From contig JAGTXX020000011.1 in NCBI GenBank assembly GCA_019044685.2, forward strand, positions 1,488,001 to 1,552,000: a stretch of 64,000 nt of DNA. The letters run 5' to 3'. Position numbers and translations under genes: made by a program. Shown in pieces: positions 1-64,000 of this stretch. The notes below the pieces were generated by a model. It was not told the origin of the DNA. It ran no database searches and saw only the letters and a program-made list of their open reading frames with translations. Each line of letters starts with the position of its first letter. Positions within the stretch are counted from its first letter, which is position 1. The stretch is from Nannochloris sp. 'desiccata'. Taxonomy: Eukaryota; Chlorophyta; Trebouxiophyceae; Chlorellales; Chlorellaceae.

Positions 1-1445
1 CTGCTCTGCTCTCCAAATTCATCATCACAGAAGAGATCGCAGCAGCTTTAGCACGTTCAAGTTCAGCCGCGGGAACCTCCTTAGTCACTGCTTCCATTTC
101 CCGGCAAAGAACCGAAGTCATCTCCTCAGCGCGAGAAGACTCGGCGGAAGCAAAAATTCCGACCAATCCCGTGCTATTGTATAAAGAGGTCATTGCAGTG
201 CAGTTGTGTACCCAGGGGTGCTGGTTAAGGACACGGGAATACAGGCGTGAATGCATTCCTTTGCCGGGACCACCAGCGGAGAAAGAGCCACCCCCGCCAA
301 GCAAGTATTGCAGCACAGTCATAGCAACGGATCCATTAACATCACGCCAGCCGCCGCTGAATTCGAATGCAAGGACAGCGTGGGTTAAAGGTGAAGGAGA
401 GAATTGACGCCAGTCACCGCCTACATATTGTGAAACAGGTGCTTGAGGAGGGTTTCCAGAAGGAGCAGATGAGAACAAGGGCTCAGCAAGCTTTAAAAGA
501 GCATTATGATCTACACCTGCTGCTGCCAATACCATTCTGGGGGCTGTGTAGTTTTCTGCGTAGAATTCTGCCAAGACATCGGCATTTAATCCACCGAGAA
601 TTTCTTTAGGAGCAATGAGGGGACGGCCAAGACCGCCGTGGTATGCAACGCTATGAAGAGCCTCGAGTAAAGTGGTTTGAGGGTTATCTGCAAGATTTGA
701 AATATCTGCCTCCATTTTCTTCACCTGTTCAGCCACCTCCCAACTCTGGAATTTGGGATTGAGGACGGCATCTGCCAAGACCTCCAAGGCTTCAGGGACT
801 GCAATCTTGGTGGTGTCAATATTGTAGCACATCTGTTCACGAGATGCAGAAGCAAGTACATTAGCTCCAATAGCTTCTACCTCACGTACAAGGCGAAGGT
901 GGGTGCGGTTCTTCGTCGTCTTGAAGGCCATGTATTCAAGCAAGTGAGACGCTCCAGTGTTGTAGGAAGTTTCATATACACTTCCGCTGTCAACATAGAT
1001 ACCAACAGTGGCAGTAGCACCCTGTATTCAGTAAGAGAAAAAGGTTAGAAAAAGGAGCAAAGGCTAAAAACACATTAACTATCCTAATCCTATTAAAATA
1101 AAGCCTTTCTCCTTCGATGCTGCGCCCCGTCTAGGCCTTGAACTGATGTCCAAATGTTAATCTAATGCTTATTCTTACAGTTGTGTTTTCACTAGCGACC
1201 TTGAGGCCATTTGACAGGGTTGTCATCTCAGTTCTAGGGGCATCTTTGGGAGGTGCAATGTGCTCTGGGATGATCACGCCAGGCAAGGGATCCGAAAGAG
1301 GAGTGGTGACACGATTGCTGGCTCCTCCAAAGAGATTGGAAAATAAGCCCTTTTTGGGAGCCACAGCTACAGCAGGCAATTGCTCAGCAATTGCGCTGGT
1401 GTGAAGACCAGCACTGAGTATGCGCTGTGTTGTCTTCCTCAGCAT
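1..1445 (-). CDS. mitochondrial processing peptidase alpha subunit (3' end cut by window edge)
   Basis: This is the non-catalytic partner of the matrix peptidase that removes mitochondrial presequences. Exon 1 is 1179-1445 and exon 2 runs from 1021 to the window edge; the intron 1022-1178 has donor GTAAGA and acceptor TACAG. The protein begins with a basic amphipathic leader (MLRKTTQRILSAGLHTS) typical of mitochondrial import. Two features identify the alpha rather than the beta subunit. The inverzincin motif is degenerate (HLLEYMAFK, with the second histidine replaced by Tyr), and the alpha-specific glycine-rich loop (GGGGSFSAGGPGKGMHSRLY) lies near 250-310 on the window. The C-terminus is missing because the gene leaves the window. 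The start is the ATG at 1445, divergent from the YIPF gene. A cytochrome bc1 core protein is a possible alternative because the families are related, but the Gly-rich loop favours alpha-MPP. Confidence 0.93.
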
Positions 1446-1767
1446 GTTGAGTGAATGTCAATTTTTCTAATGATAGCCGCGATGGGGGTAGGGTTGAGAT
1501 TTAATCAGAAATTTCTTGCTGAAAAGAAAACCTTCTTCATCGCAATTTTTACCACCCCCAAAAGTCTCGCTTAACAGTAACTACAAGCAATAGAAATGCG
1601 CTACTGATTACAAACACATGTTCCATTAACCAAGGCAAGGAAGCTATTCCAATAGTCTGCGATCCGGAGCTCGATCACTCGGTCTCAACGTGTTCAGATT
1701 GTTTAAGCCTCCTCACATAACGCTAAACCCTGCCTTGCTAGAACAAAGCATACATACGCACAGTGCA

Positions 1768-2934
1768 ATGTCGAAGAATCCGCCAGGATTTGGCGACGTC
1801 ACCAACCCATTTGGGGAAATAGATGCCGATTTAGAAGATCAAGCTGGCTACGTCCCGCCAGCGCTTGGTGATTGGGAACGCCAACAACCAGAACCTCAAT
1901 CTGACAACCCCTTTGCTACTTCTCAAGAAGATGATGAGCCCTTTACAGCTGCACACCTAGCAGCAGCGGCGCAAGGCGCTGTCCCAGCAGTCAACCCAAG
2001 CGGTAGTGGCAGTACTAATGCTCCACCAATGAATCCATTCACAACTTCAGTTGCCCCAACCCGTGATATCTCAGGCAAAATTGGCGGCCCTACACAAAGC
2101 AACGTCCCTTCAGTTCCCCGCGTAGGCGGCGCTAGCGGAACTTCCGTTGTTCCAGGCACTGCTCGTTTACTAGGCCAAGGTGCCCTCTCCAGCGCCCTGG
2201 CTGGCGGCACTGGTGGAAGTAATAGTCGTGCATCCAGTCCTCCTGACCTCCCTAGCGAAGATCCATCTTCATTTCCCTTTTACAGCATCAAACGATATAG
2301 AACGTATTTCAACGTGGATACAGACGAGGTTATTTCTCGTATTTTCAGAGCTGTGGCTTTATTTTTCAAAGGAGATTTCATCGATTATGTGGGTGGGAAT
2401 CCAGACCTGTACGGTCCATTTTGGATTGCATCTACCTTGGTATTTATCTCAGCAGCTGCTGGAAACTTGGCATCGTACATTCATTTCAGAAAATCAAGTG
2501 GAGGTGGAGCTGCACCGCCAGCTCCTGCTGGTGGTGACGACGTGTTCTCTTGGTATTACGATGTGGATAAAGTAGGTGGTTCAATGGGGTTGTTTTATGG
2601 CTATGTAGGTGTTGTAGGTGTGGCATTATGGATGGTATTACGCTGGGGTTTCAAAGCTTCAGTCTCTTTAGCTCAAATATGGTGTGTGTATGGCTATTGC
2701 CTCGCGTCGTTTATTCCAATGGCAGCCCTCTGTGTACTTCCTATGGAGGCAGTACGGTGGTCTCTTGTAGGTACAGCGACAGGTATCTCTGCGGCCTTTT
2801 TGGTGTTGAATTTTAGGTCGTTGGTGGTGGAGGCGGCAGGCGCAAGGGCGGTGCCAGTGTTATTATTGATGGTAGGGTTGCATGCTGCGCTGGGGCTGGC
2901 ATTGAAACTTTATTTCTTCCATTATAGTAGTTAA
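1768..2934 (+). CDS. YIP1-domain Golgi membrane protein (YIPF1/2-like)
   Basis: A 388-residue protein encoded by one exon. The N-terminal half is a disordered Pro/Gly/Ala/Ser-rich cytosolic region. The C-terminal half has about five hydrophobic segments. The motif DLYGPFW sits just before the first membrane segment and is the hallmark of the YIPF1/YIPF2/Yip5-type Yip1 domain, which acts in ER-Golgi and endosomal Rab-dependent trafficking. The open frame extends upstream to 1690 but starts there with GTG, so the first ATG (1768, MSKNPPGFG) was chosen. An NPF motif (TNPFGEI) near the start could bind EH domains, but this is inference. Confidence 0.88.
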   Translation: MSKNPPGFGDVTNPFGEIDADLEDQAGYVPPALGDWERQQPEPQSDNPFATSQEDDEPFTAAHLAAAAQGAVPAVNPSGSGSTNAPPMNPFTTSVAPTRDISGKIGGPTQSNVPSVPRVGGASGTSVVPGTARLLGQGALSSALAGGTGGSNSRASSPPDLPSEDPSSFPFYSIKRYRTYFNVDTDEVISRIFRAVALFFKGDFIDYVGGNPDLYGPFWIASTLVFISAAAGNLASYIHFRKSSGGGAAPPAPAGGDDVFSWYYDVDKVGGSMGLFYGYVGVVGVALWMVLRWGFKASVSLAQIWCVYGYCLASFIPMAALCVLPMEAVRWSLVGTATGISAAFLVLNFRSLVVEAAGARAVPVLLLMVGLHAALGLALKLYFFHYSS

Positions 2935-3320
2935 GGTTTCAAGGTTTCTTTCTTATCAATTACAAATGAAGGTATGCATTCAATTAAAATGCCAAAAAAA
3001 ATTGAATTACACTTTTGCATTTCATATTTTGGTCGCCACAGAAGTGCTTTGAACAAAGAAATTTTAATAGAATAATATTTGAGCGAGTCAAAAGAGAAGT
3101 AAGGGCTTTTGATATCAGTACTAAACAAATACGCTACTCAAAACGATAAAGGAAAGAAAAAAAACGTCAAAAAACATATTCAAGAGCTAATAACACCAAG
3201 AGGAAGGATACGGGGAGTAGCAACAAAAGAGACACAGCAGAGAACACACAGGCTGGGCAAACTACTACCCAATCATAAACCAGTTCTTAATCACAAGAGT
3301 GTATCTATACCTATTTCTAT
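2935..3320. other. convergent 3' intergenic region
   Basis: This spacer lies between the 3' ends of the YIPF gene and the SAL1-like gene. It is A-rich and holds no credible ORF or RNA gene. TTACA at 2960-2964 (TGTAA on the minus strand) may be the poly(A) signal of the SAL1-like gene, though it is about 360 nt downstream. Confidence 0.5.
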
Positions 3321-4652
3321 TTAATGCACGTGCTCAATCTTTGTTCCTTCTTCTCTAAATTTCCTCAATGCTGCCAAAATCGCTCTATGCATTGACGGTG
3401 TTGCGGCAATAATCCCTCCATTAAGGTACGGGAAAAATCGACCCTGGGAGAAATCTAATGGATTCCCCATGGCATCAGAGATGCATGCACCTGCTTCTGT
3501 TACAATAATTGCACCTGCGGCGTGATCCCAGATCTTTTCACGATAATCTTCAGGTGGAAAGCGCATGAAAATCGAGGCGTCACCTCGTGACAAAGCGCCG
3601 TATTTCGCTTGACTATCGATACGAAGAGAAGGTAATTCGATGCCCACTTCTTCAGAAATGGCAAATGCAAGTTTATGGTTGCTGTGTTTCTTCTCAAAAG
3701 ATTCCATATAGCGGACTTCCTCTGGAGCAAGTGAGTCATCACAGTGGATCCGATGATCTGGTAAACCGTCCATATCGAATAAAGGTCCTGCAAAGGCACC
3801 ACAACCCTTTTGTGCAGCAAAAATGGTACCAACACCATCACTGTCATCATACGCTTTGCACAGTTCCCCGTAGTTTTCATTGCAATCCACGTCAGCAATG
3901 GCCCAATGAGGCAAATTAGGGGCACCTAGAACGCCAAGAAGGACCTCGCCGTCGACCAAGAGACCAAGGCAAACAGCGTATTGCCGCATGCTGACAAAGC
4001 CACGAGTGCCATCAATAGGGTCAAGAACCCAATGACGACCGGTAGGACCACCTTCAGAGTTACCCTGATCAATTAAAGCAATGACTTCGTCAGATGTAAG
4101 CACTGCTGGTGCATCTGGCTCACCAGCCAAAGTTTCATTTACAAGGTCGGTAATACGACGCAGCATTGCAGCACCTTCAGAAGCTTTTAAATCTACAGAA
4201 TCTTCTTCAGCAATCATGGACAGTTTCTGATGAGGTAAAGTGCGTTGAAGGCTCCAGGCGACTAAAGCTTGGGCGCCATAATCGGCAACGGTGACAGGGC
4301 TGCTGTCATCCTTTTCCATCTTTTCAGCGCTCTTTAACTGAGACTGTACAGCGTCGCAGAGCTTACTGGCAAGACGGACAGCGGTAGCGGCAGCTTCATA
4401 CTCCTGGGAGAGATCAATAGAAGGGGCGGTAGCGGTAGGAGGTGCATCAACGGCTGCTACCTGGGTGGGGGAAGGAGCTCTGGTGGATTTTTTGCGGCCT
4501 ACAGGGTCGGAACTCCTGGCAACGATATTTAATCTAGCTGATGGGCGGCCTGATGCGGACGCACGAGGCACTGCCGCAAAGTTGACCGATTTCACATGTC
4601 CTGATACTCTAACTGAGGCCTGTCTGGCCAGTGTGCCTGTCAATGCCTCCAT
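3321..4652 (-). CDS. SAL1: 3'(2'),5'-bisphosphate nucleotidase, SAL1/HAL2-like
   Basis: A 443-residue Mg-dependent, Li-sensitive phosphatase of the inositol-monophosphatase fold. It converts 3'-phosphoadenosine 5'-phosphate to AMP in sulfate assimilation and in retrograde stress signalling. The metal-binding motifs are all visible: IAEEDS, DPIDGTRGF, and WDHAAGAIIVTEAG near the C-terminus. The N-terminus (MEALTGTLARQASVRVSG, followed by a Ser/Ala/Arg-rich stretch of about 75 residues) looks like a plastid or mitochondrial transit peptide, as in plant SAL1. The frame opens at a GTG at 4676; the ATG at 4652 was taken as the start. It is divergent from SKIP, with 329 bp between the starts. Confidence 0.93.
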   Translation of the reverse strand: MEALTGTLARQASVRVSGHVKSVNFAAVPRASASGRPSARLNIVARSSDPVGRKKSTRAPSPTQVAAVDAPPTATAPSIDLSQEYEAAATAVRLASKLCDAVQSQLKSAEKMEKDDSSPVTVADYGAQALVAWSLQRTLPHQKLSMIAEEDSVDLKASEGAAMLRRITDLVNETLAGEPDAPAVLTSDEVIALIDQGNSEGGPTGRHWVLDPIDGTRGFVSMRQYAVCLGLLVDGEVLLGVLGAPNLPHWAIADVDCNENYGELCKAYDDSDGVGTIFAAQKGCGAFAGPLFDMDGLPDHRIHCDDSLAPEEVRYMESFEKKHSNHKLAFAISEEVGIELPSLRIDSQAKYGALSRGDASIFMRFPPEDYREKIWDHAAGAIIVTEAGACISDAMGNPLDFSQGRFFPYLNGGIIAATPSMHRAILAALRKFREEGTKIEHVH

Positions 4653-4981
4653 GGTGATATGGGATTTTCTGGACACGAAAATTAGAATGCAAGGAAATCC
4701 GAGAAGCTCGCTTTATGAGTGGGAATCATATCAGCTTCACGCACGGTGCTGGCAAAGCTCGAATAAAAGAAAATAAAAACTTGGCAGGTTTGGTTTTCAA
4801 ACAGAGATGATGCGTTTCAAAGCTAAATTTGACATTCAGTATATTCGATAAAAAATTTTAAAACACTACGGAGCAGCGCAGCTCGGTCCTTTGTGCCCGT
4901 AGCAATCAATTTAATTCGTTGATTTAAAAGACAGGTATAGCAAATAACATTAGGAACTCCAATCGCGAGTGAATCCGTAGT
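4653..4981. promoter_or_regulatory. divergent SAL1-like / SKIP promoter region
   Basis: This 329-bp AT-rich spacer lies between the divergent start codons and must hold both promoters and both 5' leaders. I see no ORF, RNA gene or recognised motif in it. Confidence 0.45.
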
Positions 4982-7087
4982 ATGTCTCTATTAGCATCTA
5001 TTCCCGCGCCCACGCGGGATCTAGCTCGCGATGAGGCCCCTGCCCCTGTTGCTGCATCTGCTCCCAGCAGACCAGTTAAAGAGCTGCCCGCCTACGGGCA
5101 GCGCAAAGGCTACGTGCCTCGTAGACAAGAAGATTTTGGAGACGGTAAGAGTTGCATTTAGTTTAGGGACTCGAATATTCCCGCATGTTGCATGTTCAAT
5201 CAAATAATTTCGACGATCTACCGTCTTGTTCCTATTGGCTCTATTTTCTATTCTATTTTCTTACAAGTATTTCCATCTTCTGCTATTGCAGGTGGTGCAT
5301 TCCCTGAATGCCACGTTGCACAATATCCCCTAGACATGGGCCGTCCAGATAAACGCGGTGGAGCAGGCTCCGGCGGTGGAGGGGGACGTAGTAGCCAAAC
5401 GCTTGCTCTCACGCTCAACGCAGAAGGAGATATTAATTACGATGCTCTAGTCCGCCAAGGCGAGAATCGTAACAAAATAGTAGCAACAGGTCACAAAGCA
5501 ATTGTGCCCAAACTAGACCAGCTCAACGCAGACATGCCAAAGCCCGACGAAGAGGAAGTTGAAGCCACTGCCAAGGCCACGGCTGCTGCGCTCTCACTTC
5601 GTCTCGATCGTAAACAAGCCGCTGTCAACCCCGCAACTGTCCCTTCAGCGCCTGGAGCAGCACAATACATTAAATACACCCCTGCTAGTGCAAATTCGGC
5701 ACAAACTTCTACTAGAATTATAAAAATGCAGGACATGCCGGTAGATCCATTGGAACCTCCGAAATTTAGGCACGTGAAAGTACCACGTGGACCTGGTTCC
5801 CCACCCGTACCAGTCATGCACAGTCCTCCACGTGGATTGACACATAAGGACCAACAAGATTGGAAAATTCCACCATGTGTCTCCAACTGGAAGAACGCCA
5901 AAGGGTACACAATTCCACTGGACAAGCGACTGGCCGCCGATGGACGTGGTTTGCAGGAAGTCCAAATAAACGATCAGTTTGCGAAATTTACCGAAGCTTT
6001 GTACATTGCAGAGCATAAGGCACGATCTGCTGTAGAGACGAGAGCCAAAATGCAGAGGGAGATTATGGCGAGGGATAAAGAAAGAAAGGAAGAAGAGCTG
6101 AGAGATTTGGCAATGAGGGCGAGATTAGATCGACTTGGAGGTGCCGCTGGAGTTGGAGCTGGAACAGACGCTTCTGCTGGCGCTGCCAGTGCTGGTGGTA
6201 GAGATGAAGGTAAAGCGTATGTTGCTGCTCCTAGCGGTGCTCGTCGCAGCGCATCCCCTGAATCTGATGAAGAACGGGACTTACCTCCTTCCAACCGCAC
6301 GAGAGATGAACGTCGTGGCGGTGGTGGTATTAGGGGTGATGGTCGCGAGCGCAGCAATAGATCTGATGATGAAGACAGAGAAGGACTTGAAGAAACACGC
6401 GAAGAACGTGAAGAACGCCGCCGACGTGACGAAATTCGCGAGGATAGAAAAAGAGAACGGGAAAGAGAACGCCGCCTCGATCAAAAAGACGCCCACGGAT
6501 TCAAGAGATCTAAACTTACAAGAGACAAAGATCGTGATATTTCTGAAAAGATTGCATTAGGTATGGCGAAAGTCACTGGTGGGGAAGCTATGTATGATCA
6601 GCGTTTATTCAATCAGGACACAGGCTTGAATACAGGGCTGGCTGAAGAGGAGGCATACAACTTGTATGATAAACCGCTGTTTGCCGACCGATCAGATTTG
6701 TTTAAAGGAAGGGCAAATCGTGATGAAGAAGCATATGAAGGCCGGGCTGGTGGTGGTGGTGGTGGTGGTGCAGGAGGAGAGATAGATACTGCTAGGTTTA
6801 AGCCAGATAAAGGTTTTACAGGAGCAGATTATGGTGGTGGCAGTACCAAAAACGATGACGGTGGTGGTGGTGGTGGTGATTTACAATTTGAAAAAGATCC
6901 TGCGGAAGCTGATCCTTTCGGGTTAGATGCTTTCTTATCTGATGTACGGGAAGGTAGGAAGAAGCCACTAGATAAGATTGGCAAAGGGGGAGGCATGTCG
7001 GCTGCAGGTGGCGGTGCTGGAAGGAGAGAAGATTACGAAGGCGGAGGTAGTGGAAGACGTATGGATTTTACTAGTGGTGGGAATTGA
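4982..7087 (+). CDS. SKIP: SNW-domain splicing and transcription coregulator SKIP/Prp45
   Basis: A 652-residue protein of the spliceosomal NineTeen-related core. It is present in activated B complexes and also acts as a transcription cofactor. Exon 1 is 4982-5144 and exon 2 is 5292-7087; the intron 5145-5291 splits a Gly codon. The splice restores the family-defining stretch GYVPRR...EDFGDGGAFPE followed by HVAQYPLDMGR. The SNW motif is at SNWKNAKGYTIPLDKRLAADG. The C-terminal half is Arg/Glu/Asp-rich (RS/RE-type) with Gly runs, as in plant and animal SKIP. A TGTAA element is at 7199-7203, 112 nt past the stop. It converges on bystin with only 187 bp between the stops. Confidence 0.96.
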
Positions 7088-7274
7088 TTAGTTAGTCTAC
7101 TCCCTGGTAATCAATAGTTGTCTGTAGTTGTTGTTTGGAGAAGGTCGTAGGTTGAAAATTGAAGTATACACCCAAGTTTCCAAGTTTTTTCTATTTCTTG
7201 TAAAAATCCTGTTTCACAGTTAAGAATAGTAATCAATCAACAGAATAAAATGAGGTATATGTAAACATTTGAAT

Positions 7275-9068
7275 TTAATCATCCATCAGGATCATAGGGG
7301 CCAGATCTTTGGGGTTCTCAACAACTTTGCTTCCAATCTTATTTGCCATCGTTGCCGCTGCCGCCGCACCAGCACCAGCAGCTTCAGGAGCACGTTCTCC
7401 CCTCGATCTACTCGCATCCAGTTCTCTCTGCACCTCTGGAGTCATCAAATAATGCACCTGCGCTCGACACAAGGTCTTTAATGCCACTTTATCTTCTTTT
7501 CGAATCTCTGCCTTGTACCGCTGTACAAAACATAGCAGCGCTTGATGCCACACAACAGGCAACTGCCGATCTTCTTTCGCAAACCCGGTAAAATGATCTA
7601 CTAGTGCATCGACGACACGGTACGGTAAAGCATACCGCTTATCCAGCAGTACACGGATAAAGAAAGAGTTGACGCCGGAGTAGGGCATTTCCGCAATTCT
7701 TAATAGAGCAGCAGCTGAATGCATCACAGGAATAGAGGCTCTACGCAGCACAGATGTGAAAATAACAGCTTCGCGTAATGTACACGTTCCAGAAGCGCAT
7801 AAAGGTAATAATAAACCTTTATAAAAAGCACCAGCTTTGTAGGTGGCTTTCTTCAAAGATTGAAATAAAGCAAAATGAAGGCGCTGATTTTCTCTTATAT
7901 CGTGCCTGACAGCTGGCAATAACACTAAAGATAAGAAGCGTTGTGCCATTTTAGCATTCAAGTTAGAGACAAACATACGCGTTGCTTGGTAGACAGCATG
8001 AGGGGTCCAATTTTCAGGTTCAGTGAGGAATAAAATCTCTTCCCAGTTTTTTAAATTAGGAATAACTTTAAAGGCTTTGGGGACTTTACCAGCAGTGTAG
8101 CGGGAAAGTATTTGTCCTACGCCTCGGTAGACTTCAATTACTTTAGGGTCGAGGCCAGTTGGCATTGAAGGGGCGATGTCGTCATCAAACTCTTCACCTT
8201 CCCTGTAAAGGAGGAAAATAATGAGCGGCGGAAAAATTAGTTTGTAAGACAATGAGCCGGTTTATAGTATTCTATATAGCATTATTGTTATTTAAATTAA
8301 TAAGATTGAATTAGGTATTAAAACTTTCGTGACGAGGCGAGGTCAGAATGGCGTATATAAGCCAAAATCTAATGCTTTCTACACCCGCCCCAGTCACATT
8401 TCAATTTTGCACTCCGCCACTTCAGTCGGGGGTGGTGAACTTAATTAAAGCCACCCCTGCTGTACACATGGACTGCAATACGCTAGTGTACACCCATAGA
8501 TGATTAGTATTGAAATGAAATATTAGGTAGAAAACACGTACCTTGGAACAGCAGAGAGACCTGCAGCAGCTTGCTTCTCTCGGATTTTCTCCATGATAAC
8601 ATCTGTAAGAGTCTTTTGCTTTTGTCCCTTTGCTGAAGGGTTCATAAATGCTTCAAGGGCTGCTTCATCTTGCCCATTAAGCTCTTGTTCGTATTCTTCT
8701 TCCCAGCCAGCACTGCCAGGATCTGAAAAATCATCACCTTGGTATTCATCATCGCCGTCAGAGGCGGCGCCTTTCGCGAGACCTTGCATAGCCGCAGCCA
8801 GAGCCTCACGGGCTCCTCCAGCGAACCCTTCAGTGTCCTTTTCAACTTCAGCAGCGACTTCTTCTTGTTGTTCGCGAGCTACTTCCAAAATTCGATTGCT
8901 AAGAGCGCCAGGGACCTGTTCTTCTTCATCTTCACTACCAGCACCGCTGTGTCTGTGCCGTTTTTCAGGACGAGGCTTTGTTCGGACTCCATACGTTTCT
9001 GGATTTTCAATTTGCTCGCCTAAGGGCTGCTTATGATACTCTACTCGCTCACGTCTTTTCTTGCCCAT
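7275..9068 (-). CDS. ENP1: bystin (ENP1), 40S ribosome biogenesis factor
   Basis: A 484-residue nucleolar and cytoplasmic factor needed for 18S rRNA maturation and 40S export. Exon 1 is 8542-9068 and exon 2 is 7275-8202. The intron 8203-8541 (339 nt) is the longest in the window and has donor GTACGT and acceptor TTACAG. Exon 1 encodes the basic [17 protein letters not shown] leader and an acidic linker. Exon 2 encodes the conserved bystin domain: [17 protein letters not shown], the W-rich [16 protein letters not shown], and the segment around [13 protein letters not shown] short Ala-rich tail follows. The start is the ATG at 9068. The intron holds no ORF or RNA gene that I recognise. Confidence 0.95.
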
Positions 9069-9436
9069 CTTGCAATTCTTTCAAATTGACGCCTTAAGGT
9101 CGAAAGGTCTTAAACTGTATATTCGGATACACTTATCGATGCGCTCTTATAGAGTCTATGCGCTTTTTCTGTTCTAATTTGAACTTGCTATCAATAAACG
9201 ACTTTCAAAATGCAATGCATGCAGTCTGTAATCACTGGAAGGCAATTCTAAGCTCAGGGAGCTGCCGGAAAAACAAAGTGTTACAGAGATAGTAATATCA
9301 AATGGCATTAAGTAATACATCCAAATGCAATTACCTTCTTTTACGCCGCCTTCCCTGCTGTCTGCCCTGCTGGGCACCAAAAAATCAGCGGCTCTTCAAC
9401 TCTCAAAAAATTACAACCTAGGTAAATATTCAGTAC
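9069..9436. other. intergenic region between MPC1 3' end and bystin start
   Basis: This 368-bp spacer holds the bystin promoter and the 3' UTR of MPC1. TTACA at 9411-9415 (TGTAA on the minus strand) lies 22 nt past the MPC1 stop. Nothing else is recognised. Confidence 0.5.
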
Positions 9437-10194
9437 TTATTCGGCCTTCTTCTCTGCTACAACAGCTGGAACAGCAGCAGCGCCTTCAAGCGCAGGCACA
9501 TCCGCAGGTTGTTTTAATTTCCAGGCCAGCCACCGTCTCATTTGATTCAATTGCACCGCTTCATTTGAAATGTGACACACCATCAGCAGGTAGTTTCTAG
9601 GTTGAATCATATAAGCGAATCGCATAAAGAATAGACTGTAGATGCACATAGCTGCACAGTTGCAGGAAACGAAACGAAAACAAAATTAGATACCTAGTCA
9701 ATTATTTTCAGGGAGCCATGAAAAGAAAGTTCAGATCAGCTCATTAACTACTTGGGATAACAGCTCACCTCCAGTCATGTTTGGGGAGATTAATTCTGGT
9801 GGCTTCTTGGTATCAGCTAATCCCTGCAAAAAAAGAAGGGCATTTCAAGGTAAAATGTTGAATTAAGACTCGTTTAATTCGCCATTGCCTCTCCTCTTGC
9901 GATGCCCGCACAGGGTTATATTATATAAAACGAAAAGGCAACTTACTGCAATGACAAATCCCCAATTCGCTACTGGACCTGCACCACAAATTGTAGAAAA
10001 CAAACAAATACTCCAGATTAATACTATATTAAAGGCAAGATGGTAGGAAAATGCGTTATTACCTACACCCGTCAGCAAAGGGAAGAAAATTAGCAAAACC
10101 TACCCCAGAAATGAGTTGTTTTAGGGCCTGTTGGACTATTAATAAACGCTCTTAATCGCGATGCAACGCCTACGCTTTGTTTTGCTGCACTCAT
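9437..10194 (-). CDS. MPC1: mitochondrial pyruvate carrier subunit 1
   Basis: A 130-residue inner-membrane protein that, with MPC2, imports pyruvate into the mitochondrial matrix. It has four exons: 10104-10194, 9947-9978, 9769-9823 and 9437-9651. Exon 2 is only 32 nt long. All three introns are GT-AG (117-125 nt) and close in frame. The spliced product shows the family's order of motifs: FINSPTGPKTTHFWGPVANWGFVIAG across exons 1-3, KKPPELISPNMTG, then MRFAYMIQPRNYLLMVCH and NEAVQLNQMRRW. The C-terminus is an Ala/Pro/Glu extension of about 30 residues not seen in short homologues. No single ORF reveals the gene, so an ORF-only annotation would miss its 5' half. Confidence 0.95.
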
Positions 10195-10720
10195 CGTGTT
10201 TATATTCTATTGTTTCGCTGTATCTACAAAAGCACCTCCGTCGAAGGTTTTTGTCGGAAACGGTCACAGGTTTATTATTGTAGGGTTGTGAAAAAGTCAA
10301 CCGTAGATAACGCAGCCAAATGGGGCAACAGAACACCAAATGGGCTGATGTAAAACGATCTAGAAGGTGAGAACTGAAGGAGTTTGAAGCCAGGAGGACT
10401 AGTTTTTACTCAAGATCGAACCAATTTAATGAGGGTAAATTAAGAACCACTAGCAGCGCAGTTGACTTGATGGTAGCTATTATCTAGGAGTAGATATTTA
10501 ATTCCAATGCTCAGAATATAGTCCACCACAGCTATATATTTGAACTTCATCAATGGCTTTCTAATCTAAAAACAGCAGATGGTTTAAGACCCATGCATAA
10601 TTTCAGCTCTAAATCTTGATTTCGCATACCTAATCTATAATTAGCCATAGTAGGATCTTCAAAAGGGGCACTAGATGCCTTCAACTTGAAAAGTTTTAAT
10701 ATGAAGTGATCATAAAAAAC
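10195..10720. other. divergent intergenic region
   Basis: This 526-bp AT-rich region lies between the starts of MPC1 and the ZZ/UPF0696 gene. It should hold both promoters. I see no coding or RNA signal. Confidence 0.45.
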
Positions 10721-11842
10721 ATGACATCTCAGCCAGCAGACGATGAGCTACGCTTCAAAGCAGTGGAAGATACATTAGCTGGTGACGTCTCCAAGCAGTT
10801 CAATGGCCATGCCTACATTCAGCACATTGACATTTCATGTGATGGCTGTGATATTGAGCCAATTGTCGGCAAACGCTTCAAGTGCCGGGTGTGCGAAGAT
10901 AGAGACCTCTGTGAAAATTGCATGCGCGCTTTGATCTCTGCACGGGTCAAAATGACAGCAGAATTAGGAACGGCTATGAAAGCGCCACCACCGGATGGCT
11001 CACGACCAAAACATTGGATATCTAAACTTAAATCTGCTGATGAGCGGGTGAAGTGGGGTGCGTTGCTGCAAGCCGTTCCTTGTTTACACCCTACCCATGT
11101 TTTCACTAGAATGGATTGGGGACCAGAGCGTGCAGTTGTATTAACTCTTCCGCCAATATCTACGCCGTTAGTAGCTGAAAAAGAAGAGACATCACCGTCT
11201 CTCCGGTCAAAATTAGCTACTCAGTTTCTTGCTACCTTTCCACCTTCTCGATCTAGTTGCACTGACGTCGCATGGATTATCGTAGACTTTCCTCGCACAA
11301 CATCAGTGTCAATTGATGTTACGAGTGAGCTATCTAGTTTACATATTGCAACCACCACCGGCACCACACCAGGCGCCACGACGAGCGTCTTAGAAAAGGA
11401 TATCGATGCAGCCCTAGAAGACTGGGAAAAAATCATTTCTAAGCGAAAACCGACGAAAGATGATATAGGCACTATTGCAAAACGCCATAAGATTCTGCCT
11501 GGGAAATGGCTACTCTTTCCCAAAACACCTGAAGAGGCAGACACCGCTTGGGCTTCCATCGTCAATGCAGCAGCCCTAGGGAAGCTGACAGGGTGTACCC
11601 AAGTGAAAATTAGTCCTACAAACCCTAATGAACGTGGATACGTAATTTGTGCGTACACTGACGATTATTTAAATGAAAAAGAAGTGACTGCAGCAGCAGA
11701 GGCACTTCGAGTGGCACTGTGGGGCAACAGCACTTTCCGTGATTGCAGATTGCTGTATAAAGCAGATGTGTATACTTATCTAGGGATTTACTCAAAGAAC
11801 GAATGGGGATTGAAGCCAACTATATACTCCTCTACGCTGTGA
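10721..11842 (+). CDS. ZZ-type zinc finger fused to UPF0696/Bles03-like domain
   Basis: A 373-residue single-exon protein. Residues about 30-70 form a ZZ-like finger (CDGCDIEPIVGKRFKCRVC, then DLCENC). Six Cys are present, but the usual terminal His-x-x/x-x-x-His pair of the second zinc site is not, so that site may be altered. The C-terminal ~230 residues match the UPF0696 (C11orf68/Bles03, DUF1917) family, which has an eIF4E-like fold. Motifs seen are GKWLLFP, WASIVNAAALGKLTG, VICAYTDDY and YKADVYTYLGIYSKNEWG. The function of UPF0696 is not established. The frame begins with a GTG at 10706; the ATG at 10721 was used. TGTAA lies at 11853-11857, close after the stop. Confidence 0.85.
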   Translation: MTSQPADDELRFKAVEDTLAGDVSKQFNGHAYIQHIDISCDGCDIEPIVGKRFKCRVCEDRDLCENCMRALISARVKMTAELGTAMKAPPPDGSRPKHWISKLKSADERVKWGALLQAVPCLHPTHVFTRMDWGPERAVVLTLPPISTPLVAEKEETSPSLRSKLATQFLATFPPSRSSCTDVAWIIVDFPRTTSVSIDVTSELSSLHIATTTGTTPGATTSVLEKDIDAALEDWEKIISKRKPTKDDIGTIAKRHKILPGKWLLFPKTPEEADTAWASIVNAAALGKLTGCTQVKISPTNPNERGYVICAYTDDYLNEKEVTAAAEALRVALWGNSTFRDCRLLYKADVYTYLGIYSKNEWGLKPTIYSSTL

Positions 11843-12003
11843 AACAAAGACATGTAATGAGCACACAGCAACAGGGTTTACTCTTAAACTATCGCTAGTA
11901 CTGAAACTTTAAAATTAAAATTACAGGATGGCGTTGATCAAATTGTAAAGTTTTATGGTAAATAAAATCATTAAAAGTTCATTCAAGGCAACATTAATCG
12001 TAT

Positions 12004-13222
12004 TTATATCGTACTTCCATTTGCGCTTCTTTCATCATCTTCAACGACAACATCATTAACAGCAGCTACAATCTCTGCAACCGCAACTGCTTCGGCGTCT
12101 TCATCCACATCACGGCCAACAGCAGCAACAACTACGTCTTCCATTACAACAGCAGGTTGCCATGCATCTTCAATACTCTGTTCATAGAGTACGATATTAG
12201 TCGGTTCTCTAGCTTCCTTTACCAATACAAATACGCTGCCACCGTCCCCACGAGAAATTCTCAGTTGATCATCCAAGTAGGTCGTCAACAGCCATGAGGC
12301 TGAAGGTGCCGGGGACTGAATGGGAAACTTCAAATCAGGCGCTCCAGAAAGTAATGATCCAATCTGACTGACAAACGACCGCACAGGTCCATCTAAAGGC
12401 TGTAATAATGCTTTCACTGCGGATAAATCCACATTCTGACCGAGAACATCTACCGAAGACGGAACTTCAAAGTCAGTCAGCAGCTCTGGTGTGCCAACTT
12501 GTCCCTCTTTAAACTCAATTTGGAGTAATTTAGGGCTACGGACTTCAAAAGCAGCAATTGCAGTTAAGAAAGTACGACTAAAAGGTGCGGAGAGTTGAAT
12601 TCTGTTTTCTACTGTACGGGATGCACCATCGATTGTTTGAAAAATCTCACCCACCGTAAGCAACGGGAGTTTGCCAAGGGCTAGTAACGCAATAAGCTCT
12701 GAATTTGATGTATATGCCAATTTCCAGTTTCCATCGAGTTTTTCAATAGCATCGTTTGGGTTGGGAGTAGGGTTTCGCGCCTCTAGTTGCGAAATGAGTT
12801 CAACAATCTCAGCCCTGGTATCGCTGTCAGCAGAGAGGCCACGCTCGGTGCCCCAAAATGTATCTTGAAGAACAGCTTTCAAGTCTTCAATGCTCATTTC
12901 GTCTTCTGGGAAATCATTAACGCCTCCGGTAGCAGCGACCTGCTCATTGGAAGGGAAGAGGGAGACGTGAGTCAGTTGAGAAGTGAAGAGAAATAGAGCG
13001 GGAAATTTTTATAAAACTGAATTTTGTTAGGTGAAAAGAAGAGGATTTTACCTTCATAGAGCGGGACCGCTTAAGAAAAGTGCATCGATCATGTGGAATA
13101 TGGGCTGTCTGGCGGGATGGTGTAGCAAATGCACGTATCTCCAGAGAAGTAAGTGGCTTTTTGGCAGTGCTTGATCCCACTGCTGCAGCCCGAGGAGCGA
13201 CAATGCACAGTGCTGCGCTCAT
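12004..13222 (-). CDS. plastid lipid-associated protein / fibrillin (PAP-fibrillin domain)
   Basis: A 368-residue plastoglobule or thylakoid protein. Exon 1 is 13052-13222 (57 codons, Ala/Ser/Arg-rich plastid transit peptide) and exon 2 is 12004-12939; intron 12940-13051. The fibrillin domain begins at SIEDLKAVLQDTFWGTERGL and shows the lipocalin-like features LDGNWKLAYTSNSEL, LTVGEIFQTID and the closing block LRISRGDGGSVFVLVK. Most fibrillins end close after this block. Here an unusual tail of about 70 residues follows, strongly acidic and Val/Ala-rich. The family binds hydrophobic molecules such as carotenoids and plastoquinone. TTACA (TGTAA on the minus strand) is at 11921-11925. Confidence 0.92.
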
Positions 13223-13520
13223 TTTATATTTTGATAATAATCTCTGGGGTAGATTTAATGCGAAGCATGGGCCATCGCCTGACTTCATTCAATTTCTGGC
13301 AGGGTTTGTGAGGCTAAAGAAAAAATAAAGGATTTTTAATTTTTTGCTTCAAGATTTAGTCAAGCCTGGCATATTGATCACTTTATGAATCTGCTGAACA
13401 AAATACCTGGATTATTTTGGATATATAGCCGCGCAGTTGCCTCCCTATTCCATCTCCTGTGACAATAATATATGTGATCATTTTTAAAATGCAAGAAGTC
13501 TGAAACAAAGAAGCTGAACA

Positions 13521-15734
13521 ATGTCTTTCCACAATAACGCATTCAACCATCTCTTAGACTCTGACCCCAACGGGGATGGCTCCTCATCCTCTCTACAAGA
13601 TCTATCTACCTCTTCCTCCCCAACAGGAAATGAACGCTGCCACCTCCGCCGCAACTCCCTAGGACCCTTTTCTGGCCCTGGTAATAGCGAGGATGACGTC
13701 GAAGGAAGCCACTATTCACCAATTATCGACCGTGAAAATAGTCTTCCGCTGCCAAGAACCCGCTCTTTAGACCGATTAGACTCTGTCACTGCAGGCGACA
13801 GCCCAAAAATGATTATGACCGGTCTGCCACCGCCACCACAGGCAGTGACAGCAGCTCCCATAACACGATCAGACAGCCCCAATATCTTAGACAACGGGCC
13901 TAGTAGTCCATTACTACGTATGCTCAACCAACATACTGACGTATTTCCGGTCGAGGAGGACCGGAATGAGCCTCTACAGATAATGAGAGCAAGAGAAAAT
14001 TTTACCGCTCCCCGTCCCACTGTAACGAGAACCATGAGCGAAGTATGGACTGAAGCAGTCTCTGCACCCGTAACCGCACGCGATAGAGAGCCAAGTACAA
14101 GTTTACAACACCCACAGCGTCCAATGATTCCAATAACTGAACACAACATCGGAGCGGCTGGCACTTGCCCACAGGCTCTGCAAGAAGTTTGTGCAACACC
14201 TCCTCACCCAAACAATGGCGGCACCGCCACCGCCAGTATTGTCACAACAGTGCGGAGAGATACCCGCCCTTTACCTTCTGCACGTATCCCTGCAGCGCAA
14301 TCTTTAGGTGCCTATGTAGCTGCTGAGTTGCATCCAGGACCTAGTTATCCGACGACTGACGTCATATGGGGACAATCCGAACGGGACCGGGTATATAATG
14401 CTTTATTAGCAGTGCCATATCAATTAGAAAGATTGTTATGGCTAGGTACTGCTGTATGTATGGATTCTTTTCTGGCTGTATTCACATTACTGCCATTGCG
14501 TGTTGTGGGGGCGCTAGGGACATTGGTATTGTGTTTATTGCAATCGATAACTCCTAGCAGACATGGTCGTCACGGGGTTGAAAGTAGTACACATCTGCAT
14601 CCTGAGGAGGATATTTGTGCTCCCCCTTCTTCATCATCTTCTCCTCCTTCTTCAAAAAGAAGGGCGCTACGTGGCGATCAAATCTACGACGTACTTTGCG
14701 CTTTGATGTTTAGCTTTGTAGTGACCTTTTTGTGGCGCTTAAAGGCTGGTTCAATTTATTATTGGGTGAAAGATCTAACTCAAGAATTTTTGAAATTATC
14801 AGTTTTGCAAACAGCCTTGGAATTAAGCGACAAAATTTGTTGTTCGTTTTTAGTAGATGTGTTAGAAGCACTAGCTGCCAGTTGTACTGCATTTGCTGCA
14901 CAGCCGCATTGGTCGACTTCACATGCATTTAATGTGATGTCTGATGCAGCAGTGGCGCTAGCCCTTCTTACAGCCCACGGAGCCACCTTGATGGCGCAAG
15001 CGCTCGTTTTTGGCGTTGCAATGAACAGTCAAAAAAACACCTTGTTAGCTCTTTTAATCGCCTCAAATTTCACAGAGATCAAAGGAACAGTGATGAAACG
15101 ATTTGATCCTACCAAAATTTTCGTTCTTGCCAGCCAAGATGTCGTAGAGAGATTTCACTTAATCATCGTCTTGGCTTTTGTCCTTGTTGAGGAAATGAGC
15201 GGCACCGGTGCAGCACTACCTTCTGCACGTTTAATGAGCCACATGGGTTACATTTTACTCGCTGAAGTTGTCATAGATGTTACAAAGCATGCGGTTCTTG
15301 GTAAATTTAATGAAATACGGCCTGGGGTCTATAGAGAATTCACAAAAGATTTATGTGAGCAGCTCGCTACGGCTCAATCTCATACGGCACACCGATTGGT
15401 GGGATTTGAACCATTTGCCCCCGCTGCGCTCTTTTTTAGAGTCATATTATCGTATGTGTCTCTAAGGAGGGAAGATCCTGGTGCCATGTCAGCAGCACGT
15501 GGTATCATGGCAATTGTATTGGCATGGGCGGCACTTGTGATTTTTAAATTAGGCCTCGGGTATTTAGTGAAGCGTGGTGCTGTAGGGTATCTGGGTAGGT
15601 ATGAAGCAAGACGTGCGAGAGGCAGAGCAGGATCTGTGCGAGGAAGGAGCGTGGCGTTTGTGGGAACCAGCCCTGCGCCGGTGGTAGGTACAGGTATAGG
15701 TGCGTCCGCTTCGCCAACGAAAAAGGATGCTTAG
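13521..15734 (+). CDS. TAPT1: TAPT1/POD1/Emp65 family ER membrane protein (DUF747)
   Basis: A 737-residue single-exon polytopic membrane protein. Residues 1-280 are a long disordered Ser/Pro-rich leader. The family core starts at about residue 290 and includes DQIYDVLCALMFSFV, KDLTQEFLKLSVLQTALELSDKICCSF, and the signature NSQKNTLLALLIASNFTEIKG followed by VMKRFDP. These are the best conserved blocks of TAPT1 (animals), POD1 (plants, pollen tube guidance and ER Ca/folding) and Emp65 (yeast, SUN-linked ER folding). About six to eight hydrophobic segments are visible. It converges on the NUDIX gene, with a shared palindromic TTACATGTAA in the spacer. Confidence 0.92.
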   Translation: MSFHNNAFNHLLDSDPNGDGSSSSLQDLSTSSSPTGNERCHLRRNSLGPFSGPGNSEDDVEGSHYSPIIDRENSLPLPRTRSLDRLDSVTAGDSPKMIMTGLPPPPQAVTAAPITRSDSPNILDNGPSSPLLRMLNQHTDVFPVEEDRNEPLQIMRARENFTAPRPTVTRTMSEVWTEAVSAPVTARDREPSTSLQHPQRPMIPITEHNIGAAGTCPQALQEVCATPPHPNNGGTATASIVTTVRRDTRPLPSARIPAAQSLGAYVAAELHPGPSYPTTDVIWGQSERDRVYNALLAVPYQLERLLWLGTAVCMDSFLAVFTLLPLRVVGALGTLVLCLLQSITPSRHGRHGVESSTHLHPEEDICAPPSSSSSPPSSKRRALRGDQIYDVLCALMFSFVVTFLWRLKAGSIYYWVKDLTQEFLKLSVLQTALELSDKICCSFLVDVLEALAASCTAFAAQPHWSTSHAFNVMSDAAVALALLTAHGATLMAQALVFGVAMNSQKNTLLALLIASNFTEIKGTVMKRFDPTKIFVLASQDVVERFHLIIVLAFVLVEEMSGTGAALPSARLMSHMGYILLAEVVIDVTKHAVLGKFNEIRPGVYREFTKDLCEQLATAQSHTAHRLVGFEPFAPAALFFRVILSYVSLRREDPGAMSAARGIMAIVLAWAALVIFKLGLGYLVKRGAVGYLGRYEARRARGRAGSVRGRSVAFVGTSPAPVVGTGIGASASPTKKDA

Positions 15735-15794
15735 AAAAGAGGGGATAATACCCATTGGATCACTTATTGATTGATTCCATTCGTAATTTACTTA

Positions 15795-15804
15795 TTACAT
15801 GTAA
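15795..15804. terminator. palindromic TTACATGTAA, putative two-way poly(A) signal
   Basis: The 10-bp palindrome gives TGTAA, the chlorophyte polyadenylation signal, on both strands. It sits in the 106-bp gap between the convergent stop codons of TAPT1 (15734) and the NUDIX gene (15841), so it could serve both transcripts. Confidence 0.5.
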
Positions 15805-15840
15805 TATGTCATGTTGAACACCAGGGTCAAAGCCAGTTCA

Positions 15841-16393
15841 TCAATTTACTTTTACTCGATTTTTCTCAGCAAGAACTGCCCCAACCTGAGACTTCCTGGG
15901 TTCTTCGAGGAGCACTAATTTCACTACAGGGTGCAAATCCTGTCTAAGATGTATTGTCTTTAATGACACCCACTCCCAGGCAGTGTGTTCTTCATTTAAT
16001 TGAGGTTGCCAAGCTGCTCTAGCGTCCGGGGTGACCTCTGCTAGAAAGACTGTATAATGCTTTTGTTGACGTTTCCCTCTATGAGTAAGGAAAGAATGAA
16101 GCACTGTGTGAGGTGGAGGCGCGCCCATTTCCTCAGTAGCTTCTCTAATGGCTGTTACTAACAGGTCGCCATTGTCTTCTGGGTCAGCATTGCCACCTGG
16201 TAAGCCGAGGGAGTTGGGGTTCCCGCTGGTCGCGGCACGACGGAGGAGCAAACAGTCGTCTTGGCACCTGCAATATTAGAAGATCAATTTATTTGGGTAA
16301 CTTGCAAGTAATTTAGCAATTTGTAAAGGCCTCCTATGGAAATGATCCTCACACAAAGAGCAAGCCAGCTCCTACTTTCTCTGGGGGATCCAT
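15841..16393 (-). CDS. NUDIX hydrolase
   Basis: A 155-residue NUDIX pyrophosphohydrolase. Exon 1 is only 41 nt (16353-16393, MDPPEKVGAGLLFV) and exon 2 is 15841-16267; the intron 16268-16352 has donor GTGAGG. The Nudix box is GNADPEDNGDLLVTAIREATEEMG. The catalytic REATEEMG core is intact, but the spacing between the early Glu and REA is longer than the canonical seven residues. This resembles the PGG-x-x-DP-x-D form seen in CoA-type NUDIX enzymes. The substrate cannot be told from sequence. Only 324 bp separate this start from that of SEC24. Confidence 0.9.
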
Positions 16394-16717
16394 ATTTGAA
16401 ATTAATGACTAAAATATGAGAACTAACGACCCTTTTGCGTTATTAAATGAAACAAGTATGGTTATTTGAATTGACATACAATAACAATTAGAGCGCTTAT
16501 CGACAAAATGGCGAGAAAACCCCGCGACCTGGGAGTACAGGACGAAGTTGAGGTTACAAAAATACAGGTGTTCAAAGGCCAAGGAACAATAAACATAGAT
16601 TTACTACATTTATTTTTACGACCTGATCAACAAGGCGTTTGCCTAGCACTGCTAACCCCTGCAGCCATTTGATCTTGTTCAACTTTTTCGTTCAACTTTT
16701 TCATTTTGTTGAACAAG
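16394..16717. promoter_or_regulatory. divergent NUDIX / SEC24 promoter region
   Basis: This 324-bp AT-rich spacer lies between divergent starts. A short inverted repeat (GTTCAAC...GTTGAAC) sits just upstream of the SEC24 ATG. No gene is seen. Confidence 0.4.
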
Positions 16718-19700
16718 ATGACTCAGCAGGGCTACGGGCAGCCACCATCTGGGGCTCCTCCGGGTACGCTTTGATTAGTATTCAACGCGCGGCATCGAAC
16801 TTTTTAGTAATGATTAATTATTTTTAGTAATGATCAATTATTTTTCGTCTTTCCAGGTGCCCCAGGATACCCTCAAGCCGGTTTTCAACAGCCACAGCAG
16901 ATGCAACAGCACCAGTATGGAATGCAGCAACCAGGAATGCCAGCAATGAGGCCTCCAGGCCCTCCTATGCCAGGTGAGAATAAAATCAGAAACTTGTCAG
17001 CAGTGCTAATCGTTTTTATTTCTTTCATTTATATATTCTCCATCAAGCATATACCTGATCACCCCTCTTCATGAATATTATCCTCAGGTCAACGTCCACC
17101 TGGAGTTGCACAGCCAAACGGACTCCCTTCACAAGGTGGAGCTCCTCCGCAAAATGCCACACGGCCTGGAGCACCTCCGCCCGGGCAGCCAGGAATGCCT
17201 CAGCAAATGCGTCCTCCTGGCCCAGCACCTGCAGCACCACAACAAGGATATATAGCGGGTTATGCAGCTCCATCACCAGCTGGACCTCGTCCAATGGGAG
17301 CACCACCACCACAACCAGGAGCACAAGCACCCACAACAGCACCCGGACAACAATCTCGAGGACCATCACCAGCTGTCGGTGCATACGGAACCCCTGCAGC
17401 TCCTCGTCCTCCTGGAATGGCTCCTCAGTCTCCTGCTTATCAGCAGCAAGCATCACAAGCACTGGCAGCTCCTATGTATGGCGCTGCTCCTACACCAACC
17501 GGCCCCCGGCCAGGACCAGGCTTCCCTACTCCTGCTCCTGGAGGTGGGTATGGAGCACCTAGGCCTGCTGGTGGGATGGTACCCCCTCCCCCTGTTGCAT
17601 CTATCCAGCAACAACCTCAACAGCAACAGTTTGGAATGAGACCTCCAGGCATGCCCCAACAGCAGCAACCGCCTCAGCAACAGCAGCAGCGGCAACAACA
17701 GCCAGGTATGATGGGTGGTATGCGACCTCCTGGTCCACCAATTCCCGGCCAAATGCAGCCTAGATCTCCTCAACTGGGAGCAGGAGGAGCGTATCCTCCT
17801 CCTTCCCCTGCCTTTGGCGCCCCAGCACAACCCCAAATGACGGCAGCAACTGCCCCACATCCTGCATTCGGAGCTCCTCGTCCACCAATGCCTGGTCCTG
17901 GTGTTACTTCTGGTGGCTATGGTGGACCTCCCCCTCAGATGATGGGGGCACCAGCAATGCGTCCCCCTGGCCCACAACTGCCTCCAATGATTGGCAGTGG
18001 TGGTGGTGGTGGAATGGCTCCTGGCTATGATGCAGGCGGCATGGGCATGACAAATGCAGTTATGGATGCATTCGAAACATTATCTCTCGGCCCCGGGGCC
18101 CCAGGAATGCCTGGTGTGCCTGCACAAGGCCCTCCAGCCAATGCAGCAGCGTTTCCACGTCCTGCCGGTACACCCGAGCAAGAAGCAGATGCTGTGGGTC
18201 CACCTCGCCCATATTCATCAGCTAATTGCGGTCCTGCGTTTTTGCGTATGACGACGCAAGCTGCACCCAACAGTCAAGCTTTGAAAGCACGGTGGCACTT
18301 GCCCTTGGGTGCTGTAGTGCACCCCTTGGCAGAGTCTGGTGGTCCCGTAGCTGTAGCCAATGCTGGCTCTTCAACAATCGTTCGATGTAAACGGTGCCGC
18401 ACGTATATGAATCCTTTCATGGTGTGGATGGACGGTGGCAGAAGGTTTACTTGTAATGTTTGCGCTATGGTGAATGAGTGCCCTGTTGATTATTTTAGTG
18501 CCCTCGATGCGTCGGGGCGCCGATTGGATTTGGACCAACGTCCAGAATTAGCTTGTGGATCTGTAGAGTACATTGCCCCTGCTGAATACATGGTCCGCGC
18601 GCCTATGCCACCAACTTATGTGTTTGTAATCGACGTGTCCTTTGCAGCTGCTGCCAATGGGATGCTCGGCGTGACTTGCAATGCCATCAAGTCATGTATC
18701 GATCAGTTAACTGGGGAAGGCCGTACCCGTGTCGCTGTTATCACATTCGACACTGCTATTCACTTTTATAATATGAGACCGGGCTTATCTGCACCTCAGA
18801 TGATGGTTGTACCGGAAATTGAAGATCCATTTGTACCTCTTCCTGATGAATTACTTGTTAATTTATCCGAAAGTCGTTCTCAGGTAGAAAGATTGCTTGA
18901 TACTATCCCTGCATCGTTTTCTAACAACCAGAAAGTAGATTCTGCAATGGGTCCAGCGTTGCAAGCTGCATTTTTAGTTATGAGTCATGTCGGCGGTAAA
19001 TTAATGCTCTTCCAAAGTGCTACACCATCTCTCGGTATCGGCAGAATCAAAGCGAGAGATAACCCTGCATTGTACGGTACCGACAGAGAATATGCGTTAC
19101 GTGCACCAGATGACCCTTTTTATAAAAGATTCTCTGCTGAAGCTTCCAGATTTCAAATTTGTGTCGACGTTTTTGCTACGGGTTCCCAATACCAGGACTT
19201 ACCTTCTCTTGGTGCCTTACCTAAATATACCGGTGGTCAGTTGTACTATTACCCTGGTTTCGCAGCAGATAAAGATGGTAACAAGCTCACAGCGGAGATA
19301 ATTCGTAATTTGACAAGAGAAACAACTTGGGAAGCGGTAATGAGGATCCGTTGCTCAAAGGGTCTTCGAATCGCCTCATTCCTAGGCCATTTCTTCGTTC
19401 GTTCTACAGATTTGTTAGCATTACCTGCATGTGATGCTGATAAATCCTTCTCTGTGGAGATTCAGCATGAAGAAACTGTCCTCACTGGACAAACAGCTTA
19501 TATTCAAGCGGCATTACTATATACCTCTTCTCATGGAGAACGACGAATCCGTGTTCATACTGCCGCTATCCCTGTGGTATCAGATCTTTTAGATCTCTAC
19601 AAAGCAACAGATTGTGGCGCAGTTGCTGCTTTACTTGCTAAAACGTCAGTAGAAAGAAGTTTAAGCGCCAAACTTGACGATGTCAGAGCACAATTACAGC

Positions 19701-20449
19701 AACGACTCGCTGCAGCGATGCGTGAGTATAGAATGCTGCATATGCGTGGTATGCCTGGTGGAGGACCTCCTCCGGGTTCGTTAGTCCTTCCTGAAAGGTT
19801 GAAAAGCTTACCGGTGCTTGTGTTGGGTCTTATGAAAACTGCCGCTATCCGAGGTTCAGGTAGAGATGTGAATACAGATGAACGAGCTGCCGTGGCTGCT
19901 GAGATCATGACTGCACCCGTTACAGATATATTGAAATTGTGTTACCCTGCATGCTATAGGGTTGACGATCAAACAGGATCATGGGGACGGCCAGGCAGCG
20001 CTGCTAATGGCGGCGCTCATGGCAATGGTACGACGACTGCTTCAGTAGTGCTACCACCCACAGCTCCAGCTGGATTAGAATATTTCGACCCTTCCGGCGT
20101 GTATTTGATAGATAATAGTAGAATTATGGTGTTGTGGCTCGGTACAGCAACCTCTCCTCAGGTCTATCAGTCCATCTTTGGTGCTGGCGCTGGCCCCCAA
20201 AATGCCGGCGCTTTGCATGTAGAACCGCTGCGCCAAGGTTCAGAGCTCTCTGCTCGCATTTGTGCAGTAATACAGCACTTGCGTGCTGGCAGAGAGATTC
20301 AGCAGGAGGTGCATGTGATTGTCCAGGGTACTCCTATGGAAGCGCATGTAATGCCCTACTTTGTTGAGGATAGATTAGCGATTGCCGGTGGGTTGCCGGG
20401 CTACTTGGAATGGATGATGAGTTGTCAGAAACAAATTATGGCGAAATAG
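16718..20449 (+). CDS. SEC24: COPII coat cargo adaptor Sec24
   Basis: A 1174-residue inner-coat subunit that binds cargo on COPII vesicles at ER exit sites. Exons are 16718-16763, 16857-16973 and 17088-20449, all closing in frame at Gly codons. Residues 1-430 are a Pro/Gln/Gly/Met-rich unstructured arm, as in other Sec24 proteins. The zinc finger follows (CKRCRTYMNPFMVWMDGGRR...CNVC), then the trunk domain with PTYVFVIDVSFAAA and RVAVITFD, the beta-sandwich and helical domains, and a gelsolin-like end around MVLWLGTATSPQVYQSIFG. The isolated large ORF begins at an internal Met (17195); the upstream exons add 60 codons and supply the real start. TGTAA is at 20566-20570. Confidence 0.95.
16801..16840 (+). 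repeat. tandem duplication, two 20-bp copies in SEC24 intron 1
   Basis: TTTTTAGTAATGATTAATTA is followed directly by a copy differing at one base (T to C at unit position 15). It lies in the first intron, just before the polypyrimidine tract. Confidence 0.85.
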
Positions 20450-20783
20450 AGTACAAGAAATTTTGTTAAACAGGTAAATGAGATACATGTATTGGGTAGA
20501 TGGAGTAGAACTGTCCAACATATCTCTGTTATGTTGTTTTCCTTTCTTTCTTTACTATTGACAGATGTAAGACGGTTTGAAATCTTGTTGGAGTGGAGGC
20601 AAACAAGCGCGTAGTATTTTAAAGGATGGACTATATAGTAGATTAAAATGAATTAGTATTGATAGGGGGCGTATTATCAAATCAATCTAGTTCTCTCAAA
20701 AAGAATAGTAAGGATAGATAGTCTTAAATTCAATTTCTCATTCTTTCTTTCTTCTCTCTCTAGGAAATAATATCAATATATCA
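20450..20783. other. convergent 3' intergenic region
   Basis: This 334-bp AT-rich spacer lies between SEC24 and thioredoxin. TGTAA at 20566-20570 is on the SEC24 side. No gene is seen. Confidence 0.45.
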
Positions 20784-21501
20784 TCAAAGTGCTGAAATAA
20801 CCATCTTACGAAGACCGTCCGGGTTATTGCCAGTCATTTGGTCAAATTTACCGCCCTGCAGTATCAAAAGAGATGCGAATTGTTATCGAGTGGGTAAAGA
20901 AAACAGAGGGGGAATACAAAGAGCGGAAACTTGCTGCCAAGAAATATAAATAATCTTGTTTATTCTTACGTTCTTGTAAACATGGAAGCAAGGCATGGAT
21001 TTGATTTCTAACGCCTTGGCAAAAGGGCCCACGTTAGGTGTCTCGGTCAGGTTTAACTGCAGGTAGAAAACATTAAAAAGGTAAAGAACATTGATAGTAA
21101 GGTGCCAAGGAGAAGAACCTCTCCACTCGTCTTACCTTTCCGAATTTGACGTCAGTAAGTTCAGCTGCCATCTCCTCAATCTTGGGTGCAATGAGTTTGC
21201 ACGGGGCACACCAACTTGCCTGCACGTCGCAATATAAAGAAAAATTCAAGTGAGACCCTTGATTGAAGGGGACGGCAAGATCAGGGGTGATATTGGAGAA
21301 AACAAAACTCACGAAAAAGTCTATCACCACCACTCCGTCATGCTCAATGAACTCTTTATACGCTTCAATTGTGTTCAACTCTGTGACTGCGCCGCCCCGA
21401 GCCAAGACACAGCGTTGGACTTGCCTCGCATTCCTTTGGATGCTTAATTTCGAGAAACGATTTTGTTGGATAGAAGATGATGTGACACAGCGGGCAGCCA
21501 T
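20784..21501 (-). CDS. thioredoxin, probably organelle-targeted, WCAPC active site
   Basis: A 143-residue thioredoxin made of four exons: 21313-21501, 21136-21219, 20970-21056 and 20784-20855. All introns are phase 0, so each exon is a whole number of codons. Exon 1 encodes a basic Ser/Arg/Gln-rich leader (about 35 residues) and the first strand VVVIDFF. Exon 2 starts with ASWCAPCK, the redox site with Ala in place of the usual Gly. Exon 3 carries the cis-Pro loop as IKSMPCFHVYKN, so a third Cys replaces the usual Thr after the cis-proline. Exon 4 is GGKFDQMTG onward. The leader suggests plastid or mitochondrion. No TGTAA was found on its 3' side. Confidence 0.92.
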
Positions 21502-21776
21502 TGTACTATAGAAATGTAAATATCCTTTGGGTTTACCAATAAAATTCAGTTTTTGTCTCAAAGGAGGTTGCTTGAAATGAAAGAATATAACCAGCACTCA
21601 GATCACGGCGGGTACCTTGGCAAAATTCGACTCTTTGCTTGCATCAACGGACTAGAGTAAATATTAAGAAGAATAGAAGAAATCACGAACTGATCATGTA
21701 AGTAGTAGCATGGACCACTATCTAAATGATACCACAAAATGGCTACTCGATACAAATCATTTCAACAACCACCTCG

Positions 21777-23603
21777 CTATGTTCTCGGTGGTTTTCTTCT
21801 ATGCAGCACCGTTTTTCCACACGCTTCTTCCCCCACTCCTACTCCTAATTTACTATCAAACACTTGAGAGCCACCAACAAACGTCGCCAAGACTTTCCCC
21901 TTCAATTTTTTATTTTCGTACGGCGAAATCTTATGTCGGTGGTACAAGCTTTCTTTAGAAGTATCTGCACATGTACTAGGATCCCATACGACTATATCGG
22001 CATCCATGCCCTGTTTCAACATACCTTTGGATCTATTCAAACCGGTTAAAACAGCAGGGTATTGTGACCAGAGGATATGCAATCGATGTGGCTCCCCACC
22101 ATGTTGAAGGACTTCCCATGTGGCTGGTAAGGCATATTGCAAGCTTGAAATACCACCCCAAGCAGCCATAAAATCTCCCGTATCTAAAGATTTCATACTA
22201 GGGGGCGATGGGGAATGGTCAGTAGCCAAACTATTGAACTTTCCACCTGCGAGCCCGGCGATTAACCCCTCTCTGTTACTTGTATCTCGTAAAGGCGGGG
22301 CGCATTTAAAACGAGTGTCTCCAACAGGTACCTCCTCTGAAACAAAATGGAGGTAATGAGGGGATGTTTCAGCAGAGATACGTAGACCACTTTTACGGGC
22401 AGAGTCTACAAGATCCAGCGTCTCTGTGTCAGCGATATGAACAACATGAATCTTGAACCCAGTTCCGAGAGCCGCTGCCGCTTTGGCTGCAGCAGGGTTT
22501 CGCGCCTTATCGATAGCAGCTGCAGCTGCAGCAGCCTCTTTTTCTGATGGCTTTGTGTCTTCTAATGCTTGAATTAAAGCTTTAACTGCGTTTTGTTCAA
22601 ATCGTGCTGGCCTCGATGCCAACCACGTGCTGTGCTTTTTCACATTCAAGCCTTGTACCGCTGCTGCCGCCTCGTCATCTACCAACTCAGCATGGACTAA
22701 TAAAGGAACGTCTAAAGCGCGTAGTACGGGAAGAGCAGCACGTATATCTTCTGGAGATACATTAGGGAAATCGTTGATTCCGCTGGGGGACATAAAAGCT
22801 TTGAATCCTAGAGCGCCATTTTTAATCAATGCTTTGAGTACTCTTGGGTTGTGTGCATTTTCTGGGACTAAGCCCGTCCAGAATCCTACATTGACATGTG
22901 TTTTATTCCCCTTATTAGATGCAGCAGTTGCAGCTTTACGGCGTAGCTCTGTTACTGAGGTAGTGCAGGGGTGGCTGTTTAAAGGCATATCAATCACGGT
23001 AGTGATGCCACCTGCTGCAGCAGCCTGCGTTGCAGTGAACATTCCTTCCCAGTCTTCTCTCCCCGGTTCATTCATGTGTACATGCGCATCTATGAGGCCC
23101 GGTCCTACTACTGCAGCGCCGTAATCGATTACTTTAAGACCGGGTTTGTTAGAGAGAGTTGCTGCGGAAATGCGGTGACGATCAGAGGTGGGTGACCCTA
23201 CAGCCATATCTGCGATAATCTTCCCACGGACGTGTACATATCCAGGGTATACACCATTAGAGGTGACTATGCGATCAGAAAGGATGAGGAATTCTTTATG
23301 GGGAAGTAAACCGCACGGCGGTGACCATGGATTATGAAGAGCAACGTAGCTACCGACGGCATTTGTCAAGCCTGTTTCTTGCATTCTGCGAAATAAAATC
23401 GCGACTGTGGCGGCTTGCATGAACATGGAGAAGAAAACGCGTCGGCGGGATGGGCCCTGGGGTAGTTCAGGCAAAGGATCATCAGGTCTCGCCATTTTTT
23501 CTATTCTTTTTAGTCGATTTTTTTCCTCTTGCGCTTCTGCTACACCTGTATGATTTTTATGAGTGTCATAATACGAATCAATTTTATTTGCAAAGTCTTT
23601 CAT
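21777..23603 (-). CDS. ALN: allantoinase with N-terminal extension
   Basis: A 608-residue binuclear-metal amidohydrolase that opens allantoin to allantoate in purine catabolism and nitrogen recycling. The metal ligands are all visible: DAHVHMNEPGRED (His about 174 and 176), the carboxylated Lys in LGFKAFMSPSG, His in LLVHAE, His in HVVHIAD, and Asp in LATDHSPSP. Relative to typical allantoinases the N-terminus is about 80-100 residues longer. It is charged, then has a hydrophobic stretch (RRVFFSMFMQAATVAILF) that could anchor it in a membrane such as the ER, where plant allantoinase resides. The open frame reaches 23639 but begins there with TTG; the ATG at 23603 was used, and an upstream exon is not excluded. 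Confidence 0.93.
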   Translation of the reverse strand: MKDFANKIDSYYDTHKNHTGVAEAQEEKNRLKRIEKMARPDDPLPELPQGPSRRRVFFSMFMQAATVAILFRRMQETGLTNAVGSYVALHNPWSPPCGLLPHKEFLILSDRIVTSNGVYPGYVHVRGKIIADMAVGSPTSDRHRISAATLSNKPGLKVIDYGAAVVGPGLIDAHVHMNEPGREDWEGMFTATQAAAAGGITTVIDMPLNSHPCTTSVTELRRKAATAASNKGNKTHVNVGFWTGLVPENAHNPRVLKALIKNGALGFKAFMSPSGINDFPNVSPEDIRAALPVLRALDVPLLVHAELVDDEAAAAVQGLNVKKHSTWLASRPARFEQNAVKALIQALEDTKPSEKEAAAAAAAIDKARNPAAAKAAAALGTGFKIHVVHIADTETLDLVDSARKSGLRISAETSPHYLHFVSEEVPVGDTRFKCAPPLRDTSNREGLIAGLAGGKFNSLATDHSPSPPSMKSLDTGDFMAAWGGISSLQYALPATWEVLQHGGEPHRLHILWSQYPAVLTGLNRSKGMLKQGMDADIVVWDPSTCADTSKESLYHRHKISPYENKKLKGKVLATFVGGSQVFDSKLGVGVGEEACGKTVLHRRKPPRT

Positions 23604-23811
23604 ATAATCGACACAAGACCCTAAAACTTGCAGAGCCAAACTTGGGCCTTTCTTTGCAAAAATTGAATATTAACAGTAGCCAAAACCTCATCAAAAGCAC
23701 TACTTTGCAAATTCAGTATCAAGTTTAGTACGTAATCTATCAGCCCAAGTCCGCAGGAAGTCGCAATAGCTGGATATTACAACAGTCTTTTAAGATCAAA
23801 ATTTAAAAAAC

Positions 23812-25599
23812 ATGCTCCGCTCACTTGCAGTCAGACCTTCTTTACAGGGTAAGTTACTAAATGGACGAGTTCTTAGTATCATTACTAAAAGCTTGAAACC
23901 AGGATTGGCATCTGAAAATTCTCCTTCTCAAACAACCTATTTTGAATTTCTGTCCAAATAAATTGCAGGCTTGCGTCCCTTTTCTAGGAATTCCCTGCCC
24001 AGCAGACGGACTATTTGTGTTAAAAGCATAATGGGCGGGTATCAGTACCAATCTCGCGCTTCTAAACTGCGTTCTCGTGGTGTGGATGTCTATGAGTTTG
24101 GAAATCGCAACTTGAGGGAGGGATGTTTTGGGGAAGACGTTCTCCAGCTCCAGAATTGGCTCGCTGATGAGACCTACTATAATCCTGTTGATGGTGGATA
24201 CACCGGCTACTTTGGATCGGTCACCAAGGAGGCGCTCCAGGCATGGCAGCGTGACAATGGCCTTGAGGCCACTGGGCACTTTGACTCCGTCAGCAAATCG
24301 GCTTACCTGCGTTCTCTTGAGATGCGCACTGCAGAACCTGCTCAGGTAGCATCTTCCTTTATCCAGGGTACCACAGTGGCTGTCCCTGCTCCTGTGGTCA
24401 GCACCACCACTGCTGCTGCTGGCAGCTCCGCTTCTGGCGCCCCTTTTTTTGCTGCCGCTGCGGTGCTTGCTGGCATTGCCTTTGCTCGTCTAGCTACCCC
24501 TGTACTTCGTCGTGTTCAGACTACTGTTATGAACGTCTTCACTTCAACGAAATTAGAGACCACGTCTGCTGAATACAGCACTTTTCCCCATGTTATCAAC
24601 GAGCACTATGACGAAGAAAGCGAACAAGTATACCAGAACGCCATCCAAGAAACAGACAGCCGTCCTTCCCGCTTACGTCGTCTCAGTGACGAAGAACTTC
24701 AGCGGTATATTGCTCCATTCAAAGGTGCTTCTATTACTGGCAGTGGCAAAAAATCATCAACCATCGCTGGCCGTCCAACTCCCCAACGTCCTGTCCCCCG
24801 TCGCTCACTCAATTTGAACACCCCTACCACAACTCCTACTGCTGCCAAAGACACTTCTCTCCCAACTCCCGTGACTTCTCGTCATGGTACTTACTACGGT
24901 GGACGTCAAGTCTTGGATCGAGTGAAAGAGTACTTGGCTGAAGAAGGCAGCATGCCTGCTGCCCCTGGTGCTGTTGGTCAGAGAATGCAGAAATTGGGAT
25001 ATAACATGCGTCCTAATGGTGGAGGCAATAACAGTACAGGTGGTAACTCTCGTACTACTCCTATTGATAATGGTCCTCGTACTATTGCTCAAGCTCAAAG
25101 GGAATACCAACAAGCTTCTAAAATTGTCAGCCCTTTACAAATGATGCATAACAACAACGGCAACACCAGCTCTTTTGAGGATATCCCCGAGGAAGAATTT
25201 GCTGGTGTGGCGACTGCTGTGGCGGTAGCGTCTCCTCGAGAGACTTCTAAAGCGTTGCTCACTGGAACTGAATTAGAAGCTGCCCCCGAGAGTCCTTTAC
25301 GCCCTGTACCTGTCAAGCGAGGATCCAACTCTATTAGAAAGGCCCCTGTTGCTGCAACAGCCTCCGCCACTACTTCTGTGAAGGCTGCTCGCAAGGCAGC
25401 CCCTCGGCCAGTTGCAGTAGTGAAGCCTTCTAGAGCCGGTGAGCAGGAGGAGGAGCGAGCCGCTGCAGCCCCTGCGGCTCAAGCGCCTGTAGACCCTAAC
25501 TCTGCTGTGGTTCTCACAAATAAGCCAGTAAAGCTCCACAAGCCTGCAAGGCTTGCAAGTAGAAGCATCGACTGCAGTAGCATGAGTGATGAGGAATAG
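23812..25599 (+). CDS. plastid-targeted protein with peptidoglycan-binding (PG_binding_1-type) domain
   Basis: A 555-residue protein. Exon 1 is 23812-23848 (MLRSLAVRPSLQ) and exon 2 is 23969-25599; intron 23849-23968. The first ~35 residues are basic and Ser-rich, like a transit peptide. A PG_binding_1-type helical domain follows at about residues 60-115 (CFGEDVLQLQNWLADETYY, GGYTGYFGSVTKEALQAWQRDNGL). One hydrophobic segment lies at about 165-190 (APFFAAAAVLAGIAFARLA). The remaining ~350 residues are low-complexity Ser/Thr/Pro/Ala/Arg sequence. Plants keep such domains in some plastid proteins, but the function here is unknown. Its 3' UTR may reach TGTAA at 25892-25896. Confidence 0.82.
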
Positions 25600-26043
25600 G
25601 ATATTAGATATACATAATATTTAAGAACAAATTTTATAAAGTAAACGCGATTTTTAGTAATATCTCATCTCTCACACTGCCCACGTTTGTTTGCCTTCTC
25701 GTCTTTTCTGCTGCTTTCCTACTATTTTTCTGTTTCCGTACGTATATGGAAGGCCAATTACTTGCTTCTCTCCCTTTGTTGCGGGGAGCGTCGGCAAGCG
25801 GCTTTGCTTCTTGGACCCTTTTTTCTTTCCTCTTGCCTCTGAGACTGATTATGAATGGATGATTTGAATATTTTGACAAAGATTGTACACCTGTAATTGT
25901 CAACTTTACGTTATAAAATAAACAAGAAGAAGCTCGATGTTGGCTTGGTCAGTGCCGAGGGTGACTAACAGCGTCACGCAACGTCACGGTATCCAAAGCG
26001 TGGCGGGAACAACTATTTCCGAAAGGTCATTAAGAAAAGAACG
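25600..26043. other. 3' region of the PG-binding-domain gene, left flank of hAT element
   Basis: The region is AT-rich with no credible ORF. TGTAA at 25892-25896 is a possible distant poly(A) signal for the upstream gene. Confidence 0.45.
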
Positions 26044-26051
26044 CCTTCAGC
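26044..26051 (+). repeat. left 8-bp target-site duplication CCTTCAGC
   Basis: Identical to 26813-26820 on the far side of the element. Confidence 0.9.
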
Positions 26052-26065
26052 CAGTGCTTCGTTTA

Positions 26066-26243
26066 GCCGGCATATATGCCGAAAATGCCGGAAAATGCCA
26101 ATTTTCCGGCATTTTCAGGCGCAGGAACAGGAAAAAATGCCGTGCAAAAAGTGCCGGAGCGGAGCTCCGGCGGGCCAGAAATGCCGGGGGAAAATGCCGT
26201 TTTTTTTCGAAAATTTTGAAAAAATGCCGGAGATTTAGGCCAG
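26066..26243 (+). repeat. left subterminal repeat block (ATGCCG core)
   Basis: I count six direct ATGCCG cores, mostly as AAAATGCCGG-like units, and two inverted CCGGCAT copies. A local palindrome (AAAATGCC AA TTTTCCGGCATTTT region) is near 26090-26115. Short GC-rich patches stand out from the AT-rich surroundings. Confidence 0.8.
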
Positions 26244-26302
26244 TTTTAGAGTACTAAATTAACAAAAGTTCATTTGTAAGAGGTTATTCTCTCATTATCA
26301 CT

Positions 26303-26606
26303 ATGGATACCACTCGGCAGACCAATGATCAGGACTTAGTCCGAACTTTGGTTGCCCAGATCTTTGATCGAGTCATGGCTGTCCAGCACTTGCAACAACC
26401 CATTGATTTGACTTCTTCTCCGTTCAAAGAACCTGCTTTGAAGGTATGTGATGTCATCTGTATGCTTAATTTCTTAAAATAAGCCACCCAAATTCAAATC
26501 TGAATTTTCTTCCTTGTTGCAGAAGAGGAAAAAAGGTATGGAAGGCGAAGAAAAAGCGTCGTGGAGCGCATTTGTAGTTCCTTGTTTTGCTTTTTTAAAG
26601 ATGTAA
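26303..26606 (+). CDS. small spliced ORF inside the hAT element, possible transposase N-terminal remnant
   Basis: A 74-residue product from exons 26303-26443 and 26523-26606. The intron has donor GTATGT and acceptor GTTGCAG and joins phase-0 codons. The N-terminal half is helical-looking (DLVRTLVAQIFDRVMAVQHL). Across the junction a nuclear-localisation-like cluster KKRKKG appears, then KASWSAFVVPC, faintly like the start of a BED finger, which normally opens hAT transposases. I infer a leftover first part of a transposase after internal deletion. No family match can be claimed from reading alone. Confidence 0.4.
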
Positions 26607-26686
26607 TCTAAAGAAATTCCAGCCATGTTTCAATAAGGCGCATCTGCGCTGCTCAGAAATAGTGCCTGATGCTGTCAAGAAAAAAA

Positions 26687-26790
26687 ATGGAAAAAATGCC
26701 GGGGCAGAATCCAAATATGGAAAAAATGCCGGGGCAGAATGCCGAAAAACAGGCCAGGGACGAAAAAATGCCGGGAAAAAATGCCAGGCC
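26687..26790 (+). repeat. right subterminal repeat block (ATGCCG core)
   Basis: There are four direct ATGCCG cores. Two of them sit in a 24-bp unit repeated exactly at 26687-26710 and 26717-26740 (ATGGAAAAAATGCCGGGG then CAGAAT). The ORFs seen on either strand here are products of the repeat. Confidence 0.8.
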
Positions 26791-26812
26791 AAAATCCTTA
26801 AACGAAGCACTG

Positions 26813-26820
26813 CCTTCAGC
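26813..26820 (+). repeat. right 8-bp target-site duplication CCTTCAGC
   Basis: Identical to 26044-26051. Confidence 0.9.
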
Positions 26821-26903
26821 TTCCGTTGCATTGATAATTTTAATAAAAAACGGAAGTTCTTCCAAAGTTTAGGAACAACGTGAACATTGTATCGACCGCA
26901 AAA

Positions 26904-29272
26904 ATGGGTTTAAATGATCTTAAAAATCTCGATCTCAACACCTTGATAGGCTGCAAGCTCACAGCACAGGAAGCATTCGTCTTTCTGGCAGACCTGCAGA
27001 CTATGTTATCTGATGCTCTACCGCAAGACTTGTCCCAGGTAAATTATTTCCTTCTAAACAATTTGTCGTTCTAACGCTTCCAAATTTAGTATTCCTTTAA
27101 CAAAATCTTGCCAACCACGAATTGCAGCTGTGGCGTACAATAAGCAAGTATGTACTACGCCCAGACTATCCATTTGAACTACACCAGCTTCTGTTCAAAA
27201 CCACCTACCTCGGATGGAACACCGAGGCCAATGGTCCCGCTCCTGTGTGGATCCCCACTCAACAAGGCGCAGTCTCCACAAACGCAGGCAGATTTATGAA
27301 TACTCTTGAACTAAAAGCTCCTTCTGCATGGAACAGTCAACAATATAGGCCATCTGGGGACCCTAGAGCAGACTGGCCTTTGCTTTACCGCCTTTCCATC
27401 GACCACCCTGAAATGTTTTGGCCGCTGGTTTTAGAGGAATTTCGTTTTAAATTCCACACCCCTCCTAAAAAGATCTTGGAAAATTGTACAGATGATCCTG
27501 ACGCAGTACAATGGCTTCCAGGAGCGCGCTTCAACATCGCAGAATGTGCTCTAACGGGCCACGATCCAGACCGGCCAGCTATCCTCTGGGCTGCGGAAGA
27601 TTCACCTACTACAGTACATACCATTACTCGTGGTGAATTAGCACAGCAGGCGCAGCATTTCGCTAACTCACTCCACGCTTGGGATCTCAAACCAGGGGAT
27701 GCTGTTGGTTTAGACATGCCAATGGTCCCCCAAGCAGTGGCAGCTTACTTGGGAATTATCCTTGCTGGCTGCGTGGTGGTGTCAATTGCAGATAGTTTTG
27801 CTCCCAAGGAGATAGAATCTAGGCTACGTATAGCAAATGCAAAGGCTATAATAACGCATGATGTTGTTCTAAGAGGTGGGAAGGTGCTACCTTTATATGC
27901 TCGCGTTGTAGAAGCGGGAGCGCCGAGAGCTGTTGTCCTACCAGCTGGTGGCGGGGGTGGACACCAAGCACAAAATAAAATTCGTGGAGAGCTTCGTAGT
28001 GGCGATATATCCTGGGATACATTTTTATCTTTCGCTCCAGTACCAAATACACTCCATCCGTACATCTCTGCTGCTGATTCTAACAGCACTATTTCAAATA
28101 TTTTATTTAGCTCCGGAACCACTGGAGAACCCAAAGCCATTCCTTGGACACACGTCACCCCTCTTCGTTGCGCTACAGATGCTTTCTTCCATCAAGATGT
28201 ACGTGTAGAAGATGTTGTATGCTGGCCTAGTTCTATGGGATGGATGATGGGAGCCTGGCTTGTTATGAGTTGTTTATTAAACGGGGCAGCAATGGCGTTG
28301 TTTACCGGCAGCCCAGTGGACCGGCAATTTGGTCAATTCGTATCTTCCGCTCGTGTAGCAGTTCTAGGTCTCGTTCCTAGTATTGTAAGATCTTGGAAGG
28401 CGAGTGGATGTATGCGAGGCATCGACTTTAGCTGCATACGGTGCTTTTCCTCGACTGGAGAAGCCTCTGCTGCGGAAGAATATTTGTGGCTATCGTCTTT
28501 GGCTGGGTATTGTCCTGTTATCGAGTATTGCGGTGGCACTGAGATTGGTGGTGGGTTTTTAAGTGGAAGTATGGTACAGCCACAAGCACCTGCTACGTTT
28601 TCAACGCCTACTATTGGAACTAGGCCAGTTGTTTTAGTTCCAATTGAGAGTTCTGAGATTCGAAATGGCGGTGGTGGTGGCGGGAGTGGTGCAAGGGAGA
28701 TTCCTATTGAGCCAGCTACTGGGACCACCTCTGCCCTCGGAGAATTGGCTTTAATAATGCCACAGTTAGGTGTTTCTCAAAGCTTGCTGAATGCAGATCA
28801 TAGAAGGGTGTATTACGAAGGGATGCCAAGATCTATGTTGCGCCGTCATGGAGATGAGGTGGAGAAACTAAGTAATGGGTACTGTAAAGCACATGGTCGT
28901 GTAGATGATACAATGAATCTAGGAGGAATAAAAGTGAGCTCTGTAGAGCTTGAACGAGCTGTTGTTGAAGGAGTAGGAGAAGTAGCAGAGGCGGCCGCAG
29001 TGGCGGTGCCGCCGGCTGACGGGGGCCCTGACAAACTCGTTTTATTCTTAGTTTTAAAAAGCAGTGAAGGAGATGTTAGTCCAAGATTAACACGGGCTTG
29101 TCAGCACGCTATTTCCTCTCGTTTAAACCCTTTGTTTAAAGTTGGAGCGGTGCGCGTCATTTTGGCATTGCCACGAAACGCTTCTAATAAAGTAATGAGG
29201 CGTGTTTTGAGGGATGAATTGGCCTTGGGCAGTGAGAGTGATAAAGAGAAGATCTCAAAGAGTAGATTATAG
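26904..29272 (+). CDS. AAE18: peroxisomal acyl-activating enzyme, AAE17/AAE18-like
   Basis: A 759-residue member of the AMP-forming acyl-CoA synthetase superfamily, in the acetoacetyl/acetyl-CoA-synthetase-like branch of plant AAE17/18. Exon 1 is 26904-27038 and exon 2 is 27128-29272; the intron has donor GTAAAT and acceptor TTGCAG. The ATP/AMP signature ILFSSGTTGEPKAIPWTH is clear, as are YCGGTEIGGGF, the hinge region GRVDDTMNLGGIKVSSVELE, and a possible adenylation Lys in the NASNKVMRRVLRDEL block. The protein ends in SRL, a PTS1 peroxisomal signal, fitting AAE18, which can process peroxisomal auxin precursors. The exact substrate is unknown. The frame also reaches a GTG at 26880; the ATG at 26904 was used. 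TGTAA is at 29295-29299. Confidence 0.9.
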
Positions 29273-29576
29273 ATTAGAAGTTATGAAAATGAATTGTAAA
29301 CAAGATTGTGATTTTTCGTTGTACTACCGACATGTCATCGGCAAATTGGTTTTCTTTGTCATAACTTGAGATACAAATATGCGACTTAAAGCAATGCCAC
29401 GCATTGTAGTTCTACAATGTTGCAATAGGATTGCCAAAGGCTCGAAAGAAGAACCTAAATCGGTGTCACTTACGTGCATCATGCGTCGGGTCGCGGTAGG
29501 ATGAGCAAACGGTAATGGATTGCCCTGGAAATTGTTTTGCATATGCCGTCCATGCTCCACAGTGCTGTAAATTGAC
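29273..29576. other. 3' region of AAE18-like gene and downstream flank of the permuted tRNA
   Basis: It contains TGTAA at 29295-29299 for the upstream gene. No other gene is recognised. Confidence 0.45.
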
Positions 29577-29580
29577 AAAA

Positions 29581-29707
29581 TACGAAGGATTCGCTCATAC
29601 CACTGAGCTACACCGGCTTGTGGTAGAGTTCATACATTTATTGATAACAAATAAACTTTACAACGATAGCCTGCCGGAGACGAGGGTCGAACTCGCGACC
29701 TAATCCT
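29581..29707 (-). tRNA. circularly permuted tRNA-Thr(CGT) gene
   Basis: On the minus strand the 3' half (29707 to 29672, tRNA positions 38-73) comes first, then a 54-nt intervening sequence (29671 to 29618), then the 5' half (29617 to 29581, positions 1-37). Joining 37 to 38 gives a 73-nt tRNA. The acceptor pairs GCCGGTG with CTCCGGC, with six of seven pairs formed and U6:U67 mismatched. The D stem is GCTC/GAGC with loop AGTGGTAT, and the anticodon stem AATCC/GGATT is perfect. The anticodon loop TTCGTAA has anticodon CGT, the variable loop is AGGTC, and the T stem GCGAG/CTCGT closes the loop TTCGACC. The discriminator is A73 and no CCA is encoded. The A box (TAGCTCAGTGG) and B-box-like GAGTTCGACCC are in reversed order. 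TTTT at 29577-29580 directly follows the 5' half and would end Pol III transcription. The junction is at the canonical 37/38 intron site. Confidence 0.88.
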
Positions 29708-30421
29708 ATTTCAATCGTAGGAAATTTCAATCCTGGCCTGGACAAGATGGTTCTACGTAATCAGAAGACTGAGTTATGGGGCGGGGCTGAAGCTGCTGCT
29801 ATCGATGTGCAGTTCCCTTCTTCTCCTTGTTTTCCATCCTCCTTTTCCCATTTTGATGCTGCTCTCTCCTTATCTATACATTTCTGGTCCATTGACGTTG
29901 TCTCGTTGACGGCGGCAGCTCACCGGTGAGGTGGGTCGGGCTATATGTAAAAATCTCAGCTCAGCTCAGCTGCCGTCGATGATCATGGGGGCACTGCACT
30001 GTGGCTTTGCCCATCGGACGCACTCTCATTCGTCCAAAACATCCATGTAATATTTTATAGCCAGTAAGTTCGATAGATATAGATATGCCTCATCTGCTCT
30101 CCATGTTGCCTCTATTCCAGCCGCTTCTTCGGCCGAGTCTTTAGGGTTTTAGGGTTCTCTTTCAGGCGCTCTTTCTCGCTAAGTTTCTGGTCCTATTCAC
30201 AGACCCTCCATATCGTTACAAGGACTATTTTACAGCAGATCTAGCCTCTGCATTTCTTGTCAGATTTGTGGATCAATGAGTCGAGGGTCATTTTCACTTT
30301 TAGAATCTTGTTCAAGATCAGATTGTTGACCGTCGTTTCTATCTTTTAACTCTTATTGAATTCCCCCTTTAATTATTATTCTTATAGTTCAATCAACCCT
30401 AATACATCCTATCCTACAAAA
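29708..30421. other. tRNA leader and DNAL1 promoter / 5' leader
   Basis: This 714-bp region upstream of the DNAL1 ATG also holds the leader of the permuted tRNA (minus strand). Apart from the telo-box-like motif at 30140-30156 I see no gene. Confidence 0.4.
30140..30156 (+). promoter_or_regulatory. telo-box-like motif TTTAGGGTTTTAGGG
   Basis: Two TTTAGGG units in a row, the plant-type telomere unit and the core of the promoter telo-box, lie about 270 bp upstream of the DNAL1 start. Only two units are present, so this is a short motif and not an interstitial telomere. Confidence 0.4.
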
Positions 30422-31021
30422 ATGGCTGCAGCTGCGTCTATTCGCCAAGCTCTCGAACGACATTGTGCCACATCTGGTGTCACATTCGATCAGCTGCACA
30501 CTCTAGAAAAAGTATCCCTGGCAGCATGCTGCCCTCCTTTAGATAAACTAGACCCAAATTTTGGTCAGACTGTGGGACCTCAGTGCAAGCTGCTCTCCCT
30601 CTCAACTAACAACATTGACCGCTTGGCCGGGACGTCTCTCACAGGGCTTGACAAACTTGAAATATTATCGGTGGGGAGAAACTGTTTAAAGCGTTTAGAT
30701 GGATTAGAAGCAGTGAGCAACACTTTACAGGAATTATGGGCCAGTTATAATGCATTGGAGAAGCTCGCAGGAGTAGAGCGGTGTTCTCACCTCCGTGTGC
30801 TTTATGCCTCTAACAACAAAATCAAAGACTGGGCAGAGGTGGAAAGGTTGGCAGGTTTAGAGCAATTAGAAGACTTGTTACTAAGTGGGAATCCTCTTTG
30901 CGGCGGTGATGAAGCTGGGTATAGAGCAGGAGTGTTGCGACGGTTGCCGCAACTGAATAAACTCGACGGGCGATTGGTTTCAGAAGAAGAACGCGTTCTG
31001 GCAGCTGCTGGTAGTAAATAA
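30422..31021 (+). CDS. DNAL1: outer-arm dynein light chain 1 (LC1/DNAL1)
   Basis: A 199-residue leucine-rich-repeat protein that tethers the motor domain of an outer-arm axonemal dynein heavy chain to the doublet microtubule. Repeat motifs run in the family's order: KLLSLSTNNIDRL, LEILSVGRNCLKRLDGLEAV, LQELWASYNALEKLAGV, HLRVLYASNNKIKDWAEV, LEDLLLSGNPLCG, then RLPQLNKLDGRLVS. The length equals that of known LC1 proteins (about 190-200). The frame extends to a TTG at 30356; the ATG at 30422 (MAAAASIRQALERHC) was chosen. Its presence indicates motile flagella in some stage. Confidence 0.95.
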   Translation: MAAAASIRQALERHCATSGVTFDQLHTLEKVSLAACCPPLDKLDPNFGQTVGPQCKLLSLSTNNIDRLAGTSLTGLDKLEILSVGRNCLKRLDGLEAVSNTLQELWASYNALEKLAGVERCSHLRVLYASNNKIKDWAEVERLAGLEQLEDLLLSGNPLCGGDEAGYRAGVLRRLPQLNKLDGRLVSEEERVLAAAGSK

Positions 31022-31215
31022 TAAAATTACAACCTTCTCTTTGGGGCCCTTATCCTCTTTCTAACAAATTACCTTTAAAGTTCCAAAACATTTTTTATTT
31101 CATTTATGGGACGGAAAAACTATCAAAGAAGTAATACAGAGAGGAAAAGGAGAAGACACACTACTACCACTAAAATTTTTTTCTCAAATTTCTTTCTCCT
31201 ATAATATGTATCCTC

Positions 31216-31883
31216 TTATTGCGGCGGGGGTCGTTGATGGTAGCCTGGTGGAGGCATACCAGGCGGAGGCATTCCTGGTGGCATCCCCGGTCTCATTCCC
31301 GGTGGGGGCATACCAGGTCTAAATCCAGGTGGAGGCCTTGCCATCATAGGTGCACCACGAAACTGAGGCATCATCATACCAGGGGCAGGCCCACCTACAC
31401 CAGGAGCAGGACCTGCAAGTCCAGCAGGTGCAAAGCCGGGAGCTGCAGGTGGCATACCCCGACCAGCAGCCCGACCCATTCCAGGGCCTCCTGCGACCTG
31501 TGTTGCCCTTGCAAGGCGTGCTTCATCTGCTGGGGGAGGTCCTTCAATCGTAAGATCGATTACTTCATCTCCTCTTAAGATAACAAGCCCCAGTACACGA
31601 CGTTGTTCCCGCTCATCCTCTGGGATGCCTTTTTTAGGAGGTAATTTTCTAAATTCTTCTGCATCGCCCAAGACTAAGTTCATGTGTCGATCAAATGCCA
31701 TAAATCTACCTACGATTTGCCGTCCATCAGTGACCGTGACTCTCATTCCTACAATAAAAAGATCGAATTTTAATCAGCAAAATCAAATCAACAATCGATT
31801 AATGAGAGTAATGAGTAGTCCCTCAATCCAAACTTACGGTAGTTGATGTACTGCAGTAATTTCCCGGTCTTTGAGACCGACAT
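31216..31883 (-). CDS. SNRPB: spliceosomal core protein SmB/B'
   Basis: A 192-residue Sm protein, part of the heptameric ring on U1, U2, U4 and U5 snRNPs. Exon 1 is 31838-31883 ([15 protein letters not shown]) and exon 2 is 31216-31748; the intron 31749-31837 splits an Arg codon. Sm1 is visible as [26 protein letters not shown], and Sm2 as [24 protein letters not shown]. The C-terminal half is a Pro/Gly/Met-rich tail with [16 protein letters not shown] repeats, typical of SmB. It converges on DNAL1. Confidence 0.96.
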
Positions 31884-32192
31884 CTTGTCCTAATTTCACA
31901 CAAACCTCAACACAACTGATGAAACAAATTGATTAAAAAGATTAACAGTTGAACACGATGTTGAGGAGCTACAGGGCGTCTAAATAAATTAGTACGGAAT
32001 ATGGTTTGATCATTAATAGCCCTCAAAGTCATAGAAATAAGTTGTCCAGGCCACGGGCAAGGAAGAAATTGCCGCCAGCGTGCAAAAAGCGATGTATTTA
32101 GCAGGATCTTTCAGCCAAGAGAGGCAAACCAATATTTTACTACAGTTTTCAATAACCTGTAAACCCATTTTTTTGCGCATATTTGAGCAAAT
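31884..32192. promoter_or_regulatory. divergent SmB / adenylate kinase promoter region
   Basis: 309 bp between divergent start codons. No ORF or RNA gene is seen. Confidence 0.4.
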
Positions 32193-33055
32193 ATGGCTGC
32201 TGCTCTTGATCTTAGTGAATTGCCCACTGAGGCACTCGTCAAGGAGATGGAGAGGCGTCTTGACTGCTTGAAGAAGCCTGAAAAGCGCCTTGTCCTCATT
32301 GGTGAGTACTAGCTGGAAGAATTAATCGATTGCAATGAGCAGCTGACTCAGATCTTGGCTGAGATGCGATAGATGACTAGTGCACACATGTCACTGACTT
32401 TAGTCGCCACCTCTCCTTTTCTCTCTCTGCAGGCCCTCCGGGTAGTGGCAAGGGAACTCAATCTCCCATGATCAAGAACGAGAACTGCTTGTGCCACTTG
32501 GCTACAGGTGATATGCTCCGTGCTGCCGTTGCTGCCAAGACCCCGCTCGGCCTTGAAGCCAAAAAAGCTATGGACGCTGGTGCTCTAGTCTCTGATGACA
32601 TTGTTGTTGGCCTAATTGGAGAGGCTATTAAAGCCCCTGAATGTCGTACCGGATTCGTCCTCGATGGATTCCCTCGCACAGTCACTCAGGCTCAGAAACT
32701 TGATGGAATGCTCAAAGCTCGGGGTCAGACTATTGATCGTGTCTTAAATTTTGCCGTCCCTGATTCTCTACTTGTGGAGCGTGTTACTGGAAGGTGGGTA
32801 CACCCTGCCAGTGGTCGCAGCTACCACGAGAAATTCGCTCCCCCAAAGGTTGCTGGTGTTGATGACATAACTGGCGAGCCGTTGATTAAAAGAAAAGATG
32901 ATAATGCAGAGACGTTGAAGTCTAGATTGGCTGCATTCCATGCTCAGACTGCACCTGTCATTAACTATTATAATAAAAAGGTAGTGAATATTAAGGCTGA
33001 TAAGCCTCAGGAGAATGTGGCTGACCAGATTCACAAAGCCTTGGAGAAAAACTAA
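32193..33055 (+). CDS. ADK: adenylate kinase (long-LID form)
   Basis: A 243-residue enzyme that interconverts ATP + AMP and 2 ADP. Exon 1 is 32193-32301 and exon 2 is 32433-33055; the intron splits the first Gly codon of the P-loop. The spliced P-loop is [10 protein letters not shown] at about residues 37-46. Also visible are [15 protein letters not shown], the AMP-site [13 protein letters not shown], and the long [23 protein letters not shown]. There is no clear organelle leader, so it is cytosolic or mitochondrial like AK2 and plant ADK-A/B. It converges on the proton-channel gene with only 45 bp between stops, so the 3' UTRs probably overlap. Confidence 0.95.
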
Positions 33056-33100
33056 ACAATTAGAATCTTTTAAAAATTTGTCTTTTACTTTTTACTTAAA

Positions 33101-33922
33101 CTAAAGTATATCATGTGGATCATGTAAATGACGAGTATCATTAGCATTTTTAACGTCAGTAGTACTCGTACTATTAGTACCACCATTATTAGTCAAGCCA
33201 TTTTTACTCTTCTTTTCATGTAGTCTCATCGGCGGGGAAAGCGGCAATTGCAACTGCCACTCCAAGTCATTAATTCTCTGCTGCATTTTCCTTTCAAGCT
33301 TATGGTGCTGCTTCGCACTCTCCTCATGCTCTGTAGCAATTTCTTCTGCAATGGCATGCATAATTCGAACCAGCCTCCACAGTCTAAATATGATGAGCAA
33401 AGAGACTACCTCCCGGGACGGGCCCCGTAATAGAATTTCTAAGACTAATGATGTGACAATAATTAGCGCATCTAAAGCGTGCCATACCCTGTAAAAATAG
33501 CTTGGTCCAAACACAGCGAGCTTTATTAGTTGTTCAAGAGTGAACAAGGACAAAATGCCAACAGAAATCCAAGCAAATGTGTTTTCAGCCGTGTGAACTG
33601 CATGGGGGGATTCCTCTTCGATTGGATAGAAAGAAAGAAGGGCCAGATCCGTTAGAATTAGAATTAAATCTAAGAGGACGAGTGCAACCACTGTAATATG
33701 GACAGGTCTGCTCTCAAGTTTCTTTGCCAACCATTTTTGAGTTCTTGAATGGTCACCGCAGACTGTCCACCACCAAGGGGAAGGCTCCTCCGCGGGGGCA
33801 TCAGTTTTCGCCCCGTGTTTGCAAAATTGGCAGTCCCAATCTTCATTGTTTGTGGTGGGTGCAGCTGCTACATTGCTCTGATCGCCATTGCTTAAGTTCT
33901 GATCTGAAATATTCTCTGACAT
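33101..33922 (-). CDS. HVCN1: voltage-gated proton channel (Hv1/HVCN1 family)
   Basis: A 273-residue four-helix voltage-sensor protein without a pore domain. S1 contains LVLLDLILIL, with Asp85 at the place of the selectivity-filter Asp. S2 is around WISVGILSLFTLEQLIKLAVFG, S3 is WHALDALIIVTSLVLEILL with Asp151, and S4 carries the signature RLWRLVR (Arg180, 183 and 186). A Lys/Glu/Gln-rich coiled coil follows (EHEESAKQHHKLERKMQQRIN), which dimerises known Hv1 channels. The N-terminus has CQFC and an acidic Pro-rich stretch. The role inferred from the family is outward H+ conduction for pH control. It is single-exon and starts at the ATG at 33922. Confidence 0.94.
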   Translation of the reverse strand: MSENISDQNLSNGDQSNVAAAPTTNNEDWDCQFCKHGAKTDAPAEEPSPWWWTVCGDHSRTQKWLAKKLESRPVHITVVALVLLDLILILTDLALLSFYPIEEESPHAVHTAENTFAWISVGILSLFTLEQLIKLAVFGPSYFYRVWHALDALIIVTSLVLEILLRGPSREVVSLLIIFRLWRLVRIMHAIAEEIATEHEESAKQHHKLERKMQQRINDLEWQLQLPLSPPMRLHEKKSKNGLTNNGGTNSTSTTDVKNANDTRHLHDPHDIL

Positions 33923-34345
33923 TTGATTTAATTAATGCCTTGTTACACGCTTAATTACGGGTAGACATACCCGTAATAGTATTCAAAGATGTATATGGAT
34001 TATCTTTTTATAACTGTGTCTCAAATACAAAAACCCACATTTTCTAAGACCTTCCTGCCACCACCTATTAAAACCTAGCCTGCTCTGGCCGAGCGCTAGG
34101 ATTATTGTTTATAAACTGGTGGTTAGAAGCATGCTGCTGCTCCTCACGATCTATTGGGTCACCCTTACAGGCCATTCTGCTCCTCACGATCTATAACGTC
34201 GCCCTACTGCGGCTCTTTTGTTTCGAGTTACAAAATAAAACCGCCGCGCAATTTCCCATCATGGTGGGTGTTTCAGGGTCAGTGAATAAAATAAAAGGAA
34301 ACACCAGTACACATTAAAGGGCTAATACTACTTTCGCTGGCTAAC
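33923..34345. other. intergenic region with short direct repeat
   Basis: This 423-bp spacer lies between the proton-channel promoter and the lipase 3' end. It holds an 18-bp exact direct repeat (34137-34154 and 34177-34194). TTACA at 34228-34232 is a possible poly(A) signal for the lipase. No gene is recognised. Confidence 0.45.
34137..34194 (+). repeat. 18-bp direct repeat CTGCTCCTCACGATCTAT, two copies
   Basis: Exact copies at 34137-34154 and 34177-34194, 40 bp apart start to start. With only two copies and no flanking structure, the origin is unknown. Confidence 0.8.
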
Positions 34346-36832
34346 TCAACTATCTCTCCCGCCCCATGCCGATTTCCTTAATCTCTGTATGATATACCCA
34401 TTCACTTCTTCCTTAACTCCAAACGTGAAGTCTAAATGGCCATATTCAAACCCTCTGAGCGTGCACCTGACCCCCGCTGCCTGCAACCTTTCAAAATGAC
34501 ACTTGACATTCTCAGGAGGTATCAATCCATCAGAAGAACCCGCCGCCAGATCAACTGGAATATCACTCAATCTCCAGTAATTTTCAGCTACACTCGGAGG
34601 CTTTGTGCTATGTTCTCCATAGTGCGCTTGATTTTTCAAAGCGGTGCCGTAGTCATAAAATCTAAAATTACCATCGCGGGCCCACTGTGCAAAATGGTTT
34701 GCGCTGTGCAATGAAATCGCGGGCATGCTTTGCGGGGCGTAATGCGGTAAACTAATGGCTGCAGTCCATTCTGAAGTATCACCGCTTGTAGCTAGACTAA
34801 GCCCTGCTTTCATAAGATCTAGCAACGCAGGAGAACGATTGACATCTGCTAATAGCTTGAACGTAAACCAACGTAGTACAGGGCTGGGTAAGCGTAAGCC
34901 GAGACCACCACCAGGACGGAACCAATTGAACATTTTAGTGGACAGCGGCATCAACCATGTACACGGGCGGACAGCGAGAGGAATGCTTCTATGGAAACCC
35001 GCTGGACTGAGTAGGATTAATCTACGTATACGGTGAGGTTGATTGTTCATTGAAGACCCTACTACGTACATTAAGAGTAGAGCAGCGCCGAGACTGTGGC
35101 CAACTGCTTGAAGACGGTACGGCAAAACATCAGAACGAGAAGAGAAAGCATCTGTAGGTGTAGGGTCACTACTATTTCCGTTACCGTTTTCACCTCGTAC
35201 GCCATATTGTGAAACAACACAGCCAGGGAGAGCTTCGGTGCTATCTTCAGGTCCAGCACTCTGAGTCCTCCGCAGCAGTGGGGCGTCATGGTCGGTATTG
35301 TCCATCACCATCAAACTAATTTCATCATTAGTTTTGCTATTCTTTCTCCTGGTGTCGGTATTAATGTCAGTAATATCATCAGCAGTATCCATATCGCCAC
35401 CACTAAGGCAAGATTCTGTCGCTGACCGAGACAAGCCTCTCCTACCACCACCACCGCTCACATCGCCATCGTAGCTGTTTCTTGTTTTTGCAGCAGCTTT
35501 CACCGCAGCCACCCCAGGAGCAGCCAATTCTGCCACTTTTGAAGTATGAATGTGATTCACCTGTGCAGTCACATCACACATGGCAAGCTCATTCGCAGTA
35601 TAATGCCAGTACCGTGAACCCTTCTTGTTGGAATTTGTATTTAACCTAGGCGGATTCGAACGAGTATTCGCTAGCCAGACATCGAAACCAGCATCATAAG
35701 CTTCTAATGCAGCAGAACCACCTGTTCCGCCAACGACCCAACCTAAAGACGTGTCTAAAACACCGTGCATCATGAAGACAACGTCTCGAGCCCCTCGGCG
35801 GGGAATTCTATGCATTTGAAGTATATAGCCGTCTGAGGTGGTTACGCTATGTTCTTCTAATGGGTAGCCTGCACGGAGAATGGCATCACTAGCGGTGAAA
35901 ACGTGCAAATCCTCCCATGCTTTTCCAGGGTTGTGGCGAGTAGAATTCCGGCGGGCAGTGCCAAAACCACCACTCCTGCTCCTACCGTGAGTGGACCTTT
36001 TATTATTTGAATGTTGAAAACGAGGTGAATAGGGGATTGTATTTTCTAAAAAGAATATTTTACGGATAATCTTGCGTATGTATCCAAATATTCGAGCGAT
36101 CCCGACTTCTACTGCGAGTCTCGTGTCCTCTACAAGGCCTCGACGGGCACCCCCTTGCATCAAGGGTGAGACTGAAGTGGTGCTAAAGAGAATGCTGCCT
36201 CTGCTTAGAAAATTAAACTCCTGTTCGCTTGAAGCACGGCGCCAAATGTTCCATGCAGGTGGTGGTGGAGATTTTGCATTTGCTGTTGCAGCTGCTGCAT
36301 TAGAATGCTGAGGGCCATTGTTCAATTTAAGTTTGGGAAGAGATGGTGTTGGTTGAGGAGCTGTACTCTTCTCAGTATTTTCTTCCTGGGTTACTTCCTG
36401 GGACGAATTTCCTAGCTCTTGCTCGACAATGGCGTTAAAAGTACCTTTTGGATCTCGCCACCAGTTCTCCCATGCTAGTTTACGTGCAGCTGCTTTCCGT
36501 TTTTGAGAACGAGAATAACGTTTGCGGCTAACGACGGAGATTATAAAAGCTGCAAATTGATGGATATAGCGACCACCGGTTGAAAACCAACCTCTCACAA
36601 CGCTCTGTAGAAAACATATAATTGCAGAATTAGCATGCTGGAACCTTGTTCAAGAGAGAAGAGAACTGGTTGAAGTAAAATGCAAGGCCGATCTTGACAA
36701 ATATAATACCTTTGTAAGTTCCTCAAATGCCCCTAAAACGCTCACTGAGAACCATTCGCCAATAGGATTTAGTAGTGCACGTATCCATCCTACCAGCAGC
36801 AAGAAGGAACTAGCTATTTCCTTTCCGACCAT
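34346..36832 (-). CDS. acid-lipase-type alpha/beta hydrolase (lysosomal acid lipase family), with long insert
   Basis: A 793-residue protein. Exon 1 is 36710-36832 (41 codons with a hydrophobic stretch, SSFLLLVGWIRALL) and exon 2 is 34346-36604. The lipase begins at RAGYPLEEHSVTTSDGYILQMHRIP, the usual start of the family's AB-hydrolase lipase domain. Then come the oxyanion region MMHGVLDTSLGWV, DVWLANTRSNPP, the nucleophile elbow VGHSLGAALLL, the acid SSDGLIPPENV, and the catalytic His in YGHLDF. A disordered insert of about 150 residues sits between NELAMCD and the GHSLG elbow, and another of about 150 precedes the domain. These make it about twice the normal family length. TTACA is at 34228-34232. 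Membrane association is inferred from the N-terminus. Confidence 0.88.
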
Positions 36833-37908
36833 TCTGTGAATCTCAAAATTACAGAATCCTATGATCTGAAAACATTGCGGACGATTTAGCAGCGCAACGT
36901 TTCTGTATTAGAAAGTTTTCATTAACACTATGCGTAATAACTTGGAAGTTGAAGCCTTAAGCGTAATTGATCTCGGGCCTTCCTTCCAGTTGCCTTCGTT
37001 CCACCGTGGAAGGTGGCACTTCAGCAAAAAAACCTGGTTAAAAGCAGCAGCACGAGCTTTGCAATCCATTCTATAAGATGTGTGGCCTATTCATCAGGAC
37101 AGAAATGCAGTACGAGAACCTCCTAACTGCGTTGGAAGGAATTGTGTGAGGCTCGAAAGAGAGTTTTCTTTGCAGATTCAAAGATTTGTTGAAAGAGCAA
37201 ACCGTTGCTTAAAAGTCAATAACTATTCACAGAATCAGAAAACTGCAACTTCAATATACTAGGGGTTCTGAAAAATTGGAAACACAGCGTCAGCGACGCT
37301 GGCATGCCTTGACCTACCGGCGAAAACGACGGTACCTCAATCACCGCACCAGGGAGACAGAAAAAGATGGCGGCAGCTAGTGCTACACCGACGACCAGAA
37401 CCCCATTGTTGTCTTGGACTCTTTGGCTAAATCCTAACCTGTTTGGCGCTGAAGCGTGGGATGGATCGTTCGAAGAACAAGATTATTTTCCTCCTGAATC
37501 GCATTCCGCCAGTGAACGATAAATATGCTGGCAAGAAGAATGAGGCTGGTGGAGGTGAGGGCAGCAAGGCCACAGGTGATATATAGAGTGTAATATAGAG
37601 AATGAAGATGGACTGGTTTTCTACTTGAAGAGAAGGTCTACTATGTTACTGGAACTAACCTTGAAAGTACCTGCGATATCACCCGGCAGAAGGTGAAGCA
37701 AAACATCTCTTTGGACGTAGAACAGGCATCACCGCCCTTTAGAACAAGCCCACCATCATAAGCTGCCTCATTATTAATTTCAGGTATGTTCTTATCTTTT
37801 TACAGTTCTTTAAGTTGTATAAATCAAGAAAACAAACAAATAGCTCACAGAAAAAGGAGAAGAAGCACAATCCGAACTATACCAACACTAATAGATGCAT
37901 GTCTGTCT
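36833..37908. other. 1.08-kb region without an assigned gene
   Basis: The lipase promoter lies at the left and the OST48 3' UTR at the right (TTACA at 37800-37804). Between them, on the plus strand, are several short coding-looking pieces: an Arg-rich stretch at about 37275-37375, a 51-codon ORF from an ATG at 37369 (MAAASATPTTRTPLLSW...), and an overlapping frame with KIIFLLNRIPPVNDKYAG near 37465-37560 ending at a possible donor. A frame reading KVYYVTGTNLESTCD lies near 37635. They could be exons of an unknown small gene or a decayed one. I recognise no family. Confidence 0.35.
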
Positions 37909-39356
37909 CTACTTGCTGCTTTCCTTTGAATACATGAAAAAGAATCCTAATGCAAAGAACCCCGCCATCATTGACGCTACGCTTGCATAATAAGGATACG
38001 CCTGCACAATAAATCTCTCGTATTCATAATGTCTAAACGGCCTCACGGGCACAGTCACCGCTTCCGACACCCATGAATAGCCCAGCCTCCTATAATCAAG
38101 AACCCATTTAAACACTCCATATGAATCAGGAACTTTCACAATTGCACTAAATGTGCCGTTTTCATTGCCAGATACCAAGGTAGTACGTACATGAGGATCC
38201 AACATGACAAACTCAATTTGAACGTCATTACCCTGGAACGGTTTACACACGCTATCGGTGCATTCTTGGATATCAACAGCGACTTCCACGACGTCATTAA
38301 TACGGTATAATGCAGGGGAGATTTCATTGGTTTCAACAATACGATGACGGAGAGGGGAGGCACGTAAAACACTTTTTTGGCGGAATGTCCAACGAAGAAC
38401 ATCAGCTGCAATTTCGGCGTTACCAGCAGCTGCTGAGTAATATTTGTTCGACAGCATGTCAGTAGAGCCAGAAACTGCGACACGAGCGTTGTTGCGGCCT
38501 TGAACAAGAGTTATAAGACCTAGAGATTTACCTGCCAAAGGGGTTTTTGGAGGAAAAAGTGCTTTTCCAGCAATTCCAGAATAAGCCGTTTCAGAGCCAG
38601 TGACGGCGTGGAAGGCAACTTCAGACTCTCTAGACACAGATAAAGGCACACCTTTGAATACAACAGGTCCTTTGGTGCCCCTGCTAAATACAGCAGGCAA
38701 CTCTGCCAGCGATTCTGAAGTAACGACGGTATGATCTGATCCATCAAGACGAGAATTAAAGTTGAAATGATCGATAACGACATTGCCTAATGGGGCTACA
38801 TCTACGCCAAGAGAGATAGAAAGGTCACGAAGTTCACTAGTGCATGTTTCACTGATGGCTAGGACCACATCGTGTCCTGCATTGAAGAAATCTGTGATAA
38901 TTGACTTCTTAACGCCCGGGCCGAGCTCTGTTTTAAAAAATTTGAGGTAGGGAAGGGAGGTGGTTAGAAAAAGATTAAGCTCCAGGTGATATAGCAATGT
39001 AAATAGTAGACTATAAAAGAAATAAATTAGTGAGGAGGACTGGTGAGCAAGTCGAAGAAGATAAGTTGTGGCTTACTTGTGGCGCCGCCAAGGATCACTA
39101 GTTTATCAAACAACCAGCTATCCCACTCTTTGAGGTTGATCGATTTGGTATCCATAGTACCAATAGTAACATCAAATGCCTTGGGGTTTATATTTTGAAG
39201 GAATTTGCTGTGTGTTTCCTGCATTTCTAAGCTGTCCAACAAGACCAACACTTTTTCATTTGCAGCAGACGCAGGGACGATGTACAGTGCAAGCCAACAT
39301 ACTGCCAAGACTAATACCGACTTTCCCTGAGCGTGATAGGGATTTAAGCGCCCCAT
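37909..39356 (-). CDS. OST48: oligosaccharyltransferase 48-kDa subunit (OST48/DDOST/Wbp1)
   Basis: A 432-residue ER membrane subunit of the complex that transfers the N-glycan to nascent proteins. Exon 1 is 39077-39356 and exon 2 is 37909-38927; the intron 38928-39076 splits a Lys codon. A signal peptide ends near IVPASAANEKVLVLLDS. Conserved blocks are THSKFL, KLVILGGAT, FFNAGHDVVLA, and the terminal FRHYEYERFIVQAYPYYAS followed by one membrane helix. The protein ends in KESSK, a short cytosolic tail with Lys at -1 and -5, only loosely like the family's retrieval signals. The length fits the family (about 430-456). Confidence 0.95.
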
Positions 39357-39598
39357 GGTCTACGAAATTGTTGTGATCAGGAATTTAATTTCAATATAGA
39401 GATAAAATTCAAGCTTGCACTCGTCTAAATAGAAGAACTAATACATTTTAAATAACACAAAACCATTTGTAGAATGTGAACAGCAAATTTTTATGCCTGA
39501 ATATTGTGTTTTCTTTCACTTCTTTTTGACCTTTTTTTAAGCCAGACATCTGTCGTCCACACTCACAGTGCGGCCTGTTTCCATTATTATTTCTTGCA

Positions 39599-40644
39599 AT
39601 GCAGAAGTACCTATTCAACAATTGCGCGAGGGTGGTCCCCAGAGCTCACCTTAGAGCAGCATTCTCCATCAGATGTCAAACTACGACCACATCCACCACA
39701 CCAACAAGCACTCCCCCTACAGCTGCCTTAATGATCATCGGTAATGAAGTCCTCTCCGGTAGTATTGCTGATGCAAACACCCCATGGCTCGCTAAACTCC
39801 TCCACAGCAGAGGTGTAGACTTGATTAGAGTTGAGGTCGTTCCTGACAAACCCACCGACATTGCAGCTTCTGTTTTAAAGCTAAGAGAACGAGTTGGCCC
39901 TACCGGTTTTGTCTTCACAAGCGGTGGTATTGGTCCTACCCACGACGATGTGACGTATGATTCAATTGCAATGGCCCTAGGTTTAAAAATTGAATTGCAT
40001 CAACCGACAATGGAATTGATGAAGGAACACTATGCAGCTCGAGGAGTAGAGCTGGTAAGTAGATTTCTTTCTTTTTTACTGTGATATTCAGTCCTGTTAA
40101 CAGCATATCAACACTATTATCAAAATTACTGACCCAATTAATCTAGAAGAGTGCCGATTAAAGTTGAAAATTAAGCTAGAAATTTAAATTATACTTTCCT
40201 GCCCCCACCCTGTAGAATGAATCCCGTCTCAGAATGGCACATCTCCCGACTCCTGCTGAAATTCTAACAACCCCTGGTCTCTGGGTACCTCTCGTCGTGG
40301 CAGGTGGGAATGTATACATCTTACCTGGTATTCCTAGGCTCTTTCAATCGATGATTGAAGCACATGTAGAGAAATTCCGAGGCCCCGCTTCTCACTCGAG
40401 AGAATTATTTGCAAACGTAGGAGAAGGCGACGTGGCAGCTCCATTAGCGGAGGTAGCTGCACAATTTCCTGCTGTTAGGATAGGCAGTTACCCAAATGTT
40501 AAGTTTGATATGAATGATCCGGAGAAGAACGAGAATTTAGCGTGGCGGGTGAAGTTTGTCGTAGAAGGGAGAGATGAAGAGGCGGTGGCGGCAGCAGCAG
40601 CGGCGGTATTGGAGGCCATTCCTGGTACGAGTAAAACTATTTAG
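39599..40644 (+). CDS. CinA-like / molybdopterin-binding (MoaB/Mog fold) domain protein
   Basis: A 294-residue protein. Exon 1 is 39599-40054 and exon 2 is 40216-40644, joined in phase 0. The first ~40 residues are basic and Thr-rich, probably an organelle leader. The domain then shows MIIGNEVLSGSIADANTPWLAKLL, VVPDKPTDI, FVFTSGGIGPTHDDVTYDS, and after the splice NESRLRMAHLPTPAEI and VYILPGIPRLFQSM. This is the order of COG1058 proteins, bacterial CinA N-domains and the N-domain of some eukaryotic FAD synthases. No FAD synthase or nicotinamide amidase domain follows, so the reaction is open. TGTAA is at 40704-40708. Confidence 0.87.
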
Positions 40645-40853
40645 TTCTTCTATTCTAAATATAGAATATATTTATTTACTACGTAATGATGTTTAACATT
40701 ATTTGTAATACAACTGATTGAGGAAGAATGGAATTATTCTTCTTAAAGACAGGAGGAAATAAAGCAGAAAGCAAAGCAAAAATGTGTTGGTAGGTTGTCT
40801 GTAAATAATAAGTAGTCAAGTTCAATCAATAGGGTAATAGCAGAGAGAGGTAT

Positions 40854-43800
40854 TTATGAGATACGAGCGTTTTCTTTCAACGCTTCTCTAAGAGCTGTCA
40901 CGCTAGCAACAGATGCTCTTCTCGCCTTTCTTGCAGAAACACGAGCAGCTTCCGCGTTCTCTTCATCGTCGTTTTCAAATTCAGTCTCAACTTCATCATC
41001 GTCTCCATCGATTTCAGTTTCAATGCCTCCCTCGTCAGAAGAAGTATCGACAGGTGGCATCTCTGGTGCGGGACCATCGTCATCATCCTCGTCAGATTCA
41101 GTTTCAGCAAGATTCTTGGTAGAACGAGCACCTCGGGCAGGAGGCCGCGCTCTCTTTGTTGCAGCAGCACCTCTTGGTTTAATGATAATTTCATCATCTT
41201 CACTGTCTTCTTCATCACTGCTATCAGTAGTAGCGGCAACACCACGGCGCCTGGAGCTGTGAGCTCCAGCACGTCTTGCAGCTGGTCTCCTCTCTTCTCT
41301 TTCTTCTTCTTCCTCATCACTTGCTTCCTCAAAAGGCATTGGGAAACCAGAGCAGAAGGCTTCCACGTGCGCCTTCACACCAGCCAAAAGAGCAGCAACG
41401 CCTTCTTCAGAAAGTTCAGGACTATCCCCTAATGGAGCAGCATACATTTCGACCGTAGAAGTCATATCTTTGACCATGGTCTTATCGGATAAGATCTCAG
41501 CAGCCTTGGCAGCATACACCTGGATACGCAACATAGTCTCACGTGTGTCTTCTCCTGCGTCATACATGGGTAAAGCTAGCGGGAGTTTGCAAAGGGCAGA
41601 TAAATATGGCTTGGGAACGTTTGGTCGACGAGCACAGCCAAGAATTTCACCCAGGACAAGCTCGGTAAGAGGTTCGTGGCCAAGAGGTTCCCGTTTACCA
41701 TCCATACCAATAACTGGCAATTGAAGGAGCTGGAGAACAAACCGGACAACTTGAGGAGCAACAGGAGAAGAGGCAGCTGTACGACGTCCAGCAGCAAGAT
41801 CCTCAGCGCACGCAGACCTGGCAGCTGGCAATACCGCGGTGGCGAGGTATTGCTGACTGGTGACAGACAAGCTGGCAAAGCGTTCAAAAAAGACAGACAA
41901 GCACTGGCGTAAACGTGATGCTGGTTCAGTATCCGCATCAAAGTGCAATAAAAGTAAAGCAACAAGAAGACGAAGGACTTCTCCATCTTCCAACGCACTG
42001 ACCTCGCCTCTGCGCTCATCTGAAGCTTGCCTGAACTCGTTCACAGCAATCAAACGGACAAGAGCTTCAACAAGGCAAGTTCCAAGCTCAGCTACGGATT
42101 CAACTTCTTGAGGAGAAGGAGCAGAGCGACGGCGACGACCATTAGGAGCAGCTGTAGCGACAGCAAAGGCGTCTTGCCATTCATTTAAAACAGCCAACAT
42201 TAAGTCAACAGTGGGCTCTGTGCCAACAATAGGATCTTCTGCAGCCTGAGCCACAAGGAGAGTATCTAACGATTTTGCACCACGCTGAAGGGCCAAATCA
42301 CCGACAGCACGTGCTGCAACGGCTCGCACGGGGAGAGGTTGAGAAGAAGAGGCTAGGAGGGAACGGAGAGTAGGCATGTGGGAGGCAAGAGGAGTAGGAA
42401 TGCCATCCAATAAGCAGTATAATCCCAAGCAACGAACTGCTTCACATCTAACACGTGAATTAGCGTGTTCCAAGCCAGGAGTGATGATGTCATTGACCAT
42501 ATCAGTTAAAGAAAACTCGGCAGCAGTTTGTAAGGCCGGGCGAGCAGTAGGGAGAGCTTCAAGCAAAAGTGCTGCTGAGCGCAAGGCATGAATCCAAGCT
42601 GCGTCGGTATCAGCAGTAGAAGAAGAGCCACTGCCATTGAATCCGTTGCTGTTATCGCGTAACGCACCAAGAGAAGTGAGCATAGCATCAGCAAGCTCAG
42701 CAGGCGCAGCATGGACTTTACGTGCCAACTTTCCTGCAGCCTCCATCCAAGCCTTACCGTTTTCACCGGTGCCGCAAACTTCCCATCCAGATGAAAAAAG
42801 CGTGTTTAAAAGATTGGAAGCAGCACGGCGACCAGTCGAATCAGTAAAGTCCATGCAGTGTGCAGCCAAAGACATGAGCTGAGCTGAAGCAAAGCGATAT
42901 TCAGCACCACCAGCAACGTGAGCAGAGATAATATTAATCATATCTTCAACTGAAGCAGGTAAAGCTGCCTCCAAAGCTTCAATTCTGTCACCAGCAGCTG
43001 CAGCTTCGATATTTGCAGTCGCGCCACCAGTATTGGCAGCAGCAAGACCCTTGGAGGTGGCTTCAGAAGCCAAGCACTCGCACACCACTTTCCAAAAAAT
43101 AGCTTCCTCTGAGGTCATCAAAGGAGCTTCACCTAAATTGAAATCTGCACGAAGACCCAAGTTTTCTTCAGAGGCAAGCTTACCTACTTGCACAGCGTTC
43201 AAGCGACCAGATTCAATCAAAGCCTTAAGCGCCAAAAATGATTCTTCGGGATGAGCAGCAGGATCCAGCCAACGGAGCAGCGCAAGAGGCTCACCATCGC
43301 ACGCATTATCTAACCAAGCACTAACCATAGCTCCAGCGGCTTCAGAGACGGTAGAGGCACGATCTCCCAACCCACGGCGGACCAAAAGGGCACCACTGGC
43401 AGCGCCCAAGGCCTCCAAACGGATCTTCTCTGGAATAGCAAGGTAGGTGATACGCCTGACATCATCAGATTCATCCTTGGTACGATCCAAAATAGGCGCC
43501 TGTGTGCAAGGTGCAGCAGGCAGTGAAGCCAGGACAGCCTTGCGGACGTCTTTGCTCTTTTCCAACGCTAATAATTCAAGGAAGGCCACAGTAACAGGGC
43601 AGTCTCTGAAATCGCCATCATCATCTGGAATAGGCAAACGAGCAAGTGCACGTACTGCAGCAGCGCGTACATTAGGCTTGGCATCATCCAAACGCTGCAG
43701 CATTGCTTCCTGAACAAGGTCAGCGGCATCATCTGCGATGGCAGCTTCAGCAGGAAGTGCACTCATGATGCAGTGGATTAACTGGCAAGCCCGCCATCTT

Positions 43801-44234
43801 GCAGTAGGATCTTTGGCATATGAAAGCTCAATAATTTGCTGCAACAAGGCTTCAATTACATCCAACTGTCCTTGGGATTTTGTTTCGCTGGCAAAAGTAG
43901 CCATAAATCTGAGAATACGATCCTGGTAAATGTTTTTCTGCGTTGATCATATTTTTAGAGGTTTATTTAGGGGGTTATATGCAGGAGAAGATAACAAACA
44001 AATAAAAATTGAAACAACTGAAAGATTTAGCTTTGCATAGGATCCCACCTCTGACACTGTCATAAAAAGCTTCATGCCGAGAACAAGCTGCTCCAAGGTA
44101 CCAGCTGTATCTTCGCTTGCGAACTCCCACATAACTTTAGCATATCGCAGATGCCCACTGGATGAAGATTTCTGTGCTTCATTCAACAGAACTGGCACAC
44201 TCAGTGCGTGATCTGGAGCTCTCCTACGAACCAT
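40854..44234 (-). CDS. CAPG: condensin complex subunit CAP-G (YCG1)
   Basis: A 1084-residue HEAT-repeat subunit of condensin I, which compacts mitotic chromosomes. Exon 1 is 44049-44234 and exon 2 is 40854-43922; the intron 43923-44048 has the slightly unusual donor GTGGGA. Family landmarks are DRILRFMATF, RLDDAKPNVRAAAVRALARLP, KDESDDVRRITYLAIPEKI and LVRRGLGDR. HEAT units recur through the middle (VRCEAVRCLGLYCL, VRAVAARAVGDLAL). The C-terminal ~160 residues are strongly acidic and Arg/Lys-rich with long Glu/Asp runs. It is divergent from COG8. Confidence 0.93.
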
Positions 44235-44507
44235 ATTGTGTATATATAGGTATTAAAATCACAACAAGTCTTAATTAATCCCGAGATAGCTGATGTGCAA
44301 GCTTTTGAGCAACCACAGCTGAGCTGCAACTGATTCTCAAATGGCTCTTTCTATTTAGTATTAGCACTAAACACTTGCGATACCTCTTACTGGCACATTA
44401 AGAACACGTCTAAAATTGTAGATATACATAATCTACTGCGGGGGAGAGCGCTCAAGCTAGCGCTTAAGAATTCCTGCGCTTCATTTTTTATTTGATCGCA
44501 AATAGGG

Positions 44508-46106
44508 ATGGGTGTTATGGGCGACGGAACGGGAATTTTACCTGACAACATGACCAAACAAGCTACACCTCTCACCCCTGCATCAGAGGAACAAGATATC
44601 TACTTTAGCGAGTTGCTTGGTTACACTGTTGATCGCCTTGGTAGAGAACCCGAACTACTCCGTGCCGAACAAGATCAACTAGCGCGTCAGGTGCAAGAAA
44701 CATCTGTCACCAACTACAGATCATTCATCACCACGGCTCAATGCTTGGTAGGTCTCCAGCAACAGCTGGGTGAAATGGCCGCCTCTCTCGACGCCTTGGA
44801 CGCCGATCTCCCAAAACTACAAGCAGCAGCTGACGCCTTTCGTCGCGATGGGATGTCATTAAATGCCCGTAGAGAAGCAAATCGACGACTTTATGCTGCA
44901 CACCCTGGTTTATTAGATTTACTTGAAATTCCTGCTTTAATGGATACCTGCATTCGAAGCGGTAACTTTGATGAAGCACTCGATCTCCGTGCTTATGCAA
45001 ATAAACTCTCTGTGGTCCATGGAGAGCTTCCTATAGTCCGTCATCTTGTAGAAGACGTCGCTTCAACTTCAGATGCTATGCTAGAGCAGCTTCTAGCTCG
45101 TCTAGCCGGTGCCATACAACTTCCTGAATGCTTACGAGTGATTGGCTTCCTTCGGCGATTAGCTCTATTCCCAGAAACTGAGCTTCGATTACACTTTTTA
45201 CAGCGACGTGAAGCATGGATAGCATCTATGGCAGCTGATTTAGATGACCGGTCTGCGTATGAATTCTTAAAGAGATTAACGGATGTGTACCGTCTTCACG
45301 TCTTTGATGTGACTATGCAATACAGGGCCATATTCGCTGATTCAGCACCTAGTACTACGAATCTACCTAGTACAAATGATGATGGTGGTATTCTCTCTGC
45401 ATGGGCGGAACGGCGTATTGCCGCCTACCTAGATGCCGTAGCTTCTCACCTCCCACAAATTACTGATGGCGGTGGTCTTGCATCTGTATTAGACCACGTG
45501 ATGTACTGTGGAGCCAGTTTAGGTCGGGTAGGCCTTGATTTTAGGCCACTTGTTGCGCCGTTATTTGAATCTGCGGCGTTACGGCTCTTTTCTTCAGGAT
45601 TAGCGTCTTCCAATGATGCTTTAAGTACGATGCTGGAGAACCATCGATGGGTTGCGATGAGCTCAGCTGGCAGCAGAGCTGCACAATTACGACAACAACA
45701 AGGTGAGCAACAACAGAATAAAGCGGGTGAAGAAGGAGGAGCGGAAGAGAAAGGGACAGATTTAGGGCCTCCTCCACCGACCCTGGTAGAGCACCCTCCT
45801 TTAGCTGTCTATGCCAACGGTCTATTAGCTGCACTGAACGAGCTTAGACACTGTGCGCCATATCTTATTCGCGAATCTGCTGCATCTGCGCTGCAAAACT
45901 CTCTTCTGGGAGCAGTTGCTGCGGTAGTGCATGTCCAAGCGGTGCGAACGCTGAATGAAACTGAACAGCCTGTATTCAAAGCAGCATGTACTGCGTTAAT
46001 AACAGCGTTATGCCCCTATATATCTGCATGTTTTGATAGACTATTTCCAGGGTCGGCTGCCTTGCTTGATTTGCAAGCTGTTGCTGCAGAACTCTCTCAA
46101 GCATAA
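44508..46106 (+). CDS. COG8: conserved oligomeric Golgi complex subunit 8
   Basis: A 532-residue single-exon protein of the COG tether for retrograde intra-Golgi vesicles. The N-terminal block is YFSELLGYTVDRLGREPELLRAEQDQLARQVQETSVTNYRSFI, the Dor1/COG8 signature, followed by coiled-coil helices (GLQQQLGEMAASLDAL). The middle shows LDLLEIPALMDTCIRSGNFDEALDL. A Gln/Glu/Gly-rich insert at about residues 395-425 is lineage-specific. TGTAA is at 46138-46142. It converges on the ABC transporter gene. Confidence 0.9.
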   Translation: MGVMGDGTGILPDNMTKQATPLTPASEEQDIYFSELLGYTVDRLGREPELLRAEQDQLARQVQETSVTNYRSFITTAQCLVGLQQQLGEMAASLDALDADLPKLQAAADAFRRDGMSLNARREANRRLYAAHPGLLDLLEIPALMDTCIRSGNFDEALDLRAYANKLSVVHGELPIVRHLVEDVASTSDAMLEQLLARLAGAIQLPECLRVIGFLRRLALFPETELRLHFLQRREAWIASMAADLDDRSAYEFLKRLTDVYRLHVFDVTMQYRAIFADSAPSTTNLPSTNDDGGILSAWAERRIAAYLDAVASHLPQITDGGGLASVLDHVMYCGASLGRVGLDFRPLVAPLFESAALRLFSSGLASSNDALSTMLENHRWVAMSSAGSRAAQLRQQQGEQQQNKAGEEGGAEEKGTDLGPPPPTLVEHPPLAVYANGLLAALNELRHCAPYLIRESAASALQNSLLGAVAAVVHVQAVRTLNETEQPVFKAACTALITALCPYISACFDRLFPGSAALLDLQAVAAELSQA

Positions 46107-46248
46107 GATTGAAATAAAATGAATAAATAAATAAATTTGTAAGGCCCACACCTTTTGGATTTCCTAAATGGGCTAACACCCCCGTTTACACCGCCACAAA
46201 AACTAATACAGCTGCTGGATTAATAGTACATCTCTATAAACATAATAA

Positions 46249-48726
46249 CTATTGTATCAAAGATGAAGAAGATTCTGTTCTCAGTTTATCTAACCCTAAT
46301 CCATTCATCATAGCTGCAGATGATGGACTTCTGGCAAGCTGTCGTCTCACCAGGGCAGCATATGCACCCCCTTTATCCAACAGCTCCTCATGTGTGCCCA
46401 TCTCAGCCACATTCCCACCCTGCACTACCACAATTCGACTCGCATTTTGTACAGTGGATAATCTATGCGCAATAACTAATACTGTACGACCAGCCATCGT
46501 ACGATCCAATGCTTCCTGTACTACTGCCTCGCTGTCTGCATCTAGTGCAGAAGTGGCCTCATCCAGCAACAGCACAGCAGGCTTCCTAACTAACGCTCTT
46601 GCTATTGCCAACCGCTGTTTTTGCCCTCCACTTAACGAGGGAGCACCCATAATTTCAGTGTCATATCCTTGGGGTAATTGAGATATAAATTCGTGAGCAT
46701 TAGCGAGTCTTGCAGCATCTTCAATATCAGTTTGCGTTGGCTGTTCATTCTCAGGGACACCATCCTCAGTTTCAAGCCCATAAATGATATTTCGTTTTAT
46801 GGAGCGAGCGTACAATACTGGTTCTTGGCTAACAAGACCTATGTGGCGACGCAACCACCCTGGTTCATAGGCACCGACGTCCCGGCCGTCGATGAGTACT
46901 GTACCGGAAGTAGGGAGGTAAAATCTTTCTACCAGTTTGACTATAGAAGATTTACCACCTCCGCTTGGACCAACTAAAGCTACGACCTCTCCCGGTTCGA
47001 CCGAGAGGGAAAATCGGGAGAGAACAGTGGCCAAAGGGCGAGAAGGGTAGGCGAAATGAACATCACAAAGTTCGACCCGGCCAAAAAATTGTGGTGGAGT
47101 GAGTTTTCCAGCTGGTGGGATCTCTGGCCGACGGTGCATTAATTCAACAACCTTGTCAGCAGCACCCACAGCAGCGGAAAGCGCAGAGAAAACATCCCCT
47201 AGAGATTGAAATGCGCCGCTAAGTGATTGTTGATAGAGCATAAAAGAAACAAGAGCACCAGCGCTCATTGCTTTCGATAGAACTAAAGAGCCACCGTAGA
47301 ATAACACTCCAGCTACTACTGCTGCAGACAAAAATGTGTTTGTAGCCATGTATGCAGCATACGCTGCAGCTTCTTTCTTTTGTAAAGTGTAAAATCTATG
47401 AAGTTTGTCAGCATATGCGGCTTGTGTGGACCCTTCAGCGGCGTGGGCCTTCACCGTTGACATGGTCCCCAAAGCTTCTTCAGCGACACTATTTGCAGCA
47501 GCAAGCTCGGATTGCACCTTTTTACTCATTTTCCTATAAAATCCACCATACACTTTGCAAATCGCAATCACTATAGGCACCATGATAAACGTGACGACAG
47601 TCAACCGCCAGCTTGCAGTGAACATAAATGCCAGCACCATTGCAGCTTGGGTCGCTGACCGTAACATCACATTTAAATTTAATGAAATTTGATCAGAGAC
47701 TGTAGTTGTATCAGCAGCGAGACGGGATGTGATTTCTCCCGTCTTTGTTGTGTCGTAAAATCCAGGGTCTTGTTTCATTAAAGATTCAAATAAAGTACGA
47801 CGGAGCCTTACGTTGAGCCTCGTCATACTGATGGTGAAAAGGCCCCCTCGAATACCTGTAAAAATAGCACAGGCGAAAGCAACACCCAGTAATTTTACAG
47901 TGGTTTTCTTAAAGGCCGAAGGGTCAGGATCGATTGAAGCATAATCGATTATTCTACCAGTGTAATAAGGAACTAACGCTTGGCCTAGGGCAGCCGCGGC
48001 ACCAGAGGTGAAAGCGAGAAGTAATATGACGTAATCTGGGGCTGAGAGTTTTAGCAATGCACCTATGGTGGCTTTTCGAGCCTTGCTATCACCCTCACCG
48101 CTTTCATCGGAGGAAGAAGAAGAAGGGTTCTCGTTACCAGCACGTTTTTCTGTTGTTGTCTCTAGTAGTAAAGGGGTGGTAACACTAGTATCGAGCAATC
48201 CAGTTCCGTTGGATCCATTTACGCTAGCGTTTGACCTTCTTTGTTTTTGCTCCTTTTTCCAGTTTTGAATCAGCCTTCTTGCAGCCGGTGCTTGAATAAA
48301 AGAAGTTAAAAGGCCAGACAGAATAGAAGCATAAATGTAGATCAATCCACTATATTTCTTAGTAGGAAACATTATTTCCTCGCCTAAAATAGCTACAATG
48401 ACTGCTTTACCAAGCAAAAGAAGCTGGTAAGCCATAGCAATAAGCCAAAGGCAGAGAGCCGCCCTCGTGTGAATATCACCACCATCGCGAAAAGAAGTGC
48501 CTCTTCGTGGTTTCGCCATCCCAGCCAGCCATGTAGTTGCTATAAAGATCACTATATTTGCAAAAGTAAGCAAAGAGATGTCTAGATTTGAATTTGCTAG
48601 GGTGTAGGTTTTAGATGCCGCCAACGGCGGGATGCCAGAAATGTGCAAGGGCCGGAATGTGCAAAATGCACACCCAGCAGCCTGCGCTACTGTAGATGCG
48701 ATGAAAACTTTGTTACTCGCGCGCAT
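46249..48726 (-). CDS. ABCB-type half transporter (TAP-like)
   Basis: An 825-residue single-exon half transporter. The N-terminal ~200 residues hold extra membrane segments, as in TAP and ABCB9-like proteins. A linker with SSSSDESGEGDSK follows, then the six-helix TMD (GITSRLAADTTTVSDQISLNLNVMLRS is the coupling region). The nucleotide-binding domain has Walker A VGPSGGGKSS, the Q loop GLVSQEPVLYARSI, signature LSGGQKQR, Walker B VLLLDEATSALD and the switch His in VIAHRLSTV. All catalytic motifs are intact, so it should work as a dimer. The residues just before the signature (EIMGAPS) differ from the usual GE-(R/K)-G. Substrate and membrane are unknown; plant relatives sit in vacuole or plastid membranes. 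TTACA is at 46186-46190. Confidence 0.92.
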   Translation of the reverse strand: MRASNKVFIASTVAQAAGCAFCTFRPLHISGIPPLAASKTYTLANSNLDISLLTFANIVIFIATTWLAGMAKPRRGTSFRDGGDIHTRAALCLWLIAMAYQLLLLGKAVIVAILGEEIMFPTKKYSGLIYIYASILSGLLTSFIQAPAARRLIQNWKKEQKQRRSNASVNGSNGTGLLDTSVTTPLLLETTTEKRAGNENPSSSSSDESGEGDSKARKATIGALLKLSAPDYVILLLAFTSGAAAALGQALVPYYTGRIIDYASIDPDPSAFKKTTVKLLGVAFACAIFTGIRGGLFTISMTRLNVRLRRTLFESLMKQDPGFYDTTKTGEITSRLAADTTTVSDQISLNLNVMLRSATQAAMVLAFMFTASWRLTVVTFIMVPIVIAICKVYGGFYRKMSKKVQSELAAANSVAEEALGTMSTVKAHAAEGSTQAAYADKLHRFYTLQKKEAAAYAAYMATNTFLSAAVVAGVLFYGGSLVLSKAMSAGALVSFMLYQQSLSGAFQSLGDVFSALSAAVGAADKVVELMHRRPEIPPAGKLTPPQFFGRVELCDVHFAYPSRPLATVLSRFSLSVEPGEVVALVGPSGGGKSSIVKLVERFYLPTSGTVLIDGRDVGAYEPGWLRRHIGLVSQEPVLYARSIKRNIIYGLETEDGVPENEQPTQTDIEDAARLANAHEFISQLPQGYDTEIMGAPSLSGGQKQRLAIARALVRKPAVLLLDEATSALDADSEAVVQEALDRTMAGRTVLVIAHRLSTVQNASRIVVVQGGNVAEMGTHEELLDKGGAYAALVRRQLARSPSSAAMMNGLGLDKLRTESSSSLIQ

Positions 48727-49175
48727 TATGTTCCAGGGTTTTTGATTATCTCATTTTCTCCAACAGGAACAGATTTTGAGATTACTTAGAATTTTAGGAA
48801 ATAGCTGCGATTATGCATACAGAATGATATGCAGGCTGTGCTAAATCTTCTCTGGTTCTGATCATGTAGCGAAGTATAAAATTATAATGTGCGTTGTTTT
48901 ACCTAATTTTCCCCTCTTCAACCCTTCCTCAGGAGCAGGCTACCGGCATCTCCCCAATTTTTTTGTTTTTTTTACAGAAATATTACAACTTTAAAGTAGA
49001 CTATACCAACGATATACTAAAGAAAAAACTCTCTACTACCACCCCCAAAAAAAGACCCCGGAGACAGGTGACTTTTAAGAGCTAATGCTGGCTGGCTTGC
49101 GCCAAGATAATTTTGTACACACAAAATTCTTAATTCCAACTTGTTGCCCCTAATCACATAAGCTATCGGCGTAGG
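48727..49175. other. intergenic region between the MYND remnant and the ABC transporter promoter
   Basis: 449 bp, AT-rich, with T-runs near 48960. No credible ORF or RNA gene. Confidence 0.45.
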
Positions 49176-50607
49176 TTAATCTCCGCCAGCCTCCTTTTCT
49201 TCCTTCTTTCCACATGTGTCCTTATGCCCACCCTTCCACCCAGCCTTCTGGCAGGATCTACTACAGTACCGCACCTTCTTACACCCTGCACACAAAGACA
49301 AATCACGTCCTTCTGATCCACAGAACGCACAGGTATGCATCTGTGCGACAGCATTTGTCTTTTGAAAAGACGCAGTCGTCACTTCCTCCGTTGCTGCTCT
49401 TGATACAGCCCTCCCCAACGTTTGGCTGCGAAAATCACGTGGGAACTTGCGACGCACAGCTGCCAGGTATCCTTCGGCGGGTTCTCCCAGCTGAGACTTT
49501 AATATTTTGCGGAAGAGCTGAGGGAACCAGGCCTTGCAACCTTTTAACGCCTCTTCTGCCTCCTCCAACAGCTTTTCAACTTCTTCATATTTCCATGACT
49601 CCAGTCCCATTGCCTTTGCCTCTGCCAGATTAAACAGCGCATACGCTCAGCATGCGTCATCCCGAGGCTACTCAGCTTCGGCCGCTTCTAAAATTTTAGG
49701 AGCCAATTTAATTCTGATTATGCCCATTGCCGAGGATGCAAATGCATTCAGTCGCAACCGCCGTTCAGAGAGTCTGGGAATCTTCCATATGTCGTCAAAA
49801 GTAACAGCACCAACCTCAGTTTCTAATATATGCATTACCCTGTTGGTAAAGAACCACCAGAAGGTGCAAAAAGGTTTCAAGACAGGGCCGGCAAGCACAG
49901 TTGGGGCCCATTGCACTAACCGCTGCCAACAGCAAATAGCAGCTTCAGGGTCTCTTTTTTGCCGTGCATCAAAACCAAGCATACAAATAACCACCCCTTG
50001 GGATAAAAGCCGCAGATCGTTAATTTTCAGCCTGCTGCCAAATTCCGCAAGCACCTCATCGCCCCCAGCCTCCTCTAGTTCGTCCCAGCGGCGTTGCCAA
50101 CCAGACCAGAAACTGGCAAAGTTATCAAAATTGTAACGGTCACTACTGCTTGCAGTAGAGCAGGTTATGTAGTGCATCATAAGCATCTTCAGGGCTGGCC
50201 CAAGAATCTTTTCCATTCCATTTCTTCCCAACCTTTTGTCTGAATGGATTTCTTCCATCGTCGTAAGCAACGTCCAGAAACGCATTTGATTTGCCGCCAT
50301 CCACGGTAACATATCGGGGTATCTATTTGCTGGGTACAAGGGCACAGCGGTGTTTTGGTGGAAGCGAAGGAATTCAATTTCAAAGACCGCCAAGACCGCC
50401 TTTATGGCATCCCGTTCGTCAAAGTTTGAGGGGGGTGTGGTGCCTTTGAAAAGAGAAAGCTGCAGATCGATGAGCTCTAACGAGCGTGCAAGATCTCGTT
50501 GGGTGCGGCATCGCTTTGCTTCAGGCACAGACATCAATTTGCTCCTCCAGTTGGGAGGTCGGCATTTGTGACCCCGTGGCCTTCCGAGCAGCTTTTTTGC
50601 TAGGCAT
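49176..50607 (-). pseudogene. MYND zinc-finger protein gene, apparently broken
   Basis: Three pieces read in one direction. A 28-codon opening (ATG at 50607, MPSKKAARKATGSQ) runs into a TGA. A 288-codon ORF overlaps it in another frame (ATG at 50534, ending in TAG at 49668-49670). The third piece is in the same frame as the second and opens after a second stop (TGA at 49647-49649) with AYALFNLAEAKAMGLESW; it ends at 49176. The last piece carries a good MYND finger: CAFCGS, LCAGCKKVRYCSRSCQ, and WKGGHKDTC. The two stops lie 57 nt or less from both coding pieces, and I found no GT-AG intron that removes both and keeps frame. A one-base frameshift plus two stops suggests a recent pseudogene. A short non-canonical intron or two separate genes are possible alternatives. 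Confidence 0.65.
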
Positions 50608-50930
50608 ATTTAACTCTTTAGTCAAGAATTCGGAACTTCTCTAGTAATACGGAAATAATTGAGCCTAATCCAGGATCTCAAGTTCCTTCGATGGGATGAT
50701 CGAGGACTTTTTTTCTTTCGAGATCGGACTAAAATAAAAGATTAAGTTTTAATAAGTCAGCCCAAAGTAACCGAAATTCCAAGAGCTGCGGTGCACGATA
50801 CAAATCAATTCCCAGAATGGTTATTATCTGGGTTCTTTATTGTGGGTTCTATTTATCTATCTTCTCTACTAGCCTCTAGCAGACCCTGGTGCTCTGCCCG
50901 CTGGGAGTGCACTGCTTGTGCTCAACTATT
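50608..50930. other. intergenic region between RCC1-repeat 3' end and MYND remnant
   Basis: 323 bp with nothing recognised. The RCC1 gene's TGTAA overlaps its own stop codon (CTGTAA at 50931-50936). Confidence 0.4.
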
Positions 50931-52304
50931 TTACAGAGGTACTTCAGATTCAACTTCAAATACCATAGCCGTATGATTCATTCCACAGCTTACTTGCACC
51001 GCTCTCCACAATTGATGCCCACCAGCTCCAAATTGGGGCACTCCACCGCCGCCGCCCGGACCAGTCGCTAGATGGGTCACTGTTCTTGGTTGCCAATAAT
51101 CAAAGTCGTTGCCTAAACAGAGCTGTCCACCACCTCCACCACCATTTTCTACAGAAAATGCAGTGCCTAAAAGTATAGCAGGAAGCAGGAGGCGTTATAA
51201 ACAAAATAAAAATGGACATCTCGAAATAATACAAAATAATTTATAGTTCTTACCTTGGCTACCTCCCCAACCCCACGTCATTAATTTCCCTCCAGAAACA
51301 ATTGCCGCTGAATGCTTCCATCCTGCTGCTATCTGCTCTGCACCTAAAACTCCAGGAACAGGCTCTGGGAGCCTCATATCTCCACCAGCCCCACCGCTGC
51401 TATTGCCACCAACTTTACTTCTTCCTAGACACCCATTCTGTTCCGCACCCCAAGAAGCTACCACCCCACCTTCGGTAATCGCTAACGAATGTGTCCCTCC
51501 ACATGCAACATTCCAAACAGCACGTGGTATCTGCAATTCCACCGGAGTCAACGCATCATGGTCAAACTTTCTACCTAATTGATGAAATCTCCCGCTTCCA
51601 AAAAGCAGCGCACGACCCTCTTCAGTAACGCACCCTGAATGCATATGACCAGCAGAGATGCCCACTACGTTTTGCGTTTCTAGTGATCGTATTAATCGAG
51701 GTTTGTGTTCGTTCTTTCTTCCTATAGCACTCCACCGAGAGGTAGAAAGCGTTGACGTAGCGGCATGACCTAGTCTTCCCGAGTCACTACAGCCCCAGCT
51801 GTACACTTCCCCTGTGGATGAGACAGCTAAAGAATGCTCTGCTCCTGCAGCTATAGCAGAGATCTTTTCGTTTTTTAGTGCAGCTACTAATCGAGGCGTG
51901 TCGCTAGAGTCGATATCAGAACCGAGACCTAGTTCTCCTTTTTTATTTCTACCCCACGCCCATATGTGGCCACTTTCTGTCAAGCACAAGGTATGGAAAT
52001 TGCCAGCTGCAACGGCAATTGCAGGCTCGGGGAGTGGTACTTCTACGGGAATGTGGACTTGTTCTTGGTCGATGCTGTGGCCGAGTTGGAAGTGGTTGTT
52101 CAGGCCAAAAGTCAAGACAGTGCCATCTGCAGTGACGACGGCGGTGTGAGCCCCGCCAGCACTAACTTGCGTCGGTTGCAATCCAAGAAGACCTTTGACT
52201 ACCAATGGAAACTCTACATCCCCTTTTATGAGGCCATGGCCTAGTCGACCGCAATCTGGATTGCCTGCTGTTGCTAAAACTCTTCTTAGTGTTCCTGTGG
52301 CCAT
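50931..52304 (-). CDS. RCC1-repeat (beta-propeller) protein
   Basis: A 428-residue protein almost wholly made of RCC1 repeats. Exon 1 is 51254-52304 and exon 2 is 50931-51166; the intron 51167-51253 splits a Gly codon. Repeats are marked by VSAGGAHTAVVTADGTVLTFG, VAAGNFHTLCLTESGHIWAWG, IAAGAEHSLAVSSTGEVYSWG, ISAGHMHSGCVTEEGRALLFG, VACGGTHSLAITEGGVVASWG, IAAGWKHSAAIVSGGKLMTWGWG and, in exon 2, VSCGMNHTAMVFE. That is seven blades, the size of a full propeller. A Gly-rich loop is inserted in the last blades. No extra domain tells whether it is a Ran GEF or another RCC1-like protein such as UVR8. Confidence 0.9.
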
Positions 52305-52641
52305 GATTAAAGTGATCTAGTGACATGTGGTAAAGTGTAAGCAGATCATTTGCATATGGGCCATCTGTATAATTTCTCAGGAATACAAAGGTACATCAGG
52401 ATAACAGAAGGACTTGGGAGAGCATGGATGCAGAAAGACACACAAAAGCTGGTGAAAAAAATCGAAAGCCTTTCTTGAAGAAACGGCACTAAAAAAGTTG
52501 CTAAAAGCTGTCTAGGAACAGTCCTTGCTGTCTAATTTAATTGGGCACATTTGACATACGTGTGGTAGTACATAGTATACATCCTCTGTGGGTTCACTAT
52601 TTTTGATTACTTAGCAACAAACTGAATTAAACTCGCCAAAG
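52305..52641. promoter_or_regulatory. divergent RCC1-like / OEP61 promoter region
   Basis: 337 bp between divergent starts. No gene or recognised motif. Confidence 0.4.
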
Positions 52642-54864
52642 ATGGATCCAGGAATGATGAAATTTGCATCAGAAATGATGAACAAAATGAGTCCAGAGCA
52701 GGTATGCGATCACCATATATCTCAAGCTCCGAGACTCGCGGCTGTCTTACCTGTTCGAACATTCATTATGATCACCGCCCAACCATCACGTCTCATATAT
52801 TTTTCTTACCCTTTTTTTCTTCTCCCTTTTACTATTCAGATGGCAGCTATGCAGCGACAAGCAGCTTCTATGGATCCTGCACAAATGCAGCAAGCAATGA
52901 ACATGTATCAAGGCATGTCCCCTGAACAACGCAGAGCAATGCAACAAACCGCCTCATCAATGGACCCAGAAACCTTGGTGCAACAAGCTGGAACAGCACA
53001 ATCTCAACTTTCTGCACAACAAAAATACCAGTACGACGGCTCTAATCAACTAAAACTTGAAGGAAATCGTCTGCACGGGCTTCAAAAATACAAAGAAGCA
53101 GCAGATAAATATAAAAGAGCTACGGAAAATTTATCAACACACACCGCTAGTCAATCAATAACCCTTCGCACCAGTTGCCATAGCAATTTAGCGAGTTGTT
53201 ATTTACAATTGAAGAAATGGAATGAGTGTGTGGCTGAATGCAATGCTGTGTTAACCGCTGATAACTCGAATAGAAAAGCTTTTTATAGAAGAGGGCAAGC
53301 ATATGTTGCTCTCGGGAAACCTGACCAAGCAGTAATTGATCTTCAAAAAGCTTTAGAGCTGTCGCCAGACTCTGAAAAGGGTGTTATTAGAGAGAAATTG
53401 CAAGAAGCTGAAGAGAAACAAAAGCATGCAGCACGAGGTGTTGTCATTCAAGAAATAAATGATCATGAAGAGGAAGAAAGTAGAAAGAAAGAAAATGGTG
53501 GTGGGATAGAAGACAATCATGAAGATGGACATGCTTCAGATAGCGCAATGCCTGCATTAAAAACTCCAGCCCCTTTCTCGGCAGCACCTGTCACAACCAG
53601 TGATAGGACTGCTGCCCCTGCCCCTGCCCCCGCCCCTCCACAAGAGCAAGTTGCCATGGCTGCTGAGATGATGCGTAATGACCCTGACATGGTCCGTAAA
53701 GCAGCTGAAATGATGGCAAATATGTCTGATGCTGAAATAGCTGCTAATATGGCGATGGCTGGTGGCGGTATGCCAGGTGCAACACCAGAGATGGCTAGAG
53801 CTGCGGCGGCAATGATGAAGAATATGTCGACAGATGAGATAAAGTACGTAGTGATTAAATTAGCCAGTTAGTTAGTTAGTTACTAGTCGATTAGAGTAGA
53901 TAAGAAGTAGATTATATACTCATTAAGACTTTAATTCATAAGTATGTGTCTGTATTGTGATAATTTATTAAACTCTTCTTTTGTTGTACTTCTGTTGTAC
54001 AGGACCATGGCGCAGAAGGCATCAGCATCTGGTTCTGGCAGTATCCCGACGACTACCTCCACCGGAGGCGCTCTTCCGTCTTACCCAGGAATGAATATGC
54101 CTGGTGCGATGCCTCAAGATTCTATTGCAGCCACAGCTGCAGCTACTGAATATATGAAGCAAGATCCTAGTATGCTTAAAAACGCAGCAAAAATGATGCA
54201 AGATATGGCACCAGAGCAACTTGAAGCGATGGCCGCATCGATGCCGGGTGGTGGTGCTGGGATGAAAATCGATCATGAACAGATGAAAATGGCGGCGAAA
54301 ATGATGGAATCGATGTCGCCTGAAGATTTTGAAAGGATGACAAGGATGGCACAGAGCATGGGGGGGGGGGGAGGTCCTTTGCCCGCCTCAACGGCCATAC
54401 CATCAGCATCAGCATGTACTGCTGCACCAGGAGTCGGTGCACCCATAACTCCGAACACTGCTACAGGAACTAATACTGCCTCTATTCCTGGAGCTGCCCC
54501 GCGATTTGACCCAGGTACAATTTCCCCAGACATGATGACTAATATGAGAAAACAAATGAATGACCCTGCTATGCTACGCAGCATGCAAAGCATGCTGAAA
54601 GGAATGGATCCACAAACTTTGGCATCTATGATGAAAGCGAGTGGGATGGATATGAGTCCGGAGCAGGCACAAAAGATGGTCGATTCATTAGGGAATGTCT
54701 CTGATAAGCAACTAGAGTGGATTGCAAAATTGTCGGGAATTGTGAATCTCATTATCGATACCTATCAAAGAATGAAAGCTTGGGCATTGTCAAATGGGGC
54801 AATGAGTGTGGCGTTGATTTTGTTGCTTGTGTTTCTTATCTTTAGGTGGTTGGGGTGGCTTTGA
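52642..54864 (+). CDS. OEP61: OEP61/TPR7-like Hsp70 co-chaperone receptor, tail-anchored
   Basis: A 641-residue protein. Exons are 52642-52701, 52840-53843 and 54003-54864. The open frame runs on through intron 1 and into intron 2, but splicing restores family sequence (MNKMSPEQ joined to MAAMQRQAASMDPAQMQQ). The N-terminus has Met-rich STI1-like motifs. A three-TPR clamp follows at about residues 80-210 (YQYDGSNQLKLEGNRLHGLQKYKEAADKYKRATENL, CHSNLASCYLQLKKW, RKAFYRRGQAYVALGKPDQAV). Then come repeated MM-x-x-M-(S/T)-x-(D/E) blocks, MRKQMNDPAMLRSMQSMLKGM, and a single C-terminal membrane helix. This is the layout of plant OEP61/TPR7, which receives Hsp70-bound preproteins at the plastid outer envelope or ER. 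A run of 12 G lies at 54360-54371 in exon 3. TGTAA is at 54967-54971. Confidence 0.9.
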
Positions 54865-55021
54865 TTTTTGTGCATAAGTTTCCCGGACAAGTTTAAAATT
54901 TTGTATTGCGGTGGGTGGGTGCAAGTCCTCACCCAAATCAGCACTGCTTGTTGTAGTGTTAATATCTGTAAGAGGTGTTTAAAAATAAAGATGGATTAAG
55001 CAAAATCAACTAATTTGAGAT

Positions 55022-56823
55022 ATGGAAAAAGGTCCAAGACTATCTGGCAATGCCTGGATACTGGCAATTCTATTGATCAGTTGCAATGCGATCTTGCGTG
55101 TTGATGCTAAAAAAATTCTGGTAGCTACAATGCCTGGCGGGACAAGCCACCTGCTGGAAATAATGCAAGTTGCCAATTATCTAGGCGATATGAATCATGA
55201 GGTGGCTTTATTAGTAGAAGATTGGGACCTAGAAAAATCTCGCAGAAAGCTCCCACTGAGTGTGGGTGACCAAGCTCCCACCTTTTTAATTGTTAGCCCC
55301 TTTGCCGATATAGCCGATGGTAGAAAGAACTTTGAAAAACAAGTAGAGGCATCTCAAGAGGAATCTCTGCCTGTAAGTTGACAGGAAATAGATAGAAAAT
55401 TTAGTGTTTTACTGAGAGCCTCTCGACCCAGTGAGAGGGCACTTGACTGTTGCAGAGTGCTGCCCTGTTTTTTATACCCTTCTTTAACAAAAGAATTCTT
55501 TCCAAACGCGTTGTACAGGCTTTGAAATATTTTATACAGCACCAGCATGACCAATGCCGTCGTCTGTTAAAAAGTACATCCTCTATCGCTAACATAAAAG
55601 CGTTTCAACCCGACCTGATAATTGCAGATACAACATATCCCTGTTCATCACTCTTAGCAGACATGCTCCACATACCAACAGTTCTTTTCTCCCCAACAAC
55701 TCTTCTTGAGCCTATATTTGCGGTCGCCCTAGGCTATCGAGTGCTCCCTTCCACAATTCCTGCTCACTCGAGTGGTCTGCCTGCTCCGAGAAATTTGTTA
55801 GAGCGCTTGTCGAATTGGGCACAGTACACAGCAGCACGAATTTTAATTAGTCCTTTAATACAGGAGATGGATGAGAATTTAAGAATTGAATTCGAAATTC
55901 CACCGAAAAATCTTCAATCCGTCAAACTCTTTCTTGTCAACGCTGATTTTGCTGTTGAATTTCCCCGTCAGCTTCCAGCTGGGATCAAATTCACTGGGCC
56001 ATTACTTGCATCCCCTGCAAAAGCGTTACCAAAAGATAGCGAAATAGCTCAAATCATTGACACATCACCACCAGCAGGCTTTATTTATGTCTCTTTCGGA
56101 TCGGTGTTTGTTCTGAACAATCCTGTTGAAATGAAAACGCTCGCCAAGGCACTTTCTTCTTTGACCCAATATACCATTCTTTGGCGCATAACGGAATGTG
56201 ATTTGCCAAGTGGACTCACATTTCAAGATTTACAACTAGGTTCTCAAGTACATACAATCAACTGGGCGCCACAAAACGATATTTTAGGCAGTGAGAAGCT
56301 TGCAGCGTTCATCTCCCATGGTGGTACGAATAGTGTCTACGAAGCAGCCTACCATGGGGTACCTCAAGTGAATGTTCCCTTTATGGGAGATCATAGAGAT
56401 CATGCAGCTAGAGCAGAGGCACAAGGCTTTGGTGTAACAGTATCTCAAAATAGTCTAGCTGCCGGGGATGCTCAACCGCTGCTTGATGCTATCGAAAAAG
56501 TAATCAATGATCCTACATTTAGACGAGAAGCGCAACGTGTTGGTGCAGAACTACGTGCATATGCCACTCCAGCACCACAGCGAGCTGCTGAATGGGTGGA
56601 ATTCGCCTTAAATTTGCCTGAAAATAGCAGTTTGTCGATTTCAGATCCTGCAGGAAAGTTGGGTTGGTTTGTAAGACGATCTCATGATGTGCATGCTGTG
56701 GTTGGTATTTTTGCTATTTTGGTAGTTGTGTTGGTGTATTTTATATTTGGGTTGTTGGGAAGAGCTGTGGGTAGGATAAACTCATCTGCTACACCGGTGG
56801 CAGATACAAAGAAGAACAACTAG
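55022..56823 (+). CDS. membrane-bound UDP-glycosyltransferase (GT1), ER-retained
   Basis: A 572-residue GT1 enzyme that moves sugar from a UDP-sugar to a small lipophilic acceptor. Exon 1 is 55022-55372 and exon 2 is 55456-56823 (phase 0). A signal peptide (AWILAILLISCNAILRVDA) opens the protein, with KILVATMPGGTSHLLEIMQVANYL after it. The UGT signature is VHTINWAPQNDILGSEKLAAFISHGGTNSVYEAAYHGVPQVNVPF. Near the end come one membrane helix (VVGIFAILVVVLVYFIFGLL) and the tail KKNN, which fits the KKxx ER-retrieval signal. Signal peptide, C-terminal anchor and KKxx are the topology of animal UGTs, whereas plant GT1 enzymes are soluble. The acceptor is unknown. Confidence 0.92.
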
Positions 56824-56862
56824 ATTTTATTTTCTTACAAAAGTTGAATACCCGGCCAGTAT

Positions 56863-57873
56863 CTACGGAATCACTTTTAATAACCTAGAATAGGCGTCAT
56901 ACAACGCAGGTGGCCATCTAGTCATCTCTCTAACTTCATTCAAATCTTTCCACAGGGCTCCATCAAGATCTTCTGCAGACGCCAATAACTCTTCTGCCAC
57001 GTCTACATTACCCTCTGCCCAGTTAACAGCAGCTAATGCTGCTCTGGCCTCTGCATAATTACTATTTTTACGAATAATCCCTCGCATAGTTTGCTTGGCC
57101 TTTGCTATGTCCCCTGTTTGATACTGCAAAGTAGCTGCTCGAAGGCGGTAGCCTGGTATTGCAGCCAAGTCAGCAGCTTTGTTATAGCTTTCTAGCGCGC
57201 CAGTATAATCTCCAACACGCATTTGCACATTGCCTTTATCAAACCAAGCAGCAAATTCTTTAGGGTCAGCAGCAGTGGCAGCATCACAGTCAGCAAGAGC
57301 TTTCTTGTAATAATCTGCGGCAGCGGTTTCCCGCCCTTGCTTTTCTTCGTTTACGCCGAGTTGCTCATATGCGATGGAGCGGTTCAAGCGTGGGACAGCT
57401 GCTTCTGGAGCAAGATCAACTGCTTTGGTGAAGTCTTCTAATGCTAGCTGGGTTTTGCCTTGTTGTAGATGGACATTCCCGAGATTGCTAAAGCCAGAAG
57501 CGCTCGAAGGGTCCTCTTGCGCTAAATACGCTTTGAAGAATTTTTCCGCTGCATCTAATCTACCTTCGTTTGCTGCTTCTAGCCCGGCCCGTAAAGTAGA
57601 GGATGTCACGTCTTCAACTCGGACGTTCTCTGCCAGTGCAGCGAGATGTGGGGCGGCGGTAGTAACGAGAATTGTAGTAGCAAAAAGAGGGCTTAATGCT
57701 CGGCAAAGTTGACTTTGGAGCGTAATCTGTTGCTGCTCTAATTTCTTATCATGGCTGTTTCTTTTGCTCGATGCCACAATGGATGCAGGCTTGTAATTAG
57801 TTTGCCATCTATGTGTGGGTAAAAACGATGTGATCTGTAACTGGCAGCAAGGATGAATGCATCTGGCAGCCAT
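56863..57873 (-). CDS. TPR protein, probably thylakoid-lumen targeted
   Basis: A 336-residue single-exon protein with about five tetratricopeptide repeats (RLDAAEKFFKAYLAQEDPSSASGFSNLGNVHLQQGKTQLALEDFTKAVDLAPEAAVPRLNRSIAYEQLG is the clearest run). The N-terminus is bipartite: a Ser/Lys/Arg-rich part of about 45 residues, then a hydrophobic segment (LSPLFATTILVTTAAPHLAALA) ending in an AxA-type cleavage site before ENVRVEDV. That is the form of plastid lumen targeting, here without a twin Arg. A role in photosystem assembly is only inference. TTACA (TGTAA on the minus strand) is at 56835-56839. Confidence 0.85.
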   Translation of the reverse strand: MAARCIHPCCQLQITSFLPTHRWQTNYKPASIVASSKRNSHDKKLEQQQITLQSQLCRALSPLFATTILVTTAAPHLAALAENVRVEDVTSSTLRAGLEAANEGRLDAAEKFFKAYLAQEDPSSASGFSNLGNVHLQQGKTQLALEDFTKAVDLAPEAAVPRLNRSIAYEQLGVNEEKQGRETAAADYYKKALADCDAATAADPKEFAAWFDKGNVQMRVGDYTGALESYNKAADLAAIPGYRLRAATLQYQTGDIAKAKQTMRGIIRKNSNYAEARAALAAVNWAEGNVDVAEELLASAEDLDGALWKDLNEVREMTRWPPALYDAYSRLLKVIP

Positions 57874-58110
57874 GTTTCCAGGATCACTTTAGACTTGTCA
57901 ACGTGGATGTATAGTTAGAATGTTGTAAGCTCACAGACGCTTATGTCTAATTGAGAGGTTCAGACTCTGAGAGGAAGAAGTCACTTCTTGAAGGCTTCGA
58001 AACTTGAAGAAAAACCCTGGCAAAGCTCTCCAGATAGCCGAGCAAGGCCTACATTGGGCATTTTGATTATATCAAGGACACAGAATATCGACCGGAACTA
58101 ACAGAAAATT

Positions 58111-59256
58111 ATGGGTGAGGCTGCGATTGCCGAATTTATATCGATCACCGGAGCTTCAAGGGGCGTAGCCCTTCGTATGCTCGATGCCTGTGGCGGAAAT
58201 TTGGAGGAAGCAGCGGAGAAATTCTTCGCAGATGGTGGCCCCAGCGCTGCAGCTCCCGCACAGCCTGCTGCTCGCAAACCTGCTGGAGGCAAAAGTGGAT
58301 CACGATCAAAAGGCATCAATAGCTTGGCCACGCTCAACCAACAAGATGAAGACTCTGATGACGATGATCACAATGAGTACTATGTAGGTGGAGAAAAGAG
58401 TGGCCAGGTAGTAAAAGGAGCCCCAAAAAATGAAGACCGCAGTGGCGATCCCATTGAAGGCATCTTTGAAAGCGCTCGTGCCTCTGGAGCTAGGCAAGGT
58501 CGTCCTGAAGACTTGCACCCTGATTCCCGTGCCGGTGCTTCTGGCGGTTTCCACGCGTTCGGTGGCCGTGCAAGGACGCTCGCTGGTGGTGACGCAGCAC
58601 CAGCTGAAAGCCAAGATAATAAAGAAGAACAAGAGGCAGAGGAGACCGCTAAAGAACTCACAGTTACCATTGCTTTTTACGCCAACGGTATATTCACTGT
58701 CAATGATGGAGAACCTCGCCGTATTGACGATCCTGCCAACTTGCAGTTTATGAATGCGATTTCCCGTGGTCAATGCCCTCCTGAATTAGACCCTGGTGAC
58801 CCTGATGTACACATTGCAGTGAACCTGGTACGCAGGGGAGAAGACTATACCCCCCCTGCTCAGCCTCGATTTACCGCTTTTGGTGGATCAGGTAGAAAGC
58901 TAACTGATACTACTGCTGATGCATCAGGATCAGGAGCACCTTCCACAAGCGCAGCTGCAGCAGCAACTGCAGCAGGAGGTGTAGCTTCAGGGGGTGTGCC
59001 TTGGGAAGGCGCCGATCCTGACCAGCCAAAAACCTCAATTCAGCTTCGCCTTGCAGATGGTTCTCGTCAAGTCGCTGAGTTTAATTTAGATCAAACTGTA
59101 GGGCATATTCGTAAATTTATCCATGCAGCAAGGCCGGATACGCCGAAGACGTATTCTTTGGCAACTGCGTTTCCTAAAGCGGCACTGCCTGATGATGATG
59201 TGACAATTGAAAGTGCGGGTTTGGCTAATTCTGTAGTTATTCAAAGAATGGATTAG
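58111..59256 (+). CDS. p47/NSFL1C-type Cdc48 adaptor (UBA-SEP-UBX)
   Basis: A 381-residue single-exon cofactor of the AAA ATPase Cdc48/p97. The domains are in the p47/Shp1/PUX order. A UBA-like fold lies at residues 1-42 (FISITGASRGVALRMLDACGGNLEEAAEKFF). A linker with an RTL-type motif (GGRARTLAG) precedes the SEP domain at about 185-265 (ANGIFTVNDGEPRRIDDPANLQFMNAISRGQCPPEL). The UBX domain is at about 300-381 (SIQLRLADGSRQVAEFNLDQTVGHIRKFI, then TYSLATAFPKAALPDDDVTIESAGLANSVV). The loop reads TAFPKA, like the FP turn that docks on Cdc48. TGTAA is at 59324-59328. Confidence 0.95.
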   Translation: MGEAAIAEFISITGASRGVALRMLDACGGNLEEAAEKFFADGGPSAAAPAQPAARKPAGGKSGSRSKGINSLATLNQQDEDSDDDDHNEYYVGGEKSGQVVKGAPKNEDRSGDPIEGIFESARASGARQGRPEDLHPDSRAGASGGFHAFGGRARTLAGGDAAPAESQDNKEEQEAEETAKELTVTIAFYANGIFTVNDGEPRRIDDPANLQFMNAISRGQCPPELDPGDPDVHIAVNLVRRGEDYTPPAQPRFTAFGGSGRKLTDTTADASGSGAPSTSAAAAATAAGGVASGGVPWEGADPDQPKTSIQLRLADGSRQVAEFNLDQTVGHIRKFIHAARPDTPKTYSLATAFPKAALPDDDVTIESAGLANSVVIQRMD

Positions 59257-59386
59257 TAAATTCTCTAACGATGTTTTGATATGCATAATATCTGCGTTTT
59301 TGTAGACGATAGTAAATTAAAGCTGTAAATGAAGTGTCTCTTAGACAGGCAATGAATATTTGAAAAATTTTGAGGTTTGACCAAGT

Positions 59387-59460
59387 TTGACTTCATGCAA
59401 TCACATTTGCCTCGATTTGAATTTTTTGAATTTCGAGGCAAATGTGATGCATGAAGTCAA
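59387..59460. repeat. near-perfect hairpin (29/28-nt arms, 17-nt loop)
   Basis: Arms 59387-59415 and 59433-59460 are inverted copies differing only by one extra A in the left arm. Each holds CACATTTGCCTCGA or its complement. The loop is AT-rich. It lies between the UBX gene 3' end and the GT2 gene start, 42 nt before its ATG. No target duplication flanks it. Confidence 0.9.
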
Positions 59461-59502
59461 TTAAATGAAGAAAAATTATGCTTCCTCCAGTAAACGTGCA
59501 AC

Positions 59503-61362
59503 ATGGGCAAATCAACTGCTCTATGGGGAAGAGAGGCGGTGCTCGGTGGGGTCGCCATCGCAGTGTTGGCGATGCTCATCAACACAGACATTTGGGATGG
59601 CTCTTCCTCTAAAACTTTGCAAGAATCGAATAAACTGAATAATTGTGAGTTGATTAGACTATTTATGAGTCTTTAGTAAGATATTGGACTTCTAGGCATT
59701 TTTTTTGAGTTCCAGACTCATGTTCCAAACCCATCTTGGATCCCAAGCATCGCCGGAGCAAACTTAGAAATTGTAATAAAGTAGGAAAACTAACCCCTTC
59801 TCTTTTGCTATGCATACCAGTGGCTGCTCGAATCTCCTCTAGAGCCATTAAATCGCGTGTGTGTCTCAACATGATTGCCAAAGATGAAGCCAAGAAACTC
59901 CTCGTTCCGGCTCTCAAGGCCGCCGCTCTCCACGTTACTGGCTATATGCTGTGCGACACTGGCTCTACAGACGGCACCCCGAATGTTACTCAATCTACAT
60001 TTGATCGTCTCAATATTACTGGAGCTATAGAACATCATGAGTGGAAAGATTTTTCCTCCAATAGAAATATGTGTATCGAGTCAGGACAGCGGTTGCTAAG
60101 TGATGTTTGTGATTACTGGCTGCTGCTAGATGCTGATCAAATAATGATTTCTACAGAAGATATAAGCCTATCGGAGCTTGAATTGACCGAACCAGCGTAC
60201 TGGTAATTTAATATATATTAATATAGCGCACTAAAACCTTGCCAATATCAGCCATCTTGTCACCGTTGACCAAAAGCTTATTTTCAATCAAATTTTTTGT
60301 TTGATTATTTACAGGTTACGTGAATCGTGCCATGGTACTCAATATTCTAACAAACGTATTGTCAGCACAAAATACGAATGGAAGTACTACGGTAAAGTCC
60401 ACGAATTTATCGCTGCTTCCCCACGAATGGATGCACTATACGGCACCCAATGTGGTACGTTGCCTACCTCAATTTATTCCCTTCACGATAGCGAGTTTGG
60501 GCGCGCCTTTGAACGCGACGCGGAGCTTCTCGAATCCGCTATCAAAGAAGATCCAGAAGATACACGTGCTCGATTTTACCTTGCTAATACCTATCGCGCT
60601 TTAGATAAAAGAGAGGATGCTATTATTCAGTGGGGTGCGAGAATAGCCTTAGCAGGGTGGCCAGAGGAAGCATATATGAGTGCCTTAGGGATAGCAATGA
60701 TGATGGAGGAGATTGTAAAGGAAGAAAATGACGAGAAGAGAGCATTAAGTGACGATACGTGGGAGCTGTTGATCGAAATCAACATGGCTGATACAGAGGA
60801 AGTAGAAGAGAAGAGAAATGAAAAATCCGAAGGGAAGGCGAGCGGGGGAGGTGCTGATGCTGTCGATGGTGTTACTCTCAACAAGGAGAAGGATAAGAAG
60901 GAAAATGTGACAAATAGGAGGAAAATACAATTATCAGATATTGTGACTGCCTACAGTGAAGCACACAACATTCTCCCGTACCGCCAAGAAGCCTCTTACT
61001 ACCTGGCTAGGATTTCCCGCCTTTTATTAAACGACTATGAGTCATCTTGTTATTTCGCTCAAGCAGCAATTGAAGGTGGCCCGTACTCGGATAGTACCCT
61101 GTTTGCCGATAGAGACATTTATAGGTTTCACATCCCTGATGAAGTGTGCACGTGCGGGTATCACGTGCCTGGAAAAGAAAGTGTCGGTCAAAAAAGTTGT
61201 GAAGAGTTAGTGGAGGCCTTGATAGAAGATGGAGCGAGAGAAAAGGGGGCACCTAGCTGGGCTAAGAATATGCTGAAACGCGTTAAAAATAATCTCAAAG
61301 TGTATACTACTACGGGTGGAAAAGAACAAGGAATTTCTGGAGCTGCATATGGCGGCGATTAA
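59503..61362 (+). CDS. GT2-family-like glycosyltransferase with TPR-like C-terminus, type II membrane
   Basis: A 558-residue protein from exons 59503-59644, 59716-60202 and 60315-61362. Exon 1 encodes a short cytosolic end and one membrane anchor (AVLGGVAIAVLAMLINT). The catalytic region resembles the GT2 fold: VCLNMIAKDEAKKLLVPALKAA, YMLCDTGSTDGTPNVT, the acidic WLLLDADQIM, and YWLRESCHGTQYSNKRIVSTKYEWKYYGKVHEFI. The C-terminal half has helical repeats (FERDAELLESAIKEDPEDTRARFYLANTYRALDKREDAIIQW) like TPRs and a Lys/Glu-rich insert near residues 375-420. Proteins of this layout are usually Golgi or ER glycosyltransferases; the sugar and acceptor are unknown. Confidence 0.83.
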
Positions 61363-61614
61363 TTTTTATTTTTACTTTCTTTGATTTCGTTGTCTTCGAG
61401 TTGCTTTTCTTCCTGCTTTTGCCTTTTTCTTAACATGTACTCCACGCAGTTGTTGTAGTTGATACTAGTTTTGCTGTTTTTACATTTGAATAATAAATAA
61501 TTAATTGACTTGTACAAAAACAAAAACACCAAGAAGAAGTATCTCTATTATACTATTACTATCTTATAGACTATCAAATACATATATGTGTAGATAAACT
61601 ATCTGATATACTAT

Positions 61615-64000
61615 CTAGTCCCATTTTAATTTCAGTGCCCGTTGCTGTAACACCGCTTTCAATGCCACGAGCGCAACCGCCATCCCACCTACCATCGCCA
61701 CTAGCAACGCATGTGGGAAATCATCAGGTACCATATCAAACCCACGAGAAGGCTGTAATCTGGAATAGAACACATCAAGACCGACAGCAACTAATAAGCT
61801 GGCGCTTTCCAGCACCGCAGGCACTGTCGCTATTTTATTCAACCTGGCTACCCTTCGATCCATGGTAGCAAACATAGGCCCAGCAACGGCAAGTTCAGGG
61901 TGGTAGGGGGGTAAATTTTCAGCGAGTTGCGCGGGTGTCGGTTTTGTCCCTGCAGGGACAAATGGACGACGCGGGTCCAACATCCTGCGGTCAAGCATGT
62001 ACACCTGCCCCCCAGTGGTACCTATCAAAACCATCTTTGCAGCAGTACCATGTGCAGTTTTAGTCACTCCTAGCGTGGAGACTGCCAGCCGGGTCGTAAA
62101 AACTTGTCGTTCAAAGGTGGGGGGTGTTGTTGAGACGCTGGTGGCGGTGGCATTTGCTGCAGCTGGTCTGTTGAGCGCCAAATCCAACACAGAGAGGTCA
62201 GCAGGGGCAGGGTGATAACCATCAAGAACTGCAATTTGCCATCGTTCCATTTCTACATTCCAATAATGGTATGCTGCCCAATTTTCACTTACGATACCAT
62301 GAACTGGCCCCGCAGCCTCCGTGTGGACTTGAGAAAAGAGCACTTTACCTGTCACAGCGTCCAAAATTGAAGCAATTATACGACTATTCTGAGAAGAGGA
62401 GGAAGCTTTTCCTGCTACTACTAACAACGTGTTTGGACTGAGATGTTTCAACATGATGCCGCCTCCTGGGATTGGTCTCGCAGCAGAATATACACTTTCT
62501 TCCGGATCTCTCGCAGCAACAGCTAAAATGCTCATTCCACTCTCTTTCGGAGCAGCATCTACAGTCCAGACCAATCTTTCTTTTCCAGTAGAGTCGAATC
62601 CGACGCCTGAAATGATACTGCTGCCTTTGACAATACGCCAATGTACCAGATGCTGTGCCTGCTGTGCAAAAGCAGTACGGGCGCCTTCTGTACGAGGCAC
62701 AACAGAAATCTGAGAAGCACTAGAACTAGGAATAATGATTGCATAGACTTGTTGGTCAGCGCTGTCTTCATGATACGAAATACCCAGCGGTACCACTTCT
62801 GCTCCTTCAACTGCCCCATCTTCAATCGTTTCCTCATTTTCCACTTTGCCAGTATGTGTATTGATAACAGTAATAATTAAATCCTTACCAACAGGGCGGA
62901 ATGCAGCGATCAATGCATCATGGAGAACGTCGTGAGGTGTTCTCCAAGAAGCCAATCTGTGAGGTGCAGCGGCGGCTCCGAAATCGAGCGACCACAGCAC
63001 ACGTCCATCTCCAGTATGCAGTGCTAGCACTTTACCAGTGGCTGTAGTTACAACGAGCTGACGACGGAAACCATCCGGATCTCTGGTAGGGCGTAATCGA
63101 TCAGAAGTTAAGGCTCTGTATCGTTCTATAGCAGCAGTTTCGGGCGGAGTAGCTAAACCGACTTGAGCCTTCAAGGCCACTAGTTGCATTTGAAGGGCTT
63201 CTGAGGTTGAAGGCTGTTGTGCAGCCCATTGCGCTTCATTTTCAGGGGTGGGGGCAGGTAATTCTGCAAATAAGAAGTCGACAGTAGACGCCAAAGCCTC
63301 GTACCTGACCCATGCTGCTGCACTACCATCAACACTGCTGCTGTCGAGAATAAAGTAAGCCAAGGTGCCTTCCTGAAGCTGCACGAGAGCTTGACCTGAA
63401 GAAGGACCAACAAATGCTCCTGCCACATCCAATATCTCCCCATCTACGGTCTTGATTTTCAAGCTAGGATCCATGATTTCCCTCCCGTCGGGGAAAGTAA
63501 TCTGCAGCCCAGCTTCAACCACTTTGGCGACGATTTTGCCGTTGATAGCCGCTGCTGCTGTTGATGATGTTTTTGAGGGAGTACCTTCAGTTGAGCAACT
63601 AACACCGGTTTTTAATGTATAACAAGTAACTGTATTATCACATGAAACCAAAACTTTATCCTTTCCTGCTGTATCAGTTACAAGACTCATATTTGCCTGA
63701 CCAGAGAAGCACCCTCCTTTGCTGTTGCCGTCGTCCGTTGCCATTGCGGGAAGGTAGAGCTCCCACAACATCTGCCCTGAAGGCCCAAAGGCACGTACAT
63801 AGGACAAAGTTGTGAGAACAACAGCCACATCTGCAGTGGCTTCTAGGGCTGTAATTTGTTCAGCGTCATCCAAAACGACTCTCCAAGTGACCGAGCCATT
63901 ACCGTTACGCAAAGATGCAACGACGCCGTTTTTAGAAGCTACAACGATATTATCATCTAGAAAGCGAGCAAATTTAACATCGCCTATGTTTTGTTTGTGC
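61615..64000 (-). CDS. EMC1: ER membrane protein complex subunit 1 (5' end beyond window)
   Basis: The reading frame is open from the right window edge (IGDVKFARFLDDNIVVASKNGVVASL at the edge) to the stop at 61615, about 795 codons. EMC1 is the large lumenal beta-propeller subunit of the EMC insertase for membrane proteins. The PQQ-like propeller shows DGRVLWSLDFGAA. The conserved C-terminal DUF1620 region includes TTGGQVYMLDRRMLDPRRPF, LPPYHPELAV, IATVPAVLESASLLVAVGLDVFYSRLQPSRGFDMVPDDF and one final membrane helix ending KLKWD. Signal peptide and N-terminus are outside the window. TTACA is at 61490-61494. Confidence 0.95.
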   Translation of the reverse strand, partial: HKQNIGDVKFARFLDDNIVVASKNGVVASLRNGNGSVTWRVVLDDAEQITALEATADVAVVLTTLSYVRAFGPSGQMLWELYLPAMATDDGNSKGGCFSGQANMSLVTDTAGKDKVLVSCDNTVTCYTLKTGVSCSTEGTPSKTSSTAAAAINGKIVAKVVEAGLQITFPDGREIMDPSLKIKTVDGEILDVAGAFVGPSSGQALVQLQEGTLAYFILDSSSVDGSAAAWVRYEALASTVDFLFAELPAPTPENEAQWAAQQPSTSEALQMQLVALKAQVGLATPPETAAIERYRALTSDRLRPTRDPDGFRRQLVVTTATGKVLALHTGDGRVLWSLDFGAAAAPHRLASWRTPHDVLHDALIAAFRPVGKDLIITVINTHTGKVENEETIEDGAVEGAEVVPLGISYHEDSADQQVYAIIIPSSSASQISVVPRTEGARTAFAQQAQHLVHWRIVKGSSIISGVGFDSTGKERLVWTVDAAPKESGMSILAVAARDPEESVYSAARPIPGGGIMLKHLSPNTLLVVAGKASSSSQNSRIIASILDAVTGKVLFSQVHTEAAGPVHGIVSENWAAYHYWNVEMERWQIAVLDGYHPAPADLSVLDLALNRPAAANATATSVSTTPPTFERQVFTTRLAVSTLGVTKTAHGTAAKMVLIGTTGGQVYMLDRRMLDPRRPFVPAGTKPTPAQLAENLPPYHPELAVAGPMFATMDRRVARLNKIATVPAVLESASLLVAVGLDVFYSRLQPSRGFDMVPDDFPHALLVAMVGGMAVALVALKAVLQQRALKLKWD

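Follow-up and report, generated by a model that had tools for sequence, protein, structure and literature searches.

Two pieces of tRNA-like sequence lie close together in the window (the whole 64,000-nucleotide stretch of DNA that was analysed), both on its minus strand, and their order raises the question of whether they constitute one working gene that is read back to front. Along the minus strand the order is leader, tRNA positions 38-73, linker, positions 1-37 and TTTT, so that the 3' half lies upstream of the 5' half on the same strand. The 3' half (29672..29707, 36 nt) comprises A38, GGATT, AGGTC, the T arm, the 3' acceptor strand and A73; the linker (29618..29671, 54 nt) possesses no TTTT, its longest T run being three; and the 5' half (29581..29617, 37 nt) carries the anticodon CGT at 29584-29582. 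A TTTT resembling an RNA polymerase III terminator stands directly 3' of position 37 (29577..29580), and its last two bases are also part of an outer junction helix. The original prediction had placed the halves at 29707-29672 and 29617-29581 of the minus strand, 54 nt apart and 73 nt long when joined, with a TTTT stop directly after the 5' half; re-derivation gave the same positions, and the stop was found at 29580-29577. The neighbouring genes are an acyl/acetyl-CoA synthetase-like open reading frame (ORF) at 27122-29272 and a leucine-rich-repeat ORF at 30356-31021, both on the plus strand.

When joined, the two halves form a complete 73-nt cloverleaf with the anticodon CGT. The anticodon stem AATCC/GGATT has all five pairs, the D stem has four, the T stem has five with the loop TTCGACC, the variable loop is AGGTC, and the acceptor stem has six of its seven pairs, T6-T67 being a mismatch; the stems, the T loop, the 5-nt variable loop and the six acceptor pairs that had been claimed were thus all re-found in the joined 73-mer. 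The conserved bases T8, A14, G18G19, T33 and TTC at 54-56 are present, CCA is not encoded (A73 is followed by GGC), and the pairs G1-C72 and C2-G71 are taken here to agree with threonine identity. The 37/38 junction is flanked by a bulge-helix-bulge-like motif, in which leader bases -3 to -6 (29710..29713) pair at four of four positions, one of them G-T, with tRNA positions 32-35 (29586-29583) to form the central helix, and leader bases -8 to -11 (29715..29718) pair with trailer bases +3 to +6 (29578-29575) to form the outer helix, which has four of five pairs over leader -7 to -11. An ordinary or intron-containing tRNA gene would present its 5' half first, which is not the order of this locus. 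The locus is very likely a functional nuclear tRNA-Thr(CGT) gene in type II circularly permuted form, and at least 28 genes of this form are present in the green-algal genome.

In genomic order, the window yielded no tRNA genes with ARAGORN and no tRNA matches with Rfam. ARAGORN, which was not trained on this gene, reported tRNA-Thr(cgt) from the joined halves. A covariance model of permuted order was built from seven training sequences, namely the Thr(CGT) gene of the window and six tRNAs of ordinary order from this genome that were rearranged in silico; a search of this kind had been proposed with the original prediction, and it gave Thr(CGT), a member of its own training set, 59.3 bits. Second best within the window was 54546-54624, at 14.3 bits, a match with several unpaired columns that was taken as due to chance. 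Because Thr(CGT) was in the training set of the covariance model, a rule-based scanner independent of that model was also used, and it scored the gene at 23.6. Applied to 150 random sequences of 64 kb with matching dinucleotide composition, the scanner returned 23 hits at 18 or more, one at 20.5 or more and none above 20.5. The folding energies of joined tRNAs were only modestly below those of shuffled sequences (z = -1.9 for Thr and +0.2 for Ala(CGC)). With a 221-base query taken from the locus, the genome search returned the locus alone, and the Rfam matches (63 of 825 candidates scored) included no ordinary tRNA-Thr(CGT), for which a search had likewise been suggested.

The assembly that holds the window comprises 21,550,525 bases in 18 contigs, and the GC content of the window is 42-51% per 2 kb. 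Adenylate kinase encoded in the window exhibits 86% identity to Micractinium and Chlorella proteins, 79-82% to Coccomyxa and at most 82% to volvocalean algae, and the host is probably a trebouxiophyte green alga, as judged from these sequences. A Choricystis host was rejected, as that genome is reported to have about 70% GC and 14.6 Mb (PMC12141999). A 542-residue ORF at 23971-25599 possesses a peptidoglycan-binding domain (PF01471, E = 1.5e-12) in this green-algal nuclear genome.

A search of the whole genome with the Rfam tRNA family RF00005, in which 63 of 825 candidates were scored, gave nine matches at E <= 0.001 and 16 at E <= 10. Ten genes exceeded the cut-off, eight of them of nuclear type, namely Val(TAC), Gln(CTG), Met(CAT), His(GTG), Pro(TGG), Ser(TGA), Asp(GTC) and Ser(CGA), and two of them identical, organelle-like Ser(GCT) genes. 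Introns at 37/38 are present in His(GTG), Pro(TGG), Ser(TGA), Asp(GTC) and Ser(CGA), and the ordinary Met(CAT) is presumably initiator-like, given its features. One further gene of ordinary order, Pro(AGG), with a 49-nt intron, was found by pattern search (L134). The ordinary tRNA genes found are far too few for a eukaryote. The six RF00005 matches below the cut-off (L012-L017) are permuted tRNA genes by the covariance model, at 49.3 to 63.8 bits.

The two organelle-like Ser(GCT) genes (G000:C6:2472079-2472164, L005; G000:C13:296400-296485, L006) are intron-free, the former has no T run in the 14 nt downstream, and both are probably organelle DNA inserted in the nucleus. On each of the two contigs, an organelle-like Ser(GCT) and a permuted Gly(GCC) lie approximately 77 kb apart, and the two arrangements are in opposite orientation (C6 near 2,472,000-2,549,000, L005 and L127; C13 near 219,000-296,000, L006 and L150). 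This repeat is either a segmental duplication or a stretch that was assembled twice.

Across the genome, 28 distinct permuted genes for 15 amino acids were found, each of them type II, with the junction at 37/38. They comprise Ala (TGC, AGC and CGC), Arg (TCG, CCG, TCT, ACG and CCT), Asn(GTT), Cys(GCA), Gly (TCC and GCC), Ile(TAT), Leu (CAA, AAG, TAA and CAG), Lys(CTT), Met(CAT), Phe(GAA), Ser (GCT and AGA), Thr (CGT and TGT), Trp(CCA), Tyr(GTA) and Val (CAC and AAC). Ordinary order is represented by nine nuclear-type genes and one that depends on reading an insert as an intron (Pro(CGG)), and permuted genes therefore make up 28 of the 38 nuclear-type tRNA genes found in this incomplete census. 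Among nuclear-type genes, CAT is the only anticodon found in both forms, with an initiator-like ordinary gene and an elongator-like permuted gene; the permuted Ser(GCT) is of nuclear type and is present besides the organelle-like copies. All 27 loci to which the covariance model was applied (all but Val(AAC)) were matched, at 22.5 to 68.6 bits, and the 27 genes scored by the scanner, with Leu(CAG) left out, reached 21.2 to 25.5. The original prediction had called the locus a rare gene form, which does not hold for the host genome, where most of the tRNA genes found are in permuted order; its reading of the locus as a circularly permuted tRNA-Thr(CGT) gene fits the structure, the junction pairing, the terminator and the 27 further genes of the same build.

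The census was drawn from T-arm patterns (58, 40, 39 and 10 places, all read or already known) and from part of the B-box and D-arm places, and the T-arm search was restricted to the letters of the patterns used. The B-box pattern KGTTCGANNCM gave 277 places, among the 100 listed of which 28 were new and compatible with a 52-62 pair, and the six of these that were read contained no tRNA. The first D-arm patterns gave 15 matches, five of them known, and reading six of the other ten added one gene, Val(AAC); further D-arm patterns gave 47 matches, six of them known, and the six read of the other 41 contained no tRNA. A BLAST search of the concatenated 5' halves against the genome gave no matches and is uninformative on gene presence. 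Seven expected tRNA species or families did not turn up, namely Glu, Gln(TTG), Lys(TTT), Ile(AAT), Leu(TAG), Thr(AGT) and Gly(CCC), and the census is therefore incomplete. The bias of the search runs against the permuted class, since the Rfam search finds ordinary genes best; ordinary genes with long inserts may also have been missed.

Two candidates were dropped, namely a canonical-order Cys look-alike (L080, scanner 18.8), removed before counting as weak, and L032 (scanner 18.2), which by eye is a decayed organelle-type tRNA. Also left out of the 28 were the organelle-like Ser(GCT) pair, the second identical copies of Gly(GCC), which is present on both C6 and C13, and of Trp(CCA), and a Trp variant. 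Permuted Trp(CCA) exists in three copies (L086, L087 and L088; G000:C8 near 321685, 551564 and 552570), of which two are identical and the other is altered by a 2-nt insertion in its 3' half (L087, 2493-2619). Leu(CAG) was assembled by hand, replacing a wrong first reading of its locus (scanner 18.0). Permuted Cys(GCA) (G000:C2:219252, L017) possesses two candidates for the 3' strand of the anticodon stem, TCAAC with five pairs and TCTAC with four, at a distance of 7 nt, and the doubled strand is perhaps the remnant of a rearrangement. The variable loop of this gene was shortened by hand from 12 to 5 nt; with this change the gene went from one junction pair to three and has four of five pairs in its anticodon stem.

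The permuted genes exhibit a shared signature. ARAGORN called the right tRNA with the right anticodon from all 28 joins of a gene's own halves (Leu(CAG) without its insert) and none from the 28 genes in genomic order, and it made 107 calls of a tRNA of any kind over 756 mismatched joins. Over the acceptor and anticodon stems, own halves form 12 of 12 pairs in 23 genes and 11 of 12 in five, compared with a mean of 5.9 of 12 for foreign halves, of which three combinations in 756 reach 11; no other half surpasses the neighbouring one as a partner in any of the 28 genes. A run of four or more T within 30 nt after position 37 follows all 28 genes (within 7 nt in 24 of them), compared with 15% of 20,000 random places in the window, and none of the 28 linkers, which are 5-73 nt long, contains TTTT.

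The junction helix (positions 32-35 against leader -3 to -6) has four pairs in six genes, three in nine, two in 12 and one in one. Its mean is 2.71 of four in the predicted register, compared with 0.96 to 1.79 in 14 other registers. When leaders were shuffled among the genes the mean was 2.02 (sd 0.13), and none of 100,000 shuffles reached 2.71; before the change to Cys(GCA) the mean was 2.64, which none of 20,000 shuffles reached. Given that shuffled leaders already reach 2.02, the register effect is due partly to shared base composition and is partly gene-specific. Only 15 of the 28 genes have three or four pairs, and so the motif is relaxed for many of them.

Inserts with GT-AG ends were found in two tRNA genes of this genome. 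Permuted Leu(CAG) (G000:C11:1726660-1727270, L056), which lies on the contig of the window and outside the window itself, has an 89-nt insert in the D loop of its 5' half, reading GTAAGC...GCTAACA...TTTCAG; between its GT and AG ends the insert possesses a pyrimidine tract and a CTAAC-like branch site. Without the insert, the 5' half has its first 19 bases and GGCGGTAG in common with Leu(AAG), and ARAGORN reports Leu(cag). The ends of the insert are not fixed by the tRNA structure: 33 cuts score near the top, one of which is GT..AG, and in approximately 0.9% of 5000 trials a random insert offers GTAAG, GTGAG, GTACG or GTATG, combined with CAG or TAG, at ends that are permitted. Some of the other near-top cuts possess a fuller endonuclease-type motif, and it is possible that the insert is an ectopic intron of the endonuclease type.

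The second gene, Pro(CGG), is of ordinary order (L027; T arm G000:C5:482934-482944) and has a 93-nt insert, GTACGT...TTGCAG, between positions 31 and 32, as well as a 29-nt intron at 37/38. ARAGORN reports Pro(cgg) without the inserts. The uncut sequence reads as a tRNA with anticodon ACG and a long 37/38 intron, at a score equal to that of the cut reading, and the D loop lacks G18G19; for these two reasons Pro(CGG) may be decaying. The 93-nt insert contains TTTT. The adenylate kinase intron, GTGAGT...CTGAC...CTGCAG, which is the only intron in the window placed by homologous proteins, is similar by eye, and a search of the window for the GT-AG intron motif gave 26 hits in the true sequence against 33 in the reversed sequence and so no separation. 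No report of GT-AG-type introns in tRNA genes was found among the listings of the open-access literature searched. A bolder reading, which we put forward tentatively and rate somewhat below an even chance, is that permuted order is the default for nuclear tRNA genes in this alga, with 28 of the 38 found being permuted and most translation running through circular pre-tRNAs, and that Leu(CAG) and the ordinary Pro(CGG) are in addition broken by spliceosomal GT-AG introns, such that the spliceosome, the tRNA endonuclease, a ligase and acceptor-end processing would all be needed for a single pre-tRNA. If the inserts are spliceosomal introns, the spliceosome would take part in the making of tRNA.

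Other explanations of the Thr(CGT) locus were weighed against a functional permuted gene. The one that carries the most weight, improbable as it is, holds that the locus is a relic, composed of tRNA pieces that resemble a permuted gene and are neither transcribed nor processed. The T6-T67 acceptor mismatch counts against a functional reading, and altered copies of permuted genes do exist in the genome, such as the Trp copy with the 2-nt insertion (L087). A relic is, however, hard to reconcile with a locus that keeps its junction pairing, its T run and all its arms, for which no ordinary copy with a CGT anticodon was found as a replacement (63 of 825 candidates scored), and whose signature is common to 28 genes for 15 amino acids. 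The tRNA-Thr(TGT) might read ACG by wobble. Given that a permuted Thr(TGT) gene is also present in the genome and may read this codon, Thr(CGT) need not be essential. On the side of a functional gene, ACG accounts for 93 of 12,759 codons in 23 long, mechanically derived ORFs of the window.

Far less probable still is a split tRNA, in which the halves come from separate, separately transcribed loci and are joined in trans with halves from elsewhere rather than in a circle in cis. Trans-spliced split tRNAs are known from archaea according to a 2014 review (PMC3978253), and the halves are indeed separate on the genome; they are, however, 54 nt apart at this locus with no TTTT between them, the short and TTTT-free linkers of the permuted genes imply that one transcript should carry both halves, and the neighbouring half is in no case surpassed as a partner. 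Chance resemblance or an assembly artefact is equally remote. Weak look-alikes exist, as the single random hit at 20.5 in 150 random windows illustrates, whereas Thr(CGT) scores 23.6 with the scanner and 59.3 bits with the covariance model, and all 27 scanner-scored genes lie above that random hit. Some stretches of the assembly are represented twice (C6 and C13), but the same rearrangement with intact pairing in 28 genes on many contigs is not expected from a fault of assembly.

If Thr(CGT) is a functional permuted gene, RNA polymerase III would produce one linear RNA, running from the leader through the 3' half, the linker and the 5' half to the trailer, and would stop at the T run; a bulge-helix-bulge would form around the anticodon loop by pairing of leader with trailer. 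Cleavage by the Sen2/Sen34 endonuclease after position 37 and before position 38 would then release leader and trailer, and tRNA ligase would join 37 to 38 into a circle, from which RNase P and tRNase Z would remove the linker at the acceptor stem before CCA is added. This pathway for permuted tRNAs was worked out in red and green algae by RT-PCR and sequencing, as reviewed in PMC3978253. Thr(CGT) has the sequence features that the pathway calls for, and for this gene itself we infer transcription, cutting, the circle and the mature tRNA by analogy. Two places in the genome possess the endonuclease domain PF01974, their best solved relatives being Sen2 and Sen34, and genes for Sen2-like and Sen34-like subunits are thus present.

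The 2014 review counts 34 permuted tRNA genes from six algae and one archaeon, with at most 11 per species, and describes type II as prevailing among the permuted genes of green algae (PMC3978253). The closest single counterpart in its Table 1 is a type II permuted tRNA-Thr(CGT) of Cyanidioschyzon merolae with a 31-bp linker, which is alike in half order, junction, anticodon, terminator-free linker, T run after the 5' half and splicing-endonuclease motif. C. merolae differs in being a red alga in which 11 of 43 genes are permuted, with four types of junction, whereas the present genome is green and its permuted genes, at least 28, are all type II. Prasinophytes (Ostreococcus and Micromonas) and the Bigelowiella nucleomorph are described as belonging to the green lineage, with nearly all of their permuted genes type II and with a relaxed junction motif (PMC3978253, PMC4494063), but they have two to six such genes per genome, many of them for Ser, compared with 28 for 15 amino acids here; a second nucleomorph is reported to have two permuted Ser genes (PMC4494063).

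The original prediction had listed Cyanidioschyzon, prasinophytes and a chlorarachniophyte nucleomorph as the known carriers, a list that is too short in that it omits two lineages. One is the trebouxiophyte Auxenochlorella UTEX 250-A, in which, according to PMC12636532, permuted genes were likewise found after an incomplete tRNAscan-SE set; its genome may be as rich in permuted genes, the count being given in a supplementary figure of that paper. The other is the archaeon Thermofilum pendens, which in the account of PMC3978253 shares the reversed half order and an endonuclease motif at the junction, and differs in its 59/60 junction, its linkers of 1 and 7 nt and its encoded CCA. No report of a genome with a permuted majority was found in the open-access literature, as judged by titles and the openings of abstracts, and on sequence evidence the present genome appears to be the richest source of permuted tRNA genes that we found described there. 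Each of its permuted genes is of a known kind, but 28 of them in one genome compare with the 34 from seven species that the review records (PMC3978253).

For annotation, the genome is a warning, given that the Rfam tRNA search, with 63 of 825 candidates scored, placed eight of the 38 nuclear-type genes above its cut-off. With permuted genes outnumbering ordinary ones in a single genome, it can be used to test whether tandem duplication of intron-bearing genes gave rise to permuted ones, how far a junction can be relaxed and still be accepted by the endonuclease, given that 15 of the 28 have three or four central pairs, and why type II dominates in green algae. The genome is therefore an unusually rich one for studying the origin and processing of back-to-front tRNA genes.
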